Assembly: GCF_000023445.1 (NCBI RefSeq)
Contig: NC_012881.1
Coordinates: forward strand, 501,501 to 565,500
Direction: 5' to 3'
DNA: 64,000 nt
DNA from: Maridesulfovibrio salexigens DSM 2638
GTDB taxonomy: Bacteria > Desulfobacterota > Desulfovibrionia > Desulfovibrionales > Desulfovibrionaceae
Shown here: positions 1-64,000 of the stretch, in pieces
How positions within the stretch are numbered: the first letter of the stretch is position 1
Layout: each line of letters starts with the position of its first letter
The notes under the pieces: model-generated
Databases searched by the model: none
What the model saw: the letters and a program-made list of their open reading frames with translations, nothing else
Told to the model about the DNA's origin: nothing
Made by a program: the position numbers and the translations under genes

Positions 1-52
1 CAGTTTACCAATAACTCGAACGTCTACAGTTCAATCCGTTATAGTTTTTAGC

Positions 53-82
53 TTGACAGTAATGGTTAAGCGTCTTTATCAA
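53..82 (+). promoter_or_regulatory. Candidate promoter of the MarR gene
   Basis: TTGACA at 53-58 is followed after 18 bases by TATCAA at 77-82, a plausible sigma-70 promoter. A longer reading frame could start at the TTG of the -35 box, but that would place the promoter inside the gene. The upstream text TTTTTAGCTT resembles GTTTAGCTT just before the next gene, which might be a shared MarR site; this is a guess. Confidence 0.35.
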
Positions 83-88
83 ATTGTA

Positions 89-580
89 ATGAGTAGTAAA
101 GAAGAGACCATCAAGCATATGACCGGAAGATTAATGCGTATTATTAACAAGCATTTGCGTATTGAGGGACAACCCATTCCCATAGGTGACGGGGTGGAAC
201 TCAGGCCCGGAGAAATACATTGCTTGCAGGCCATCGGCCTGAATGAAGGCTCCAATCTAAAGTCTGTTGCCCATGTACTGGGAGTGACCAAAAGCGCGAT
301 TTCCCAGATGGTCGGCAAACTGGAGAGGCGGGGTTTTGTCCGCAAAGAACGTGCTCCTGATAATAACAAGGAATTGCTAGCCTTTCTGACTGAGGACGGC
401 TGGGTTGCTTTCAGGAAACATCAGGACTTCCACGAGCGGCATATGCATAATCTGATGGACAGGCTGGATGAGTTTTCCGATCCGCAATTGGCTGCAACTA
501 CTGCCATTCTTGCGGTGATTGAAACTGTGGTCGATGAACGTATGGAAGAGATTCTTACATCCGGCCGTCCAAAGGGGTAG
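89..580 (+). CDS. MarR-family transcriptional regulator
   Basis: A winged-helix DNA-binding protein of about 163 residues. The helix-turn-helix and wing are clear in the middle (SVAHVLGVTKSAISQMVGKL followed by RRGFVRKERAPDN), flanked by helices that would form the dimer, as usual for MarR proteins. The start is uncertain: ATG 89 and ATG 119 are both possible and neither has a good ribosome binding site. It precedes the giant activase gene by 71 bases on the same strand and probably controls it and the two genes after it. The ligand cannot be told from the sequence. Confidence 0.85.
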   Translation: MSSKEETIKHMTGRLMRIINKHLRIEGQPIPIGDGVELRPGEIHCLQAIGLNEGSNLKSVAHVLGVTKSAISQMVGKLERRGFVRKERAPDNNKELLAFLTEDGWVAFRKHQDFHERHMHNLMDRLDEFSDPQLAATTAILAVIETVVDERMEEILTSGRPKG

Positions 581-651
581 TTCCTCTTTGGGCGGTTCTG
601 GAAAAAAATTTGACACAATGGTTTAGCTTCTTAACTAAGTCGGAGGATTAT

Positions 652-3600
652 ATGCATAGCATAGGTATTGATATCGGTTATTCCTCGGTGAAAGTGGCGG
701 TTCTAGATGAACAGCGTAATATTGTTTGCAGCAGATATGTGCTTCATAAGGGGCAGGCGGTTTCCGTTCTGGCTGGCATTCTGGATGAATTAAAACCGGA
801 GTTGGATACTGAAGAGTTTTGCGGAGCCATAACCGGTTCCGGCGGTAAGATTCTATCCGGGGAAGGATCAATTAAGGGTGTGAATGATTTGGCTGCACTG
901 GTGGAGGGAGCAAAATTGTTGGCCCCTTCTTGCGAGTCAATCATTGAAATCGGCGGGCAGCGAGCCGGATTTATTACAGGTTTTGGTGCTGGGAAACGGT
1001 CCGGTATTGAATTTTCACTTAACCCTGATTGTTCTGCCGGTACAGGATCATTTCTTGAAGAACAGGCTTCACGAATAAGTGTTGAAATTGAGGATTATTC
1101 TCGTATCGAAAATGAAGCAACTTCAACACCCAGAATTGCAGGGCGATGCAGTGTCTTTGCAAAGACTGATATCACCCACCACCAGCAGGAAGGCGTTTCT
1201 ATTCCCGATATCCTGCGCGGGTTGGCGTACGCCACAGCAAGGAATTACCGTAATGCTGTCATGCGTGGGCTACCCAAAAAGCCTCCGTTCTTTTTTTCTG
1301 GCGGAGTCTCGCAAAACAAGGCGATTGTGTCTGCATTGTGTCAGGTCCTGAATTTGAATGAGAATCAGCTCGTTATCCATCAACAAGGTAATGTGGCGGG
1401 AGCCTTGGGCGCGGCTGTTATCGGTCTTAAAGAAAACCGCCCCGTTAATTTCAAGCTGTTGATGGATTCATTGCAGGGCAATTGCGGGCCGTTGTTTTAT
1501 GCCAAAGAGAAGACTTCCCTGCCTGCACTGGCTGGTTACGGAATTGCTGATACATCAGGCAAGCATATTTGCCGGGATATATCTAAGGAGACAGAACCGG
1601 TGGAGTGCTGGGTCGGCGTGGATATCGGTTCCACCAGTACCAATGTGGTTCTGGTTGATTCAACTAACCGTGTATTGGGTTACCGCTACCTGCGCACTGC
1701 CGGAAATCCGGCTAAGGCGGTAAAAACCGGACTTGAGGAACTGGGGCTCGACTTTGCCGGAAAGGTCAAAGTTATGGGCTCTGCCACCACCGGTTCCGGG
1801 CGTAATATGATCGGAAGGATCATTGGCGCGGACGTGGTTAAGGATGAAATTACTGCACAGGCACGGGCTGCGGTTTCGTTTTATCCTGATGTGGATACTG
1901 TTTTTGAGATCGGCGGGCAGGATTCAAAGTTCATTTCCATCAAAGATGGCGCAGTTTCAGATTTCCAGATGAATAAGGTCTGCGCTGCAGGGACAGGATC
2001 ATTTATTGAAGAGCAGGCTAAGAAGATCGGCATTCCCCTTGAAGATTATGCCGATACCGCTTTTCAGAGCGAGGCTCCGATAAATCTCGGCGAACGTTGT
2101 ACCGTATTTATGGAGACCAGTATTGCCGCTCATCTTGCTCAGGGAGATTCCATTCCTGATATTGCCGCGGGCCTCTGCTATTCCATTATCAAGAATTACA
2201 CCAACCGTGTGGTGGGCCGCAAAAAGGTCGGCAAGAAGATTCTTCTACAGGGCGGGGTTGCCTATAATCAGGCCATTATCAATGCTTTTCGGGCAGTCCA
2301 CGGTATGGATGTGCTGGTCCCGCCTTTCTTCAGTGTTACCGGAGCCGTTGGTGCTGCTATTCTAGCCCGCGAAGAGATGAAGGGCGAAACTTCCTTTAAA
2401 GGTTTTTATCTGGAGAATGAAAAGCCGGATAACGTAGAAGTAGAGCCTGCCACGCAATTCGCCCCCGGAAGCTTTAACAAACAGGTGCAGGATTTCATTT
2501 TTCGTGATTATGATCCTGATCCCGATCCGCAGAAAAAAAGTGTAGGCATGCCCCGGGCTTTATTTACTTTCGGTATGTTTACCATGTTCCATACCTTTTT
2601 TAAGTCGCTGGATATGAATGTGGTTCTTTCCGAACCTACTTCCGGGGAAACCATCAGCAAGGCTCAGGAATACGCACTTGATGAGACCTGCTATCCGGTC
2701 AAACTGGTTAACGGGCATACTGCCCAATTGGTCGAGCAGGGCGTGGATTATCTGTTCTTTCCCGACCTTTTTACCGCTTTCCATCCCAGCTCAAAATCTA
2801 GGCAGACCTACGGCTGCCCTTACATGCAATTGGCCTTTAAGATTGTTAGTGAAGCCATGAAGCTTGAAGAAAAAAACATCAAGCTGCTGGCCCCGACCCT
2901 TGCTTTCAATCAGGGGCCGGAGTTCATGCAGTCCCAGTTTATGGCCCTCGGTCGGCAATTGGGCAAATCACCTGAGGAAACCGGAGCGGCCTTAAAAGCT
3001 GCTATGGGTGCGCATGAGGATTTACAGGTGCGGATGAAGGAACGTGGACGAGAAACCTTGAGTTCTCTTGATCCCAATGCCAAGGCTTTTGTTCTTATCT
3101 CCAAGATTTATGGTGTCGCTGATCCCATTTTAAATATGGGTATCCCGGACAAGCTTGCTGAAATGGGTTACCGGACCATTCCTCTTTATGATCTCCCGGA
3201 GTCAGATATTTTCATGGAACATCCGAACATGTTCTGGCCCTTTGGGCAGCACATGCTGGCTGCGGCAAAACTTGTTGCCAAACATCCCAATCTTTATCCC
3301 ATTTTTCTGACCCATCACGGCTGCGGGCCGGATACTGTTTTCTCTCATTATTACGGGGAACTTCTGAAAGATAAGCCATCCCTGACTATTGAAGTGGACG
3401 AGCATTCATCCAGCGTGGGTGTGCAGACCCGGGTGGAAGCCTTTGTTAACAGCCTTAGCAAGATTCCTGAACGTGAAGCTTTATCTTTGGAAGAATATGT
3501 GAACATCGGATCGGCTGATCCAGTTAATATCCTGACAGATTATTCCCGTCTCGGTTCACGTCCGCTGCTTTTGCCTGATATCTATCCTTATTCCTCCATC

Positions 3601-4635
3601 GGTTGTGCCATGCTCAAAGCCAAAGGTGTTGATGCGCGGGTTATTCCTGCCACTACAAGGGAATCTGTGGATATGGGGCGCAGGTATTCTTCGGGTAATG
3701 AGTATTTTTCCCTGACTGCGCTGCTGGGAGATGTGCTTGCAGCATTGAAGACTCATGATGGGGCAGTCGTTCCTGCTGTGTTGATTCCCCAGAATGAGGG
3801 TGCTGAGGTTGATGGGCAATACAGCCGCTTCATGCGTTGTGTTCTGGATCAGGAAGGACTGGGAGATGTTCAGCTGATCTCTCCGTATATGGAAGAGTTG
3901 CGGCTCTTGGATGATAAAGATGCCCGTATGCTTTTTCTCTGCCTGTTGGCTGGCGATCTCGTATTGCACACACCTCCCTTGCTAAGGGATGAGACTCTTG
4001 ATCTTGTGCTTCGTCTGATCTCGCGCGGGCAGTTGAACATTGAAAAACTTGAGTCCACAGCACGTATCGTCCGCGAAGCCCTCGCCCGACAGGATCATGA
4101 CGGGGCAATCATGGCTATCGGTGAACCGTTGGTGCTCTTCAAAAGTCTGCTTAATGACAACACTTTTGGCAGGATGGAGGAGCATGGCAGACGGGTGATC
4201 TATGCTCCCTTAAGCGAATATGTCTGGAATCTCTGGTACGACTATTACAATTTCAACAAGGTCGGCAGCGATTCTCCTTTGCGCAGCAATATTGCTATGT
4301 TTAAAGAATATATGGAGAGGATTTCCGAGCGGCTTGGTGAGTTCAGTCACTATGAGAATAGTTTCGGAACGCTTAAGAAAACAGCTGACCGGGGGCTTGG
4401 ATTTTATTCTGGTGCCTTCGGCCGTTACCGGGGTGCCAAGATCATGGATAAAATACTAGGAGTTAAGGGTGTTATCTCTGTGACCTCCATGTATGAAAAT
4501 ACCGGGATAAGCCTTGGTATTCTTAAAGATCGCCTGAATGATAAACCATATGCCCCGACCCTTTCACTTACCTTTGACGGCAACCGTAATGAAAACAACA
4601 GGCTCAAGGTGGATTCCTTTCTGTACAACCTTTAA
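652..4635 (+). CDS. Two-headed CoA-dehydratase activase fused to a dehydratase-like region
   Basis: A 1327-residue protein of the BadF/BadG/BcrA/HgdC activase family. Two ASKHA ATPase domains lie in tandem: residues about 1-285 (GIDIGYSSVK, IEIGGQRAGF) and 318-585 (GVDIGSTSTN, FEIGGQDSKF). Each keeps the cysteine pair that holds the activator's [4Fe-4S] cluster: Cys127/Cys166 and Cys444/Cys483. Residues about 640-1310 resemble DUF2229 and the 2-hydroxyacyl-CoA dehydratase subunit family. Family activases drive single electrons into a dehydratase at the cost of ATP; the substrate of these giant fused forms is not known to me. The start is ATG 652, with GGAGG at 642-646; an in-frame codon at 610 has no such site. 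A methyltransferase and a flavodoxin-like gene follow closely. Confidence 0.88.
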   Translation: MHSIGIDIGYSSVKVAVLDEQRNIVCSRYVLHKGQAVSVLAGILDELKPELDTEEFCGAITGSGGKILSGEGSIKGVNDLAALVEGAKLLAPSCESIIEIGGQRAGFITGFGAGKRSGIEFSLNPDCSAGTGSFLEEQASRISVEIEDYSRIENEATSTPRIAGRCSVFAKTDITHHQQEGVSIPDILRGLAYATARNYRNAVMRGLPKKPPFFFSGGVSQNKAIVSALCQVLNLNENQLVIHQQGNVAGALGAAVIGLKENRPVNFKLLMDSLQGNCGPLFYAKEKTSLPALAGYGIADTSGKHICRDISKETEPVECWVGVDIGSTSTNVVLVDSTNRVLGYRYLRTAGNPAKAVKTGLEELGLDFAGKVKVMGSATTGSGRNMIGRIIGADVVKDEITAQARAAVSFYPDVDTVFEIGGQDSKFISIKDGAVSDFQMNKVCAAGTGSFIEEQAKKIGIPLEDYADTAFQSEAPINLGERCTVFMETSIAAHLAQGDSIPDIAAGLCYSIIKNYTNRVVGRKKVGKKILLQGGVAYNQAIINAFRAVHGMDVLVPPFFSVTGAVGAAILAREEMKGETSFKGFYLENEKPDNVEVEPATQFAPGSFNKQVQDFIFRDYDPDPDPQKKSVGMPRALFTFGMFTMFHTFFKSLDMNVVLSEPTSGETISKAQEYALDETCYPVKLVNGHTAQLVEQGVDYLFFPDLFTAFHPSSKSRQTYGCPYMQLAFKIVSEAMKLEEKNIKLLAPTLAFNQGPEFMQSQFMALGRQLGKSPEETGAALKAAMGAHEDLQVRMKERGRETLSSLDPNAKAFVLISKIYGVADPILNMGIPDKLAEMGYRTIPLYDLPESDIFMEHPNMFWPFGQHMLAAAKLVAKHPNLYPIFLTHHGCGPDTVFSHYYGELLKDKPSLTIEVDEHSSSVGVQTRVEAFVNSLSKIPEREALSLEEYVNIGSADPVNILTDYSRLGSRPLLLPDIYPYSSIGCAMLKAKGVDARVIPATTRESVDMGRRYSSGNEYFSLTALLGDVLAALKTHDGAVVPAVLIPQNEGAEVDGQYSRFMRCVLDQEGLGDVQLISPYMEELRLLDDKDARMLFLCLLAGDLVLHTPPLLRDETLDLVLRLISRGQLNIEKLESTARIVREALARQDHDGAIMAIGEPLVLFKSLLNDNTFGRMEEHGRRVIYAPLSEYVWNLWYDYYNFNKVGSDSPLRSNIAMFKEYMERISERLGEFSHYENSFGTLKKTADRGLGFYSGAFGRYRGAKIMDKILGVKGVISVTSMYENTGISLGILKDRLNDKPYAPTLSLTFDGNRNENNRLKVDSFLYNL

Positions 4636-4654
4636 TTCCTGCGGAGAATGAAGA

Positions 4655-5257
4655 ATGAATAAAGAACATAAAAGCGGAATGCATTGCCACGGCGGACATG
4701 GGCACCGCAGGCGCGGTCCCACCAGTTACGGCATGCATGATTCAAGTCTGGTGTTCAAGGCTTTGAAGCTTCAGCATGGAGACGTTTTCCTGGATTTGGG
4801 TTGCGGTCCCGGGGATTATTCGATTCATGCGGCTTGTGATGTAGGGGAATCCGGGAAGGTATATGCCTTTGACAGCAACGCGACTATGCTTGAGCAGGTC
4901 AGGATTCAGGCCGTTGAAAACGGGCTGAAGAATATCAGCACCCATCTTGGCGACATGAACGGCCCGTTGCTCTTTGAAGATAAAAGCGTGGACACCTGCC
5001 TGATGAGCACTTCTTTGCATTGCATGAATCTGGATGAGTGCGGTTCTGCCATTTTCAGGGAAATTAGCAGGGTGCTGAAAGATTCGGGACAGGTGGCTAT
5101 TCTGGAATGCAAGAAGGAAAAGACAGATTTCGGGCCGCCGCTGCATATGCGGATTTCAGGTGAAGAGCTTAAAGCGGTAGCTGAGCCTCTTGGTTTTACT
5201 GAGTCTCAATATGTGGATCTTGGTTTTAATTACCTGATTTGTTTTACCAAAAAATAA
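4655..5257 (+). CDS. Class I SAM-dependent methyltransferase
   Basis: A 200-residue protein with the Rossmann SAM-binding motif I DLGCGPGDYS (about residues 49-58), an acidic residue ending the next strand (YAFDSN) and later strand motifs typical of the Methyltransf_11 group. The N-terminus is rich in His and Gly (HCHGGHGHRRRG), which could bind metal. It begins 19 bases after the activase stop with GGAG at 4643-4646, so the two are almost certainly cotranscribed. The substrate is unknown; its place suggests a job linked to the activase or its corrinoid, quinone or CoA partner, but that is inference. Confidence 0.82.
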   Translation: MNKEHKSGMHCHGGHGHRRRGPTSYGMHDSSLVFKALKLQHGDVFLDLGCGPGDYSIHAACDVGESGKVYAFDSNATMLEQVRIQAVENGLKNISTHLGDMNGPLLFEDKSVDTCLMSTSLHCMNLDECGSAIFREISRVLKDSGQVAILECKKEKTDFGPPLHMRISGEELKAVAEPLGFTESQYVDLGFNYLICFTKK

Positions 5258-5275
5258 TCCAGAAGGAGGTAGAAT

Positions 5276-5836
5276 ATGGAAATACTCAACCTTTATGGTT
5301 CACTTAACGGTCAGACCGAGAAGGTGGCCCTTGAAATTGCAAAAGTCGCTGAGCAGGCCGGACATAATGTAAGTACCGTCAATCTCAAAAAGGAAGGTGT
5401 CATTTTCGATCTGCTGAAATATGACCTTACCTTTGTCGGTTCCGGGGTCTACACATGGCTTCCGGGAAAATCTGTGAAGGAGTGGATTGAACGTCAGCTT
5501 GGTTACGCCCGTGACAATGATCTTATCCTGCCCGGTTCTCCGCGTGTTCCCGGAAAGTTTGCCTGCGTATATTGCACTTATGCCGGACCGCATACCGGAG
5601 AGGCTGAGGCGATCCCGGCAATTAAGTATATGGGCCAGCTCTTTGATCATCTGGGTATAAGTGTGGCTGACGAATGGTCGGTTGTGGGGGCCTTTGTCCC
5701 CGGAAAAATGCAGCATTTCAATACCAGCGGAAGGCTTGGTAATATTGAAGGCCGTCCAAATGCCGATGATTTGAAACAGGTCAGGGAAAAAACAGCGGGG
5801 CTGTTGAGTTCCTTGCAGGAATGCGTTGTGGATTGA
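5276..5836 (+). CDS. Flavodoxin-like protein
   Basis: A 186-residue protein that begins with the flavodoxin-fold FMN phosphate loop pattern (LYGSLNGQTEKVA, residues 5-17) and continues with VGSGVYTWLPG and CVYCTYAGPHTGEAEA, which match the loops around the flavin ring. It is longer than a small flavodoxin. An ideal AAGGAGG site lies before ATG 5276, 18 bases after the methyltransferase stop. As the last gene of the activase cluster it is a good candidate for the low-potential electron donor to the activase, by analogy with other family systems. A long inverted repeat follows the gene. Confidence 0.75.
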   Translation: MEILNLYGSLNGQTEKVALEIAKVAEQAGHNVSTVNLKKEGVIFDLLKYDLTFVGSGVYTWLPGKSVKEWIERQLGYARDNDLILPGSPRVPGKFACVYCTYAGPHTGEAEAIPAIKYMGQLFDHLGISVADEWSVVGAFVPGKMQHFNTSGRLGNIEGRPNADDLKQVREKTAGLLSSLQECVVD

Positions 5837-5845
5837 TCCATAAAG

Positions 5846-5914
5846 ACCATGCCAGCTTCCCAATGATTTCTTGTCGGATATCGTAAAGTTAAATTCATCC
5901 GGGGCTGGCATGGT
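5846..5914 (+). terminator. Long inverted repeat after the flavodoxin gene
   Basis: ACCATGCCAGC at 5846-5856 is repeated as its exact reverse complement at 5904-5914, with about 47 bases between and TTTT directly after. This could end transcription of the activase cluster. The remaining space up to the Fur promoter shows nothing else. Confidence 0.5.
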
Positions 5915-6021
5915 TTTGCGTTTAAAACTTATTAATAAGCGTGTATTGCGAGATTTCAATAAAGGCAGCGTATTGACTGCCCCCGCTAAAAATATCTGCC
6001 TCCCAAAAACTGAGACGAATA

Positions 6022-6057
6022 ATTCTTGACAAGAATATGAAAATGGATTTCATTTTC
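6022..6057 (+). promoter_or_regulatory. Palindromic Fur-type promoter/operator
   Basis: Two perfect inverted repeats lie side by side. ATTCTTG-A-CAAGAAT at 6022-6036 is a 7-1-7 dyad, the format of Fur/PerR boxes, and contains the -35 hexamer TTGACA (6026-6031). GAAAATG-GATTT-CATTTTC at 6039-6057 covers the expected -10 (TTCATT at 6049-6054, 17-base spacer). The Fur-family gene directly downstream most likely represses itself from here. Confidence 0.65.
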
Positions 6058-6060
6058 GAT

Positions 6061-6522
6061 ATGACAAGTGAAGCAGCAAAAATATTTGTCGATTATCTGG
6101 CGAAAAACGGGTTGAGCATGACTCCCCAGCGCAAGGTGATTGTTGAGACTTTTTTGGAAACCGAAGGCCATTTTTCGGCTGAGGATCTTTTATTGTTGGT
6201 ACAAAAAAGAGCTCCAGAAGTAGGGCAGGCAACTGTATACAGGACCCTTAAACTGCTTGTTGATTCCGGACTTGCCGAAAGTCTGGATTTCGGGTGCGGA
6301 GTTGCCCTTTATGAGCATGCCTATGGACATGAACACCATGACCACCTTGTCTGCACAAGATGTCAGAAAAAAGTGGAAGTGGTTGATAATGGAATTGAAC
6401 ACAGGCAGGAGGTCCTTGCCAGAGAAAATGGATACATTTTAACTCATCATCGGATGCTTCTTTTCGGACTTTGCCCGGAATGCCAGAAGCTCCGTGATAA
6501 GGAAGAGGGTTTGGAATCCTGA
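6061..6522 (+). CDS. Fur-family metalloregulator (Fur/PerR/Zur group)
   Basis: About 153 residues with the family layout: winged-helix DNA-binding half (MTPQRKVIVETFLE, QATVYRTLKLLVDSGLAE) then a metal-binding dimerization half with the HHDHLVCTRC and LCPEC motifs, whose four cysteines form the structural zinc site. The start is set at ATG 6061 because the promoter and two operators occupy 6022-6057; ATG 6037 or 6043 would put them inside the gene. Neither choice has a Shine-Dalgarno, so a very short leader is possible. Which metal or peroxide it senses cannot be decided by eye; the next gene encodes a small membrane protein. Confidence 0.88.
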   Translation: MTSEAAKIFVDYLAKNGLSMTPQRKVIVETFLETEGHFSAEDLLLLVQKRAPEVGQATVYRTLKLLVDSGLAESLDFGCGVALYEHAYGHEHHDHLVCTRCQKKVEVVDNGIEHRQEVLARENGYILTHHRMLLFGLCPECQKLRDKEEGLES

Positions 6523-6652
6523 TATTGGTATTCAAGGTCTTGATTTTACAAAACGGATGCAAAGTATAATTCTTTTATCAAATATGGAAGACGGATTGAA
6601 ATCAAATTCCAGTGCGTTGGGGGCAGCCCCTGACGTGTAAAAGGAGTATATT

Positions 6653-6874
6653 ATGTATCTTAAAAAAGCAGCAATCGTTGCAGCGGGAACAGTGTTGGGC
6701 GGACTCGTTTGCTACGCGGCGTACAAGTCCGAGACGGTAAGGAATGCCGCAAAGTCCACCATTAAGGCAGGAATTAAAACCAAAGACTGGGCAGTGGAAT
6801 CTTACCAGAAGAGCACTGCTGAATTTAAAGAAATCGTCCGTGACGCTAAAGCAGAGGCAGAGCTTGAAGCTTAA
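6653..6874 (+). CDS. Small single-pass membrane protein, function unknown
   Basis: A 73-residue protein with one N-terminal hydrophobic segment (residues about 5-25, AAIVAAGTVLGGLVCYAAYK) and a charged, probably helical tail rich in Lys, Glu and Ala. A strong AAAAGGAG site precedes ATG 6653, and a strong terminator follows, so this is a real single-gene unit or the end of the Fur transcript. I do not recognise a family beyond a general likeness to YtxH-type small proteins. Confidence 0.7.
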   Translation: MYLKKAAIVAAGTVLGGLVCYAAYKSETVRNAAKSTIKAGIKTKDWAVESYQKSTAEFKEIVRDAKAEAELEA

Positions 6875-6905
6875 GCGTAATTTTGTCGAGAATAGAATTT
6901 ATGAG

Positions 6906-6937
6906 AAATCCCCCGAAACAATTGTTCCGGGGGATTT
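6906..6937. terminator. Bidirectional rho-independent terminator
   Basis: AAATCCCCCGAA and TTCCGGGGGATTT form a strong stem with T-rich flanks on the plus strand (CTATTTTTAT) and A-rich ones upstream. It sits between the convergent small membrane gene and the DUF362 gene and can serve both. Confidence 0.85.
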
Positions 6938-6955
6938 CTATTTTTATGCGCGTAG

Positions 6956-7711
6956 CTATCGCAGATGTCCGATGTCCCGCCAATTCAGGCCGAGGATCTC
7001 AGCGGCCTTGCGGTCCAGTTCCACTGCATCAAAGCTGGCAAGTATCAGTTCCGGGGCCGGGTCGCAAAGTGCTCCTCCCAGATGGTATTCAGCCAGTCCC
7101 ACACTTGCATCCATCACAGAAAGCCACGGCGGGATGAACATGTTCAACTCTTTGACTGACTGTTGCATCTGACGGTGGAAAAAAGATTTTTTCCAGCTTC
7201 CGGCATTGTAATGAGATGGGGGCGCAAAGCCCATCATATTCTTAATTGCCCCGGTCATCCCGGCCAGTGAATGGGCCTTCAAGTTGGGTAAGGAAATGAT
7301 TTTATGAGTGAAGGCTATTTCCGGCAGGAACATAGTCGGAAAGACCTTCGCTCCTTCCAATTTCTTTTTGCAGAGCGGGGCATGGTTCAGATCAAGCAGC
7401 TTTACACCGCATTCTTCAGCCAGTTTTTCATAGCCGAGCATTCTAAAGATTTCATCTGTTTCGTAATTCAAATCTCCGCACCCTTCGCCAATGACAATTT
7501 CAGCGTTGGGGTTTGCTGCCTGCACATATTCAATTACTGCGCGGCAGAATTCCGGCTGGGTAGTCACTGGCGGTGGAGAACTATTGACCAGATTGGGTTT
7601 GAGCAGGATTTTATCCTCGCCTGCAATGGCCTTAGCAGCTCCGATTTTATCCAGTGCTTCTGTTACGGAGCTGCGATAGTCCGTGAATTTTACTTCTGCT
7701 ACGGGGGGCAT
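6956..7711 (-). CDS. DUF362 family protein
   Basis: A 251-residue cytoplasmic protein of the DUF362 family, recognised by the N-terminal KILLKPNLVNSSPPPVTTQP, the GEGCGDL loop and the later ISLPNLKAHSLAGMTGAIKN block. Many family members carry an added 4Fe-4S ferredoxin domain; this one does not and is near the minimal length. The biochemical role is not established. AAGGA before the ATG at 7711 supports the start. It stands alone, convergent with the preceding gene. Confidence 0.8.
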   Translation of the reverse strand: MPPVAEVKFTDYRSSVTEALDKIGAAKAIAGEDKILLKPNLVNSSPPPVTTQPEFCRAVIEYVQAANPNAEIVIGEGCGDLNYETDEIFRMLGYEKLAEECGVKLLDLNHAPLCKKKLEGAKVFPTMFLPEIAFTHKIISLPNLKAHSLAGMTGAIKNMMGFAPPSHYNAGSWKKSFFHRQMQQSVKELNMFIPPWLSVMDASVGLAEYHLGGALCDPAPELILASFDAVELDRKAAEILGLNWRDIGHLR

Positions 7712-7850
7712 GTTTATCCTTGGGGTTTGGTAACCGCGAATGGCGGTGGCTTTAAATGAGCGGGATCTTGCTTAACTATAAATTGATTTCGATAAAAAGA
7801 AAGAGTCGTAATATATGCTTGAAGGTCTGCGAAAAGATTTTAGGATTATA

Positions 7851-7880
7851 AAAAAGCCCGCTTCGAGCAGGAAGCGGGCT
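7851..7880 (-). terminator. Terminator of the MerR-family gene
   Basis: On the minus strand AGCCCGCTTC-CTGCTC-GAAGCGGGCT is followed by TTTTTATAA: a textbook intrinsic terminator 29 bases past the regulator's stop. The rest of 7712-7908 holds nothing else I can support apart from the unplaced promoter of the DUF362 gene. Confidence 0.9.
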
Positions 7881-7908
7881 GAAATTAAAGGCAAGTTGGG
7901 ATGCTTGG

Positions 7909-8760
7909 CTAATTATCCTGATTTCCATGCCGTGAGCATTTGATCAGGACTTCGGTTACGAATTTTTTGCTGTTACTGGTGGTCCAGTAGTCGGTAACAT
8001 ACCGTTCAAAGGAATCTTTACCCAGTATGTAACCGTTGTTGGCGGCCCAGCGTTCCATCTTCATGTAGGTTTTGTGGATGTCCTCGTGGGCGCCGAGATG
8101 GTAGCAGGAGAGCATCATGTCTCCGCCGAACTCATAAGTGTTTTCTTCGCTGCAAGGTATAACTGTCTTCTGCAGCATTTTTATTTCTTGATCCACTTCT
8201 TCGATGCGGTCCTTGCGTGATGAGAAGTTAATTATGACCGGACCGGTTATCTCGTTATTCACATCTTCCACATGCTGAGTGAATTCAAGGTTGATAATTG
8301 ACCATTGAAGGTCGTTTTCAAATTTCTGGTCTTGGAAGAGCAGGGAACTGCTCTCAATGTACTTGATTGAAACTTCGTTAATGTTGTTATCTATAACCAT
8401 TTCCGCTTCGCGAACCAGTTCGTACCAGTCTTTGACGGATACATGCCTGCGGCGGATTTTTTCCTGCTCGTCCTCAAGTTCTTTGATCTTGGCGCGGAAC
8501 GAGTGCTGGATGGATTTAAATACGTGTTGTGCGCTACCCTCGATGAATTCCTTCATCTCTTCAAGGGTGAAACCCATCTGTTTGTAATACTTGATAACCG
8601 GGACAGATAACAGGGATTCCCGGGTGTAATACCTGTAGTTGTTGTAATCGTGTCGCTGAGAGGGGATAAGGTTGATCTGATCGTAATAACGAAGAGCTTT
8701 TTTGGAGATGTTACAGATCTTGCTCATGTCCCCTATGAAATAGCGTTCCTTGTATTTCAC
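7909..8760 (-). CDS. MerR-family activator, likely regulator of the choline microcompartment
   Basis: A 283-residue protein: MerR helix-turn-helix at residues about 8-75 (FIGDMSKICNISKKALRYYD, then the YYTRE wing), a long dimerization helix at about 85-130, and a C-terminal effector domain of the GyrI/BmrR kind at about 150-283. It starts at GTG 8760 behind GGAGGAG. MerR proteins twist promoters with overlong (19-20 bp) spacers into activity when ligand binds; exactly such promoters lie at 10392-10422 and 10877-10908. Position beside the transporter and shell operons suggests it senses choline or a product such as acetaldehyde. The effector is inference. Confidence 0.85.
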   Translation of the reverse strand: MKYKERYFIGDMSKICNISKKALRYYDQINLIPSQRHDYNNYRYYTRESLLSVPVIKYYKQMGFTLEEMKEFIEGSAQHVFKSIQHSFRAKIKELEDEQEKIRRRHVSVKDWYELVREAEMVIDNNINEVSIKYIESSSLLFQDQKFENDLQWSIINLEFTQHVEDVNNEITGPVIINFSSRKDRIEEVDQEIKMLQKTVIPCSEENTYEFGGDMMLSCYHLGAHEDIHKTYMKMERWAANNGYILGKDSFERYVTDYWTTSNSKKFVTEVLIKCSRHGNQDN

Positions 8761-8858
8761 TGGTATCTCCTCCAGTTCTTATGGTCCGGTATTTCGAATT
8801 TTTTTTCAACCCCTCAACCTTTACGTGCGTAATTGTATGGTCCTCACCATATGAAAGC

Positions 8859-8887
8859 GGGGAGCGCCTCTTTCGAGACCGCTCCCC
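8859..8887 (-). terminator. Strong GAAA-capped hairpin ending the transporter operon
   Basis: GGGGAGCG pairs with CGCTCCCC and an inner CTC-GAAA-GAG closes the loop, 16 bases past the stop of the 87-residue gene. There is no long T run, so it may act as a 3' stabiliser as much as a terminator. The neighbouring ATGGT-CCTC-ACCAT dyad at 8836-8849 lies upstream of the MerR gene. Confidence 0.6.
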
Positions 8888-8903
8888 TTGCTTCAGTGAG
8901 GTC

Positions 8904-9167
8904 TTACTTAATGTATTGATTGATTGTTGCGGCTCCTTCCTCGTGGGCGCGGTAGTAAACGCGCAGCTCCTTATTGGAGTCGAGGTCGAAGCGGGACTCT
9001 TCGAGGAGTCCGTTTGCTTCCGCAGTCATCAGAGCGTTGATGATTGCGTCTTTTTTGAAGGCCTTGAAGTTGCTGTATTCACCGGCGAGGGCTTCCATAA
9101 CGCAGTCTGCGCATGCTTCTTCAACTTTGGTGAAGTGTTTCAGGATAGCGTAGTTAAGGGGATACAT
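8904..9167 (-). CDS. Small protein of the choline locus, possible winged helix
   Basis: An 87-residue protein starting at ATG 9167, whose A is shared with the last base of the transporter's TAA stop, so translation is coupled. I do not recognise a family. The pattern of three helices (KHFTKVEEACADCVMEAL, FKKDAIINALMTAEANGLLE) followed by a two-strand hairpin (SRFDLDSNKELRVYYRAHEE) looks like a small winged-helix fold. It has a CxxC pair (ACADC). It could be an accessory regulator or a transporter partner; both are inference. Longer in-frame extensions upstream overlap the transporter gene and are not credible. Confidence 0.7.
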   Translation of the reverse strand: MYPLNYAILKHFTKVEEACADCVMEALAGEYSNFKAFKKDAIINALMTAEANGLLEESRFDLDSNKELRVYYRAHEEGAATINQYIK

Positions 9168-10252
9168 TATGCTTTCTCCTCGTTGCTCTTGAACAGATCC
9201 ATGGGGTTCATGGAGATAATGAAGATACCGATAACCATGATGATTGCTGCTGCCCAAGCGATGGGAGGCATAGCCCAGCCTTCCATACCCATAGCAATAC
9301 CGAGTACGATCCAGCAGCAGAAGGGGCCCCAGAAGGAGAAGGTTCCGTTGCAGGACATACCGAGTGCAGCACCGCACATTGCGTTACCTTTGTACCAGTA
9401 CATGAAGGTAAGGTATGCGGAGAGACCGGCCAGTACGAACCAGATCATGGCTTCGCTGTCGGTGAAGGACTGAACAACCATGCCGAATGCATCAACGTGT
9501 GCGATGAAGCCGAACAGGGGAACAAGAATGAAAAGGTTGGAGAAACCAGCGGTAACCTGACGGATAGTGATGCCGATTTCGGGGTCGATCATGGAAGTAC
9601 CATAACCGCATACACAACCTTCGATACCCCAGCATACAGCAGCGAGGAAGCCGAAGAAGAGACCGAGCATCATGTTGGGGCCGCCTGCACCGTCGAGGCT
9701 GGTGGAGCCGATCATGAAGCTGGCGCCAAAGCAGATGGCGATACCGAACAGCATGCGTGCGTTGAGTTCCTGTTTAAAGAGGAAACGGCCGAGAATTGCG
9801 CCTACTGCGGGGCAGAGAGCTGCGATGGGAACTACCAGAGAACCTGCGAGCTGCAGGCCTACTACGTAAGCGGTACTTGCGAGAGGACCACCAACGATTG
9901 CTGCAGCAACCATTACCATACCGGGTTTGGTTTTGATGCAGCGTACGAAGTCAGCGAAGCGACCGCGGATACCGGCAAAGCTCATAGCCCAGAGAGCACT
10001 GCATGTGTCAGTGGTTGCTGCGCCGATTGCGCTTAAAAGATACATTACTGCAAATGCGGACAGTCCGGAATTTTCGCCATACCAGTCTACCCAAATACCT
10101 TTGGACATACCCAGAGTCATGAATGCAGTGTAAAAACCGTACAGCAGTCCGGAAAGAAGGGCGATAACAATGCCTTTTCTTTTAAAGCTGGTCGCCAGCT
10201 TGTGCTTTGCAGCGACGGCTGCCGGGTTGATTGCAACAGATGCTTCCCCCAT
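9167..10252 (-). CDS. Ten-helix DMT/EamA-type transporter in the choline locus
   Basis: A 361-residue integral membrane protein with about ten hydrophobic helices arranged as two similar halves, as in the drug/metabolite transporter superfamily. The start is ATG 10252, which has AAGGAG six bases upstream; the in-frame ATG at 10270 lacks a site. It leads a two-gene operon behind a MerR-type promoter and diverges from the shell operon, so uptake of choline or export of a product (trimethylamine, acetaldehyde-derived compound) is likely. The sequence alone does not fix direction or substrate. Confidence 0.78.
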   Translation of the reverse strand: MGEASVAINPAAVAAKHKLATSFKRKGIVIALLSGLLYGFYTAFMTLGMSKGIWVDWYGENSGLSAFAVMYLLSAIGAATTDTCSALWAMSFAGIRGRFADFVRCIKTKPGMVMVAAAIVGGPLASTAYVVGLQLAGSLVVPIAALCPAVGAILGRFLFKQELNARMLFGIAICFGASFMIGSTSLDGAGGPNMMLGLFFGFLAAVCWGIEGCVCGYGTSMIDPEIGITIRQVTAGFSNLFILVPLFGFIAHVDAFGMVVQSFTDSEAMIWFVLAGLSAYLTFMYWYKGNAMCGAALGMSCNGTFSFWGPFCCWIVLGIAMGMEGWAMPPIAWAAAIIMVIGIFIISMNPMDLFKSNEEKA

Positions 10253-10358
10253 GGTCGTCTCCTTAATCATTAAAAGTTAATCTGAAATTCACACCCTCGA
10301 TCCCTGCATTTTCGTCACTGGTCTATGAATTCGCTTCCACATAGCAGGGAAAAAACAT

Positions 10359-10377
10359 CCTTCCCCTAACGGGAAGG
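10359..10377. promoter_or_regulatory. Additional MerR-type operator dyad
   Basis: CCTTCCC-CTAAC-GGGAAGG is a perfect 7-5-7 inverted repeat close to the dyads in the two promoters. It lies downstream of the minus-strand promoter's -10, inside the transporter leader. It could be a second regulator site acting as a roadblock, or mark a weaker second promoter. Confidence 0.6.
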
Positions 10378-10391
10378 TCCTAGTTCTTAAA

Positions 10392-10422
10392 TTTATATCC
10401 TTTCCCTTAAGGGGAAGGTCAA
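10392..10422 (-). promoter_or_regulatory. MerR-type promoter of the transporter operon
   Basis: On the minus strand -35 TTGACC (10422-10417) is followed by a 19-base spacer holding the CCTTCCCC-TTAA-GGGAAAGG dyad and then -10 TATAAA (10397-10392). Overlong spacers with a central dyad are the hallmark of promoters activated by MerR proteins. The leader to ATG 10252 is about 135 bases. Confidence 0.75.
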
Positions 10423-10876
10423 CGAGGTTTTTTTGATTAGACTTAAAATGAGCCTGATAATGCAGATAGAGAGATAGGTAAAGAGAAGTAAAAGTCTGTT
10501 AAATCAGCGCCTTATTGTTTTTGCTTAGAAAAAAGAAAATAAAAATCCCATATTACCTACCAATATAATCAGTTATCGTAGTGGCGCAAGTTTTAAGGGT
10601 TACAATCGTGTTACGATTTGTGTTTGGCGTTCAGTATGAAAATATATTTTTTTGCATTACAAGCTAACACTATTTGTCGTGTTTTTGATGAAAGACTGAA
10701 TACTGGTTCAATCCAATTGTTTTTTGGTGAGAAATAAAATCAGGACGAGGTATTGCGATAATAAAGTCGTTGATTTTCAGAATCATGTAATTTTTGTCGT
10801 GACGAAAATGTCATCGATAAAAAATCATTAATTTCAAATTATTACAAGAAAAGTTGCTAATTTTGTGAAATCTCTG

Positions 10877-10908
10877 TTGACCTTCCCCCTTAGGTCAGGG
10901 GCTAGTCT
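10877..10908 (+). promoter_or_regulatory. MerR-type promoter of the shell/cut operon
   Basis: -35 TTGACC (10877-10882), a 20-base spacer containing CCTTCCCCC and AGGTC-AGGGG, then -10 TAGTCT (10903-10908). The spacer length and the match to the divergent promoter's dyad point to the nearby MerR-family protein. Transcription would start about 90 bases before the first shell gene. Confidence 0.7.
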
Positions 10909-11006
10909 GTGTTCAGGATGTGGAAAAGGTGGATTCTTAAGATAAGCATCCGTCAAAAGTCATAAGTCATGGTTATGAACTTTAATACCAGCTCAATGGA
11001 GATTAC

Positions 11007-11621
11007 ATGAGATACCAAGGCGAAGAGGCCCTCGGGCTTATCGAAACTCTCGGAATGGTTCCGTCCATCGGCGGCGCGGACCAGATGCTCAAAACAGCAG
11101 ATGTTAAACTCGTTGGTTATGAAAACATCGGGTCTACCCTTGTAGCCGTTATGGTTAAGGGTGATGTTGCCGCAGTAAAGGCTTCCGTGGAAGCGGGTGC
11201 CGCAACTGCAGCGGAAATCGGCAAGCTCACTGCTCAGAACGTTATGCCCCGCCCCATTCGCGGCGTCGGCGATATCGTGTCAGTTCATGGTGTGGAGACC
11301 ACGGACACCGATTACTCCGGCCCCCGTCCGCGGGCAATGGGTCTGATTGAAACATTCGGCATTGTTTACGTACTTGAAGCGGCAGACGCTATGATGAAAG
11401 CAGCAGATGTTGAACTCATCGGTTACGAGAACGTTGCTTCCGGATACATTTCCGTACTGGTTCAGGGTGATGTTGCAGCATGTCAGGCAGCTGTTGAAGC
11501 TGGCGTAAAAGCTGTGGAAAATATGGAAGCTGAAGTTTACGCTTCTCTGGTTATCCCTACACCCCATCGCGATCTGGAACAGATCACCAAGATCTACGCA
11601 ATTGACAACCTGCTTCCCTAA
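11007..11621 (+). CDS. Tandem-domain microcompartment shell protein (BMC-T)
   Basis: A 204-residue shell protein made of two ordinary Pfam00936 BMC domains in tandem: residues about 8-85 (ALGLIETLGMVPSIGGADQM) and 110-185 (AMGLIETFGIVYVLEAADAM). The halves are clearly alike and each ends with a proline-rich turn (MPRP, IPTPH), so it should form a trimer that mimics a hexamer. It lacks the pore cysteine seen in the two PduT-type proteins of this locus and is not a permuted PduB/EutL type. It is the first gene of the operon, with GGAG before ATG 11007. Confidence 0.9.
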   Translation: MRYQGEEALGLIETLGMVPSIGGADQMLKTADVKLVGYENIGSTLVAVMVKGDVAAVKASVEAGAATAAEIGKLTAQNVMPRPIRGVGDIVSVHGVETTDTDYSGPRPRAMGLIETFGIVYVLEAADAMMKAADVELIGYENVASGYISVLVQGDVAACQAAVEAGVKAVENMEAEVYASLVIPTPHRDLEQITKIYAIDNLLP

Positions 11622-11683
11622 GCGAAGCAATGGTTAATGCAGGGTATTAAGTAACGTTTCAGTCACAGGTAAAGGGGTAAGCG

Positions 11684-13171
11684 ATGATTGTTGATAACGA
11701 TTTGCTCTCCATCCAGCAGGCCAGAATTCTGGCAGAGAATGCCCACGAGGCACAGAAAGAGCTGGCAACCTTTCCGCAGGAAAAGCTTGATGAAATCGTC
11801 GAGCATATTGCGGATGCGGTTGAGGAGCATGCCGAAGAGCTTGCGATCATGTCTCATGAAGAGACTGACGGCGGCAAATGGCAGGATAAGCTGGTCAAGA
11901 ACCGCTTCGTCTGTAATCAGGTCCGTAAGGAATTGCGCGGTATGCGCTGTGTGGGGGTTATCAAAGAGGACTCCCAGAAAAAGATTACTGACATCGGTGT
12001 TCCTGTCGGAGTTATCGCAGCTCTCTGTCCAGTGACTGGGCCGGTTTCAACCACGGTCTATAATACCCTGATTGCAATCAAATCTGGAAACGGTGTTATT
12101 TTTTCCCCCCATCCCGGTGCTGTGAAAAGTATCGGCCGGGTTCTGGATATTATGATCAAGGCCGGAGAATCCTGCGGTCTTCCTGAAGGCTGTCTTTCCT
12201 ATCTGGAAACAGTCACCAAAAGCGGAACCTGTGAACTTATGAATCACAGAAATGTTTCGCTGGTCATGGTTACCGGAGTTCCCGGGATGATTCAGTATGC
12301 CCAGAAAACAGGCAAACCGGTCATTTACGGGGGAACCGGCAACGGTCCGGCATTTATCGAACGTACTGCCGACATTGGGCAGGCAGTTAAAGATATCATT
12401 GCCAGCAAGACTTTTGATAACGGGATTGCTCCCTCAGCGGAGCAATCCATCGTTGTCGATTCCTGTGTTGCCGAGAACGTGCGCCAGTCCCTTAATTCTT
12501 GCGGGGCATACTTCATGTCCGAGAGTGAGGCCGAAGCTCTGGCCGAACTGTTCATCGCGCCCGATGGACAGCGCAGGAAAGGCATGGCTGGACAGTCCGC
12601 ACAGGTGCTTGCCCGTAGAGCCGGGTTCACCATTCCCGAAAATACCACCGTTCTGGTGGCGGAACGCAAATATGTTTCCGACACCGACCCCTACTACAGA
12701 GAATTTCTTTCCCCTGTACTGGCCCTTTATGTGGAAGACGATTGGATGCACGCATGTGAAAAGTGCATCGAGTTGCTGCTTCATGAAAGGAACGCACACA
12801 CTCTGGTTATTCACTCCGCAGATGAGGATGTGATTCTCCAGTTCGCTCTGAAGAAGCCTGTTGGCCGACTTCTGGTCAACACTCCGGCTGCTTTCGGTGG
12901 CATGGGTGCTACTACCAATCTGTTCCCCTCAATGACTCTGGGCAGTTCTTCTGCCGGATTCGGAATCACTTCCGACAACGTTTCTCCCATGAACCTTATC
13001 TACATCAGGAAGGTTGGTTGCGGTGTGAGACGTGCTGAAGAGGTGCTGGGACAGTCCGGTCAGGCAGGCGGTCAATATAAAGTTAAAGATAACGATTCCA
13101 ATATGGTGCAGGTGATTCAACAGATCCTGCAAAAGGCCATTGAAGCCATAGATGATCCTGCGGATCGCTAA
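11684..13171 (+). CDS. CoA-acylating aldehyde dehydrogenase paralogue lacking the catalytic cysteine
   Basis: A 495-residue homologue of EutE/PduP/CutF aldehyde dehydrogenases, colinear with the second copy at 17446-18891. In that copy the active-site block reads [12 protein letters not shown]; here it reads FDNGIAPSAEQS, so the catalytic Cys is Pro250 (CCC at 12431-12433) with altered neighbours. The nucleotide-binding region and the C-terminal block NTPAAFGGMGATTNLFPSMT are kept. The N-terminus DNDLLSIQQARILAENAHEA is an amphipathic helix like that of the active copy. It therefore cannot use the usual thioester mechanism and is more likely structural or regulatory, for example a scaffold or a partner subunit. 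The reading frame is intact, so it is not a decaying pseudogene. Confidence 0.85.
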   Translation: MIVDNDLLSIQQARILAENAHEAQKELATFPQEKLDEIVEHIADAVEEHAEELAIMSHEETDGGKWQDKLVKNRFVCNQVRKELRGMRCVGVIKEDSQKKITDIGVPVGVIAALCPVTGPVSTTVYNTLIAIKSGNGVIFSPHPGAVKSIGRVLDIMIKAGESCGLPEGCLSYLETVTKSGTCELMNHRNVSLVMVTGVPGMIQYAQKTGKPVIYGGTGNGPAFIERTADIGQAVKDIIASKTFDNGIAPSAEQSIVVDSCVAENVRQSLNSCGAYFMSESEAEALAELFIAPDGQRRKGMAGQSAQVLARRAGFTIPENTTVLVAERKYVSDTDPYYREFLSPVLALYVEDDWMHACEKCIELLLHERNAHTLVIHSADEDVILQFALKKPVGRLLVNTPAAFGGMGATTNLFPSMTLGSSSAGFGITSDNVSPMNLIYIRKVGCGVRRAEEVLGQSGQAGGQYKVKDNDSNMVQVIQQILQKAIEAIDDPADR

Positions 13172-13201
13172 GAATCAAATCCATTAAACGGAGGAAATAC
13201 A

Positions 13202-15748
13202 GTGGATCTTCAAAGTTTTTCCAACAAGCTTGCTGAAGCTACCAAAAACCTTACCGATACCGAACGGGCATCGCTGAAGAAAATTTTCGAAGGCGTATCC
13301 GCAGAGGTATTCAAAGAGAAGGCAGAACAGCCTGCAGCCGCAGTCTCCTGCACTGAGACCAAGGGTATCCCCAATGGTCCTACCGATCGTCACGTTAAAC
13401 TGAAAGAGAACTTCCTCAAGCAGGTTCCTTCTGTCAGCGTTGAGTCCGCTCGCGTGATGACTGAAATGGCTAAAGCAAACCCCGGTCTTCCTCCGGCAAT
13501 CCTGCGCGGTAAAAGCTTCCGTGCAAGCTGCGAGCAGGCTCCCCTGGTAATTCAGGATCACGAACTCATCGTAGGTAACCCCACCGGTGCACCTCGTCGC
13601 GGTTCTTTCTCTCCTGAAATCGCATGGCGCTGGATGAAAGACGAACTGGAAACCATCGGCTCCCGTCCTCAGGACCCCTTCTACATTTCTGAAGAAGACA
13701 AGAAATACATGAAGGAAGAGCTCTTCCCCTTCTGGGCAGACAAGTCCATCGACGAATACTGCGAAGCTCAGTATCGCGAAGCTGGTCTCTGGGAACTCTC
13801 CGGTGAATCCTATGTTTCCGACTGCTCTTACCACGCTGTAAACGGTGGTGGTGACTCCAACCCCGGTTACGATGTCATCCTGATGAAAAAAGGCATGCTC
13901 GACATCAAAGCCGAAGCGGAAGCACACCTCGAGGAACTCGACTACGAGAACCCCGAAGATATCGATAAAATTTACTTCTACAAGTCCGTAATCGACACTG
14001 CAGAAGGTGTAATGATCTACGCCAAGCGCCTGTCCGAATACGCAGCACAGAAAGCCGCTCAGGAAACCGATCCTAAGCGTAAGGCTGAACTGCTCAAGAT
14101 TTCTGAAGTTAACGCTCGCGTACCTGCTCACAAGCCCGAAACCTTCTGGGAAGCTATTCAGGCAGTATGGACTGTTGAGTCCCTGCTGGTTGTTGAAGAA
14201 AACCAGACCGGTATGTCCATCGGCCGTGTTGACCAGTACATGTACCCCTACTTCAAGGCTGACCTCGAAGCAGGCCGCCTGACTGAGTATGAAGCTTTCG
14301 ACCTCGCCGGTTGTATGCTCATCAAGATGTCCGAAATGATGTGGATCACCAGTGAAGATGCATCCAAGTTCTTCGCCGGTTACCAGCCTTTCGTAAACAT
14401 GTGCGTAGGTGGTGTTACCCGCGAAGGTTACGATGCAACCAACGACCTGACCTACCTGCTCATGGATGCAGTACGTCACGTTAAGATCTACCAGCCTTCT
14501 CTGGCTACCCGTGTTCACAACAAATCTCCTCACGCGTACCTGAAGAAGATTGTTGAAGTTATCCGCTCCGGTATGGGCTTCCCCGCAGTTCACTTTGACG
14601 ATGCTCACATCAAGATGATGCTCGCTAAAGGTGTATCCATGGAAGATGCTCGTGACTACTGCCTGATGGGTTGTGTTGAACCCCAGAAAGCAGGTCGTCT
14701 CTACCAGTGGACTTCTACCGCTTACACCCAGTGGCCTATCTGCATCGAGCTGGTCATGAACCACGGTGTGCCCCTCTGGTACGGCAAACAGGTTTGCCCG
14801 GACTTTGGTCCTCTGGAAAATTACGACACCTACGAGAAATTCGAAGCTGCCGTTAAGGAAATGATCAAGTACATTACCAAATGGACCAGCGTTGCAACCG
14901 TTATTTCCCAGCGCGTTCATAGGGATCATGCTCCTAAACCCCTCATGTCCCTTATGTACGAAGGCACCATGGAGTCCGGTCTTGACGTAGCCTCCGGCGG
15001 CGCCATGTACAACTTCGGTCCCGGCGTTGTCTGGTCCGGTCTCGCCACATACGCCGACTCCATGGCCGCCATTAAAAAGCTGGTTTACGATGACAAGAAG
15101 TACACCCTCGCTCAGATGAACGAAGCTCTCGTTGCTGAATTCAAGGGTTACGACCAGATCAAGGCTGACTGCCTTGCAGCACCCAAGTACGGCAACGACG
15201 ATGACTACGCCGACATGATCGCTGCTGATCTCGTTCACTTCACCGAAACTGAGCACCGCAAGTACAAGACCCTGTACTCCGTACTCAGCCACGGTACCCT
15301 GTCCATCTCCAACAACACCCCGTTCGGTCAGCTCCTCGGCGCTTCCGCCAACGGTCGTGACGCATGGATGCCTCTTTCCGATGGTATCAGCCCGACCCAG
15401 GGTGCGGACTACAAAGGACCCACCGCGGTTATCAAGTCCGTTTCCAAGATGGCTAACGATCTGATGAACATCGGTATGGTTCACAACTTCAAGATCATGT
15501 CCGGACTGCTCGACACTCCCGAAGGTGAAAACTCCATCATTACCCTGCTGCGTACTGCAAGTGCTCTGGGTAACGGTGAAATGCAGTTCAACTACCTTGA
15601 TAACGCAACTCTTCTCGATGCTCAGAAGCACCCCGAGAAGTACCGTGACCTCGTTGTACGCGTAGCTGGTTACTCTGCATTCTTCGTAGAGCTCTGCAAA
15701 GACGTACAGGATGAGATCATCAGCCGTACCATGATGAATGAGATCTAA
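13202..15748 (+). CDS. cutC: Choline trimethylamine-lyase (glycyl radical enzyme)
   Basis: An 848-residue glycyl radical enzyme that splits choline into trimethylamine and acetaldehyde. Every residue known for CutC is present with a +2 offset from the Desulfovibrio alaskensis numbering: thiyl Cys491 and base Glu493 in GCVEPQ, Asp218 in [10 protein letters not shown], Tyr210, Phe397 and Tyr508 around the ammonium group, and radical Gly823 in RVAGYSAFF. The first 40 residues form an extra amphipathic segment that could target the enzyme to the shell. It starts at GTG 13202 with GGAGG before it. Codon use is strongly biased, which suggests high expression; the activase CutD follows. Isethionate lyase and diol dehydratase were considered and do not fit the active site. 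Confidence 0.97.
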
Positions 15749-15815
15749 GATCCATTACTGATTGAATTAAAGTCCCTCGGGATTTGAAGTAACAACACAG
15801 CAAGAGAACAGTACC

Positions 15816-16745
15816 GTGATTGAAAGAAAAGCACAGATATTCAACGTACAGAAATACAATATGCACGACGGTCCGGGAGTGAGAACTCTCGTATTCTTCC
15901 AGGGTTGCCCCCTGCGCTGTGAATGGTGCTCGAATCCCGAGGGACAGTATAAAAAATTCCAGGTCCTTTTCAAAAAGGATCAGTGTATAAATTGCGGAGC
16001 CTGTGTCTCCGTCTGTCCCGCAGGCGTGCACAAGATTGCCGCCGCAGGAAAACATTTCATCGACCGCGATGCTGAGTGTATCGGCTGCCGCAAATGTGAG
16101 CACGCCTGTCTGCAATCTGCACTGGCAATCGTTGGCGAAACAAAGACCATTTCCGAACTGGTCGAGATCATCGAAGAAGACCGCCCGTTTTATGAAACTT
16201 CCGGCGGCGGCGTAACTCTCGGCGGCGGTGAAGTCCTGTCCCAGCCTGTAGCTGCGGCAAGCCTTCTCCAGACCTGTAAGCAGCGCGGTATCAATACAGC
16301 CATTGAAACCTGTGGCTATGCCCGTCCTGAAGTAATTGAGAAGGTTGCACCTTTCGTGGATCTCTTTCTCTTTGACGTCAAACATATGAATTCCGAACGC
16401 CACCGTGAAATTACCGGTGTGCGTAATGAGATGATCCTCCAGAACCTGATCTGGCTTCTTGATAACAGATACAACGTCAAGATCAGGATGCCCATGCTCA
16501 AGGGTGTTAACGACGGCGAAGAAGAAATCCTTCAGCTGGTTGAGCTGCTTAAGCCTTATAAGGATCTCAAAAATTTCAAAGGGGTGGACCTGCTTCCCTA
16601 CCACAAGATGGGTGTGAACAAATACACTCAGCTCGGCTGGGAATACCCGGTGGAAGGTGACCCCAAACTGAGCAATGCCGATCTTGAACGCATTGAGCAG
16701 GCTATCACCAAATACAATTTTCCGGTCTCAGTGGTCAGACACTAG
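15816..16745 (+). CDS. cutD: Choline TMA-lyase activating enzyme (radical SAM)
   Basis: A 309-residue glycyl radical enzyme activase. The radical-SAM CxxxCxxC is Cys31-Cys35-Cys38 (GCPLRCEWC), preceded by the DGPGVRT motif typical of this class. Two ferredoxin-type clusters follow (CINCGACVSVCPAG, CIGCRKCEHACLQ), as in CutD and other activases with an inserted ferredoxin domain. It uses SAM and an electron to make the radical on Gly823 of CutC. It starts at GTG 15816 behind AAGAGAA, 67 bases after cutC. Confidence 0.96.
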   Translation: MIERKAQIFNVQKYNMHDGPGVRTLVFFQGCPLRCEWCSNPEGQYKKFQVLFKKDQCINCGACVSVCPAGVHKIAAAGKHFIDRDAECIGCRKCEHACLQSALAIVGETKTISELVEIIEEDRPFYETSGGGVTLGGGEVLSQPVAAASLLQTCKQRGINTAIETCGYARPEVIEKVAPFVDLFLFDVKHMNSERHREITGVRNEMILQNLIWLLDNRYNVKIRMPMLKGVNDGEEEILQLVELLKPYKDLKNFKGVDLLPYHKMGVNKYTQLGWEYPVEGDPKLSNADLERIEQAITKYNFPVSVVRH

Positions 16746-16775
16746 TCCAAATCAATGACAAGGGAGAACAGATTT

Positions 16776-17441
16776 ATGGATGCACTTGGATTCATTGAAA
16801 CAAAAGGGCTGCTGGCTGCCATTGAAGGCGCTGATGCCATGCTCAAAGCCGCTGCAGTGACCCTGCTGGAAAAGAATATTTCCGGCGGCGGGCTGGTGAC
16901 CATCAGTGTCAGCGGTGAAGTCTCTGCGGTACAGGCTTCTGTTGAAGCAGGCACTGCCGCCATCAGCCGTATCGAAGGCGCGGAGCTGGTTTCACATCAT
17001 GTGATTGCTCGTCCTTATGATGACATCAGCAAGATTATCGCAACCAGCGCTCCGGTTGCGGCAGCAAAAGAAATTTCACGGGAAGTAGCACAATCTCCCG
17101 CTTCTGCGGAAGGGCAGGCTCAGCCTGCTCCCGCGGAAGAGAAAGTCGAAGTAGAAGAAGCTCCGAAAACAGAACCTGAGGTTCTGAAAGAGGAAATCGA
17201 AGCTCCGGCAGTGCAGGAGTCCGCACCGAAGACTGAGGAAGTTGCCCCTAAAACCCCCAAGGCAAAGGAAGCAGCCCCGCAGTTCAAGCCCGCGGAACTC
17301 AGGAAAATGAAAATCAGTAAGGTTCGGCAGATTGCCAGAAGCTTGGAAGGTATTTCCCTGACCAACGAAGAGGTCAAAAAAGCCACCAAGAAAACCCTTA
17401 TTGACGCGATTATAAATGTTACCAGGCAGATAGAGGAGTAA
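16776..17441 (+). CDS. BMC-H shell protein with long linker and Rho-N/SAP-like tail
   Basis: A 221-residue shell protein. Residues about 1-88 are an ordinary hexamer-forming BMC domain (MDALGFIETKGLLAAIEGAD). Residues about 90-165 are a disordered linker rich in Ala, Pro, Glu and Lys. The last 50 residues (ELRKMKISKVRQIARSLEGI, then ATKKTLIDAI) match the helical pattern of Rho-N/SAP-type nucleic-acid-binding domains. The start is ATG 16776, nine bases after AGGGAG; an in-frame ATG at 16755 precedes that site. PduK-type shell proteins also carry tails, but theirs is usually a metal-binding motif. The tail may bind nucleic acid, cargo or another compartment; this is unproven. Confidence 0.85.
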   Translation: MDALGFIETKGLLAAIEGADAMLKAAAVTLLEKNISGGGLVTISVSGEVSAVQASVEAGTAAISRIEGAELVSHHVIARPYDDISKIIATSAPVAAAKEISREVAQSPASAEGQAQPAPAEEKVEVEEAPKTEPEVLKEEIEAPAVQESAPKTEEVAPKTPKAKEAAPQFKPAELRKMKISKVRQIARSLEGISLTNEEVKKATKKTLIDAIINVTRQIEE

Positions 17442-17445
17442 TCCA

Positions 17446-18891
17446 ATGGTAGACAAGGATTTATTGTCCATTCAAGAAGCCCGTTCACTGGTTCGTGCCG
17501 CTAAGAAAGCTCAGGCAGAGCTGGCGGAAATGGGTCAGGAAAAGGTTGACGCGATTGTAAAGGCTATTTCCGAAGCAGCATACGCACAGGCGGAATCCCT
17601 TGCAGCGCTTGCTGTTGAAGAGACCGGTTTCGGTAAGGTTCAAGACAAGAAAACCAAGAACATTCTTGCAAGTAAAAACCTTTTCGAAGCAATCAAGGAT
17701 ATGAAAACTATCGGTGTGCTTTGCGACGACAAGGAAAAGAAGGTTGTCGAGATCGCCGTACCCATGGGTGTTATCGCAGGGATCATCCCCTCCACCAACC
17801 CCACGTCTACGACTATCTACAAGTCCATGATCTCCCTGAAGTCCGGGAACGCCATTGTTTTCACCCCGCACCCCAGCGCAAAGAAATGCATTGGTAAAAC
17901 CGTTGAGATGATCCGTTCCGTACTCCACGACTGCGGCGTATGTGAAGATCTGGTCAGCGTAATGAGCATTCCTACCATTCAGGGTAGCGGCGAGCTCATG
18001 AAAGTTGCCGACCTCATTCTCGCGACCGGTGGTCCGGGCATGGTCAAGGCTGCGTACAGCTCCGGTACCCCCGCTCTCGGTGTAGGTGCTGGTAACGTAC
18101 CTTCCTACATTGAAAGATCCGCAGACATCAAAGATGCGGTCACCAAGATTTTTGCAAGTAAGACCTTTGATAACGGTACTGTCTGCGCATCTGAACAGTC
18201 CATCATCACTGAGTCCTGCATTTGTGAGCAGGTTAAAGCTGAAGTTATCGCTCAGGGTGGTTACTTCCTCTACGGCGAAGACCTGACCAAGGTTAAAGCG
18301 GTTATGGAACGCGGCAACGGTTCCATGAACCCCGCAATCGTAGGCCGCGATGCCTGCTACATTGCAAAGCTGGCCGGAATTTCCGTGCCCGCAGGAACCC
18401 GCCTGCTCGTTTCTGACGAAAAAGGTGTTGGCGCAAAGTATCCTTTCTCCAAGGAAAAACTTACCGCGCTGCTCGGTTTCTACGTTGTTGAAGATTGGAA
18501 AGGTGCTTGCGAGATGTGTCACGCACTGCTGGAAAACGGCGGTATCGGTCACTCCCTGTCCATCCACTCCAAGAATGAAGAAGTTATCCGTGAATTCGGT
18601 ATGAAGAAGCCTGTTTCCAGAATGCTGGTTAACACCCCGTCCACTCACGGTGCTGTGGGCCTCTCTACCTCTCTCTTCCCCTCCTTTACCCTTGGTTGCG
18701 GTACTGTAGGCGGAAGCTCCACTTCCGATAACGTAACTCCGCTCAACCTGATGAACGTGAGAAGACTTGCTTACGATCTCGGTAACACCTGCTGCGAATC
18801 CGCTCCTGCGGCTCAGGCATCCGGTACCGATTCCATCGATGTTCAGGCAATCACTTCCATGATCGTAGAGCAGCTTAAGCAGATGGTATAG
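17446..18891 (+). CDS. cutF: CoA-acylating acetaldehyde dehydrogenase
   Basis: A 481-residue enzyme that oxidises acetaldehyde to acetyl-CoA with NAD+ and CoA. The catalytic Cys247 lies in [12 protein letters not shown], and the family blocks [20 protein letters not shown] and [20 protein letters not shown] are intact. Both ends look like microcompartment targeting helices: the start ([20 protein letters not shown]) and the extreme C-terminus ([16 protein letters not shown]) after a flexible Ser/Ala linker. It begins four bases after the preceding shell gene with GGAG, so it is translated from the same message. It is equivalent to EutE/PduP. Confidence 0.93.
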
Positions 18892-18893
18892 CC

Positions 18894-18967
18894 GGAAGTA
18901 AAAACTTCCCGCTCTAAATAAAAAGCGATTCCCGCATAGGGAATAGAGGGTGGCTCCTTAAGGGGCC
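18894..18967 (+). promoter_or_regulatory. Three small hairpins before a shell gene
   Basis: GGAAGT-AAAA-ACTTCC (18894-18909), ATTCCC-GCATA-GGGAAT (18928-18944) and GGCTCCTT-AAGGGGCC (18952-18967) lie between the dehydrogenase and the main shell gene. None has a T run, so they more likely mark message processing or stability than termination. Confidence 0.5.
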
Positions 18968-18994
18968 GATAAATCAATTTAAAGGAGAACTAAA

Positions 18995-19279
18995 ATGTCC
19001 TCATTGAACGCACTGGGTATGATTGAAACCAAAGGTCTCGTTGGCGCAGTAGAAGCAGCTGACGCAATGGTAAAAGCAGCAAACGTAACTCTGGTCGGTA
19101 AGACTCAGGTTGGCGGCGGTCTCGTAACCGTTATGGTTCGTGGCGATGTTGGTGCTGTTAAAGCAGCAACCGACGCTGGCGCAGCTGCTGCACAGAACGT
19201 TGGTGAACTCATCAGCGTACACGTTATCCCCCGCCCCCACGGCGAAGTTGAAATCATCCTTCCTAAAGCTGAAGGTTAA
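18995..19279 (+). CDS. Hexameric shell protein (BMC-H, PduA/EutM type)
   Basis: A 94-residue single-domain BMC protein ([21 protein letters not shown], later [12 protein letters not shown]) of canonical length. Such proteins tile the facets of the shell and their central pore passes small substrates. A strong AAAGGAG site precedes it, and it is flanked on both sides by hairpin-rich spacers, which fits a major structural protein made in excess. A close paralogue is at 22953-23240. Confidence 0.95.
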
Positions 19280-19290
19280 TTAAGCTTGAA

Positions 19291-19394
19291 TACCGCAGAT
19301 TTATCTGTGGTATCAGGGCCGGGGAGGGCGGTTCTGCCCGCATAGAATCACCTTCCCCGGCCGTAATAAAAAGGGCCGTACCGCGCTAAGCGCG
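19291..19394 (+). promoter_or_regulatory. Hairpin cluster after the first BMC-H gene
   Basis: Three stems lie in the 152-base gap: TACCGCAGAT-TT-ATCTGTGGTA (19291-19312), GGCCGGGGAGG paired with CCTTCCCCGGCC (19317-19362), and CGCGCT-A-AGCGCG (19382-19394). The second is very stable but is followed by GTAATAAAAA rather than T, so it should protect the upstream message or lower downstream expression rather than stop it. Confidence 0.6.
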
Positions 19395-19431
19395 ATACCT
19401 GATCAGAACGCTAAATATTTTTCACATAGAA

Positions 19432-20103
19432 ATGAGCATGAACGAACAAGCCATCAATAATATCATGGAAGGGGTCATCAAAGGCGTAATCGAGCAGTTG
19501 AAGACCGAAGCTCCGCGTGTTTCCGTATCTACCGGTGCATGCGAACCCATTCCCGTAGAACTTTCCGCCCGCCACGTTCACCTCAGCGAGCAGGACGCCC
19601 TTGAGCTTTTCGGTAAACCTCTGACCCCGGTTCGTGAACTTTCCCAGCCCGGTCAGTACCTCTGTGAAGAGCGCGTACGTCTCATCGGCCCCAAAGGTGT
19701 CATGGACAACGTCGCTGTACTTGGACCTGCACGTTCCGCTTCACAGGTAGAAATTTCCAATACTGAAGCGCGTACCCTCGGTATCAAAGCTCCGGTTCGC
19801 CAGTCCGGTGATGTTGCCGGTACCCCCGGTATCATCCTCGCTTCTCAGACCGGAATTGTCGGTCTCGAAGAAGGCGTTATCGTGGCAGCTCGTCATATTC
19901 ACATGTCTCCTGAAGACAGTGACAAGTTCGGCGTGAAAGATAACGACCGCGTAAGCGTACGTCTCGAAAGCGATCGCCCGGTTATTCTTGAAGACGTGGT
20001 TTGCCGCGTTCACCCCGAGTTCAAGCTGGCTATGCACATCGATCCCGATGAAGGCAACAGCGCAGGCTGGAACAAGTCTGTAACCGGTAAGATTGTAAGA
20101 TAG
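19432..20103 (+). CDS. pduL: PduL-type phosphotransacylase
   Basis: A 223-residue enzyme that converts acetyl-CoA and phosphate into acetyl phosphate and CoA, recycling CoA inside the compartment. The paired zinc-binding motifs SARHVHLSEQD and AARHIHMSPED are diagnostic, as is HIDPDEGNSAGW near the end. The first 25 residues (INNIMEGVIKGVIEQLKTEA) form a typical encapsulation helix. ATG 19432 and ATG 19438 are both possible and neither has a clear Shine-Dalgarno, unlike its neighbours; translation may be deliberately weak. Confidence 0.92.
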   Translation: MSMNEQAINNIMEGVIKGVIEQLKTEAPRVSVSTGACEPIPVELSARHVHLSEQDALELFGKPLTPVRELSQPGQYLCEERVRLIGPKGVMDNVAVLGPARSASQVEISNTEARTLGIKAPVRQSGDVAGTPGIILASQTGIVGLEEGVIVAARHIHMSPEDSDKFGVKDNDRVSVRLESDRPVILEDVVCRVHPEFKLAMHIDPDEGNSAGWNKSVTGKIVR

Positions 20104-20112
20104 GGATTCGAG

Positions 20113-20197
20113 GCGCTCTGCGCTTTGATAGAAAGATTTCGCCTCCGGCGGCTTAAGCCCTTTTTGAAAAAAGGGCTTAAGAATCCCAAAAACTTTT
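20113..20197 (-). repeat. Dispersed palindromic repeat, copy 1
   Basis: The core CTTAAGCCCTTTTTGAAAAAAGGGCTTAAG forms a near-perfect hairpin, with GCCTCCGGCGG on one side and GAATCCCAAAAACTTTT on the other. The leading part (GCGCT...GAAAGATTTC) matches copy 4. It is in the reverse orientation to copies 2, 3 and 6. Confidence 0.8.
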
Positions 20198-20246
20198 AGT
20201 TTGGCTTCGCCCCTAGTTTCAGGCGTGCGGGGAAGAGAATCAGCAC

Positions 20247-21062
20247 ATGGATTTTTCAGCAATTGACCAGCAGATCAGCGACCTTGAGAGCTGCATTGAG
20301 AACACCGTTCCTGTCAGTCCTGACGAAGAACTTCTGGTGGGTGTGGACCTCGGTACTGCGTATATCGTGGTAGTGGTCCTGAACAGCAAGAAGCAACCTG
20401 TGGCTTGTGCCATGGAATTCGCCCGGGTCATCAAGGACGGTCTGGTTGTTGATTACATGGGCGCTACCCGCATCACCCGTAAGCTGGTGGGCGAGCTTGA
20501 AGAAAGATTGGGTCGCAAGCTGGAGCGCGCTGCCATCGCAGTTCCTCCGGGAACAGGTAAGAAGGACTGCTCTACTCATCAGTATGTGGTGGAAGGAGCA
20601 GGACTTGAAGTCACTGCCATTCTGGACGAGCCCACAGCAGCCAACGCAGTGCTCGGACTTGAAAACGGCGTCATCGTTGATATCGGAGGCGGCACTACCG
20701 GTCTCTCCGTACTGGAAGATGGCAAAGTTGTTTACGTAGCTGACGAACCCACCGGCGGAACCCATGTGACTCTGGTTCTGTCCGGCAGCTTCAAGGTCTG
20801 CTTTGAAGAAGCTGAAGACCTTAAGAAGGTCAAGGAACGTCAGGATGAGATCCTACCTGTCGTTCGTCCGGTGATCCAGAAAATGGGCACCATCGTTAAA
20901 GCTCACATTAAGGATCGCGATATTTCAGCCATATACCTTGTCGGCGGTACCTGCTGCCTCAAGGATATGGAAAAAGTGGTGGAAAAAGAAGTGGGTATCC
21001 CGGTCTACAAACCGGCCAACCCGTTTCTCGTAACCCCGCTGGGCATCGCCCTGAATTGTTAA
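20247..21062 (+). CDS. eutJ: EutJ-family ASKHA (Hsp70-like) protein
   Basis: A 271-residue actin/Hsp70-fold ATPase with phosphate-1 motif VGVDLGTAYIVVVVL (residues about 30-44), phosphate-2 motif VIVDIGGGTTGLSV and adenosine motif IYLVGGTCCLKDM. EutJ proteins occur in ethanolamine and glycyl-radical compartments and are thought to act as chaperones, but their target is not firmly established. It follows copy 1 of the palindromic repeat, and the nearest purine stretch (GGGGAAGAG) is rather far from ATG 20247. Confidence 0.88.
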   Translation: MDFSAIDQQISDLESCIENTVPVSPDEELLVGVDLGTAYIVVVVLNSKKQPVACAMEFARVIKDGLVVDYMGATRITRKLVGELEERLGRKLERAAIAVPPGTGKKDCSTHQYVVEGAGLEVTAILDEPTAANAVLGLENGVIVDIGGGTTGLSVLEDGKVVYVADEPTGGTHVTLVLSGSFKVCFEEAEDLKKVKERQDEILPVVRPVIQKMGTIVKAHIKDRDISAIYLVGGTCCLKDMEKVVEKEVGIPVYKPANPFLVTPLGIALNC

Positions 21063-21091
21063 GTTAAGCAGAGCTTCTCTTACGAAGAGGC

Positions 21092-21139
21092 AAACCCTTT
21101 TGGAAAAGGGTTTAAGCCCTCGGAGAGCCGCCGGAGGCA
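21092..21139 (+). repeat. Dispersed palindromic repeat, copy 2
   Basis: AAACCCTTTTGGAAAAGGGTTT forms the hairpin and is followed by AAGCCCTCGGAGAGCCGCCGGAGGCAT. The GGAGG at the end of the repeat is the ribosome binding site of the gene starting at 21145. Confidence 0.85.
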
Positions 21140-21144
21140 TCGAT

Positions 21145-21744
21145 ATGTCAATAGACATCAATGAATTAGTTCAATCCATCGCAACAGAAGTGCTGAAACA
21201 GCTCAAGCCTGAATCCAATAAAGCTTGTGCTCTGGTTCTGGCTGAGCGTGACTGCCTTGTGGCTGAGAAAGTACGTAACAGCTTCGGCGATGAATACGAA
21301 TACTACTTCTTCGGCGAAGAAGCTCCCTGCGCGGAATTCAGCCGATACATTGTGCCTTCCCTTTGCGTTTGCGAAATGTCTGATCTGGCCGTTGGCAAGG
21401 CTCACGGTAAGATTATGACTGAGGTTCTTCGCCAGATGCTGCTCGGACACACTGTGGAAGTGCTTTCCTTCGGTTACGAAGAGTACAGCCAGACCGCTCC
21501 CGGTCCTCTGTATGCTCTTTACCAGCAGCATGAGAAGACCCTTCAGGGTTTCGGCATGAAAAGATTTCAACCCAAGGCGCCCGAGTCCCTGAAAGTCAGG
21601 GAATCACTGATCACCGAAAAGGTGGTCAGTGGTGCGGCGGCGCAGGGTGCTAAAGAGTTAGTGGTACTGCCCGCGGCAATGGTCACCCCCCTTGCCGAAG
21701 AAGCAGCCAAGGAACTGAACATCAACATCAGCAAGACCCTCTAA
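21145..21744 (+). CDS. PduM-like microcompartment protein
   Basis: A 199-residue protein starting at ATG 21145, seven bases after the GGAGG supplied by the upstream repeat; an in-frame codon at 21100 lies inside the repeat. The first 20 residues (INELVQSIATEVLKQLK) are a typical encapsulation helix, so it should be cargo. The C-terminus (AMVTPLAEEAAKELNINISK) resembles the end of PduM, and overall size and organisation agree. PduM is needed for proper compartment structure but has no known catalytic activity. The family call is by remembered pattern only; a flavoprotein-like fold is an alternative. Confidence 0.65.
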   Translation: MSIDINELVQSIATEVLKQLKPESNKACALVLAERDCLVAEKVRNSFGDEYEYYFFGEEAPCAEFSRYIVPSLCVCEMSDLAVGKAHGKIMTEVLRQMLLGHTVEVLSFGYEEYSQTAPGPLYALYQQHEKTLQGFGMKRFQPKAPESLKVRESLITEKVVSGAAAQGAKELVVLPAAMVTPLAEEAAKELNINISKTL

Positions 21745-21754
21745 GGATTGTTTT

Positions 21755-22024
21755 ATGATCATCTGTAAAGTTGTCGGCAATGTTTGGGCCACCCGCAAAA
21801 AGGATGAATTGAGCGGGGAGAAGCTGATGGTTGTTCAGCGGCTCGATATCGAAGAAAAGGGCAGCGATGAAGTTTTCGTCGCAGTTGACTGCGTTGGTGC
21901 GGGCATCGGTGAGCAGGTTCTGGTAACTACCGGAAGTTCTGCTCGCATGGCTCTGCGTAACCATGAAGCTCCGGTTGATGCATCCATCGTGGCTATCATC
22001 GATGAAGTGCAGGCACAGGTCTAA
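21755..22024 (+). CDS. eutN: Pentameric vertex shell protein (BMC-P, EutN/CcmL family)
   Basis: An 89-residue protein of the EutN/CcmL/PduN family, which caps the twelve vertices of the shell. Recognised from the start MIICKVVGNVWATRKKDELSG, the central VAVDCVGAGIGEQVLV and the SSARMA segment. It begins ten bases after the PduM-like gene with AAGGA upstream. It is the only vertex protein in the window. Confidence 0.95.
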   Translation: MIICKVVGNVWATRKKDELSGEKLMVVQRLDIEEKGSDEVFVAVDCVGAGIGEQVLVTTGSSARMALRNHEAPVDASIVAIIDEVQAQV

Positions 22025-22029
22025 TTATT

Positions 22030-22578
22030 ATGGATACGCTGGGTATAGTTGAAGTTTTCAGCATCGCTGCCGGAGTGCGCATAGCAGATGCAATGATGAA
22101 AGCTGCGGACGTGGAACTTGTCCGCGCTTCTACTATTTGCTCCGGCAGGTATCTGATTTTTGTTTCCGGTGAACGCTCTGCTGTTTCTGCAAGTGTTGAT
22201 GCTGCGGACGCTGACCAAGGTAAGGTCAAGGCCAGCTTTGTTATTTCCAGCCTTTCACCGGAAGTGGCTGCAGTGCTGAAAAGCCCTGTAGCTCTTGCTG
22301 ATGTCCAGTCCATTGGAGTCATCGAGTGCCGCAACGTTTCCACCGGCGTAATGGCAGCGGATGTGGCGGTTAAGCGTTCCGGTATCGAGCTGGCCCGTTT
22401 TGTCGCAGGGCAGGGCATTAACGGCAAATCATATTTCGTTATGAGTGGCGATGTTGCTGCGGTTCAGGAAGCCGCAGATGCAGCATCCGCCGCTTTGGGC
22501 AACAATCTTGTTGAGGCGGTCGTCATCCCCGGACCCGACGCCTCGGTCGTAAAGGCCTTAGTAAGGGGAACGAGGTAA
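22030..22578 (+). CDS. PduT-type tandem shell protein with pore cysteine (first copy)
   Basis: A 182-residue protein of two BMC domains. The first contains RASTICSGRY with Cys37 at the position of the PduT cysteine (PduT: KTICPGK) that binds one [4Fe-4S] cluster on the threefold axis of the trimer. The second begins QSIGVIECRNVSTGVMAADV. It starts five bases after eutN without a strong ribosome binding site, so coupling is likely. It would sit in the shell as a redox gate or cluster-exchange site together with PduS and the second PduT-type protein. Confidence 0.85.
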   Translation: MDTLGIVEVFSIAAGVRIADAMMKAADVELVRASTICSGRYLIFVSGERSAVSASVDAADADQGKVKASFVISSLSPEVAAVLKSPVALADVQSIGVIECRNVSTGVMAADVAVKRSGIELARFVAGQGINGKSYFVMSGDVAAVQEAADAASAALGNNLVEAVVIPGPDASVVKALVRGTR

Positions 22579-22580
22579 AG

Positions 22581-22925
22581 ATGAAAAAGAAACTTATCGA
22601 AGCGGGCAACCTTGATTCATTTATTTGCCCGGACAGTGACACATTCTACGTAGACAACAACATTCTTTTGACTCCCGGTGCCAAAGACGAGCTCCGCAAG
22701 AGAAAGATCAAAATTGTCCGTGTGGAAGACGCCGCAGCAGCTGTTGCCGAATCCGGTAGCGCCGGATGCGGTAACCCTGACTGCACCAAAGAAGTTTGTA
22801 ACGGTTGTGAAGAACTGGTTATGGGCATCGCGGTGCTGCTGAAGGAAGAATACGGAATCACCGATCTTGCACAGCTCAAGGAAATGAGCTTCAAGCTTGC
22901 TGATGCCGTTAAAGGAAATATTTAA
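22581..22925 (+). CDS. Small Cys-rich protein with EutQ/EutT-like N-terminal motif
   Basis: A 114-residue protein. Residues about 10-50 (NNILLTPGAKDELRKRKIKI) resemble the short N-terminal motif found at the start of EutT, EutQ and related compartment proteins. A cluster CGNPDCTKEVCNGCEE (four Cys spaced x4, x4, x2) follows and could bind zinc or an iron-sulfur cluster. The C-terminal 45 residues are helical. I do not know a function. It begins three bases after the shell gene with GAGG upstream and is firmly inside the operon, so it is a genuine component of this locus. Confidence 0.75.
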   Translation: MKKKLIEAGNLDSFICPDSDTFYVDNNILLTPGAKDELRKRKIKIVRVEDAAAAVAESGSAGCGNPDCTKEVCNGCEELVMGIAVLLKEEYGITDLAQLKEMSFKLADAVKGNI

Positions 22926-22952
22926 AGTTTAGTATTTTAAGAGGAGAAAATT

Positions 22953-23240
22953 ATGTCATCTCTCAACGCTCTCGGAATGGTAGAAACCAGAGGCCTCGTC
23001 GGTTCTGTAGAAGCAGCCGATGCTATGGTTAAAGCAGCAAACGTAACTCTCGTTGGCCGTGAACAGGTCGGCGGCGGTCTCGTAACCGTAATGGTTCGCG
23101 GTGACGTTGGTGCTGTTAAAGCAGCAGTAGATGCTGGTGCAGCAGCTGCTGAACGCGTAGGTGAACTGCGCAGCGTACACGTGATACCCCGTCCTCACAG
23201 CGAAGTGGAAGTTATTCTTCCCAAATGCGCTGTAAAGTAA
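22953..23240 (+). CDS. Hexameric shell protein (BMC-H, second paralogue)
   Basis: A 95-residue single-domain BMC protein, nearly the same as that at 18995-19279 over the whole fold; differences are mostly conservative (for example [12 protein letters not shown] against [12 protein letters not shown] and GKTQVGGG against GREQVGGG). Such pairs usually mix in the same facets. A strong AGAGGAG site precedes it and an 11-bp perfect hairpin follows it. Confidence 0.95.
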
Positions 23241-23247
23241 GGACATA

Positions 23248-23287
23248 AGGGGCGCAGGCACCCCTCACCCCTCACACCTGCGCCCCT
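23248..23287 (+). terminator. Strong hairpin after the second BMC-H gene
   Basis: AGGGGCGCAGG at 23248-23258 and CCTGCGCCCCT at 23277-23287 are exact reverse complements with an 18-base loop. The following bases are ATACAAATTT, not a T run, so partial termination or 3' protection of the shell message is likely. Confidence 0.65.
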
Positions 23288-23346
23288 ATACAAATTTCAA
23301 GCTGAATAGATTTTAACCCTGACATTTTGATTTATTGGAGAAAAGG

Positions 23347-24456
23347 GTGACACAGTTCTACGGCAAAACAAAGATCTGCTATGGCGAAGATGCTCTGGAC
23401 AATCTGGAGACTATCCCGGCAACGCGGGCTTTTATTGTTACCGATTCATTCATGGTAAAGACCGGTTTTGTTGACCGGGTCCGCACCCATCTTGACCGTA
23501 AAGGGATTCCCTTCATCATCTTCGATGAGGTTGAACCCGATCCTTCCCTTGAGACAGTTACCAAGGGAGCACAGATTTTCCTTAAAAACCAAGCCGACCT
23601 GATCATCGCTCTCGGCGGTGGTTCTCCCATTGATGCGGCCAAGGCTATCTCCTTTTTCGCTGGGAAGGCTCTTGAAGGAAAGGTCAAACCGACACTGGTC
23701 GCTATTCCCACCACCAGTGGTACCGGGGCTGAAGTTACCAGCTATGCTGTGGTCACCGACAAGGTAAACGAGGTCAAGATTCCTCTTAACGATGAAATGC
23801 TCATCCCGGATATGGCTATCCTCGATGCCCGTTTCACCCGTTCCCTGCCGCCGCATGTAACTGCTGCAACAGGAATGGACGTGCTGACCCACGCTATTGA
23901 GGCATACACTTCCCGTGAGGCCAACGCTTTTACTTCTATCTATGCAAGATACGCCATCAGTTACGTATTCAAGTATCTCAAGCGGGCCTACATAAACGGT
24001 GATGATATGGAAGCACGTGAGAACATGCTTCTCGGTTCCTGCATGGCAGGTATGGCTTTCAACAACAGCGGACTGGGTATCACCCATTCCATCGCCCACT
24101 CTCTTGGCGGTATTTTTCATGTGCCGCACGGACTGGCAAACGCAGTAGTTCTGCCTCACGCAATCAAGTTCAACAGCTTTGATGTGGGCATCCGCTACCA
24201 CGAAATTGCCACCATGCTGGAACTGCCCGCAGAAACTGTCGAAGAAGGAACCCGTTCCCTCATCGATGCGGTCATGGAACTTAACGAGTCCATGGGCATT
24301 CCCAACAATGTCGGTTCATTGAAGATTGATGAAAGTGTTTTTAAAACCAGCCTGAATACCATTGCCCGCAACGTGCTTGATGATATCTGCACTGGTAGCA
24401 ACCCCAGAAACCCTTCACGTGATGATGTGAAAGAGCTTCTGCTGAAGGCTTGGTAA
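23347..24456 (+). CDS. cutO: Iron-type alcohol dehydrogenase of the choline compartment
   Basis: A 369-residue group III (iron-dependent) alcohol dehydrogenase, like EutG. It reduces acetaldehyde to ethanol and regenerates NAD+ for the aldehyde dehydrogenase. Visible motifs: NAD loop ALGGGSPIDAAKA, TTSGTGAEVTSYAV, and the metal-binding histidines in GLGITHSIAHSLGG and VPHGLANAVVLPH. The start is GTG 23347, six bases after GGAG; a TTG 12 bases upstream overlaps that site. Unlike the other enzymes it shows no clear targeting extension. Confidence 0.9.
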   Translation: MTQFYGKTKICYGEDALDNLETIPATRAFIVTDSFMVKTGFVDRVRTHLDRKGIPFIIFDEVEPDPSLETVTKGAQIFLKNQADLIIALGGGSPIDAAKAISFFAGKALEGKVKPTLVAIPTTSGTGAEVTSYAVVTDKVNEVKIPLNDEMLIPDMAILDARFTRSLPPHVTAATGMDVLTHAIEAYTSREANAFTSIYARYAISYVFKYLKRAYINGDDMEARENMLLGSCMAGMAFNNSGLGITHSIAHSLGGIFHVPHGLANAVVLPHAIKFNSFDVGIRYHEIATMLELPAETVEEGTRSLIDAVMELNESMGIPNNVGSLKIDESVFKTSLNTIARNVLDDICTGSNPRNPSRDDVKELLLKAW

Positions 24457-24534
24457 GATAGCTATTTTGAACAAATCCGGCAGGTCAGCCGTTAGGGGCT
24501 GATCTGTCGGAGGTAAATCGGAAGGAATTATCAA

Positions 24535-25860
24535 ATGGCTGCAAATATAGTTGATATTATTCGTGAAACAGGTGTTGTCGGTGCCGGTGGTGCTGGCCTC
24601 CCGACTCACGTTAAGGCCGAGGCAAACGTAGATACCGTTCTGGTGAACGGTGCTTCCTGTGAACCGCTGCTTATGAGCGACCCCTACCTCATGGAAGCTG
24701 AAGTAGATACCATGATCCGCGGCCTTGAAGCGATTATGGACTGCACCGGTGCCAAGAAAGGTATTATCTGTCTTAAGGGTAAACACGCCAAGGCAGTTAA
24801 AGCTGTTCAGGAAGCTGTTGCCCGTGACGGTTCCGGTCGCCTCGAATGTTTCGTACTTAAAGATTTTTATCCTGCCGGTGATGAGCAGGTACTGGTTTAC
24901 GAAGTTCTGGGTCGTACTGTCCCTGAACGCGGTATCCCCCTTCAGGTGGGCGCTGTTGTAAGTAACACCGAGTCCCTGTTCAACGTTGCACTGGCAATGG
25001 ACGGTAAGCCGGTAACTCACCGCTACCTGACCGTTGCCGGGGAAATCAAGAACCCCATGGTTGTTAAAGTTCCCGTGGGAACTCTTGTTTCCGACGTGCT
25101 TGAGTTCGCAGGCGGACCGACTATTTCCGACTACAAAGTTGTAGACGGCGGTCCCATGATGGGTCGGGTTCTCCCCGACACCAATCAGCCGGTAACCAAG
25201 ACTACCAGTGGCCTTCTGGTTCTGCCCCCGAACCACAACGTGGTAGCAGGCAAGGTTATGGATCCCGAAAAGATCCGCCGCATCACCAACACTGTCTGCT
25301 GTCAGTGTTCCCGCTGCACCGACCTTTGCCCGCGTAACCTGCTTGGTCATTCCCTGCATCCCCACAAACTGATGCGTGTAATCGCCAACAATGAGCTGAA
25401 TACCGAAGCCGCTAAAGAAGCACTGCTTTGCTCCGAATGTGGCATCTGTGAAAAATTCTCCTGCCCCATGATGATTTCTCCTCGTGAGGTAAACGCCCAG
25501 ATTAAGCAGATCCTCATGAAGGAACGCGTGACTTGGGAATCCAAGGGGAATGAGCTTAAAACCAACCCGTTCCGCGAAAGCAGGGCTATCCCGACCAAGC
25601 GTCTGATTCAGCGCCTGAATCTTTCCAAGTATGACGGTCATCCTGAATACGCTGGCGAGTACACTCCCTCCGTGGTCAACATCCGCCTTGGTCAGCACAT
25701 CGGTGCTCCTGCGCAGTGTGTTGTCTCCGCAGGAGATAAGGTAAGCTGTGGCGACCTGATCGGTGAAATTCCCGAAGGCGCAATGGGTGCAAGGGTTCAC
25801 GCCAGCATCGACGGAACAGTCGAAAGCGTTGAAAACGGCGTAGTGGTTATCAAGAAATAA
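24535..25860 (+). CDS. pduS: PduS-type flavin/iron-sulfur oxidoreductase (RnfC-like)
   Basis: A 441-residue protein with the RnfC/NqrF-like N-terminal start GVVGAGGAGLPTHVKAEA, the FMN/NADH-binding core and SLBB region, and two 4Fe-4S motifs (CCQCSRCTDLCP and CSECGICEKFSCP). In the Pdu system PduS reduces cobalamin and interacts with PduT; here no B12 enzyme is present, so it more likely passes electrons between NADH and an acceptor, perhaps to reactivate CutD or balance NADH. GGAAGG precedes ATG 24535. Confidence 0.9.
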   Translation: MAANIVDIIRETGVVGAGGAGLPTHVKAEANVDTVLVNGASCEPLLMSDPYLMEAEVDTMIRGLEAIMDCTGAKKGIICLKGKHAKAVKAVQEAVARDGSGRLECFVLKDFYPAGDEQVLVYEVLGRTVPERGIPLQVGAVVSNTESLFNVALAMDGKPVTHRYLTVAGEIKNPMVVKVPVGTLVSDVLEFAGGPTISDYKVVDGGPMMGRVLPDTNQPVTKTTSGLLVLPPNHNVVAGKVMDPEKIRRITNTVCCQCSRCTDLCPRNLLGHSLHPHKLMRVIANNELNTEAAKEALLCSECGICEKFSCPMMISPREVNAQIKQILMKERVTWESKGNELKTNPFRESRAIPTKRLIQRLNLSKYDGHPEYAGEYTPSVVNIRLGQHIGAPAQCVVSAGDKVSCGDLIGEIPEGAMGARVHASIDGTVESVENGVVVIKK

Positions 25861-25917
25861 TTAGCAGGGTATCCTGCTAAAGCGCTTTGCGCATCCCCTT
25901 CCAAAAGGAGATATAAA

Positions 25918-26469
25918 ATGGATTTACGTACTATCGGTTGTGTAGAACTGAACAGCGTTGCCCTCGGCATACACACCGCAGATGAAATGCTTAAAGCAGC
26001 ATCTGTCGAGCTGGTTATGGCCCGCCCCACATGTCCGGGCAGATATATTGTAGTTATTTGCGGTGACACCGGCGCTGTTAAAAGCTCCGTTGAAGTCGGT
26101 TGTGAAATCGGCGGCGACATGATTGTTGACCACTTCACCATCCCCAGCATCCACGCTGATGTTATCCCTGCACTGAGCGGTACTTCCATCGTACCTCGCA
26201 TCAATGCACTGGGCGTAATTGAAACTTACACCATCGCATCCTGTATCCTTGCTGCCGATGCCGCAGCAAAGGCTGCTAACGTTAGCCTGATCGAAGTTCG
26301 TATGGCTGCTGGTCTCGGTGGTAAAGCCTATGTAACCATGACCGGTGACGTAGGTTCTGTTAAAGCTTCTGTTGAAGCAGGAATCGAAGGCGTCGGCGAC
26401 GGCGGCCCGGTTCATAGCCATGTAGTAATTCCTTCCCCCAGCGAAGAGATTAAAGCACAGTTGATCTAG
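25918..26469 (+). CDS. pduT: PduT-type tandem shell protein with pore cysteine (second copy)
   Basis: A 183-residue protein of two BMC domains, close to PduT along its length: ELNSVALGIHTADEMLKAAS and the cysteine in ARPTCPGRY (Cys39), then the second domain INALGVIETYTIASCILAAD. In PduT this cysteine binds a [4Fe-4S] cluster in the trimer pore. It directly follows pduS with AAAAGGAG before ATG 25918, which supports a shared electron-transfer job. Confidence 0.92.
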   Translation: MDLRTIGCVELNSVALGIHTADEMLKAASVELVMARPTCPGRYIVVICGDTGAVKSSVEVGCEIGGDMIVDHFTIPSIHADVIPALSGTSIVPRINALGVIETYTIASCILAADAAAKAANVSLIEVRMAAGLGGKAYVTMTGDVGSVKASVEAGIEGVGDGGPVHSHVVIPSPSEEIKAQLI

Positions 26470-26498
26470 TGTATTAACACTGGAACACATGTCATCTT

Positions 26499-26540
26499 AC
26501 CGGCACGTGCCTTTCCACTTCAGCACGTGCCGGTTTTTTT
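26499..26540 (+). terminator. Internal intrinsic terminator or attenuator
   Basis: ACCGGCACGTGC (26499-26510) and GCACGTGCCGGT (26523-26534) form a strong stem followed by seven T. It meets all criteria of an intrinsic terminator but two more compartment genes follow, so it probably reduces rather than stops readthrough into eutS and eutP. Confidence 0.85.
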
Positions 26541-26555
26541 AAAAGGAGTTTGATT

Positions 26556-26909
26556 ATGATGGACAACGAAAACAAACAACGCATTATTCAGGAATACGTT
26601 CCCGGTAAGCAGGTTACCCTTGCCCATCTTATTGCCAGCCCGCACCGCGATATTTATCTCAAGCTCGGTCTGGATGATAACTCTGCCGGAGCTATCGGCA
26701 TCATGACCATCACCCCCAGTGAGGGCGTGATCATTGCGTCCGATGTCGCCACTAAAGCCGCTTCTGTTGAGATCGGATTTTTGGACCGTTTCGGCGGTTC
26801 TCTGCTGATTCTGGGAGATGTAGCCAGCGTGGAAGCTTCTCTTCGCGCCGTACTCGATTACTTCGAAGGCACCTTGCATTATTCTTCTGTTGAGTTGACT
26901 AGATCCTAA
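26556..26909 (+). CDS. eutS: Circularly permuted BMC-H shell protein (EutS/PduU family)
   Basis: A 117-residue shell protein of the permuted EutS/PduU type, recognised from [20 protein letters not shown] at the N-terminus (which in PduU/EutS forms the beta-barrel plug over the pore) and [20 protein letters not shown] and [23 protein letters not shown] 26556 is seven bases after AGGAG; an upstream TTG at 26550 is too close to that site. It is behind a strong terminator-like hairpin, so it may be made in smaller amounts than the main shell proteins. Confidence 0.95.
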
Positions 26910-26955
26910 AATTAAGAAGAGGCTTTGGATAAGAGATGGCAAAGCTTAATAAAAC

Positions 26956-27019
26956 ATTTTGGGATTCTTAAACCCTTTTGGAAAAGGGTTTAAGGCCCCC
27001 GGCAGGGTCGCCGAAGGCA
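26956..27019 (+). repeat. Dispersed palindromic repeat, copy 3
   Basis: TTTTGGGATTCTTAAACCCTTTTG, the hairpin partner AAAAGGGTTTAAG, then GCCCCCGGCAGGGTCGCCGAAGGCAT. It ends four bases before the EutP gene; its GAAGG is the only candidate ribosome binding site there. Confidence 0.85.
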
Positions 27020-27023
27020 TTCT

Positions 27024-27452
27024 ATGAAAAAAACCATGTTCGTGGGCGAGACCCGCTCCGGCAAAAGCTCGCTTATCAAAGCCCTGTCAGGCGAATCCTA
27101 TTCCCCGCGCCGGGCCATGGCCGTTGAACACTTCGGTCCGTTCATTAATACCCCCGGTGAATTCCTCGAAAACAGCTGGTTCTACCACGCACTGATTACT
27201 TCTTCCGCCGACTGCAAAGTCTTGGCAATTGTTCAGGATGCCACCCGCCGGACCAGTCTTTTTCCGCCTCTTTTTACTTCCATGTTCAACCGCAAGGTCA
27301 TCGGCCTTGTCTCCAAGGTTGACGCACCCAATGCCGATCCCGATCTGGCTGAACGTTTCTTGAAGCAGGCCGGAGCAAAGCAAATCATCCGCACCAGTTC
27401 TGTTACTGGTGAGGGGATTGAATCAATTCTTTCTATCCTTACCGATCAATAG
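27024..27452 (+). CDS. eutP: EutP/PduV-family small GTPase-like protein
   Basis: A 142-residue P-loop protein with Walker A GETRSGKSS at residues 7-15 and a G4-like SKVDAP. The G3 region reads FINTPGEFLEN where I expect DTPGE in this family, so the Asp that normally contacts the magnesium water is Asn. EutP/PduV proteins associate with the compartment surface; one EutP has been described as an acetate kinase, and PduV has been linked to filament movement. It is the last plus-strand gene of the locus, convergent with larB. Confidence 0.85.
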   Translation: MKKTMFVGETRSGKSSLIKALSGESYSPRRAMAVEHFGPFINTPGEFLENSWFYHALITSSADCKVLAIVQDATRRTSLFPPLFTSMFNRKVIGLVSKVDAPNADPDLAERFLKQAGAKQIIRTSSVTGEGIESILSILTDQ

Positions 27453-28191
27453 CCTTATTAATTTTGCAGGCTGCGCAGGCCGCACCGAATCCGTTATCAA
27501 TATTAACTACTGTCACTCCGCTGGCGCAGGAAGTGAGCATGCCCAGCAGGGCGGACAGGCCTGAGAAATTGGCCCCGTAGCCTACTGAGGTCGGCACTGC
27601 GATGATGGGTTGTTCCACCAGTCCGCCGATTACGCTGGAAAGAGCTCCTTCCATTCCCGCAATTACAATCAATACCGAAAACTTACGGATTTCATCAATG
27701 CGATCAAGCATGCGATGAATTCCGGCTACTCCTATGTCGGAGATTATGGTCGCACGGCTGCCAAGCATGTCGCAGGTTACCAGCGCTTCTTCTGCTACAT
27801 CAAGATCGGATGTTCCGGCGGTAATGATGCCGACCGTGCCGCTGTTATACTCGATTTTCTTGTTTTTACAGGTCAGGGTGTTGGCTGTCTCATTGTATTC
27901 CACATGCGGGAAGCGGGCAGTTACGTGTTCGGCAGTTTCCGGGGAAACGCGCGTTGCCAGCACGTTGTTGCGTCCGCACATATGTTCAAAAATATCGCCG
28001 ACCTGTTGCGGGGTTTTGCCCGCGCCGTAGATTACTTCCGGGAAGCCGTTGCGTAAGCTGCGGTGATGGTCGATCTTGGTGTGTCCAATGTCCTGATACG
28101 GCAGGTCGCGTAGCTTTTCCATGCCCTGATCCACATCCATGCTGCCGTCTTTGACAGCGTTCAATATATTTTTAAGATTATCGTTGGTCAT
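27439..28191 (-). CDS. larB: LarB: pyridinium-3,5-biscarboxylate mononucleotide synthase
   Basis: A 250-residue protein of the AIR-carboxylase-like family that carboxylates and hydrolyses nicotinate adenine dinucleotide in the first step of nickel-pincer cofactor synthesis. Motifs VGIITAGTSDLDVAEEA and GMEGALSSVIGGLVEQP are typical. The start is ATG 28191 behind a GGAGG supplied by repeat copy 4; a longer frame to 28338 runs through the repeat and is rejected. It overlaps the end of the convergent EutP gene by 14 bases. Third gene of the larC-larE-larB order. Confidence 0.92.
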   Translation of the reverse strand: MTNDNLKNILNAVKDGSMDVDQGMEKLRDLPYQDIGHTKIDHHRSLRNGFPEVIYGAGKTPQQVGDIFEHMCGRNNVLATRVSPETAEHVTARFPHVEYNETANTLTCKNKKIEYNSGTVGIITAGTSDLDVAEEALVTCDMLGSRATIISDIGVAGIHRMLDRIDEIRKFSVLIVIAGMEGALSSVIGGLVEQPIIAVPTSVGYGANFSGLSALLGMLTSCASGVTVVNIDNGFGAACAACKINKAIDR

Positions 28192-28197
28192 ATTAAA

Positions 28198-28405
28198 GGC
28201 CTCCGGCGGTCTCGCAGGAGCGTAAGGCTCGATGCGCTTCGCGCTTTTGGATGAAAGATTTCGCCTCCGGCGGCTTAAACCCTTTTGATTCGCCCCGTCC
28301 TGGGGCTCCCCCTTGCGGGGTGTTGCCTTTTCAGGCAACGTCCAAATCTGCTTTCCTGCAGATTTGTGAAAAAAGGGTTCAAGAATCCCAAAAACTTTTA
28401 ATTTA
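28198..28405 (-). repeat. Dispersed palindromic repeat, copy 4, with four inserted hairpins
   Basis: The arms GGCTTAAACCCTTTT (to 28287) and AAAAAAGGGTTCAAG (from about 28370) match the other copies but are separated by about 82 bases. That insert folds into four consecutive stems: GCCCC/GGGGC (28292-28306), CCCC-TTGC-GGGG (28309-28320), GTTGCC-TTTTCA-GGCAAC (28322-28339) and CAAATCTGC-TTTCCT-GCAGATTTG (28343-28366). A second GCCTCCGGCGG unit lies at 28199-28209 before larB. Confidence 0.8.
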
Positions 28406-29219
28406 TTTTGCTGTTTTTATTTAAGCTGCCCATTTTGTAGCCGCCCAGATCGAGAGTCACATGGCGATATCCAAATTCTTTTAGCTTATTGTTGATTCCA
28501 TGGATTTCATTGGCATTAATGACATCTTGGATTTTATCTGCCGGGACTTCGATGCGGGCAACTTCACCGTGATGACGTACCCGCACGGCAGGGAAGCCTA
28601 TTTTCATGAGAAAGACTTCGGCCTGTTCTACCTGTTGCAATGCCAGGTCTGTTACCTCCACATCAACAGGCATGCGTGAGAGCAGGCAGGCGAAAGATGG
28701 TTTGTTCCATGTGGGCAGGTTGAACCTGCGGGAAATATCGCGGATCTCCTGCTTGGTCAGCTCCGCTTCCACAAAAGGGCTGCGGATTTCAAGTTCTCGA
28801 AGGGCCTTTATGCCGGGACGGTAGTCACTGAGATCATCGATATTGGTTCCTTCAAGGACGTGTTCAATGTCATTCTCCTGCGCAATTTCAAGCAGCTTGC
28901 TGAACAGAATATTCTTGCAGGTATAGCAGTGCTCCGGGGGATTCATGCGCAGTTCTTCAGGAAAACCCATATCTACTACAACATGTTTTACTTCCATCTG
29001 TTCCGCAAATTCCTTGGCCTCACCTTGCTCCCATTGCGGAACATAGGGAGTGGATATGGAAGCTGCTATGGCTTTGTCTCCAAGAGCTTCTTTTGCTGTA
29101 TGGAGCAGCAGAGTACTGTCCACACCACCGGAAAAAGCGATGACCGCCCCGCCGGTCTCAGCGAGAATTCCAAGCAGCGTCTTATATTTTAAGGCAAGTC
29201 TGTCCATCAAAGTAACCAA
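28398..29219 (-). CDS. larE: LarE: ATP-dependent sacrificial sulfur transferase
   Basis: A 273-residue PP-loop enzyme that adenylates the pyridinium biscarboxylate and donates sulfur to make the biscarbothioate. The PP-loop is AFSGGVDSTLLLH (about residues 28-40). The cysteine in FACLLSR is at the position of the sacrificial Cys in Lactobacillus LarE, and a further pair CYTCKN is present, which may allow persulfide or cluster-based sulfur delivery. Start ATG 29219 lies 62 bases after larC. Confidence 0.92.
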   Translation of the reverse strand: MVTLMDRLALKYKTLLGILAETGGAVIAFSGGVDSTLLLHTAKEALGDKAIAASISTPYVPQWEQGEAKEFAEQMEVKHVVVDMGFPEELRMNPPEHCYTCKNILFSKLLEIAQENDIEHVLEGTNIDDLSDYRPGIKALRELEIRSPFVEAELTKQEIRDISRRFNLPTWNKPSFACLLSRMPVDVEVTDLALQQVEQAEVFLMKIGFPAVRVRHHGEVARIEVPADKIQDVINANEIHGINNKLKEFGYRHVTLDLGGYKMGSLNKNSKIN

Positions 29220-29230
29220 TGAAAACTAAT

Positions 29231-29256
29231 AAAAGGTTTTAAGCCGCCGGAGGCAT
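29231..29256 (+). repeat. Dispersed palindromic repeat, partial copy 5
   Basis: AAAAGGTTTTAAGCCGCCGGAGGCAT is the 3' half of the element, lying between larC and larE in the orientation opposite to those genes, so its GGAGG cannot serve them. Confidence 0.65.
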
Positions 29257-29280
29257 AATCAGTTCAATCAAAATAGCGAA

Positions 29281-30534
29281 TCAAATCTCTCTTACTTTGC
29301 CGATCTGTAAGTAAACCTCACTTAGAGGAATGCCATGTTGCTTGGCTAAAGCGCGACAATCTTCAAGTTCCGGCTTGGAGCGAATCACCTCACCATCTAA
29401 AATGGCATTCTTCATGGTTACTGTTCCGAGCGGGGTTTCGAGTTTGTCGAATGAAATGTCGAGCACTGTTTTTTCAATAGCAATACTCTTGATCCCCAAG
29501 GTGCTGGTGTGCTTGAAAATCAGCCGTTTAAACTTGTCTTCATCCTCTGCGGAACAGAGCAGTGAAAGGGTGGTGGCTGGCCGGTTCTTTTTCATGACGA
29601 TAGAAGTGAAATGTACATCCATAGCTCCGTCTTCCATAAGCTGATCTAGGGCTGCACCGAGCATTTCCCCGGTCATGTCGTCGATGTTGCATTGCAGCAG
29701 TCTCGATGGGACCGTCGGCAAGGAAGAAACCTGCTGCTCGATATTGGCAAGCTGCACGCGCAGCACGTTGGGAATTTCGTTGTCCCGGTGCCCTATGCCG
29801 TATGCTGTTTTCAGAACAGTCATACGCGGCGAATCAGAAAAATTGTTGATAAATTCAGCGAGTATAGCCGCTCCGGTGGGAGTGGTGGTTTCCTGCTGAA
29901 CAGCGCCTTGAGTTGTGGGCAATCCGGCGAGAATTTCAGAGGTCGCCGGGGCTGGTACGGGCATTTTACCGTGGGCGCAGTTGACGAATCCACCACCCAG
30001 TTCAATGGAAGAACACCAGACCTGGTCGATTTCCAGTTCATGGAAACAGATTGCCGCGCCGACAATATCTACTATGGAATCAGTGGCACCTACTTCGTGG
30101 AAATGAACCTCGTAAATGGTGCTGCCGTGAATCTTGGCCTCGGCTTTTGCAACCCGTTTGAAAATTGCTAGGCTGGTCGCTTTGACTTTGTCGTTGAGGT
30201 CGCTGGAATTAATAAGCTCTTCGATGTCTTTCAGGTTTCGGTGTTCGTGGTGATGGTGGTGATCGTGGGTGTGGTCATGATGATGTCCATGTCCGTGATG
30301 GTGGTGTCCATGATCATGATGATGTTCATGCTGGTGAGCCAGCTCAACATCTACACGGGTACCGAAAATGCCCTTGCGCGAATCCTGTGAAATTTTGAGG
30401 CTGAACTCATCTTCCATACCGAGTTTGGCAAGTTCGGTTATTAGGAAGTCAGGAGAAACGCCGAGATCAATCATGGCGGCGAGGTTCATGTCTCCGCTTA
30501 TGCCTGAAAAACAATCGTAATAGAGTATGTTCAT
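29281..30534 (-). CDS. larC: LarC: nickel insertase for the nickel-pincer cofactor
   Basis: A 417-residue protein that inserts nickel into the pyridinium biscarbothioate mononucleotide in a CTP-dependent step. The N-terminus YYDCFSGISGDMNLAAMIDL and the block FHEVGATDSIVDIVG are family signatures. Residues about 69-96 are a run of mostly His with Asp, Gly and Glu, a likely nickel store. In some bacteria larC is split in two by programmed frameshifting; here it is one continuous frame. First gene of the operon, 70 bases after the preceding gene's stop. Confidence 0.93.
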   Translation of the reverse strand: MNILYYDCFSGISGDMNLAAMIDLGVSPDFLITELAKLGMEDEFSLKISQDSRKGIFGTRVDVELAHQHEHHHDHGHHHHGHGHHHDHTHDHHHHHEHRNLKDIEELINSSDLNDKVKATSLAIFKRVAKAEAKIHGSTIYEVHFHEVGATDSIVDIVGAAICFHELEIDQVWCSSIELGGGFVNCAHGKMPVPAPATSEILAGLPTTQGAVQQETTTPTGAAILAEFINNFSDSPRMTVLKTAYGIGHRDNEIPNVLRVQLANIEQQVSSLPTVPSRLLQCNIDDMTGEMLGAALDQLMEDGAMDVHFTSIVMKKNRPATTLSLLCSAEDEDKFKRLIFKHTSTLGIKSIAIEKTVLDISFDKLETPLGTVTMKNAILDGEVIRSKPELEDCRALAKQHGIPLSEVYLQIGKVREI

Positions 30535-30564
30535 TATTATTCCGGTCCGGCTGGGGCCGTTATA

Positions 30565-30598
30565 TTATGCGGATTCCGGACGACCGGAATCCGCATAA
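30565..30598 (-). terminator. Fifteen-base perfect hairpin between the reductase and larC
   Basis: TTATGCGGATTCCGG and its exact complement enclose the four-base loop TCGT on the minus strand. It follows the aldo/keto reductase stop by seven bases. There is no T run, so it may be a 3' stabiliser or a factor-dependent stop. Confidence 0.65.
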
Positions 30599-30604
30599 GT
30601 GTAA

Positions 30605-31804
30605 TTAGTTTTCCTGCTTGTTCGCTACCATGTCTACTTTGGCCTGCATGTCTCCCTGCTCAAAGTAACCCACGACTCGTTTAAGCTGTTCGGGGATAGC
30701 AATGTGCTGGGGACAGTGCTCTTCGCATTGTCCGCATTCCACGCACTGGGATGCATATGCTGACTCACCCGCCATCTCTTTGCTGAAAAAGACGGCGTAC
30801 TGGAATTTAAAGTACTCAGCTTTTTCTTTGAACATATGGGTGCTGTTGAAGAGTTCAAAGCAACCCGGAATCCTGACTCCGGCGGGGCAAGGCATACAGT
30901 ATGCGCAGCCGGTGCAGGGGACCTGCATGAGCTCCTTGTACCTTGCAGCGACCTTGTCCACAATAGCAAGTTCCCCTTCAGTCAGGGAATTAGCTTCAGC
31001 TTTGGAGGCAATGGTGAGGTTCTGCTTGATGTGTTCCTCTTCGTTCATGCCGGAAAGGACCACGGTAACTTCGGGATGGTTCCAGACCCAGCGCAGGGCC
31101 CATTCAACCGGAGCACGTTTGGTTTCGGCTTGGTTAAAAATATCCTGTACTCCGTCCGGGGGAGTGGGAGCGCTGAGGTTCCCCCCGCGCAGGGGTTCCA
31201 TGATCATGACAGCGAGGTCTTTGGATGCTGCGTATTTAAGTCCTGCGGTTCCGGCCTGATTTTCAGTGTCCAGAAAATTGTACTGAATCTGGCAGAAGGT
31301 CCACGGGTAATCATCCACAATGCGTTTGAAATCTTCGGGAACACCGTGGAATGAAAAGCCTGCATAGCGGATTTTCCCGGATTCAAGGGCCTTATCCAGA
31401 AAGTCCTTGATGCCCAGTTCCACTGAGCGGTCCCATGAATTACCTTCAACTGCATGGATCAGGTAATAGTCGATACAGTCAACATCAAGCCGTCTCAGCT
31501 GCTCGTTAAGAATCTCGTCCATATGTTCGCGGGATTCAACAATGTATTGGGGGAGCTTGTCGGCAATGGAAACTTTTTTGCGGTATCCGTCCTTGAGTGC
31601 CTTGCCAACAAGTCCTTCACTCTGACCGCCGTGGTAGGGCCATGCGGTATCCACATAGTTTACTCCGTTGTCGATGCAATTACGAATCTGGGCGATTGCG
31701 CGTTCTTCATCAATATTATTGTCATCGATCATGGGCAGGCGCATGGCACCAAAGCCCAAGATTGATAATTCTTCTCCTGTCTTAGGTACTTTACGGTAAA
31801 GCAT
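30605..31804 (-). CDS. Aldo/keto reductase with C-terminal ferredoxin-type clusters
   Basis: A 399-residue protein: an aldo/keto reductase barrel (LGFGAMRLP, NCIDNGVNYVDTAWPYHGGQ, YYLIHAVEG) followed by a C-terminal region with cysteine motifs CTGCAYCMPCPAGV and CVECGQCEEHCP, a format common in strict anaerobes. The catalytic Tyr of the barrel would be Tyr in TAWPYHGG. Substrate unknown. The start is ATG 31804, with GGGAGAG upstream; a longer frame to 31873 has no site. It diverges from the patatin gene across a palindromic operator. Confidence 0.88.
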   Translation of the reverse strand: MLYRKVPKTGEELSILGFGAMRLPMIDDNNIDEERAIAQIRNCIDNGVNYVDTAWPYHGGQSEGLVGKALKDGYRKKVSIADKLPQYIVESREHMDEILNEQLRRLDVDCIDYYLIHAVEGNSWDRSVELGIKDFLDKALESGKIRYAGFSFHGVPEDFKRIVDDYPWTFCQIQYNFLDTENQAGTAGLKYAASKDLAVMIMEPLRGGNLSAPTPPDGVQDIFNQAETKRAPVEWALRWVWNHPEVTVVLSGMNEEEHIKQNLTIASKAEANSLTEGELAIVDKVAARYKELMQVPCTGCAYCMPCPAGVRIPGCFELFNSTHMFKEKAEYFKFQYAVFFSKEMAGESAYASQCVECGQCEEHCPQHIAIPEQLKRVVGYFEQGDMQAKVDMVANKQEN

Positions 31805-31890
31805 GTGATCTCTCCCTTTATTGATTTGCAGGTTTTTTAAATCATAATTATGTTCTGTCTGCCGACAGCACATTTAAACAGAGTAAGTAT

Positions 31891-31907
31891 ACACATACGG
31901 TATGTGT
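31891..31907. promoter_or_regulatory. Palindromic operator between divergent genes
   Basis: ACACATA-CGG-TATGTGT is a perfect 7-3-7 inverted repeat in the 177-base space between the reductase and the patatin gene, a plausible site for a dimeric regulator of either gene. The regulator is not evident nearby. Confidence 0.5.
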
Positions 31908-31996
31908 TGTGATCAGATATTTGTCTGAAGATGATGTAGTCTTTGTTTAAGTTTTATATATGAGTGGTTGATTAAAAAAATATGGAATTTTCAAAT

Positions 31997-33211
31997 ATGA
32001 AGAGTAACTTTTTTGGCAGGCTGCTTGTTCTCTCCCTCTTGCTGGCTTTGTTGGCCGGTTGCGGACTGAAGCGCAATCCCATCCCGGCGGAAATGCAGGC
32101 TCTGGCCAGTTTGCCCGGTTATGATCAGGTTCGTTTTTTCGGGGATACAACTCCGAAGCATATGAATAAGGTTATGAAGCAATGGGCTGAATTGAGCCGG
32201 TTAAATATGCTGCCGGAGGAAATCAGTTTTTTGTCACTTTCCGGTGGCGGCGCTGACGGAGCTTTCGGGGCCGGATTCCTTTGCGGTTGGACCGAGCGCG
32301 GTGATCGTCCTAATTTCGGACTGGTTACCGGGGTCAGTACCGGGGCGTTGATTGCTCCCTTTGCTTTCATGGGACCGGATTACGATCCTTTCATCGAAAT
32401 GTTCTACACCACCTTTGAAACAAGTGACCTTGTGCTGGAGCGATCTTATGTTTCTGCAATTTCCGGGGACTCGGTGTATAGCACTGAGCCTTTGAAGCAG
32501 GCACTTAAGAAATTCGTAAATCATGATTTCATAGCCAAAATTGCCGTGGAGCATCGCAAGGGACGCAGGCTTTTGATCGGTACCACCAACCTTGATGCCA
32601 TGCGTCCTGTCTATTGGGATATTGGCGCGTTGGCCCAGTACGGAACACCGGAAGCGGATCAGCTCATCCGTGATGTTATTCTTGCCTCGGCTTCAGTGCC
32701 TGTGGCTTTCCCTCCGGTTTATTTCAAGGTCAAAGCCGGGGATGATATTTACGATGAAATGCACGTGGATGGCGGGGTCAGCAATCAGGTATTTTGCTAT
32801 CCGCCCAGTATTCACCTTGCCGAGGAGTTGGAAAAGATTGGCGAGAAAAGGAAAATCACCCTGTATATTATCCGTAACGATGCTTTGATTACCGAAGGGG
32901 TTCAGGTTGAACCGTATATAGGCGGCATTGCGGCCCGTTCCCTTGCCGGATTGATTCGTAATCAGGGGATCGGCGACCTTTATCGCATGTATTACACTGC
33001 TGAGCGTGACGGAGTTGATTTCAGGCTGACTTTCATCCCTCCTGATTACAATGAAAAGTCGGACGAGCTTTTCAGCCCGGTCTACATGAGCAAGCTTTTT
33101 GTTCTCGGTCATAACATGGCTAAGGCACCGAATCCGTGGCATACGGCACCGCCTTCCACCACGGCTCGCAAGGGTCCGGATGCAGTTCCGGCTGAAATCA
33201 TTATTAAATGA
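31997..33211 (+). CDS. Patatin-like phospholipase, predicted lipoprotein
   Basis: A protein of about 404 residues starting MKSNFFGRLLVLSLLLALLAGC: a signal peptide with lipobox LLAG-C, so it should be lipid-anchored after export. All patatin motifs are present: oxyanion loop SGGGADGAFGAG, nucleophile GVSTG and the Asp of DGGVSN. The Ser-Asp dyad is thus intact and the protein should hydrolyse acyl esters in the periplasm or outer membrane. An alternative ATG lies at 31982; neither has a good ribosome binding site, but 31997 gives the cleaner signal peptide. Confidence 0.88.
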   Translation: MKSNFFGRLLVLSLLLALLAGCGLKRNPIPAEMQALASLPGYDQVRFFGDTTPKHMNKVMKQWAELSRLNMLPEEISFLSLSGGGADGAFGAGFLCGWTERGDRPNFGLVTGVSTGALIAPFAFMGPDYDPFIEMFYTTFETSDLVLERSYVSAISGDSVYSTEPLKQALKKFVNHDFIAKIAVEHRKGRRLLIGTTNLDAMRPVYWDIGALAQYGTPEADQLIRDVILASASVPVAFPPVYFKVKAGDDIYDEMHVDGGVSNQVFCYPPSIHLAEELEKIGEKRKITLYIIRNDALITEGVQVEPYIGGIAARSLAGLIRNQGIGDLYRMYYTAERDGVDFRLTFIPPDYNEKSDELFSPVYMSKLFVLGHNMAKAPNPWHTAPPSTTARKGPDAVPAEIIIK

Positions 33212-33310
33212 TGTGGATTAATCATTAAAAGTTAATTATATAAACAAAAATTTAATCGGTAGAGATAGAAACCATTTTCGGCTTAATATCGTGTTTGCGG
33301 AGTAGGATCA

Positions 33311-34219
33311 GTGAGTAAGGTTGATGTTATTATAAGCGTTTGCGGCAAGCCCTTGCAGACTTGTCTTGCTCTGCTTTCCCTTGAGAGGGCAAGTGGTCAG
33401 CATATCGATAAGATTTACTTTATTGAGGAAAATACCAAGACCAAGGGCATTGATGCGGGCTGCCATCAGTATGTTCTGGATGCTCTATCCCATAAGATCG
33501 AATACTACATGCCCAAATACTGGAACTATTGCTTTCCTATTGAATGGGACCGCATAGATGACGAGGAGTATCGCCATTCCGTCCGTTACCAGTACGGCTG
33601 GGAAAAGAGTGATAAGGATTATGTGCTTATCATTCATAACGATGCCATCTTCAGAAAAGATATAATCGGGGCAATGGTTGAGGGGATCGGGGATCATGTC
33701 GCTGCCGGACACATCGGGCAATGCTGGTACTGTCCTGCTGCATTTTCCGGCAAATGTTCACCTGATACCTATATGGACTACCGCCCGGATTTTCGTGAAC
33801 TGGTCGACCTTTACCGCAGTGCCCAGCCGCCGGAAGGAAAACAGGTCCGCGCTTATCATCTGCCGCGAATGCACGATATCTTTTTTAAGCAACCTTGGCC
33901 TCTGCCGGAGTGCAGGGTCAATGAATGGTGTTGCCTCGTAAACATGAAGATCGCCCGCAAGATGACAATGCCCGTTGGCAAAGCGACTCCCTTTGGCGCT
34001 TTCATCAATGTCGGCAAGCAGATTCTGGATGTGGGGTGCCAGTGGTTTCGGGAAATGCACCTGCGCAACAAGACTTGTCTCAACTTCGACATCTATAAGT
34101 ATATGTACCATGATGTTCCGCCCACAGGACAGCCGACCCTTATCGATAAAGATAAGTACAAGACCAAGGAAGAAATCGCCCTTGATGTTCTCAGGGATGA
34201 ATTTGATTATCCGGGATAA
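33311..34219 (+). CDS. Glycosyltransferase-like (GT-A/family 2 type) protein
   Basis: A 302-residue cytoplasmic protein starting at GTG 33311 behind GGAG. The N-terminus (VDVIISVCGKPLQTCLALLS) and the LIIHNDAIFRKDIIG block resemble the nucleotide-sugar fold and the acidic metal motif of family 2 glycosyltransferases, with HND in place of the more common DDD/DxD. The rest is rich in Trp, Tyr and Cys and I do not recognise it. No sugar genes adjoin it, so acceptor and donor are unknown. Confidence 0.55.
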   Translation: MSKVDVIISVCGKPLQTCLALLSLERASGQHIDKIYFIEENTKTKGIDAGCHQYVLDALSHKIEYYMPKYWNYCFPIEWDRIDDEEYRHSVRYQYGWEKSDKDYVLIIHNDAIFRKDIIGAMVEGIGDHVAAGHIGQCWYCPAAFSGKCSPDTYMDYRPDFRELVDLYRSAQPPEGKQVRAYHLPRMHDIFFKQPWPLPECRVNEWCCLVNMKIARKMTMPVGKATPFGAFINVGKQILDVGCQWFREMHLRNKTCLNFDIYKYMYHDVPPTGQPTLIDKDKYKTKEEIALDVLRDEFDYPG

Positions 34220-34241
34220 CCCCGGCTTTTTTAAAAAGTAG

Positions 34242-34279
34242 AATCCCCGCAATGCTCAAGAGCGTTGCGGGGATTTTTC
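34242..34279. terminator. Bidirectional intrinsic terminator
   Basis: AATCCCCGCAA and TTGCGGGGATT form the stem, followed by TTTTT. It lies between the convergent glycosyltransferase-like and acyltransferase genes and can serve both. Confidence 0.88.
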
Positions 34280-34318
34280 ATGCGGAAGCTAAGTGCAGCC
34301 TTAATTCGAATAGCTCCA

Positions 34319-34963
34319 CTAGGTTGCTTTTTTCAATTGTTCCATATCAGAGCCGATAATGGCAGGCAGATTTCGGGTCACCTTTTCAGGTTCCCATTCC
34401 CACCATTGTGCATCCAGCAATGCTGCAATTGTATTTTCATCAAATCTCATTCTAACTACTCTTGCCGGATTTCCGGCAACAATGCTGTATGGAGGAACGT
34501 CTTTTGTGACTACTGATTTTGCTCCGATGATGCTGCCGTGTCCGATGTTAACTCCCGGCATGATCGTGGCGTCATATCCGATCCAGACATCACTGCCGAT
34601 TACAGTATCGCCTTTGTATGAAGTATTCTCTGCCGGAGGGGTGGCATCCTTCCATCCCGATCCGAAAATGAAAAATGGGTAGGTGGAGAAACCACCCGTG
34701 GCATGGTTTGCCCCGTTCATTATGAAAGAAACATTTCTGGCAATGGCGCAATAACGGCCAATGATCAGTTTGTCGCCTATAAAATCAAAATGATATAGGA
34801 TGTTTTCAAAGAAATTATCCGGTCCCGATGGATCATCATAATATGTGTGGTCACCGATTATTACATTGTGATTCTCATTGAAGTTTTTGATGAACGTTAC
34901 TTGCGGAAAACCTGCTACCGGATGTTTGGTGCCGGGATCAGGATATTTCATGCTTGAGGACAT
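34319..34963 (-). CDS. Hexapeptide-repeat acyltransferase, CatB/Vat (XAT) type
   Basis: A 214-residue left-handed beta-helix acetyltransferase. The catalytic His lies in FIMNGANHATGGFSTYPF, and hexapeptide repeats follow (VIGSDVWIGYDATIMPGVNI, GHGSIIGAKSVVTKDVPPYS, IVAGNPARVV). Relatives include chloramphenicol and streptogramin acetyltransferases, but many housekeeping homologues act on sugars or other metabolites, so a resistance role should not be assumed. GAGG precedes ATG 34963. Confidence 0.85.
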   Translation of the reverse strand: MSSSMKYPDPGTKHPVAGFPQVTFIKNFNENHNVIIGDHTYYDDPSGPDNFFENILYHFDFIGDKLIIGRYCAIARNVSFIMNGANHATGGFSTYPFFIFGSGWKDATPPAENTSYKGDTVIGSDVWIGYDATIMPGVNIGHGSIIGAKSVVTKDVPPYSIVAGNPARVVRMRFDENTIAALLDAQWWEWEPEKVTRNLPAIIGSDMEQLKKAT

Positions 34964-34993
34964 AAGGTTACCTCGTTGTAGTCGTGAAAATTC

Positions 34994-35707
34994 TTATCCA
35001 AGATATGTTGCCCATAAATATGAAAGGGGCATGACCAGAATAAGTGCCGGAATCATATTCGCTACTGGAAATTGTTTGATCCCGCAGATGCGGAAACCAG
35101 TAGCGAGCATGATTAGTCCACCACAGGATGAGAAATCTGCCAGCATGTCCGGGGTGGTCAGGGGCAGAATCAGGGAAGCTCCTAGAAATAGCAAGCTTTG
35201 AACGAGAAATTGTGGAAAGACCAAAATACCTACGGTAAAGCCCATTGTGGAGGCGAAGATGGGAGCGGTGAAAAAGTCGAGGATGGATTTAACTATCAGC
35301 AGGGTGGCATCTCCGGTCATGCCTTCGGTCATGGAACCGTAAATCCCGGTTCCACTCATACAAAAGAGAACCAGCAGAGCTACAAATTTATCCAGAAATT
35401 CTTCCTGATCCATATCTCCGCTGGGGCGGGTCAATTTTTCGATTACAATACGGGCTTTTGCTGCGCAGTTCTGGATAATATTATCCAGCTTTATAATTTC
35501 ACCAAGCAATGATCCAACTACCAGAGCCAGCATAACCGGAGCTAAAAGTTTAACTTTTACTATCATGGCTACGCCGAGGCCCATAGATGCACAGCCGAAG
35601 ACCATGGGCATTCGGGTACGGATATTGGCATTAAGCTTCGGGCCGATCATGGCACCGGCAACACTGCCCGCAAGCAGTGCGGCCCCGTTGATAAATGGTC
35701 CTATCAT
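34994..35707 (-). CDS. DUF554 family membrane protein
   Basis: A 237-residue protein with six or seven hydrophobic helices, beginning MIGPFINGAALLAGSVAGAM, the typical start of DUF554/YdfK proteins. Function in the family is unknown; some members appear to be transporters. AAGGA precedes ATG 35707. It stands alone between the acyltransferase and the DUF190 gene. Confidence 0.85.
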   Translation of the reverse strand: MIGPFINGAALLAGSVAGAMIGPKLNANIRTRMPMVFGCASMGLGVAMIVKVKLLAPVMLALVVGSLLGEIIKLDNIIQNCAAKARIVIEKLTRPSGDMDQEEFLDKFVALLVLFCMSGTGIYGSMTEGMTGDATLLIVKSILDFFTAPIFASTMGFTVGILVFPQFLVQSLLFLGASLILPLTTPDMLADFSSCGGLIMLATGFRICGIKQFPVANMIPALILVMPLSYLWATYLG

Positions 35708-35801
35708 GTGAGATTCCTTTGAAGATCAGCGACAGTCCGCTGAAGAAGCGGATATAGCTGTCAGGGTAGGTGAATTGTTGGGGAGGTGAAGAATTCGGGA
35801 C

Positions 35802-36113
35802 TTAAGAGGTAAATCCGAATTCAACTCTTGATTTGGTGTAAAAGATGCGAAGCTGTTTGGCTTGCAGGCGGGAAAGCAGGCAGTCGCATTCGTCATGAGT
35901 CAGGGCCATGGTTACGAGTTGCGGTTTGTCCTCAAAATCAAAATAGTTGTCTGAATGAAAACGTCCGTCATGACCGAAGCCCTCTTGTCCGCTGAATAGC
36001 GTTGCACCGCGTACTCCGATTTTTCGGGCTTCTTCAATAATCCAGTCTGCCAGTGGCATACCGTCCTGTTCGCGGTTTTTCTGGGTAAAGAAAGTGATTA
36101 AATAACCGTGCAT
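35802..36113 (-). CDS. DUF190 PII-like protein
   Basis: A 103-residue protein of the DUF190 family, which adopts a PII-like ferredoxin fold. Visible marks are the start GYLITFFTQKNREQDG, the central IGVRGATLFSGQEGFGHDG and the C-terminal hydrophobic strand. Members often accompany CrcB fluoride channels; no crcB is seen here. AGGAAAA precedes the ATG at 36113. Confidence 0.85.
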   Translation of the reverse strand: MHGYLITFFTQKNREQDGMPLADWIIEEARKIGVRGATLFSGQEGFGHDGRFHSDNYFDFEDKPQLVTMALTHDECDCLLSRLQAKQLRIFYTKSRVEFGFTS

Positions 36114-36206
36114 TATGTTTTCCTGTTTTCAAGTTATTTTGTTTGAGCAGGAAATATTACGGAAGTACATTGCGAACAATGACGCAGGTCACTGAGGAAG
36201 GTGTTT

Positions 36207-36905
36207 TTAAATAATGAAAAACGGGCTGGAAACTGTTTCGTCCAGTTGTTCTTTGTCCAGAACTGTGATGCTGCCGCGTCCTTTGGAAACAATTCCGTTA
36301 TCTTGAAGTCTGGATATGACCCGGGCGGCGCTTTCACGTGAAGTACCAACCATGCCTGCAAGATCTTCGTTGGTAAGGGGGAGTTCCGAACCTATGCGGG
36401 TGGAGAGCATGCTGAGTACGTTTAGAATGCGTGTCTCAACGCTTTCGTCAATCAGATCAATGATGCGGGTGTATGCTCCGTCCAGCAGTTCGCCCATAGT
36501 GCCCAATATACCCATGGCAACGGGGGGATTGTTTTCAACCCAATATCTGAATTCATGGCATGGTATCGTGATGATGGATGAATCTTCCACAACGCGGGCG
36601 CTGAAAATCCTTGGTCCGGATTTGAAACAGGTGATTCCGTTCAGGGTCATTCCGCGTGTGGCAACAAGATAGGTGAAAGATTTCCCGGATGGCGATTCCT
36701 TGGAAAGGATTACCTTGCCGCTTTCCACCAGACAAAAGGTGTGTGATTCATCTCCTGCTTTGAAGATGAATTCTCCTTTTTTGAATTTCCGCTGGCTGGC
36801 TTTGCTGGACAATTCTTTCAAAGCAGCTGGTTCCGCTTTGATCAGGTTTGGGTCAGCTTGCAGGGCATCAATTATTTGCTCTGAGTTGTATTCGGTTGCG
36901 GGCAT
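36207..36905 (-). CDS. Crp/Fnr-family transcriptional regulator
   Basis: A 232-residue regulator: cyclic-nucleotide-binding fold at residues about 30-150 (FKKGEFIFKAGDESHTFCLV) and a Crp-type helix-turn-helix at 175-225 (LTNEDLAGMVGTSRESAARV then SRLQDNGIVSKGRG). There is no N-terminal cysteine cluster like that of Fnr, so it is not an oxygen-sensing Fnr; many such regulators in sulfate reducers have unknown signals. Only a weak ribosome binding site precedes ATG 36905. The 244 bases up to the next gene hold the divergent promoters but no clear dyad. Confidence 0.88.
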   Translation of the reverse strand: MPATEYNSEQIIDALQADPNLIKAEPAALKELSSKASQRKFKKGEFIFKAGDESHTFCLVESGKVILSKESPSGKSFTYLVATRGMTLNGITCFKSGPRIFSARVVEDSSIITIPCHEFRYWVENNPPVAMGILGTMGELLDGAYTRIIDLIDESVETRILNVLSMLSTRIGSELPLTNEDLAGMVGTSRESAARVISRLQDNGIVSKGRGSITVLDKEQLDETVSSPFFII

Positions 36906-37149
36906 AGTTATGGTAATTAATTGGTTCGCTGCTTGGGTTTAATTGTTACATGAATCAACTTCAAACGGTCATAAACGTCAATCTATTTCGTGCGGATTTC
37001 ATTCATGGAAAATGTTGACTGCGAGCTTGCAGTGGCGTTAGTCCTTGCCCGTTAAGTTTTCTTTGATTATGTGGCATGTTTTTCATGCTTAAGAGCAATG
37101 TATTGCCGGAAATATGTCTTAAACCTTTAATTATTATTGAGTTGTAAAG

Positions 37150-37812
37150 ATGGAAAGTTCACTTGATTTTTCAGCTGTGATTTTTGATTTGGATGGAACC
37201 CTGCTTGATACATTAAGCGATATTGCTGCAGCTGGGAACTCCGCTTTGGAGTCTGCGGGTCTCCCGACACATCCGGTAGATGCATATCGCAAGTTCGTTG
37301 GTGACGGTGCAAAGAAACTGGCATGGCGGGTACTTCCTGAAGATAAGCAGAATCAGGAAGATTATGATCAGTTTGTGCCGGTCCTGCTTAAGAAATTTGA
37401 AGAGGAGTTGAATAAGCACGTCCGTCCTTATGCCGGAATTCCTGAAGTCCTTGCTGATTTTATTGCCGCTGGTAAAAAAATTGCGATCCTTTCCAACAAG
37501 CCCCATGAACACGCTATTGAATCTGTCGCTAAGTTCCTGCCGGGAATAGACTTTTTTGCTGTTTACGGCGGACGCAAGGATGTCCCCCTCAAGCCCGAAC
37601 CTGATGCAGCTCTTGAGCTTGCGGAAAAAATGGGTGTTTCTCCGCAACAGACCTTATTCATCGGTGATACTGATGTTGATGTCAAAACCGGTGTTAATGC
37701 AGGCATGATTGCCATCGGAGCCGGATGGGGTTTTCGTGGTGAAAATGAGCTTGTAAAAGCCGGGGCGAATATTGTGTTGGATACTCCTGCCGACTTGGTT
37801 TCCCTGCTTTAA
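37150..37812 (+). CDS. gph: HAD phosphatase, phosphoglycolate phosphatase type
   Basis: A 220-residue haloacid dehalogenase-like phosphatase. Motif I is FDLDGTLLDT (residues about 15-24) with the nucleophilic Asp, motif II ILSNKP, motif III Lys in PLKPEP and motif IV GDTDVDVKTG. The cap region and overall pattern match Gph, which removes 2-phosphoglycolate; other sugar phosphates are possible. A strong terminator follows 23 bases later. Confidence 0.88.
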   Translation: MESSLDFSAVIFDLDGTLLDTLSDIAAAGNSALESAGLPTHPVDAYRKFVGDGAKKLAWRVLPEDKQNQEDYDQFVPVLLKKFEEELNKHVRPYAGIPEVLADFIAAGKKIAILSNKPHEHAIESVAKFLPGIDFFAVYGGRKDVPLKPEPDAALELAEKMGVSPQQTLFIGDTDVDVKTGVNAGMIAIGAGWGFRGENELVKAGANIVLDTPADLVSLL

Positions 37813-37834
37813 ATTTATTAATATATTGTTCTCA

Positions 37835-37868
37835 AAGGAGGCGCGGCTTATGCTGCGCCTCCTTTTTT
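37835..37868 (+). terminator. Intrinsic terminator after gph
   Basis: AAGGAGGCGCGGC-TTAT-GCTGCGCCTCCTT followed by TTTTT forms a strong GC stem with a T tail. Confidence 0.93.
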
Positions 37869-37973
37869 TGTTTCTATGCAGAGTAAAATTGTATTTTAAT
37901 TGCCCGCCATCTGTTATTCTTCAATCAAAACCAGAATGTTTTTCAGGAATTTTGCAATCACGAAGGGTAGGCT

Positions 37974-39200
37974 ATGAAAGTTTTTGTAGGTGATTTGAAA
38001 GTCGGGATGCGTCTGCTGGAGGACGTTAACGGAGCTAATGGCCGTTTCCTGCTGGCCGCTGATACTGTGCTTGAAGAGAAGCATCTGCGAATTTTCAATA
38101 TCTGGGGTGTTAGCGAAGTTGAGGTTCTTAGTGGAAGCAAAACGGGAGAAGATAATGACGAACCTGATCCCCGCCTACTGGCTATTGCAGATGAATATGT
38201 AGAGGGAGTGTTCGCATATGCGAATATGTCTGTGGCTCCCATGAAGGTTTTGAAAGAAGCCTGTATCAAGCACTTTGTTGGAGAGCTGGAAAAGGATAAA
38301 GCCCTGCCTGAGGTTTTGATGCCCATCGGCGGCGATCTTGATATCCTTGATGCTCCTCTTTTCGAAAGTGCCGGTGTATTTTTAAATAGCGGCATCCGTT
38401 TGGCGGCCTTTCCGGACATTTACTACAAGATTATGGAAACCCTTAACGACCCCGGAGCCGGATCGGAAAACCTTGCGGATATTATCTCCAAGGATTCAGG
38501 GCTGAGTGCAAAATTAATAAGTCTGGTCAACAGTCCGTTGTATGGTTTCGATCTTCCGGTTGAATCATTGAGCAGGGCTGTTTCGTTGGTGGGAACAGAT
38601 GGTGTCTGCCAGCTTGCTCTAAGTGTTTCGGTTATGGAAGCTTTTAAGGGAGAGCATAATGTAGGTTTTTCCATGGCCGATTTTTGGAAACATTCATTAG
38701 CATGTGCTGTTTTTTGCCGCATTTTAGCTCAGCAGGTTCCCGGAATTTCACAAGATAAATGTTTTGTCGTTGGAATGCTCCACGATATCGGGCAGCTGAT
38801 TATGTTGCAGCAGTATTCGGAAAAGATAGATCTGGCTTTTCAGCTGCGTATGTCCCGCAGCATCAGCTATTGCAAAGCAGAGTCCATGATCTTCGGTTTT
38901 GACCATTGTGAACTTGCCGGGAAGCTCTTTGAACTCTGGAATATTCCGCCGTCCATTACTGCCGGAGTGGTCGGTCATCACGGAGTCCGGTCCGGTGAGC
39001 TTTGTATTGAGTCTGCAATTTGTTCTGTCGCGGATGCTATGGCTGTTGCTCTTCAATACGGAACAGACAGTTTTGGACTGATAAACACCCCATACACAGG
39101 GGCGTGGGATACTCTGGGACTTCCTGACGGTGCAGTTGTGACGACCATATCGAAGGCCAAGCGTCAGATCGCGGACATTCTTGCCATATTCGGAGGTTAG
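37974..39200 (+). CDS. HDOD-domain signalling protein
   Basis: A 408-residue protein. The N-terminal 60 residues (VFVGDLKVGMRLLEDVNGAN) resemble a small beta-rich module often seen before HD-type domains; the HDOD domain covers about residues 145-345 (DPGAGSENLADIISKDSGLS, MLHDIGQLIM, FGFDHCELAGKLFELW). HDOD proteins are usually non-enzymatic relatives of HD-GYP hydrolases. Its stop is two bases before the histidine kinase gene, so the two are coupled and likely act in one pathway. Confidence 0.88.
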   Translation: MKVFVGDLKVGMRLLEDVNGANGRFLLAADTVLEEKHLRIFNIWGVSEVEVLSGSKTGEDNDEPDPRLLAIADEYVEGVFAYANMSVAPMKVLKEACIKHFVGELEKDKALPEVLMPIGGDLDILDAPLFESAGVFLNSGIRLAAFPDIYYKIMETLNDPGAGSENLADIISKDSGLSAKLISLVNSPLYGFDLPVESLSRAVSLVGTDGVCQLALSVSVMEAFKGEHNVGFSMADFWKHSLACAVFCRILAQQVPGISQDKCFVVGMLHDIGQLIMLQQYSEKIDLAFQLRMSRSISYCKAESMIFGFDHCELAGKLFELWNIPPSITAGVVGHHGVRSGELCIESAICSVADAMAVALQYGTDSFGLINTPYTGAWDTLGLPDGAVVTTISKAKRQIADILAIFGG

Positions 39201-39201
39201 G

Positions 39202-40842
39202 ATGGACGAAAAGAAGTTGATAAGATTTCAACAGCAGCAGATTAAAGCCCTTCAGTATGAAAAGGCAGCAGCTATGGATGCCTTGGATCTGGCTCGGGAA
39301 CTGGGGACTATCTCCGCTCTTTCACCCCAACAGTCTTCGCTGGAAAAATTGTTGCAGGATATTTGTGACCGCGCTCAGAGGATGATTCCATTCCAGTCTT
39401 GTGCTGTTTATCTTGTAGATAATGATACGCAGGATTTTGTGCGCGCCAGTTCCTGCCCGGAAACTGCTTCAGCAAAGCTGGAAGAGGAAATAGATTTACT
39501 TATTGCGGACCAGTCCTTTGCTTATGCATTGCAGTCTGACGGTCCCGTGTTTTTTCTTGGTTCCGCCGGAGATAGCCACATTCTGCTGCATGCTCTTCTT
39601 ACTCCGTTCAGGGTGCGGGGAATGTTTGCAGGGATAATGCAGCAGAGCAAGGAAGAGATTTTAGATACAACTTTGAAACTTTTTTCAGTGTTTATGCTTG
39701 CCGCGGTCAATGCTCTTGAGAATTACGAAAACCATGAGATTATGCGTAATCATAGTTTGGAGCTTAAGCGCATGGTCCAGCAGCGTACTCAGGATCTAGT
39801 CGATGCCTATGATCGGTTAGATATTACATTGAATGCAATGCAGGCCGGGGTAATGGTGGTTGAAGCGGAAAATTACAGGATTGTTGATGTTAACCCTAAG
39901 GCACTCGAGATGATGGGCAGGGAGTGGGAAGAGGTTATCGGGACAGAATGTTTTGATGTCATCTGTACTGCATGTAAAGGGAGTTGTCCCATTGTTGATA
40001 ACGGTCTGCAAGAAAGCAACGAAGAACATGTTATTGAAAGAAAGGACGGTACCCATATTCCCATCCAGAAAACCGTAAGCAGGGTCATGATTGATGGCAA
40101 GCTGCATATGGTTGAAAATTTTATTGATATTCGTGAACAGAAAAAACTTGCCGATTTGAAGGAGCATGTTGATCGTATTATGCGCCATGACCTTAAAGTT
40201 CCTTTGAACGGGATTATCGGGCTTCCTGATTTGTTGCTGAATGATGATGAGGTCAACCTTACTGAAAGTCAGCGGGAAGTGTTGGAGTACATAAAGATCT
40301 CCGGTTATAAGCTTTTGAATATGATCAATCTTTCCCTTGATCTCTACAAGATGGAGACCGGCTCATATGAGTATAATCCTGCTGTAGCAGATGTATATTC
40401 GATTGTACGATCGGTGGTTAAGGATTTATCTGAGCTGGTCAGGTATAAAAAGCTGGTTATAAGGGAACAGTTCGAAGGTAAGGATGTTGGCGGTGATTTC
40501 TCTTTTGATATTCGCTGTGATGAATTTCTGACCTATTCGCTTTTATCCAATATAATGAAAAATGCAGTGGAAGCTTCCCCTGAAGATGAGGATATAATTT
40601 TTGATGTCCGGGTTATTGATGGAAATGTTGCCATACAGATTCATAATAAAGGCGCGATTCCTGAAAGCATCCGGGACACTTTCTTTGAAAAATACGTTAC
40701 TGCCGAAAAGTCCGACGGAACAGGGCTGGGAACATATTCTGCAAAGCTGATTGCAGAAACTATGGGCGGAAATATCTCCTTTGAAAGTTCAAGTGAGAAA
40801 GGGACTTCAATTATGATCAATCTTCCGGGGATGGATGATTGA
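39202..40842 (+). CDS. Soluble GAF-PAS hybrid sensor histidine kinase
   Basis: A 546-residue kinase starting at ATG 39202, with GGAGG just before it inside the upstream gene. Domains in order: a GAF-like region at about 25-185, a helix, a PAS domain at about 205-320 (NAMQAGVMVVEAENYRIVDV, with CTACKGSC cysteines), the HisKA helix with phospho-acceptor His in RIMRHDLKVPLNGIIG, and the ATPase with LLSNIMKNAVEAS (N box) and GTGLGTYSAKL (G box). There is no membrane segment, so it senses a cytoplasmic signal. The likely partner is the receiver protein 91 bases downstream. Confidence 0.92.
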   Translation: MDEKKLIRFQQQQIKALQYEKAAAMDALDLARELGTISALSPQQSSLEKLLQDICDRAQRMIPFQSCAVYLVDNDTQDFVRASSCPETASAKLEEEIDLLIADQSFAYALQSDGPVFFLGSAGDSHILLHALLTPFRVRGMFAGIMQQSKEEILDTTLKLFSVFMLAAVNALENYENHEIMRNHSLELKRMVQQRTQDLVDAYDRLDITLNAMQAGVMVVEAENYRIVDVNPKALEMMGREWEEVIGTECFDVICTACKGSCPIVDNGLQESNEEHVIERKDGTHIPIQKTVSRVMIDGKLHMVENFIDIREQKKLADLKEHVDRIMRHDLKVPLNGIIGLPDLLLNDDEVNLTESQREVLEYIKISGYKLLNMINLSLDLYKMETGSYEYNPAVADVYSIVRSVVKDLSELVRYKKLVIREQFEGKDVGGDFSFDIRCDEFLTYSLLSNIMKNAVEASPEDEDIIFDVRVIDGNVAIQIHNKGAIPESIRDTFFEKYVTAEKSDGTGLGTYSAKLIAETMGGNISFESSSEKGTSIMINLPGMDD

Positions 40843-40933
40843 TACATATTAATTTCAGCATTTTGAAAAAGACACATTGCTATGCTATTTATATTGGCGT
40901 GTTCCTCTTAATCCAAGTTCGTGAGGTGGTGTG

Positions 40934-41332
40934 ATGAAGTTTTTGGTTGTTGAAGATGACTTTGTATCACGGAGTTTTTTACAGCTTTTTCTTGAGAAGA
41001 TCGGTGAAGTTGATGTTGCTGTGAACGGTGCTGAGGCTTTGGATGTCTTTAAGAGCGCTCTCGAGAAGAATGAACCTTATCAGTATGTTTTCATGGATAT
41101 CATGATGCCGGAAAAAAACGGTCTGGATGCAGCGCGGGAGATAAGGGAAATAGAACGTGAGTCCGAGGTTGTACCGGCTAAAGAGTCCGTAATAATTATG
41201 GTGACCGCTCTTTCGGACGTAAAAACTGTTTTCGAAGCTTTCAGCAAGAGTGAAGCCACGGATTATATTGTTAAGCCTCTGACAGCTGAAGCTCTGACAG
41301 CTAAGCTGAAAGAATTGGGTATTCTAGAGTAA
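40934..41332 (+). CDS. Single-domain response regulator
   Basis: A 132-residue CheY-like receiver without output domain. The acidic pair is in VVEDDF, the phosphorylated Asp in FMDIMMPEKNG, the conserved Thr in MVTALSD and the Lys in VKPLTAEAL. ATG 40934 follows GAGGTGG; the GTG three bases earlier is also possible. It probably receives phosphate from the upstream kinase. A strong terminator follows. Confidence 0.92.
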   Translation: MKFLVVEDDFVSRSFLQLFLEKIGEVDVAVNGAEALDVFKSALEKNEPYQYVFMDIMMPEKNGLDAAREIREIERESEVVPAKESVIIMVTALSDVKTVFEAFSKSEATDYIVKPLTAEALTAKLKELGILE

Positions 41333-41350
41333 TTTTTAAAAGTGCATAAA

Positions 41351-41387
41351 AAATCCCGGTTTGGAGTTCTCCAAACCGGGATTTTTT
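41351..41387. terminator. Bidirectional intrinsic terminator
   Basis: AAATCCCGGTTTGGAG-TT-CTCCAAACCGGGATTT followed by TTT, between the receiver gene and the convergent galactose operon; it serves both. Confidence 0.95.
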
Positions 41388-41399
41388 GGTTTTTAATTC

Positions 41400-42071
41400 T
41401 TAGACATACTTTGCATAGTCAGTGACCAGCAGGTGAAGCGGTTCCTCATCCTCTTCCACTTCGGGAAAACGGGGCAGGGGCTCGTGGAATCGGTTGTCGA
41501 TGTTGTCGTCATTAACCGCACTGACTTCGCCTACCATGACATCCCCGGTTCCTTCTTCGCAGTAAAAGCAATGATACATGCCCGGTTCAAGGCAGATGGA
41601 TTCACCCGGCTCAAGTACTATTTCACCACCCGGTTCTACAGTGCGTACAAAACCGTCCACACTCACTTCCAGAGGCTGGTCGGACATGGATTCATCTTCA
41701 TTGGAGCCGTAAAGCTTGATTACCAGATTGCCGCCCGCACGGTTGATGATGTCTTCCCGCTTTGACCAGTGGAAATGCATGGGACAGAGCTGTCCTTCGC
41801 GCAGGATCATGATCTTTTCCGCATAGGGCTTGGGGTCTTCGGTCTGGAGATTGCCGTTACGGATGGTGAACAGGATCAGTCCCAGTTTATCGAAGTCGCC
41901 TTTGCCGTAATCGGTCAGGTCCCAGCCGAGCATATTGCTCACAACTTCGCTGTCGCCTTTACCTTTCCAGTCTTCCGGGCCCCAGAATGCCCACTTCGGC
42001 AGGTTGAAGCGGTGTCCGGCATAAAAATCTTTGGCCTTGGTGATCAATGCGTTGATTTCACTTCTTTTCAT
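41400..42071 (-). CDS. D-lyxose ketol-isomerase-like cupin protein
   Basis: A 223-residue cupin of the D-lyxose isomerase (YdaE/DUF1498) family. The metal-binding block CPMHFHWSKREDIINRAGG and the later YHCFYCEEGTGD give the His and Glu ligands. Such enzymes interconvert D-lyxose and D-xylulose, or D-mannose and D-fructose. It is the last gene of the galactose operon, 22 bases after the sugar kinase, so an aldose with the same uptake system may be its substrate. Confidence 0.82.
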   Translation of the reverse strand: MKRSEINALITKAKDFYAGHRFNLPKWAFWGPEDWKGKGDSEVVSNMLGWDLTDYGKGDFDKLGLILFTIRNGNLQTEDPKPYAEKIMILREGQLCPMHFHWSKREDIINRAGGNLVIKLYGSNEDESMSDQPLEVSVDGFVRTVEPGGEIVLEPGESICLEPGMYHCFYCEEGTGDVMVGEVSAVNDDNIDNRFHEPLPRFPEVEEDEEPLHLLVTDYAKYV

Positions 42072-42093
42072 GATCTTATCCTGTATTAAAATA

Positions 42094-42978
42094 TTATTTT
42101 ATTAACTTAAATTTAGCGGGGATGGCAGGCATGGCTCCTTTGCAGGAACAGACATGTGCGGCCAGTCTGTTGGCATGATCGCTGATATCTTTCAGAGAGT
42201 GCCCGAGCAGCAATCCGATAGTCACCGCAGCGGTAAAGGAATCTCCTGCGCCTATGGTATCTGAAATTTCTTTCACCTCAATACCGGGATGATCAATCTC
42301 ATTATCTTCTGTGATAATCAGACTGCCTTTATCTCCGCGAGTCAGTACTGAGCACTTCAGTCCAAAATTATCATGCAGGGTTTTGAGCATATCGCGCTCG
42401 CTGCTTCCAAGTCCGAGCATGGGCGCAATGACTTTAATTTCGTCATCGTTCAGCTTAAGCACATCGGCCCGTTCAATCGATTCGGCGATGATTTCCTTGC
42501 TGTAAAAATTCTGGCGCAGGTTCATGTCGTAAACCTTTAAAGCCTGTGGTGCGGTATCCAAAAAGGTATGAATGGCTTTCCGTGATTCCGTACTGCGCTG
42601 GGCAAGGGTGCCGAAGCAGACCGCATCCACCTGTGCTGCAAAGCCCATAGCAGTGTCATTGAGTTTCAGGTGGTCCCAAGCGATGTCATCCGGGAAATAG
42701 TAGGTTGCCACGCCCTGATCATCCAGACGGGCTTCCACGTATCCGGTCTCATGATCAGGGTCAATGCTTACACCCGAAAGGCAGAGTTCACGGTTCATGA
42801 GCTCATAGGTGGCACGCCGTCCGCGATCATCATCACCGAGAGTGGAGATGGCTGCACCGTCTGCGCCCAGCCGTCCCGCATGGTATGCAAAGTTGACCGG
42901 AGCACCGCCGATTTCTTCGGAATCTGCCAGTACATCAAATAATATTTCGCCAATTCCGGCGATGAATAGTTGTTTCAC
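42094..42978 (-). CDS. PfkB-family sugar kinase, fructokinase-like
   Basis: A 294-residue ribokinase-fold kinase. The N-terminal GGAPVNFAYHAGRLGADGA and the C-terminal catalytic motif TIGAGDSFTAAVTIGLL with the base Asp are typical of fructokinases. It starts at GTG 42978 with AAGGAA upstream, three bases after the permease gene. With the isomerase it could form an aldose to ketose to ketose phosphate branch beside the Leloir enzymes. Confidence 0.88.
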   Translation of the reverse strand: MKQLFIAGIGEILFDVLADSEEIGGAPVNFAYHAGRLGADGAAISTLGDDDRGRRATYELMNRELCLSGVSIDPDHETGYVEARLDDQGVATYYFPDDIAWDHLKLNDTAMGFAAQVDAVCFGTLAQRSTESRKAIHTFLDTAPQALKVYDMNLRQNFYSKEIIAESIERADVLKLNDDEIKVIAPMLGLGSSERDMLKTLHDNFGLKCSVLTRGDKGSLIITEDNEIDHPGIEVKEISDTIGAGDSFTAAVTIGLLLGHSLKDISDHANRLAAHVCSCKGAMPAIPAKFKLIK

Positions 42979-42981
42979 TTT

Positions 42982-43821
42982 TTATTCCTTAACTGATCCG
43001 GCAAGTAGTCCACGGATGAAGTATCTGCCGAGAAAAATGTAAATCATGAGAACCGGAAATGCCGCCATGATTGATCCGGCCATTGGCAGGTTCCAGCTTA
43101 CGGCCTGTCCGCCTGCGAGCTGGGCCAATCCCACGGTAATGGGGTTGTCCTCGTGGCGGGTAAGACAGATACCCCAGAGAAATTCGTTCCAGATTTGGGT
43201 AACCTGCCAGAGGCTGGTAACCACGAAACCGGGGATGGACAGTGGGAATACAATTTTTGTGTAGATGGAAAAGAATCCGGCTCCGTCCAGCCTTGCGGAT
43301 TCCACCAGCGCGGTGGGAATCTGGGCGTAGAAGTTACGGAAGATCAGCGAGGTAATCGGGAGTCCGTAAACCACATGGGCAAGGATCAGTCCCGGCAGTC
43401 CGCCGTAAAGGTTCATAGCCCGCAGAGTCTGGAAGAGCGGAATCAGGATAACCTGATAGGGGATGAACATACCGAACAGAAACAAGGTGAAGATAAGCTC
43501 GCTGCCTTTGAACTTCCACTTGGAAAAAACATAGCCGTTCAGCGAACCTAGCACAGTGGAAAGAGCTGTAGCGCAGACAGTCAGGACCAGGGAACTGGCA
43601 ATGTTGGATTTCAGCAGCCCGAAAGCTTCCGGGAAACTTTGCCAATTGAATTTTTCCGGCAGCTCCCACGCGGTGGGCAGGCTGATGTTTGCCGGGTCTT
43701 TAAGCGCGGTAACAATCGCCATGTATGCCGGCATAAGGAAGAGCAGGGCCAGCATGAAAAGTGAGCCGTAGAGCAGAATGGAGCCGGGGGTGATTCCTGA
43801 CTTTCGGGTAGTAGTACTCAT
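42982..43821 (-). CDS. Sugar ABC transporter permease (MalG type)
   Basis: A 279-residue inner-membrane permease with six predicted helices and the EAA-loop motif ([20 protein letters not shown], then VFPLSIPG) that contacts the ATPase. It is the second permease; the partner gene ends four bases upstream. GGAGAAGGGG precedes ATG 43821. Confidence 0.93.
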
Positions 43822-43824
43822 GGT

Positions 43825-44943
43825 TTATCCCCTTCTCCTTTGTTTATACTGGCTGATCACATAAGGAACGATGAATGTTCCTGCCACGAGGAAAAGCACG
43901 ATGGCGATCGCTGCGCCCCGTGCAAAGTCGTTGGCCCGGAAGGTGGTCATATACATATTCAGGGCCGGGTGTCCGGTCTGGGCATTGTCCGGTCCGGTCA
44001 TGGCGAAAATGATATCGAACATTTTCAGCGAAATGTGCGAGAGGATGATTACCGCACTGATGGTGATCGGCTTGAGCATGGGGATGGCAACGTGACGGTA
44101 GTAGGCCGTGCTGCTGGCCCCGTCGAGCATGGCTGCATCACGCAGGTCCTGTGAAATTCCGTTGAATCCGGCAAGGTAGAGGGCCATTGTGTAGCCGGCG
44201 TACTGCCAGACTGTGGCAATAATGATGCCCAGAGTGGCGAGGTTGAAGCCGTGCATTTCTTCCATGAACAGGGCCTGCGGAAGCAGTGAACCGCCCAGCC
44301 ATGCAAAGGCTCCGATTATCACGCCGGGACCGAGCCAGCGTTTGACCGCTTTTTGCGGATTGCCTTTGAGCAGGAACAGCCCGATCAGAATCAGGATGAA
44401 TGCTGCGAGGTAGAGCAGGATTTGAACTATGTTCTGCCAGTTGAATTCAAGGATGGCTTTCGTGGATGAAGTCCACTGGAAATCAAGGGCATCGAACCCG
44501 AAATAGGTGGGCAGCACGTTGACTCCTCCTTGAGGAGCCAGAAGCCAGCGCCAGATGGTACCGGATACGATGAAAGAGAGGGACATGGGGTAAAGGAAAA
44601 TTGTACGAAGAATATCCTCGCCCTTGGGTTTCTGGTCCAGCAGGATGGCGATGAACATCCCAAGGCCGATGGCTCCGGCAAGCAGCATGACAGAGTAGTA
44701 CACTGCGTTAACAAGATCCTGTCTGAAACCTCCGGAAAGGAACCCGTTGAACAGGTCTACGTAATTATCCAGACCGATGAAATTTTTCTGCGGATCAAGG
44801 GCCAGTGCTCCTGTTCCACCCCAGTCGGTCATGGAAATCCAGATGGTGTTGCCGATAAAACCGTATACAAAAACGGCGACAAGGATAATTGATGGCAGAA
44901 GGGTTAAAAACGCCTTCAATCTGTCCAGTGATGCTTCCCTCAT
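43825..44943 (-). CDS. Sugar ABC transporter permease (MalF type)
   Basis: A 372-residue permease, longer than the usual 290-310 of this class because of an insert at about residues 155-240 that includes two further hydrophobic segments (VQILLYLAAFILILIGLFLL and PGVIIGAFAWLGGSLL). The EAA loop is DLRDAAMLDGASSTAYYRHV. It lies downstream of the binding protein across a strong intercistronic hairpin. Confidence 0.92.
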   Translation of the reverse strand: MREASLDRLKAFLTLLPSIILVAVFVYGFIGNTIWISMTDWGGTGALALDPQKNFIGLDNYVDLFNGFLSGGFRQDLVNAVYYSVMLLAGAIGLGMFIAILLDQKPKGEDILRTIFLYPMSLSFIVSGTIWRWLLAPQGGVNVLPTYFGFDALDFQWTSSTKAILEFNWQNIVQILLYLAAFILILIGLFLLKGNPQKAVKRWLGPGVIIGAFAWLGGSLLPQALFMEEMHGFNLATLGIIIATVWQYAGYTMALYLAGFNGISQDLRDAAMLDGASSTAYYRHVAIPMLKPITISAVIILSHISLKMFDIIFAMTGPDNAQTGHPALNMYMTTFRANDFARGAAIAIVLFLVAGTFIVPYVISQYKQRRRG

Positions 44944-44963
44944 ATGCCGAAACCCCTTTTGGG

Positions 44964-44989
44964 ACCGCGCCGGGAAATCCCGGCGCGGT
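44964..44989 (-). promoter_or_regulatory. Intercistronic hairpin between binding protein and permease genes
   Basis: ACCGCGCCGGGA and TCCCGGCGCGGT are perfect complements with a two-base spacer. It follows the binding-protein stop by about 22 bases and has no T run. Such hairpins raise the ratio of binding protein to permease, as in the mal operon. Confidence 0.75.
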
Positions 44990-45011
44990 ATTAATTACTT
45001 ATCCAGATAGA

Positions 45012-46274
45012 CTATTGACCAATCTTGGCTTTGTCGGCCAGTTGCTGGCAGGCCATGGCTGTTGCCTTGGCATTCTTGGTCTTCAGGAACATTTCCATAA
45101 CCTGTGCGAAGCTGCCTACGAAGGTTTCGTTTGCTGCTGCGCCGTGGATCAGGGAAGCGGCAACTGCGTCTTTAGCAAAGTCTTTTGCTGCGGACTGCAG
45201 GTACACGTTGTATTTGCTCAGATCGGTATCGACACGGGCGGAGATGGAACCCTTGAGGGGGTTGAAGGTATCGCTGCCTTTCTTGGAACCGAGCAGTTTC
45301 AGCCATGCGATTGCATTGTCGCGGTTGGGTGCGCCCTTGGGCAGGCCGAAAGAGTCGGCGAGGAAGATGAATACACCTTCAGTGTCAGGGGATGCAATCC
45401 AGCCGAAGTCTTTACCGGGAACCATTTTCTTGGTGGTGGACATGTAACCTGCGGCCCAGTCGCCCATGATGTTGAATGCTGCGCGGCCATCGATAACCAT
45501 ATCGGTTGCCTGCTGCCATGAAAGTGATGCAGCGTCTTTGTTGGTGTAGGGCAGGATTTTACCGAAGAGTTCCCAAGCCTTGATCATTTCAGGGCTGTTG
45601 AACTTCATTTTACCGGACCAGAGGTCGTTCCATTTTTCAGCACCGATGGATGCGATAACAACGGATTCCCAGAGGTGGGTTGCGGTCCAGTTCTGACCCA
45701 TGGCAAGGGGAACGATACCTTCTTTCTGGAGCTTAGGAGCGATTTTCAGGAAATCATTCCAGTTCTTGGGTACTTCCACGCCCCATTTTTTCAGGTTGGC
45801 AGGAATGTACCACATCACGTTGGAGCGGTGAACGTTCACCGGAACGGACCAGATACCTTTGTCAGTACCGATCAGCTTGATCAGGCCCTTGGGGAATGCA
45901 TCCATCCAGCCTTCTTCCTTGAACAGGAAGGTCAGGTCTTCCATACGGTCGGACTTAACCCAGGTACCGATAAGTTCCTGACCTGCGTGAACCTGAAAGC
46001 TGTCCGGCGGTTCGCCACCGAGCATGCGGGTTTTCAGTACGGCTCTTGCGTTAACACCGGAACCGCCGGTAACAGTAGCATCGATGACGTTTACATTGGG
46101 ATACTGGCCTTTGTAGAGACCGATCAAAGCCTGCAACGCCGGACCTTCATCACCTGCCCACCAAGAGAAAATTTCAAGGTCGCCTTTGAGTTCTTTGGCC
46201 TGAGAGACCTGCGGAACTGCCAGCAGCACGACCGCTGCGAATACCAAGCAAAGTTTAATCAGGGACTGTTTCAT
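45012..46274 (-). CDS. Periplasmic sugar-binding protein (family 1)
   Basis: A 420-residue extracellular solute-binding protein. Residues 1-26 are a signal peptide ([22 protein letters not shown]). The mature start [20 protein letters not shown] and the block [20 protein letters not shown] are typical of the sugar-binding group 1. AGGAGG precedes ATG 46274. With the permeases and the ATPase it forms a complete importer; operon partners suggest galactose or a galactoside. Confidence 0.93.
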
Positions 46275-46413
46275 GTTTCCTCCTAAATGTTAAAACAATC
46301 TACGTTATCCTTAAGCCTTTATAGTTCGTCGCTTTTGGGGATTCGTACGGTAAGTATTTCTCACTAAAACTTACTATCGGCGCTGAATCTCCAGTAAAGC
46401 GTCTTCAACTGTC

Positions 46414-47511
46414 TTAATAAAGTGCCTCTTTGGTTTCAGGGTCGAAAAGGACCATACGGTCGAATTCAAATCCGATAGGTACAATTTCACCGGGATGGGC
46501 AATAACCCTTCCTTCCACTTCGGCGATAAGTTCATTTTCGCCGTCAATAACGATTTCAAGTAGTGAATGGGCACCGAGGATCTCGGATACAACGACTTCG
46601 CCGCTGCACCACCAGTCTTTTTGAAGCCGCTCGATGTTATCGCCCATTTTGATGGAGTCCGGGCGCAGTCCGGCCAGTACCGGGTCACCGTCCTTGAGGC
46701 TCGGTCCCTGATGATCCTGCACTGGAAATTTGGTGCTGCCTTTGACCACGTACCTTTTGCCGTCAATGACCTTGATGACGCCTTCAAGGATATTCATGGG
46801 CGGGTTGCCGATGAACTGGGCCACGAAGACGTTGTTTGGCCTTTCAAAAACTTCCACCGGAGTACCAACCTGCTGGATGTAGCCGTCTTTGAGGATGACA
46901 ATACGGTCGGCAAGGGTCATGGCCTCAATCTGGTCGTGGGTGACGTAGATGGTGGTCGTCTTGAGTCGCATGTGCATCTTGCGCAATTCCATGCGCATCT
47001 GTGTGCGTAACTGGGCGTCAAGGTTGGAGAGCGGTTCGTCAAAGAGAAATACATCGGGGTTGCGGACCATGGCCCGTCCCATAGCTACGCGCTGGCGCTG
47101 CCCGCCGGAAAGTTCCGAAGGTTTGCGATGCAGGTAAGGTTCCAGTTCGAGAATCTTGGCTACGTCATTCACGCGCTGCTCAATCTCGTCTTTGGATTTT
47201 TTGTGCATCTTCAGCGAAAAGCCCATGTTTTCGGCAACGGTCATGTGCGGATACAGGGCGTAGTTCTGGAAAACCATGGCTACGTTGCGGTCCTTGGGGG
47301 ATACATTGGTCACCACCCGTTCTCCGATGTGGATGTCCCCGCCGCTGATGTCCTCAAGACCTGCCACCATGCGCAGGAGGGTGGACTTGCCGCATCCCGA
47401 AGGGCCGACCAGCACGATGAATTCGTTGTCTTTTACGGAAAGGTCCACACCGTGAATGACCTCGACTGATCCATAACGTTTGATGACGTTTTTAAGCTCT
47501 ACGTTTGCCAT
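46414..47511 (-). CDS. Sugar ABC transporter ATP-binding protein (MalK/UgpC/MsmX type)
   Basis: A 365-residue ATPase with Walker [10 protein letters not shown], signature [20 protein letters not shown], Walker [12 protein letters not shown] and switch His in [10 protein letters not shown]. The C-terminal 120 residues form the TOBE/OB regulatory domain of the MalK class. It energises the permeases encoded downstream; the binding protein gene lies 139 bases further on in a gap that shows no clear promoter or terminator. Confidence 0.95.
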
Positions 47512-47542
47512 GCTTCATCTCGCCTTGTTCGTTTTAAATTCC

Positions 47543-48562
47543 CTAGGAAATCCTACGGAACCTGTACTCGGTTGAATGATTATATCTTTCTCCGGGATTC
47601 AAGATCACGGAGGGAAATTCAGGTTGATTGACCGCATCCGGGTAGCCCATGGGCTCAATGCAGAATCCTGAGCGCGGGCCGTATTGGAAACCGTTACTAC
47701 CCTTGGTTCCGGCAGTCATGCCGTCTGCAGTATAGAGCTGCACTCCGCGCTGGTTGGTGCAGATTTCCATTTCAAGACCGGATTCAGGTGCTCGGGCAAT
47801 TGCCGCTGAAATGGTGTCTTCGCTTTGGGTGTTCAGAACATAAAAGCGGTCCTGTGCATTTTCTCCCAGCGCTTTGAACTCGCTGAAATCATCAGAAGTG
47901 CCGGAAATATCTATGAGTCCGCCATCGGGAATAAGATGGTTGTCAGTTGATAAGCTTTGCGTGGCGAAGATTTTCAGTTCGTGGCTGTTAATTGTCTGTC
48001 CGTCACCGTTCAGGTTGAAGTAAGGGTGTGCGGTCATATTCAACGGGGTGGGGGAGTCGCATTCCGCGCGATGGACGATGGAAAGGGTGCTGCCGCTTAA
48101 AGTAAAAGTGGTTTCAATTCGAAGATTACCGGGATATCCGCCCATGCCGTTTTTGCAATGAAGTTCAAGAGTCAGTGAAGGAGAGTCTGCTCCAGCTTGC
48201 AGTTCCAGAACTTCCCAGTTTCGGCGGTTGAAACCGTATTTGCCGCCGTGAAGGTGGTTGCTGCCCTCGTTGCGGTCCAGCTGATATTTTTGCCCGTCCA
48301 GCTCAAATACGGCATTTGAAATCCTTCCGGCTACCCGGCCTACAGTTGCGCCCAAGTAATTCCCGTCGTTCATGTATTCTTCTAGGGAATTAAAGCCGAG
48401 TACTACGTCGATATTCTTCTCACCTGTCGCAATCTCCAGCCCGTTCAAGATGGCCCCGTAGGTGGAAATACGTGCTTTGCATCCGGCGCTGTTTTCCAGA
48501 GTGAAGAGCAGGATATCTTCTCTGTATGGAGTCCGGCCCCATGACTTACTGCTTATAGACAT
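47543..48562 (-). CDS. galM: Aldose 1-epimerase (galactose mutarotase)
   Basis: A 339-residue mutarotase that interconverts alpha- and beta-galactose. The catalytic His lies in MTAHPYFNLNGDG and the substrate loop in GSNHLHGGKYGFNRR, with the base Glu region near CIEPMGYPDAVNQP. Its ATG shares a base with the stop codon of the regulator gene (TAATG), with GGAGG upstream, so they are translationally coupled. Confidence 0.93.
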   Translation of the reverse strand: MSISSKSWGRTPYREDILLFTLENSAGCKARISTYGAILNGLEIATGEKNIDVVLGFNSLEEYMNDGNYLGATVGRVAGRISNAVFELDGQKYQLDRNEGSNHLHGGKYGFNRRNWEVLELQAGADSPSLTLELHCKNGMGGYPGNLRIETTFTLSGSTLSIVHRAECDSPTPLNMTAHPYFNLNGDGQTINSHELKIFATQSLSTDNHLIPDGGLIDISGTSDDFSEFKALGENAQDRFYVLNTQSEDTISAAIARAPESGLEMEICTNQRGVQLYTADGMTAGTKGSNGFQYGPRSGFCIEPMGYPDAVNQPEFPSVILNPGERYNHSTEYRFRRIS

Positions 48563-49584
48563 TACACATCCTCCTTGTAGCTCGATCCGCGGATAAGCAG
48601 TTCTGTATCAAGGGTGATGGTTTCCGGCCTGAAATTATCTTTGTCTTTAAGCTGTTTGAGCAGCAGGGTGGCCGCTGTTTTGCCCATTTCAAAGGCAGGT
48701 TGGCCTACGGAAGTCAAGGCCGGATCAATAAGCGCGGATTCCGGTGAGCCTGAAAATCCGGCTAAGGCTACATCTTCGGGAATGCGCCAGCCAGCTTCAC
48801 GGAAACGGCAGAATGCGCCCACGGCTACAGGGTCGTTGATGCAGAGTACTGCGTCCGGTGGATTGTCCATTTTCAGGTATTCTTCAGCCCCTGCGCGTCC
48901 GTTACTGCCCCGGCAGCCCCCGATATTGATGTTCAGTTCCGGGTAGAAGGGCGCTCCATGATTCTTGAGAGCTTGCAGGTAACCGTTGAAGCGCAGCCTG
49001 TTCATGGAAATGCCTTCACGTCCGGCAAGGAATCCGATGCGCTTGTAGCCCCTGTCGATGAGATGGGAGGTCATTTTATATGAAGCTCTGAAATCATCGA
49101 TGACCACTTTTCCGGTATCCAGTTCATCCACCACTCGGTCATACTGTACCAAGGGGATATTTTGGTGCATCAGGGCGCGCATGTGATCGTAATTGGTGGT
49201 TTCAAGGGAAATAGCCATGAGCACCCCGGCTACGCGGTTGGCAGCCAGAGCTTTGGTCGTCATGATTTCGCGTTGCAAAGTCTCGTTGGACTGGCAGACC
49301 ATGATGATATACCCGGCATTGTAGGCAACTTCTTCAATGCCACTGATTACTGTGGCGAAAAAATTGTGCCTGATTTCGGGGACGATAACCCCGATGACCT
49401 TGCTGCTCTGCTTTTTCAAGCTTTGAGCGATAGGATTGGGTTGGTAACCGTATTTTTCAGCCGCCGCCATGACCACTTCTTTGGTCTTGTCGCTGATGTC
49501 CGGGTGGTCGTGCAGGGCGCGGGAAACCGTGGATGCGGAGATGCCGAGCTTGCTGGCGAGGTCTTTGAGGGTCATGTGTCCCAT
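48562..49584 (-). CDS. LacI-family repressor of the galactose operon
   Basis: A 340-residue regulator with the LacI helix-turn-helix and hinge at the start (LKDLASKLGISASTVSRALH, then KYGYQPNPIAQSLKK) and a periplasmic-binding-protein-like sugar domain. It sits inside the operon between galK and galM, one base after galK's stop. Two LacI-type operators before galT are the obvious targets, making it a GalR-like autoregulated repressor. Confidence 0.92.
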   Translation of the reverse strand: MGHMTLKDLASKLGISASTVSRALHDHPDISDKTKEVVMAAAEKYGYQPNPIAQSLKKQSSKVIGVIVPEIRHNFFATVISGIEEVAYNAGYIIMVCQSNETLQREIMTTKALAANRVAGVLMAISLETTNYDHMRALMHQNIPLVQYDRVVDELDTGKVVIDDFRASYKMTSHLIDRGYKRIGFLAGREGISMNRLRFNGYLQALKNHGAPFYPELNINIGGCRGSNGRAGAEEYLKMDNPPDAVLCINDPVAVGAFCRFREAGWRIPEDVALAGFSGSPESALIDPALTSVGQPAFEMGKTAATLLLKQLKDKDNFRPETITLDTELLIRGSSYKEDV

Positions 49585-49585
49585 A

Positions 49586-50914
49586 TTATGATTCCGTCCT
49601 GTTTGGGGGGATAGTCAGAAATTCGCGGCCCGGCTGGCGGATGGACAGTTCAATTACTGAATCTTTACCGAAAACCTTTTCCATTGAATGGCAGTATTTC
49701 TTGAAATCAGATTCATGAACATAAACTTGGATGGTTCCGGCAAAACCGCCGCCATGCACCCGTCCAACCCCGTGTGAACCGAGAATTTGTTCAGTCAGTG
49801 TCAGGGCCAGTGGAATTGGTTGTCTTTTGGGGGTGGCAGGGCTGTAGCAGTTTTGCAGCAGCTCTCTGGAGGAATGACCGGACTCGGAAACAAGGCGCAG
49901 GAATTCAGTCATGTTCCCATCATCGAGTGCTTTGGCCTGATTTACAGCCCGTTCGTCTTCGCCGATGAAGTGAAACAGTCGAAGTACAGCTCGGTCCCCG
50001 GCGTATTCGCGGATATCATCGATGTTATCCAGAATTTTATTCAGGGTCAGCCCTTTGGCTTGATTTTGTCCGCAGCTTCTGGCGGCTTCAAACATTTCTG
50101 CCGGGATAGCAGCGTAATCCGGTGTCAGGTCGGCGTGACTGCCTCCGGTGTCAATTACGCAGAGTCGGTACCCTGTTCCGTAAAATCCATCAGCACAGCT
50201 GGCGGTTTTGAATTCCGGTTCTACGCGGGTAACACCCGGATTCGCAGGGTCAGTAAAGTCTATGGACAGAATCCCTTCATAAGAGGATGCCATCTGGTCC
50301 ATGAAACCGCAGGGTTTGTTGAAGTGGAGATTTTCGGCTTGCTTGGCAACACTGGCTATTTCCAGAGGGCCGATTTTGCTGTCGTTGAAAAGATGGCTGA
50401 AAATGCGGCCTATCAGAACTTCAAAAGCTGCTGAAGAACTCAGGCCTGCTCCGGCAGGGATTGTGCTGTGTACACATGCATTAAATCCGCCGATATTCAG
50501 TCCAAGCTTGCTAAATCCTTCAGCAACACCGCGCACAATGGCTGCGCTGGTTTCATACTCATCTTCACGCGGCTTAGTGTCGGAAATATCAACTTTAATG
50601 GGATTGTACCCCTCGGAGAGAATTGTAACCGCATTGTTTTCTGATTTGGAAAAAGCGGCAAGACAGTCAAGGTTCACGGCAGCGGCCAGCACATGCCCGT
50701 GGTTATGATCGGTGTGGTTGCCGCCCATCTCGGTGCGTCCCGGTGCACTGGCAAAGCAGAGTTCATCGGGAGCGAAATTTTCAAGCATGCAGTGCAGAAG
50801 ATTACGCATGCGCTCCCGTGATTCCTGAACACCCCCACGAGAATGGATCTGGCTGAACTGTTCGTCAAACCCGCCCTGTTCCAGATGCGCGCGGTAAGCC
50901 TCAATGGAATGCAT
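49586..50914 (-). CDS. galK: Galactokinase
   Basis: A 442-residue GHMP kinase that makes galactose 1-phosphate. The galactokinase signature is APGRTEMGGNHTDHNHG near the N-terminus (usually GRVNLIGEHTDYN), the ATP loop is PAGAGLSSSAAFEVLIG and the C-terminal motif is GRVHGGGFAGTIQVYV. The start is ATG 50914 with GGGAGGGG upstream; a longer frame overlapping galT is rejected. The signature deviates (MGGNHTDHN for IGEHTDYN), as in a divergent branch of galactokinases. Confidence 0.93.
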   Translation of the reverse strand: MHSIEAYRAHLEQGGFDEQFSQIHSRGGVQESRERMRNLLHCMLENFAPDELCFASAPGRTEMGGNHTDHNHGHVLAAAVNLDCLAAFSKSENNAVTILSEGYNPIKVDISDTKPREDEYETSAAIVRGVAEGFSKLGLNIGGFNACVHSTIPAGAGLSSSAAFEVLIGRIFSHLFNDSKIGPLEIASVAKQAENLHFNKPCGFMDQMASSYEGILSIDFTDPANPGVTRVEPEFKTASCADGFYGTGYRLCVIDTGGSHADLTPDYAAIPAEMFEAARSCGQNQAKGLTLNKILDNIDDIREYAGDRAVLRLFHFIGEDERAVNQAKALDDGNMTEFLRLVSESGHSSRELLQNCYSPATPKRQPIPLALTLTEQILGSHGVGRVHGGGFAGTIQVYVHESDFKKYCHSMEKVFGKDSVIELSIRQPGREFLTIPPNRTES

Positions 50915-50915
50915 G

Positions 50916-51965
50916 CTACCCCTCCCGGTCCAGATAATGAGTTTCCGGCAGGCCACGCAGCCGCTGGGCGCTTTGTTCAGCTGTGATATCGCGCTGAGGC
51001 ATGCCCAGCATTTCAAATCCGACCATGAATTTCTTCACTGTGGCTGAGCGCAGCAGCGGGGGATAATAATGGATGTGCCAATGCCAGTGCTCGCCTTTCT
51101 CATCCAAGGTGGGGCGCTGATGGATGCCCATTGAATACGGGAAAGAAGTTTCGAAAAGATTATCGTAGCGGATGCCCATGCGTACCAGTGCATCTGCAAG
51201 GTCATCACGCTGGGACTGAGTCATGTCAGTAATTGCGCCCATATGAGTCTTGGGCAGCAGCATGGCTTCAAAGGGCCAGACCGCCCAGAAGGGGACAAGG
51301 GCGACAAAGGAATCATTTTCGAAAATGATTCGTTCCTTGTTTTTAAGCTCCCGTTCCACGTAGCGGCAGAGCATACATTGCTCCCTATCGTTCAGATATT
51401 CCTGCTGACGCTTGTCTTCAGCTTCAGGGATTACAGGAATGGAGCGGGTTGCCCAGATTTGTCCATGCGGATGCGGGTTGGAGCAGCCCATGATGTCGCC
51501 ACGGTTTTCAAAAATCTGCACGTAGCCTATCTCATCACGTTCTCCAAGTTCTGCATACTGATCGCACCATGCATCCACCACTTTGCGCACATTCTTTGGC
51601 TGCATGCGTGAAATGGTCAGGTCATGGCGGGGAGAGAAGCAGACGACCCGGCAGATACCGCTTTCAGGTTCAACTTTAAAAAGATTGTCGTCATCACAAA
51701 ATCCGTCCACGGACTCGTGAAGCAGGGCGGGGAAGTCGTTGTCGAAAATAAAAATGTCTTTGTAATCCGGGTTGTTCTCACCCTGGTTGCGGGTGTTCCC
51801 GGGGCAGAGGTAGCATTTGTCATCGTAGGCAGGGAGAGTGTTGCGGGATGTTTTTTCCTGTTTGCCCTGCCACGGGCGTTTAGTGCGGTGTGGTGAAACA
51901 AGCACCCATTCCCCGGTCAGGGGATTGAATCTTTTGTGTGGGTAATCCTGAAAATTATTACTCAT
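50916..51965 (-). CDS. galT: Galactose-1-phosphate uridylyltransferase
   Basis: A 349-residue HIT-superfamily enzyme that exchanges UMP between UDP-glucose and galactose 1-phosphate. The catalytic motif is [10 protein letters not shown]; zinc ligands lie in CYLCPGN and later [14 protein letters not shown]. The start is ATG 51965 behind AAGGA; a frame extending to 52040 would run through the operators. First gene of the ten-gene operon, one base before galK. Confidence 0.95.
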
Positions 51966-51987
51966 TTTTGTTCCTTGCTTCGGATTC

Positions 51988-52057
51988 TGCAAACGATTGT
52001 GCAAACGTAACCGCAAACGTTTTCGGAAATATTGCCTCAAGCAACTTATCTTGTCAA
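51988..52057 (-). promoter_or_regulatory. Galactose operon promoter with two LacI-type operators
   Basis: On the minus strand -35 TTGACA (52057-52052), a 17-base spacer and -10 CAATAT (52034-52029). Two half-palindromic CAAACG sites follow directly: CCGAAAACGTTTGCGG at 52026-52011 and TGCACAATCGTTTGCA at 52003-51988, both fitting the LacI-family pattern with a central CG. Binding there would block initiation or early elongation. Confidence 0.75.
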
Positions 52058-52584
52058 TAAGGTGTCGTGAGAAAGTCTCCGGCTTAGTGTATTAAAGATG
52101 AAAACATCGGATATATAAGGTTTTTAGAATGTATATTCCGAACCTGACTAGTCTGCTAATGTGCGGAAAATATTGCCTATTGAGATGCTTTCTAAAGTTA
52201 TATAAAGTTCATCTACAACCAACCCGGCAGGATTCACTTCTGCCAATTTCGAACATAAGCGTGGACTTTTTTTGATTTCATTCAAGTTCAAATACGTTTC
52301 TCGTATTTACGGCATGAACTTACTTTGAAAAATCAGCCTCGCGCCGGATTTTGTGAGTAAGGGACATGAGTCTTTATCCCTCGGTAAAATGAAAAAATAT
52401 TTTTCATTAAGGTCTTGATTTAACAGTTTTAAATTAAGATCGGTTAATTTTAATCAAGTTTTGATTAAGAGAGTGGGGATGTTTCGGGCTTTTCCTGCGT
52501 ATACAGTTGTAAGAATGCCCATGGAGGCAATCAGCCTGTTATGATGAAGGGAAAACATTAAGAAGCATTAAACAAAGACATCGG
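52058..52584. other. AT-rich intergenic region between the gal operon and the sigma gene
   Basis: About 530 bases without a credible gene. The only clear element is the palindrome at 52450-52468; the surrounding text has several TTGATT/AATCAA motifs. It must hold the promoter of the sigma factor gene but I cannot place it. Confidence 0.6.
52450..52468. promoter_or_regulatory. AT-rich perfect palindrome upstream of the sigma gene
   Basis: TTAATCAA-GTT-TTGATTAA is an 8-3-8 perfect inverted repeat, with further partial copies (CTTGATTT near 52423 and AATTAAGATC near 52433). It may be an operator 117 bases before the sigma gene. Confidence 0.5.
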
Positions 52585-53172
52585 GTGATTGTTTTGAGCT
52601 TAGAACAAAAGGCAATAGTCAATATTATCAAAAAGTGCACTGAAGGAGATAGGCCTTCTTGGAATACTTTTGTAGAAAAATATTCTGGGATAATCTATTT
52701 TACTATCAATAATACATTAAAGAGTAAGCTTAAATTTTACTCCCAGCATCATGCTGATGATATTTGCCAGAACGTTTTCCTGCGTCTTGTACAGAATGAT
52801 AGAAGTTTGTTAAAGAGATATGATCCACAAAAAGCCAAGATTACAACTTGGTTAATGGTCATTTCAAGAAGTGTGACCATGGATTTTCTGCGCAAGGGAG
52901 TATATTGTTTAGCTCCCTTAGATGATTTCATTAATGAGCTTGAAGCTCCTGCAGATCCGGTCCAGGAAGGACTGGATATCCCGGAGCAGCTGCTTTCGCC
53001 TCGCCAGAAGCTTATAGTGAAGCTTTATTTTGAGGATGGGCTGGATATTTCAGAAATTTCCGATTTTATCGGAATCAAGGAGCAGTCGGTCAGGAGTGCC
53101 AAACATAAGGCCCTGACTAAGCTGCGATCCTACCACGGAGTCAGTGAGGAATCTTATGTGCTGACCCGTTAG
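52585..53172 (+). CDS. ECF-type RNA polymerase sigma factor
   Basis: A 195-residue sigma factor with regions 2 and 4 only. Region 2 has HHADDICQNVFLRLVQND and KITTWLMVISRSVTMDFLRK; region 4 has LSPRQKLIVKLYFEDGLDIS and GIKEQSVRSAKHKALTKLRS. It starts at GTG 52585 with no strong ribosome binding site. A small zinc-finger protein gene 95 bases downstream is the probable anti-sigma factor. Flagellar hook genes follow, but I see no evidence that this sigma controls them. Confidence 0.9.
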   Translation: MIVLSLEQKAIVNIIKKCTEGDRPSWNTFVEKYSGIIYFTINNTLKSKLKFYSQHHADDICQNVFLRLVQNDRSLLKRYDPQKAKITTWLMVISRSVTMDFLRKGVYCLAPLDDFINELEAPADPVQEGLDIPEQLLSPRQKLIVKLYFEDGLDISEISDFIGIKEQSVRSAKHKALTKLRSYHGVSEESYVLTR

Positions 53173-53267
53173 TGTCGGAGATTAAATTCATTTTATGGAT
53201 TTAACGGACACAGCAACCCTGCCGGTGCAAGGATGGACCGGCAGACAAAACAACCACGAGGTGTTCC

Positions 53268-53582
53268 ATGGACGGAACCGGACGTAAAAGTTGCAGCCGC
53301 ACGGAGAAGGATCTTCCTTTCGGCCCTACTCCTGCCTGCCCGGAAATTGATGAGATATGCATGTATCTCGATGGAACTGCTACCGATGAACAGGTCAGCA
53401 GTCTTGAGGCCCACTTTGCCGAATGCCAGCCTTGCAGAAAGGCTGTCGTGGAGATGAAGCGCACCCTCAATGGAGCGGTAGTCGCCCCTTTCGGCGGACA
53501 CTGCACTGAAAAAGCCAAGGAGCTTGTTCAAGAAAAAGATTCTGATAACGATAATGACCGGGAGTTCAAGGTCATGGCGTGA
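53268..53582 (+). CDS. Small zinc-finger protein, probable soluble anti-sigma factor
   Basis: A 104-residue protein whose centre fits the anti-sigma zinc-finger pattern (zf-HC2): acidic helix CPEIDEICMYLDGTATDEQV followed by AHFAECQPCRKAVVEMK with His-x3-Cys-x2-Cys. There is no membrane segment, unlike most such anti-sigma factors, so it would respond to a cytoplasmic signal, perhaps redox state through the zinc cysteines. GAGG precedes ATG 53268. Confidence 0.75.
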   Translation: MDGTGRKSCSRTEKDLPFGPTPACPEIDEICMYLDGTATDEQVSSLEAHFAECQPCRKAVVEMKRTLNGAVVAPFGGHCTEKAKELVQEKDSDNDNDREFKVMA

Positions 53583-53627
53583 TAGAAAGACCTCCCCGAC
53601 CCACTTCCTCTCACGTCTGCACAGCTG

Positions 53628-53656
53628 GAAACAGTTACCCCTTCATCAACTGTTTC
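53628..53656 (+). terminator. Hairpin between the anti-sigma gene and flgD
   Basis: GAAACAGTT and AACTGTTTC are exact complements around an 11-base loop, followed by TTCCCTGCC. It may separate the sigma unit from the flagellar operon. A smaller GCCTC-CTT-GAGGC stem lies near 53700. Confidence 0.5.
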
Positions 53657-53775
53657 TTCCCTGCCTTGATCATGCCGAATCCCGGTTCATAGGCTGATTG
53701 CCTCCTTGAGGCGCATCAACTTGTCCTGCGTATTTCACGCCGGACCCAAGCTGTTGTGCAGAACAGGAGGAAATC

Positions 53776-54438
53776 ATGATCGACACCACCGCATATTTAA
53801 ATAGTGTAAACAAGAACGCCACCCCTAAGACTCCAAGCAAGGATCTTAATAAAGACGCTTTCCTGAAGCTTTTTGTTACCCAGCTCAAGAATCAGGATCC
53901 CGTCAATCCCATGGACAACAAGGAGCAGCTTGCACAGCTGGCCCAGTTTTCCACCGTTGAAAGACTCACCAATATATCCAAGGCCATGGACGGCCTGACT
54001 AAAACCGTCAATGCAATGATGGGCCTCAATGCTACCGGCTATATCGGCAAAACCGTTATGGCTAAAGGGTTCGGTGTGTCCAAAAAAGGTTCTGACATTT
54101 CTTCAGCCAACATCTCTCTCCCCGCAGCATGCAAGACCGTCTATGTGGATATTTATGACAAAGACGGCGGGCTGATCCGCTCTGTTGAATTAGGCAGCAA
54201 GGATGCCGGAAAGTTTGATTTTAAATGGGATGGTAAAGACAAGAACGGTAATGACGCAGAAGACGGGCAGTACAATATCGCAATCCGTGCAGAAACTTCC
54301 AAAGGCAAGAAAGTACTCGCAACCACTGAAGTCTCCGGAAAGATCAAGGCCGTGAATATGGCTGGAGGTCAAAACGTTCTGGAACTTGAAGACGGCCGCA
54401 AGGTGCTTTTGTCCAACGTGACAAGAGTTGTTGCTTAA
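53776..54438 (+). CDS. flgD: Flagellar hook-capping protein FlgD
   Basis: A 220-residue hook assembly scaffold. The N-terminal block DAFLKLFVTQLKNQDPVNPM and QFSTVERLTNISKAMDGL are typical FlgD sequences; the later part forms the FLIG-like/Tudor region with GKFDFKWDGKDKNGNDAEDG. It caps the growing hook and is discarded afterwards. AGGAGG precedes ATG 53776. It leads the hook-filament operon flgD-flgE-flgK-flgL-fliD. Confidence 0.95.
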   Translation: MIDTTAYLNSVNKNATPKTPSKDLNKDAFLKLFVTQLKNQDPVNPMDNKEQLAQLAQFSTVERLTNISKAMDGLTKTVNAMMGLNATGYIGKTVMAKGFGVSKKGSDISSANISLPAACKTVYVDIYDKDGGLIRSVELGSKDAGKFDFKWDGKDKNGNDAEDGQYNIAIRAETSKGKKVLATTEVSGKIKAVNMAGGQNVLELEDGRKVLLSNVTRVVA

Positions 54439-54461
54439 CTTTTTACCACAAGGAGATTCTC

Positions 54462-56051
54462 ATGGGTTTAAAAGGATCAATGTACAACGGCATCAGCGGC
54501 ATCCGTGCTCACAGTCAGGCTATGAGTATTATCGGTAACAACCTTGCTAACGGTAATACCATCGGATTCAAGGGCGCGCGCACTTCATTCGAAGATTCAT
54601 TTTACAGTGCGGTCAATACCGGTGGCGGAATCGGACAGGTCGGTCATGGCGTAGGTATCGCCTCTATCTACGGTGATTTCAAACAGGGCCCCTTTGAGCC
54701 TTCATCCGAAGCCACAAACGTAGCTATCGGCGGCAAGGGATTCTTCACCGTCCGTCATCCGGACACTGATGGAACTTATTATACTCGGGCCGGAAATTTC
54801 ATTTTCAATAAGCAAGGGGTGCTCACCGATCCTCACGGTTATGTTGTGCAGGGCTGGAAAGTGAATCCCAATTCCGAAAGCGGAAAACCGGATATCATCG
54901 GTACCCCCACAGATATCAAGCTGGACCGTTTCCAGTCTCCTCCGGTGCGCACATCTGAAATAGCCATGAACGTCAACCTCAGCTCAAAGGCTGAGGACAA
55001 GTGCAATGTGACCGGACAGCCGTTCTTTTCCCTGCATCAAACTTGGAACGGTAAAAACAATCCTCCAATTCCGGCAGACCGCTATGCGTTTCAAAATACC
55101 ATCAAGACCTTTGATGAAAGTGGAACCTCACATGACCTGACTATCTATTTTGATCCGGTCAAGGACAGTACTGTGACCACCGATGCGGCCGGTAACAGGG
55201 TTTACGAGTTTATTGTTACCGTGCCTCCCGGAGAAGACGGAAGGACCATTAACGGTACGGCTCTTAAAACTACTTCCGCAGCAGGCCTGCTTATGACCGG
55301 AACCATGACTTTCAACCCGCGTGGTGAAATGATCGGTATGAGCTCCTTCTCACTCAAAGGGGGGGCTACAGGTGGAATGCAGAACCTTAATAACTGGGTT
55401 CCGTCACCCATGTCTGATGACGGTAAGCCAATATTTACTGCGAACTTTCTCGGGAAAGCCAACGCAAACCTTGCCACTGACCCGGATGCAAACCCTATCA
55501 CCCTTGATTTTGGTTTGAGCAACGGCAGTAATCCGCCAACATGGTCCACCCCGACACCGGCAGATGCTTCTGCCGTAGGTAATACGTTAGCTAATATCCC
55601 CAATTTCACTACTCCCAAGCGAAGTGCCTCCTATTCAACTTCCTATGATACCGGAAACGCCCGTAACTCCCAGTCCCAGAACGGTTACGGAGCAGGCTTC
55701 CTGCAAGCTGTGGAGGTCGACCGCGACGGCGTAGTCACCGGTCGGTACTCCAACGGGCAGGTGCTCGATCTCTATGTGCTCACCCTAGCCAACTTCAACA
55801 ACCAATACGGTTTGCGCCGGGAAGGAGGAAACCTTTTCTCCAGTACCCGTGATTCCGGTCCGGCCTTGACCGGACGTGCCGGAACAGGACCGCTTGGTTC
55901 CATCGCTTCCAACAAGCTGGAGCAATCCAACGTGGATGTAGGTGATGAGATGGTCAAACTGATCACCACCCAGCGAGGCTTTCAGGCCAACAGTAAAGCC
56001 ATCACCACAGCTGACCAGCTTTTAGGCGAACTTATCCAGTTAAAGAGATAG
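54462..56051 (+). CDS. flgE: Flagellar hook protein FlgE
   Basis: A 529-residue hook subunit. The N-terminal rod/hook signature is SMYNGISGIRAHSQAMSIIG with NNLANGNTIGFKGARTSFED, and the C-terminal helix is QSNVDVGDEMVKLITTQRGF. The central domains are longer than in enteric FlgE (about 400 residues), as in many deltaproteobacteria. It starts 23 bases after flgD with AAGGAG. Confidence 0.96.
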   Translation: MGLKGSMYNGISGIRAHSQAMSIIGNNLANGNTIGFKGARTSFEDSFYSAVNTGGGIGQVGHGVGIASIYGDFKQGPFEPSSEATNVAIGGKGFFTVRHPDTDGTYYTRAGNFIFNKQGVLTDPHGYVVQGWKVNPNSESGKPDIIGTPTDIKLDRFQSPPVRTSEIAMNVNLSSKAEDKCNVTGQPFFSLHQTWNGKNNPPIPADRYAFQNTIKTFDESGTSHDLTIYFDPVKDSTVTTDAAGNRVYEFIVTVPPGEDGRTINGTALKTTSAAGLLMTGTMTFNPRGEMIGMSSFSLKGGATGGMQNLNNWVPSPMSDDGKPIFTANFLGKANANLATDPDANPITLDFGLSNGSNPPTWSTPTPADASAVGNTLANIPNFTTPKRSASYSTSYDTGNARNSQSQNGYGAGFLQAVEVDRDGVVTGRYSNGQVLDLYVLTLANFNNQYGLRREGGNLFSSTRDSGPALTGRAGTGPLGSIASNKLEQSNVDVGDEMVKLITTQRGFQANSKAITTADQLLGELIQLKR

Positions 56052-56146
56052 TTTTTGAATGCCTTCGGTGGCTGGGCAACCTTTCAGTAAGGCTTTGCCG
56101 CTTTGTATGGACAACTGTTCGATAACAAAGACGCGAAGCATAATAG

Positions 56147-56210
56147 AAGGTTTTGGGATTCTTAAACCCTTTTGCAAAAGGGTTTAAGTCCCCGAAGGAC
56201 CGCCGGAGGC
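56147..56210 (+). repeat. Dispersed palindromic repeat, copy 6
   Basis: GGTTTTGGGATTCTTAAACC, CTTTTGCAAAAGGG (hairpin), TTTAAGTCCCCGAAGGACCG and CCGGAGGC. It fills most of the gap between flgE and flgK, 27 kb from the other copies. Confidence 0.88.
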
Positions 56211-56227
56211 AAACATGGGAGCACACC

Positions 56228-58312
56228 ATGCTTGGCAATATATTTTCCATAGGCCGCGGTGCCATGCAGAACGCCCAGATAGGCTTATCTGTTCACGGCA
56301 ACAACGTAGCCAATCTGAAGACCCCCGGATACCGCCGCAGGACCGTTATTCAGGATGAGAGCATGTCGATCAGGGAAGGTCGCTGGTCCTACGGTACCGG
56401 GGCCACAATTGATAGCATCAGGCGCAACCTTTCGCAGTTCCTTGAGCGGGGTGTTCTGGATAAAAGCCCGGAGTTCTCGCGTTGGAATGCAGAGGCGGGT
56501 AACCTTTCCATGGTTGAGAAATTCTTTGTGGAGAGCAAAGACGCAGGAATCGCCAAATCCATGGGGGATATGTGGGCTGCGTGGCAATCCCTTGCCGATA
56601 ACCCGCAACTGGGAGCAAACAGGGTTGCCCTTGTGGGCGCGGCTCAGAAATTTACCGCCCAGCTTAGTTCTGTTGTGGGAGATCTTCGTCGCCAGCAGGA
56701 TTTGATCACCACCCACTTGAAACAGGAAGTGGGTAAGGCCAATGATGCCATCAAGGAGCTGGCTGAGCTGAATAAGCAGATTATTGCCAATCCCAACGAT
56801 AACACCTTGTTGGACCGCCGGGATATAGTACTGCGCGGCCTGTCTTCACTGGTGGATATCAGTGTGCAGGAAGAACCTTCCGGTCAGGTAATAGTGTCAC
56901 TGGGCGAAGGGCAGAAGCTGGTTGAGGGCGCTAAGGCTTTTGAATTGAAATTTGAGCAGGGCGGAGTGCGGAATTCTCTGGCTCTCGGTTCCCCGTTCAA
57001 GGATGAAGTCCATTTCAGCGGTCAGTCCGGTGAAGAACTGACTATTCAGGTGGTCAGTGACGGCAATGCTTCCGGTGCGGCCCCGGCTGCGCAGTTCAAG
57101 GTATCGCGTGACGGCGGTAAGACTTGGATCAGCAACCCGGACGGCAGCGAGAAATTGTTCACTGCCGGGGGGCAGAATGATGCTGTAACCGTAGGCGGGG
57201 TCAAATTCTGGTTCGGAAAAGCAGGCAGCAGTGCCAGCGCAGCCACTACTCAATTAAAGGATGGAGACCGTTTCACCCTGACTCCGAAATCAGAAGTCCG
57301 CTGGTACAAGAACACTTCCACATCTGAATCCATCAGTCCGCTTGCAGGAAATGATGGTGAGCGCCGTTTAAAAGGCGGCTCCATTGCCGGACTTTTGCGG
57401 GCCAGAGATGAAAAGATAGGTTCATATATTGAGAAGCTGAATGCTTTTGCAAAATCCATTGCCTGGGAAGTGAACCGCGCCCATTCGCAGGGAGCCGGAC
57501 TGGTCAATCATGCCAATACCATAGGGACGTACGAGGTGCGCGACAGTACTGTTCCTCTTGCCAAGAGTAACCTGCCGTATGCGGATAAGCTTACTTCCGG
57601 CAGTTTCAGTATGGCTTTCTACAGTGCCACCACCGGGAAAAAAGTTTCGGTTTCAGCAGTGGATTTCTCTTCTATCCCACCGGGTAAAAAGAATTTTGAT
57701 CCGGCGGTTCACTCCCTTGAGAATGTGCGTGATGCCATAAATGCCAGTTTCCCCGGAAAGGCGCAGGCTGTGATCACTGACGGCAAACTTTCCATCAAGG
57801 GACTGGGCGATAATCGCTTCCAGTTTTCTAATGATACCAGCGGCGTTCTGGCCGGACTGGGCATTAATACTTTTTTTGAGGGGCATGATGCCGCTTCCAT
57901 CAAAGTCCATGAATCCATTGAGGCTGATCCATCAAAGATCGGAGCCGCACATGTGAATGGAGCCGGGGAAGTCAACAAGGGTGATAACGCCACAGCACGG
58001 GCAGTAGCAGCTCTTACCGGAAAGAAGAATGTCAATTTCAAGTCCGGGGGAACTTCCACCGAGTCCAGTTTTAACGATTACTATTCTTCCCTTGTGGCAA
58101 CTGTCGGATCTGATGCGGCTGATGCCAAGGCGAATCTGTCTATCTCCCAGACTGTACTTAAGGGGTTGGTGGATAAGCAGGAATCCGTGGGCGGAGTCAG
58201 TATTGATGAAGAAATGGATATTATCGCCAGTTACCAGCGTTCTTACCGCACAGCGGCTCAGTTGATCAAAACCGCCAACGAGATGTTCGATACATTGCTA
58301 TCTCTTAAGTAG
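56228..58312 (+). CDS. flgK: Hook-filament junction protein FlgK with an Asp-box insert
   Basis: A 694-residue FlgK (about 550 in enterics). The N-terminus IGRGAMQNAQIGLSVHGNNV with ANLKTPGYRRRT and the C-terminal VSIDEEMDIIASYQRSYRTA are diagnostic. Residues about 270-355 carry an extra module with an Asp box (SRDGGKTW, residues 293-300) that matches two copies in FlgL. The start is ATG 56228, six bases after GGGAG; an upstream in-frame codon at 56153 lies in the repeat. Confidence 0.93.
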   Translation: MLGNIFSIGRGAMQNAQIGLSVHGNNVANLKTPGYRRRTVIQDESMSIREGRWSYGTGATIDSIRRNLSQFLERGVLDKSPEFSRWNAEAGNLSMVEKFFVESKDAGIAKSMGDMWAAWQSLADNPQLGANRVALVGAAQKFTAQLSSVVGDLRRQQDLITTHLKQEVGKANDAIKELAELNKQIIANPNDNTLLDRRDIVLRGLSSLVDISVQEEPSGQVIVSLGEGQKLVEGAKAFELKFEQGGVRNSLALGSPFKDEVHFSGQSGEELTIQVVSDGNASGAAPAAQFKVSRDGGKTWISNPDGSEKLFTAGGQNDAVTVGGVKFWFGKAGSSASAATTQLKDGDRFTLTPKSEVRWYKNTSTSESISPLAGNDGERRLKGGSIAGLLRARDEKIGSYIEKLNAFAKSIAWEVNRAHSQGAGLVNHANTIGTYEVRDSTVPLAKSNLPYADKLTSGSFSMAFYSATTGKKVSVSAVDFSSIPPGKKNFDPAVHSLENVRDAINASFPGKAQAVITDGKLSIKGLGDNRFQFSNDTSGVLAGLGINTFFEGHDAASIKVHESIEADPSKIGAAHVNGAGEVNKGDNATARAVAALTGKKNVNFKSGGTSTESSFNDYYSSLVATVGSDAADAKANLSISQTVLKGLVDKQESVGGVSIDEEMDIIASYQRSYRTAAQLIKTANEMFDTLLSLK

Positions 58313-58321
58313 GGGGTTGAT

Positions 58322-59812
58322 ATGAGAATTTCCACCAATCAGATTTTCAATATGTCGCTTTACAACCTGAACTCATCCATGAGCCGCATGGCTGAGGCCA
58401 ATATGCGCAACTCCGCCCAAAAGCGGGTGCTGGTTCCTTCTGATGATCCGGCAGCCATGGGCGGGATTATAAATTGCCGTTCCTTCGGTTTGGAAACCAA
58501 GCAGTACATAAAGAATATCAAGACCGCCTCCAGCTGGCTGAGTCTGGCAGACGGCGTGTTGCAGCAAACCAGTACCGATATAGGACGTATTAAGGAATTG
58601 GCTGAACAGGCTGCAACCGGAACCCTGACCGCTGAGCAGCGCCGTTCCATAGGTCAGAACCTGCGCGGGATTCTGGGCAACCTGCTTAATAAGTCCAATA
58701 CCGAGTTCGGGGGCAAATCAATTTTTTCCGGGCATAAGCTGGATAGCAATGCTTATGAGGAGACCCTGCACGCCACCACAACCGATCCAGATCTTCCGGC
58801 AGGGTCTGTTGTCGCAGTGAAGGGGGCCTCTGAAAGTTCGGTAGATGTCCGGTTCACTTCCGGCGGAACCGTGGGTACCGATACAATCACCTACAAGTAC
58901 AGTTCCGACGGCGGAAAGACATGGAAAAATGGAACTTTAAATCCCGGAGATACTGAACTTGCTCTCGGTCCGGCCACAGTAGAGCTGAAGAACGGAACCG
59001 CAGTGACAGAACATACGGATAAGGGCGGAACAAGGCTCATCGTTCGTCCGGCTCTTGAGTATAAAGGTGATGATAACGATGACCTTAATGTAGCTACGTA
59101 TGGGGATACTCAGGTTAATACCAAGGCTGACGGCAAATTCCATTCAGATGTGCTGGTTCAGATTGATAAGAACGGGGATGTAAACACCCCTCCGATTACC
59201 TATTCCTACAGCCTTGATAATGGAGCAACCTGGGTTCATTCCAATGTCTCCGCTGACACTCGCCTTGAAGTTCCCGGCGGTAGCCTGACCTTGTCTCCCG
59301 GCGCCGGAACTACCTTCAGTAAAGGGGACCAGTTTGTCATCCGTCCCAATACCGCTGACCTTCGGCTTGATATCTCCCAGAGCCGTTCCATCAGGGTCAA
59401 CAATGTGGGTAAGGAGATATTCGGCGGAATTTATACCAAGCCCGGAGCATCCAATCCGACTCCTTCTCCTGACGATAATAACAGCAATCTCTTTGAAACA
59501 TTGGGCAAGCTGATCGGATACGTGGAAACCAACGATAAGAAAGGTATCGGCGAATGCGTGGCTGAGTTGAAGAAGGTCCATGAGCATGTGGAAATGAAAG
59601 CCGCTGAAATCGGTGCGCGCATGAACAGGGCTGCCAGTGCTGAAAAACTGGCTGAAATACGTAAGGACAACAATACGGCCCTGCAAAGCAGGCTGGAGGA
59701 TGCCGACCTTGGTGAATTGCTCAATGAGTTGAAACAGAGCGAGCTTATTTATGAAGCCGTGGCACGCAGTTCGCGGATGATCAATCAAATGTCCATCCTC
59801 AATTACATGTAA
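58322..59812 (+). CDS. flgL: Hook-filament junction protein FlgL with two Asp-box inserts
   Basis: A 496-residue FlgL, far longer than the usual 300. The N-terminus is FlgL-like (MRISTNQIFNMSLYNLNSSM, VLVPSDDPAAMGGI) and the C-terminus matches flagellin-type helices (ELKQSELIYEAVARSSRMIN). Between them, residues about 165-350 are two tandem copies of a module, each with an Asp box: SSDGGKTW (194-201) and SLDNGATW (297-304), each ending in a RLIVRP/QFVIRP strand. It begins ten bases after flgK. Confidence 0.92.
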   Translation: MRISTNQIFNMSLYNLNSSMSRMAEANMRNSAQKRVLVPSDDPAAMGGIINCRSFGLETKQYIKNIKTASSWLSLADGVLQQTSTDIGRIKELAEQAATGTLTAEQRRSIGQNLRGILGNLLNKSNTEFGGKSIFSGHKLDSNAYEETLHATTTDPDLPAGSVVAVKGASESSVDVRFTSGGTVGTDTITYKYSSDGGKTWKNGTLNPGDTELALGPATVELKNGTAVTEHTDKGGTRLIVRPALEYKGDDNDDLNVATYGDTQVNTKADGKFHSDVLVQIDKNGDVNTPPITYSYSLDNGATWVHSNVSADTRLEVPGGSLTLSPGAGTTFSKGDQFVIRPNTADLRLDISQSRSIRVNNVGKEIFGGIYTKPGASNPTPSPDDNNSNLFETLGKLIGYVETNDKKGIGECVAELKKVHEHVEMKAAEIGARMNRAASAEKLAEIRKDNNTALQSRLEDADLGELLNELKQSELIYEAVARSSRMINQMSILNYM

Positions 59813-59823
59813 GGAGATGAGCC

Positions 59824-61566
59824 ATGGCAGATGTAGGAAAAGTAGGAGCACAGGTCTCCACCGCCGGGACGACCTCTAGTTATTGGTCCGGGAAAACCAA
59901 GTTTGAAAAACTAGGTAACGGGACCGATTTTGGGGAGATTGTAAAAAATACCCTGAAGCAGCAGGGTTTTCATCAGCGCAGATTGGAAAATTGGAGAGCC
60001 CAGTGGGTAAAGAAACAGGAAAGCCTAAAGGGACTCAATACCAAGATGACAGAGTTGAGTACCGCGCTCAACAAGATGAATTCTATCGGTAAATTCATGG
60101 GCCGGGTTACATCCTCTTCGGATTCCTCCTGCGTGACAGCCACGGCAGACAGCACAGCACCTACTTCGCCTTACAAAGTTGAGATTAAGCAACTGGCCCG
60201 TAATGACATCTGGACCTCCAATTCGGGGTATGCGTCTGAAAAGGATGTAATTTCCCCCTCTGGCAGCAAGATCAGCATCAGTTGCGGCGGCAAGACTGCG
60301 AATATTGATGTCCCGGGCGGTACTACAGTTGAGGGGCTGGTTAAGATGCTTAATGCCACGACTGAACTGAAGGATCTGGTGCAGGTGGAGGCGATCAAGA
60401 CCGGAAATGAATATCGCCTGAAATTCAGCAGTTTGAAGATGGGTGAGGCTAACCGTATTACTTTTAACGCCTCAACTACGCTTCCTGCTTTGGCTCCGGC
60501 ATCCATGACCAATTTGCAGCAAGGCCAGAACTCCAAGATCAAGATTGATGGGTTCCCCGAGGGGACGGATAATTGGATTGAACGTGACACTAATACAGTT
60601 ACCGATGGTTCCAAGGGGCTGACCCTTAATTTGAAAAAAGCAACTTCGCCGGATTCGGTCATAGTCAATGTAAATACCGATACTGAGAAGATTATTGAGA
60701 ACGTGCGTGAATTCGTTAAGCAGGTGAATATAGTCCGTCAGGCCCTGCGTGATATTTCCAAGGTTGATGCTACAAAAGATAAAGAGAAAGGTTCGATCCT
60801 TACCGGTAACTACGGGGTTCAGCTTGCTTCACACCGTTTCAAGGATATTACCGCCACAAAAGGGCAGGGGTTCAATAATTTTGACAGTGCAACCGGAGCC
60901 GGGGATAGATACAACACCTTAAGAACCCTTGGTATTGAAACTGAGACTGATCAGAGTTCACCTAATTTCGGATTGTTGAAGATTGATGAGGAAAAATTTG
61001 AGAAGGCCATGAAAGATAACCCGGACGGGGTGGCTAAGCTTTTCTCTGCTGACTACGAAGCCAGCACCAGCTCTCCGAATTTTACAATCAAATCGTTAAT
61101 TAAAGGGGTTACCAAGCCCGGAACTCATGACGTTTCATATACTGTCAGCGGTGGAAAGATTACTTCCGCTACTATTAATGGCAAGGCTGTGCGGATTAAT
61201 GGCTGGGAGATTACCGCCGATGACCTGTCCGGTCTGGGTATGGCTATCCGGGTTGATAATCAGACTGACGGTACTTATTCAGGAACAGCAGGAATTAAGA
61301 CCGGGAAAACAATTGAAATGATTGAGACCCTTAAGGATATGACTAATTCCAAGACCGGTATCCTGAATATTATCAGTGAAAACTACAGCGGGATCATAAA
61401 GAATATTGATAAAAAATTGGATTATGAGAAGAACCGTCTGGCAAATCTTGAGAAAACCTTGAAGGCTAAATATGCCCGTCTTGATGCTGTGCTTGGGCAA
61501 TACAGCGGTAAAATGCAGATGCTGCAGGGCCAAATTGCCAAGCTGGGCAGCGGAGCTAAAAAGTAA
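59824..61566 (+). CDS. fliD: Flagellar filament cap protein FliD
   Basis: A 580-residue protein placed directly after flgL. The N-terminal region (KQQGFHQRRLENWRAQWVKK, SSDSSCVTATADSTAPTSPY, IEIKQLARND-type VEIKQLARND) and the C-terminal coiled-coil end (DKKLDYEKNRLANLEKTLKA) match FliD (HAP2) N and C domains. It forms the cap that folds flagellin at the filament tip. The N-terminus is longer than usual, with a Gly/Ser-rich lead of about 20 residues. GGAG precedes ATG 59824. Confidence 0.88.
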   Translation: MADVGKVGAQVSTAGTTSSYWSGKTKFEKLGNGTDFGEIVKNTLKQQGFHQRRLENWRAQWVKKQESLKGLNTKMTELSTALNKMNSIGKFMGRVTSSSDSSCVTATADSTAPTSPYKVEIKQLARNDIWTSNSGYASEKDVISPSGSKISISCGGKTANIDVPGGTTVEGLVKMLNATTELKDLVQVEAIKTGNEYRLKFSSLKMGEANRITFNASTTLPALAPASMTNLQQGQNSKIKIDGFPEGTDNWIERDTNTVTDGSKGLTLNLKKATSPDSVIVNVNTDTEKIIENVREFVKQVNIVRQALRDISKVDATKDKEKGSILTGNYGVQLASHRFKDITATKGQGFNNFDSATGAGDRYNTLRTLGIETETDQSSPNFGLLKIDEEKFEKAMKDNPDGVAKLFSADYEASTSSPNFTIKSLIKGVTKPGTHDVSYTVSGGKITSATINGKAVRINGWEITADDLSGLGMAIRVDNQTDGTYSGTAGIKTGKTIEMIETLKDMTNSKTGILNIISENYSGIIKNIDKKLDYEKNRLANLEKTLKAKYARLDAVLGQYSGKMQMLQGQIAKLGSGAKK

Positions 61567-61662
61567 CCTGATTTGAACTTTGCAAAGCTGTTATACTTGA
61601 CTGAAAGGTGTTAAAATCAAAGCGAACTGAAGATTTTGATTGATTTTAAAACCGGAGGATTT

Positions 61663-63363
61663 ATGCAGCTGGCCCGAATGATTGATTTGGCCCGTGGCTC
61701 GGGACGCGTTGATCTGGTTATCCGTAACTGTCGGGTGGTTAATGTGCTTAGCGGGGAAATTCATCAAGCGGATGTAGGTATTGCTGATGGATTTTTCTTG
61801 GGATTCGGTGCTTATAAAGGCAAACACGAGTATGATGCTAAGGGACGTTTTTTGCTTCCGGGTCTGGTGGAAGGGCATATTCACATTGAATCCACTTTGC
61901 TGACCCCGCCCGGTTTTGCCCGTGCCGTTGCCGAGCATGGCACAGCTGCCGTTGTTTGTGATCCCCATGAGATAGCCAATGTGTTGGGCCGGACGGGAGT
62001 GGAGTATATGCTCAAGACTTCCCGCTACTTGCCGGTGTCCATCTTTTTTATGTTTCCTTCCTGCGTTCCGGCTACTGCATTGGAGGATTCCGGTGCCCGG
62101 TTAAATTCTGTTGATGTGGAGCACTTCCTGCGTCTCTATCCAGACAGGATTCTAGGACTGGCCGAGATGATGAATTTTCCCGGAGTTCTTGCCGGGGATG
62201 AAGTGGTTCTTTCCAAGTTGAAAGCCGCCGCAGGCAAGGTGATTGACGGTCATGCGCCGCTTCTTTCCGGCATGGACCTGAATGGATATGTCCTTGCCGG
62301 ACCGCGCAGTGACCACGAATGTTCAAATATTTCTGAAGCATTGGAGAAAATGCGTGCGGGAATGCATTTGATGATGCGTGAAGGTTCCCTTGAACGGAAT
62401 ATGGAAGACCTGCTCGGTGTGGTTAATGATTTCAATTCCCAGAATATTTCAATAGTTACTGACGACCGCAATGTGCTGGACCTGCGTGAAAACGGGCATC
62501 TTGATTACGGCCTGCGTCGGGCGGTTGCTCTGGGCATGGACCCGATCAGGGCGGTACAGATGGTTTCCATCAATCCGGCCCGTTACTTTGGATTGAACGG
62601 TTACGGGGCCATCGGACCGGGGTTCAAGGCTAATTGCTTTCTGGTGGATGATCTTAAGGATTTCACTATCCATGATGTCTTCTTGAGCGGATTGCAGTTA
62701 GATGAACATGATTTTGAATCCGGCAATGGCTTGCCTGTGCGCAGCTCCATGAATATCGGTGCTGAAATTAATGAATCAATGTTTGAGCCGGAAAAAGGCA
62801 GTGGTAAAATTCGGGTTATCGGAACTTCTCACGGTCAATTGTTGACTGAAAATCTGGTAATGGAACCGCTTCTCGAAGATGGCATACCCATTGCCGATCC
62901 CGCACGAGATATCTGCAAGCTTACTGTTATCGAACGGCATCGGGCCACAGGTCACTACGCTACCGGTTTTGTGCGCGGATTGGGAATTACCGATGGCGCT
63001 ATTGCCGGAACAGTAGCCCATGACTCCCATAACCTGATCGTTGCCGGGATGAATGATGCTGACATGGTGTTGGCGGCGCAGGAAGTGGTGCGTATGGGCG
63101 GCGGGTTTGTGGTTGTACGTGAAGGCAGTATCGTAGCTACCTTGCCATTGCCTATTGCAGGTCTGATGAGTGACAAGGGACTTGTTGAAGTGGCTGATGG
63201 GGTGCGCGAACTTAATCGGGCCACACAAAAGCTGGGCTGTTCTTACAATCCCTTCATGCTTATCTCCTTTTTGGCCCTCCCGGTAATCCCCAGCCTGAAA
63301 CTTACCGACCGGGGATTAGTGGATGTGGATGCATTTGATTTTACCGGGCTGTGGACTGATTAG
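61663..63363 (+). CDS. ade: Adenine deaminase
   Basis: A 566-residue amidohydrolase that deaminates adenine to hypoxanthine. Metal-binding HIHIESTLLTPPGFARAVAE and CDPHEIANVLG, then VIDGHAPLLSG, SDHECSNISEA and the late VAHDSHNLIVAGMND are family signatures. The start is ATG 61663 behind GGAGG; an in-frame codon at 61636 has no site. Its stop overlaps by four bases the stop of the convergent aldehyde oxidoreductase gene. Confidence 0.95.
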   Translation: MQLARMIDLARGSGRVDLVIRNCRVVNVLSGEIHQADVGIADGFFLGFGAYKGKHEYDAKGRFLLPGLVEGHIHIESTLLTPPGFARAVAEHGTAAVVCDPHEIANVLGRTGVEYMLKTSRYLPVSIFFMFPSCVPATALEDSGARLNSVDVEHFLRLYPDRILGLAEMMNFPGVLAGDEVVLSKLKAAAGKVIDGHAPLLSGMDLNGYVLAGPRSDHECSNISEALEKMRAGMHLMMREGSLERNMEDLLGVVNDFNSQNISIVTDDRNVLDLRENGHLDYGLRRAVALGMDPIRAVQMVSINPARYFGLNGYGAIGPGFKANCFLVDDLKDFTIHDVFLSGLQLDEHDFESGNGLPVRSSMNIGAEINESMFEPEKGSGKIRVIGTSHGQLLTENLVMEPLLEDGIPIADPARDICKLTVIERHRATGHYATGFVRGLGITDGAIAGTVAHDSHNLIVAGMNDADMVLAAQEVVRMGGGFVVVREGSIVATLPLPIAGLMSDKGLVEVADGVRELNRATQKLGCSYNPFMLISFLALPVIPSLKLTDRGLVDVDAFDFTGLWTD

Positions 63364-64000
63364 CAGCGCTTTCCTCCGCAGGGATAATCTTCCAGTTCGC
63401 ACATGGGCGGACCATCCCATTCCTTGCGGGCCGGGGTGTCTGCCAGACCTTGGCATACAAACTCAAGCTCCAGTTCCTTAAGCCGTTCCGGAGTGGGACA
63501 GCCGTGCTGATCATAGCCGCGTAATTCATAGTAGCGGCTTAGGTGCTGTTCGTGCTTTCTGAGATCGGCCTTTCCTTCTTCAGTGTCGCGGATTTCCGGC
63601 TTCTGCGGCATGCGGTCATCCCTGCGGGTGGTTCCCTGCCGGATGTTGAAGGCATGTTCCAGCGCATAGACCCTGTCTGCCGCCTGTTCCAGCTTTTCGG
63701 CAGTGTAATCCTCTCCGGTTGCTGCGCTGAGCAGTTCAGCCAAGCCTTCGAATATTGGTTTCTTCCAGACCAGCGGCATGGCGCTAATCCAATTGTTCAC
63801 TGCTCCCTTACAGCGACCGATACAATCAGTCAGGGTGGTCATGCGTTCTCCGACAATTACAGCCGGGGCCGGATCGTCATCCACATTTTCCATTAGTAGC
63901 CCCTGTTCTTTCAAAATGGGAAACATGTCCGGGTCCGGCTGGCTGAAGGCCCATGAACGACCGCGCAGATGGTCGGCACCACGGGTGGAGGTGGCGTGTG
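63360..64000 (-). CDS. Aldehyde:ferredoxin oxidoreductase, C-terminal part (cut by window end)
   Basis: The last 213 codons of a tungsten-type aldehyde:ferredoxin oxidoreductase; the gene continues past 64000. The readable start of the fragment HATSTRGADHLRG matches the tungstopterin-binding signature of the family. A further marker is the Cys in TTLTDCIGRCKG, which lies where the family has a cluster Cys. The enzyme oxidises aldehydes to acids with ferredoxin; no link to the choline locus is implied by distance. Tail to tail with ade. Confidence 0.9.
   Translation of the reverse strand, partial: HATSTRGADHLRGRSWAFSQPDPDMFPILKEQGLLMENVDDDPAPAVIVGERMTTLTDCIGRCKGAVNNWISAMPLVWKKPIFEGLAELLSAATGEDYTAEKLEQAADRVYALEHAFNIRQGTTRRDDRMPQKPEIRDTEEGKADLRKHEQHLSRYYELRGYDQHGCPTPERLKELELEFVCQGLADTPARKEWDGPPMCELEDYPCGGKRC

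Follow-up and report, generated by a model that had tools for sequence, protein, structure and literature searches.

The second gene of a choline-utilisation operon in Maridesulfovibrio salexigens DSM 2638 encodes an aldehyde dehydrogenase (AldDH) without its catalytic cysteine, and trees place it as sister to CutF, the AldDH of GRM2 choline microcompartments. We somewhat favour the reading, drawn from comparison of sequences, that this dead sister of GRM2 CutF has been retained in the GRM1 choline microcompartment as a structural cargo protein. The dead AldDH is real and was confirmed, there is good support for a conserved role without catalysis, and the job of the protein is probably structural. 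The window is the whole stretch of 64,000 nucleotides in which the operon was read, and its features are collected in Table 1.

Table 1. Features of the choline operon in the window and the evidence on which each was assigned.
Feature	Coordinates	Strand	Evidence
First operon gene, double-BMC (BMC-T) shell protein	11007..11621	+	PF00936, two stretches
Dead AldDH (pseudoenzyme), sister to GRM2 CutF, 495 aa	11684..13171	+	BLASTP, residue census, trees
Gly119 codon, counterpart of Asn118 of the active copy	12038..12040	+	Residue alignment
Pro250 codon at the catalytic Cys position	12431..12433	+	Translation, BLASTP alignment, census
C-terminal helix, residues 472-490, encapsulation-peptide-like	13097..13153	+	AlphaFold2 model
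cutC, choline trimethylamine-lyase, 848 aa	13202..15748	+	TIGR04394, 1659 bits (cut-off 1050)
CutC N-terminal extension, first 59 residues, outside TIGR04394	13202..13378	+	Profile alignment
cutD, CutC-activating enzyme	15816..16745	+	TIGR04395, 585 bits, above cut-off
Active acylating AldDH, Cys247, 481 aa	17446..18891	+	TIGR02518, 655.7 bits
PduL-type phosphotransacylase	19432..20103	+	PF06130
Iron-type alcohol dehydrogenase	23335..24456	+	PF00465
PduS-like flavin/FeS protein, RnfC family	24535..25860	+	PF01512, RnfC_N, SLBB, TIGR01945

The preliminary description of this DNA had read the gene as an intact frame, second in the operon, whose catalytic Cys had become Pro. Each of these points held: the ORF runs through all 495 aa, the BMC-T gene precedes it on the same strand, and the Pro250 codon falls within 12421..12440, the segment in which the change had been placed with the right letters. 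BLASTP aligned the dead copy with the active AldDH of the window at 42% identity over 443 columns (E 4e-129). As had also been claimed, the alignment passes through the active site, which is ungapped; the dead copy reads FDNGIAPSAEQ there, with its Pro250 opposite Cys247. The active copy has Asn118, which we take to be the oxyanion Asn, where the dead copy has Gly119. With 534.6 bits against a TIGR02518 cut-off of 620.1, the dead copy is by that model not an acetylating acetaldehyde dehydrogenase, and the catalytic Cys of TIGR02518 is Pro250 in it; the active copy scores above the cut-off.

The locus itself had been taken for GRM2, an assignment that had to be given up. Its signature enzymes CutC and CutD both score above their cut-offs, it contains BMC-T, PduS-like and PduT-like genes and two AldDHs, one of them lacking the catalytic Cys, and its CutC is without an extension of ~340 aa. 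Three genes of the locus carry two BMC domains, the best match of two of them being PduT (TIGR02526), below the cut-off of that model; the name PduS for the flavin/FeS protein was given by family and context. GRM2 loci, in the extracts of PMC6971018 and PMC6325248 used here, are without BMC-T and have a CutC with an N-terminal extension of ~340 aa, whereas in the window BMC-T is present and CutC has 848 aa. The three double-domain shell genes, the PduS-like protein and the 848-aa CutC therefore identify the locus as GRM1 and not GRM2. All 10 BMC-domain matches in the whole genome of the window lie inside this choline cluster. Two double-BMC proteins (22030-22578 and 25918-26469) are PduT-like and both have a Cys-x-Gly-Arg-Tyr motif, given as that of FeS-binding PduT pores in the same extract of PMC6325248, and a 228-aa BMC-domain shell protein (16755-17441) ends in a Pro/Ala/Glu-rich tail of ~140 aa with a basic stretch at its end.

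A dead AldDH in GRM1 loci is a known phenomenon, in print since 2014. In the portions of these papers available to us, Axen 2014 (PMC4207490) described the second AldDH of GRM1 loci as inactive, with Cys replaced by Pro or Ser, and proposed a role as scaffold or regulator, and Sutter 2021 (PMC8217296) labelled GRM1A/B as having a "putatively inactive second copy". The dead copy of the window agrees with that published AldDH in locus type, in the kind of protein and in the Cys to Pro/Ser replacement. Beyond what those portions contain, we found versions with Ala and Thr, placed the dead copies as sister to GRM2 CutF, saw that within one family they closely accompany encapsulated CutC, and found that they persist where the active enzyme was replaced or not found. 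The literature was searched for a functional test of the inactive GRM1 AldDH and none was found.

Orthologues were collected from a search of the phylum (16 of 395 genomes matched), a genome-contig scan (16 loci, obtained with two N-terminal peptide patterns and so near relatives only), a search of the family Desulfovibrionaceae (288 genomes, all 55 with a dead copy being read) and plasmid records, the Bacillota GRM1 copies coming from two of the five Enterococcus raffinosus plasmid records with CutC matches. Removal of identical ORFs reduced 146 sequences to 127 distinct non-AdhE homologues, GRM2 and EUT references included. The catalytic position is Cys in 65 of these and another residue in 62 (Pro 52, Ser 6, Ala 3 and Thr 1). 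The two groups are defined by the residue itself and were cross-checked by scores and by the tree: all 62 non-Cys copies score higher to the dead copy of the window than to its active copy, and 64 of the 65 Cys-type proteins score higher to the active copy; the one that does not is a Klebsiella CutF recorded with a broken frame. The oxyanion Asn position is N in 65/65 Cys-type proteins, and S in 48, N in 7, G in 6 and D in 1 of the dead copies.

The preliminary description had proposed a survey of the catalytic residue across loci, and none of the GRM1-type loci fetched has the Cys in the AldDH that immediately precedes cutC. Between dead copy and CutC lie 12-190 bp (median 31) in 61 of the 62 cases; for the last (L036), which lay outside the gap script, the frame ends at 11446 and the CutC frame opens at 11472. 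Dead copies are present in Desulfobacterota and Bacillota, the E. raffinosus copy (Bacillota) reading FDNGLLPSAEQ in a gene directly 5′ of cutC. A sequencing error or a loss in one strain was ruled out by the 62 copies. Viral contigs scanned with the window protein gave no relative.

For a quick tree, the rows were thinned at 88% identity to 87, with the E. raffinosus copy included. The dead copies formed one clade (SH-aLRT 99) with GRM2 CutF as its sister (93). This single clade took in the 43 non-Cys rows that survived thinning and no Cys row, so that relatives with the Cys restored, which the preliminary description had named as evidence against its claim, were absent from it. A careful tree of 51 rows, from which three long dead-copy rows including that of E. 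raffinosus were omitted, supported the dead clade at 100/100 and its union with GRM2 CutF at 100/97. The E. raffinosus copy has a very long branch (3.08), and its placement therefore leans also on gene order and motif. A clade of dead copies with the active AldDH of the operon was rejected (p-AU 0.028). Because the dead clade is sister to GRM2 CutF, the dead copy is no duplicate of the enzyme of its own operon, and the view of it as a dead copy of that enzyme was abandoned; a recent duplication of the active copy was ruled out by the p-AU value together with the sister relation. Eighteen positions are common to dead copies and GRM2 CutF as against the GRM1 active enzymes, nine of which occur in none of three EUT references. 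GRM2 CutF (Klebsiella, Proteus), also a choline microcompartment cargo, is 51-51.5% identical to the dead copy of the window and, unlike it, has the Cys; the two GRM2 loci read contain one AldDH each and a CutC frame of 1149-1165 codons.

The AlphaFold2 model of the dead copy (mean pLDDT 82.4, pTM 0.80) has 3k9d as its nearest solved structure (TM 0.87 by query length). The protein resembles EutE-type acetylating AldDHs (TIGR02518; 3k9d, 5j78) in fold, length and position of the C-terminal peptide, and differs from them in lying under the family cut-off and in the replacement of the catalytic Cys and the oxyanion Asn. Its C-terminal helix follows a linker with pLDDT <50 and occupies the place of the encapsulation peptide that the consulted part of Sutter 2021 (PMC8217296) gives for type I AldDHs. 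Hydrophobic helix-like terminal segments were seen in the tails of the dead copies, read by eye and unscored, and were least clear in one locus (L092).

The distribution of the gene was followed in 288 Desulfovibrionaceae genomes. CutC (at least 1390 bits) is present in 62 of them, 55 of which have the dead copy, and no genome has a dead copy without CutC; this 0 of 55 is the independent count of co-occurrence. The CutC of all 55 dead-copy genomes has the N-terminal extension (54 by search alignment and G405 by inspection), and that of the seven CutC genomes without a dead copy lacks it in every case. A genome-wide search for BMC domains (E 0.001) found none in these seven, only three of which are at least 90% complete, and an AldDH sought in the fetched 9-18 kb of their loci (L113-L119) was not found, the matches among the window proteins searched being GRE and CutD only. 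Their CutC is 76-79% identical to that of the window; CutC outside a microcompartment is already known from PMC6620236, of which an extract was used. With 55 of 55 dead copies accompanied by CutC and seven exceptions in which no shell gene was found, the gene tracks CutC together with the shell within this family. The survey thus appears to narrow the function of the dead copy towards encapsulated CutC, and the co-occurrence could reflect an operon inherited as a block. A dead copy is absent from seven shell loci that have a Cys-type AldDH but gave no CutC match (L093, L094, L097-L101); they were fetched since they were listed with a Cys-type match and no dead copy, and serve as an illustration and not as an independent count. 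Six of their genomes were in the CutC search and gave no match, and the seventh (G340) was outside that search. In the two GRM2 loci read, CutC and shell occur with an active CutF and no dead copy, so the pair is not always in need of one.

The dead copy is under purifying selection, and that it is a decaying relic without function is hardly credible. It has evolved somewhat faster than the active copy, the median Nei-Gojobori omega over the same 48 pairs (dS 0.1-0.8) being 0.226 (0.041-0.565) against 0.175 (0.016-0.446), with the high values probably inflated by near-saturated dS. However, omega between the window and L024, L052 and L055 is 0.045-0.078 (0.075-0.101 for the active copy), each of the 62 copies reads as one unbroken frame of 477-595 codons, 123 of 495 positions are at least 95% conserved among them, and copies occur in two phyla; the low omega and intact frames contradict the relic reading. 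Pro (52 copies) and Ala (3) are incapable as nucleophile and the presumed oxyanion Asn is mostly lost, which leaves a very low probability for catalysis by some other route, for example through the Ser or Thr found at the site in six copies and one copy, respectively. In favour of such catalysis, the part of Price 2014 at hand (PMC4215793) puts Dde_3283 of D. alaskensis G20, an orthologue by position only, among the genes of acetaldehyde disproportionation. Binding of NAD(H), CoA or acyl-CoA without turnover, by which the protein would act as a lumen buffer or redox sensor, has a small chance of being its function. The GxGN and PHP motifs, Glu340 (60/62) and His372 (49/62) are retained, but a glycine that is presumably part of the cofactor loop, G in 65/65 Cys-type proteins, is Val in 53 of the 62 dead copies. 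The consulted section of PMC5311937 assigns catalytic roles in AldDH to a Glu and a His, and Glu340 and His372 may be these residues by our reading of motifs, on which the match depends because counting by offset from the Cys missed them.

Among the non-catalytic roles, the preliminary description had offered scaffold, chaperone and tetramer partner. Its general claim of a non-catalytic role stood, given a single clade without Cys and purifying selection; the scaffold is the role that we infer for the dead copy, and a tetramer with the active enzyme came out as the least supported of the candidates. That the dead copy is a subunit or allosteric partner, tuning or stabilising the active AldDH in a hetero-tetramer, is unlikely. 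Both proteins are homologous and encoded in the same operon, a GRM3 AldDH was crystallised as a tetramer (PMC5311937, same section), and the partial correlation of their distance matrices was 0.33 over 50 loci (0.35 without the loci with a swapped active enzyme). Against this, the two copies share only the 42% identity given above, and the active copy comes from different lineages at different loci, the Cys-type enzymes of E. raffinosus and of G522/G527/G529 forming a separate lineage in the trees. Two genomes listed as 99% complete (G524 and G530) keep shell genes, dead copy, CutC and CutD in a cut locus, in which searches with the active AldDH, PduL and alcohol dehydrogenase of the window gave no match; genome-wide, TIGR02518 matched the dead copy and one ORF of ~222 bits, which has a Cys motif and sits in a second shell-gene cluster. 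These reduced choline loci lie at 307-322 kb of G524:C5 (L078, L129) and on G530:C13 (L079, L130). Furthermore, the same active lineage occurs without a dead copy in four shell loci, which were fetched since none was listed for them. The tetramer is least supported because some loci have an active enzyme of another lineage and in the two cut loci none was found, and an active partner thus seems not to be required by the dead copy. Assistance in CutC activation, with the dead copy as a chaperone or escort, either keeping CutC in place for CutD or bringing CutD into the shell, is also improbable. The gene lies directly before cutC-cutD, recombinant GRM2 CutD was insoluble (PMC6971018, in the extract used), and CutD gave the highest partial distance correlation with the dead copy (0.59 over 50 loci and 0.47 without the swapped loci, against -0.13 and 0.015 for CutC and -0.23 and 0.02 for PduL). 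With the other genes controlled for, the distances of the dead AldDH therefore track CutD closer than CutC, and the partner test over these 50 loci neither singled out CutC nor showed any special co-evolution with it. Mirror-tree correlations are weak evidence, however, and the seven CutC-CutD genomes in which no shell gene was found do without a dead copy, so activation as such is not in need of it.

The structural cargo reading draws on GRM2, in which CutC carries CutF into particles, CutF and the N-terminal domain of CutC cross-link the core, and the association of the two depends on the CutC extension of ~340 aa (PMC6971018, same extract). As the dead copy is the sister of this core-cross-linking CutF, we infer that the packing role was kept. 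In the GRM1 ancestor, a separate AldDH lineage would have taken over acetaldehyde oxidation, leaving the CutF-type protein with the packing function alone and its chemistry lost. The dead copy would be co-produced with CutC and assemble into an oligomer of its own; by attaching to CutC (or CutC-CutD) and, through the terminal helix, to the shell, it would gather CutC into the core of the organelle. Two observations count against packing of CutC by the dead copy: GRM1 CutC is without the extension on which the association in GRM2 depends, and the correlations between partners favour CutD and not CutC. Expression lends some support to the reading: in C. ljungdahlii, the AldDH gene beside the choline lyase, treated here, by position only, as the dead-copy orthologue (CLJU_RS19625), was up by log2 7.2 on choline versus fructose, and the GRM1 acetaldehyde dehydrogenase by log2 5.6 on choline, according to the section of PMC12016505 consulted.

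A wider version of this reading, which we put forward only tentatively, is that one AldDH lineage once did both acetaldehyde oxidation and CutC cross-linking. GRM2 CutF would still do both, and GRM1 would have split them, the dead CutF-type protein beside cutC being indispensable for core assembly and staying on even where the active enzyme is replaced or lost. If this were true, a pseudoenzyme would decide the packing of a trimethylamine-producing enzyme, GRM1 and GRM2 would allow one protein to be compared, in nature, in its catalytic and its non-catalytic form, and at least one fitness study would have been wrong to list the gene as that of an acetaldehyde enzyme (PMC4215793, in the part at hand; orthology by position).

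Choline loci were also noted in other settings. A GRM1 choline locus with a dead AldDH lies on records of ~1 Mb labelled as E. raffinosus plasmids (L110, L111). Two Pseudomonadota drafts, one of Gammaproteobacteria and one of Neisseriaceae (L027, L036), contain a GRM1-type CutC and a dead AldDH in the same gene order, which suggests transfer or mis-binning. In the genome of the window but outside the window itself, a second gene for a CutC-like glycyl radical enzyme (G000:C1:3906929-3909307; L122) has one in-frame TGA; the same position is Gly in nine other aligned proteins, which points to a nonsense change or an assembly error rather than to selenocysteine.
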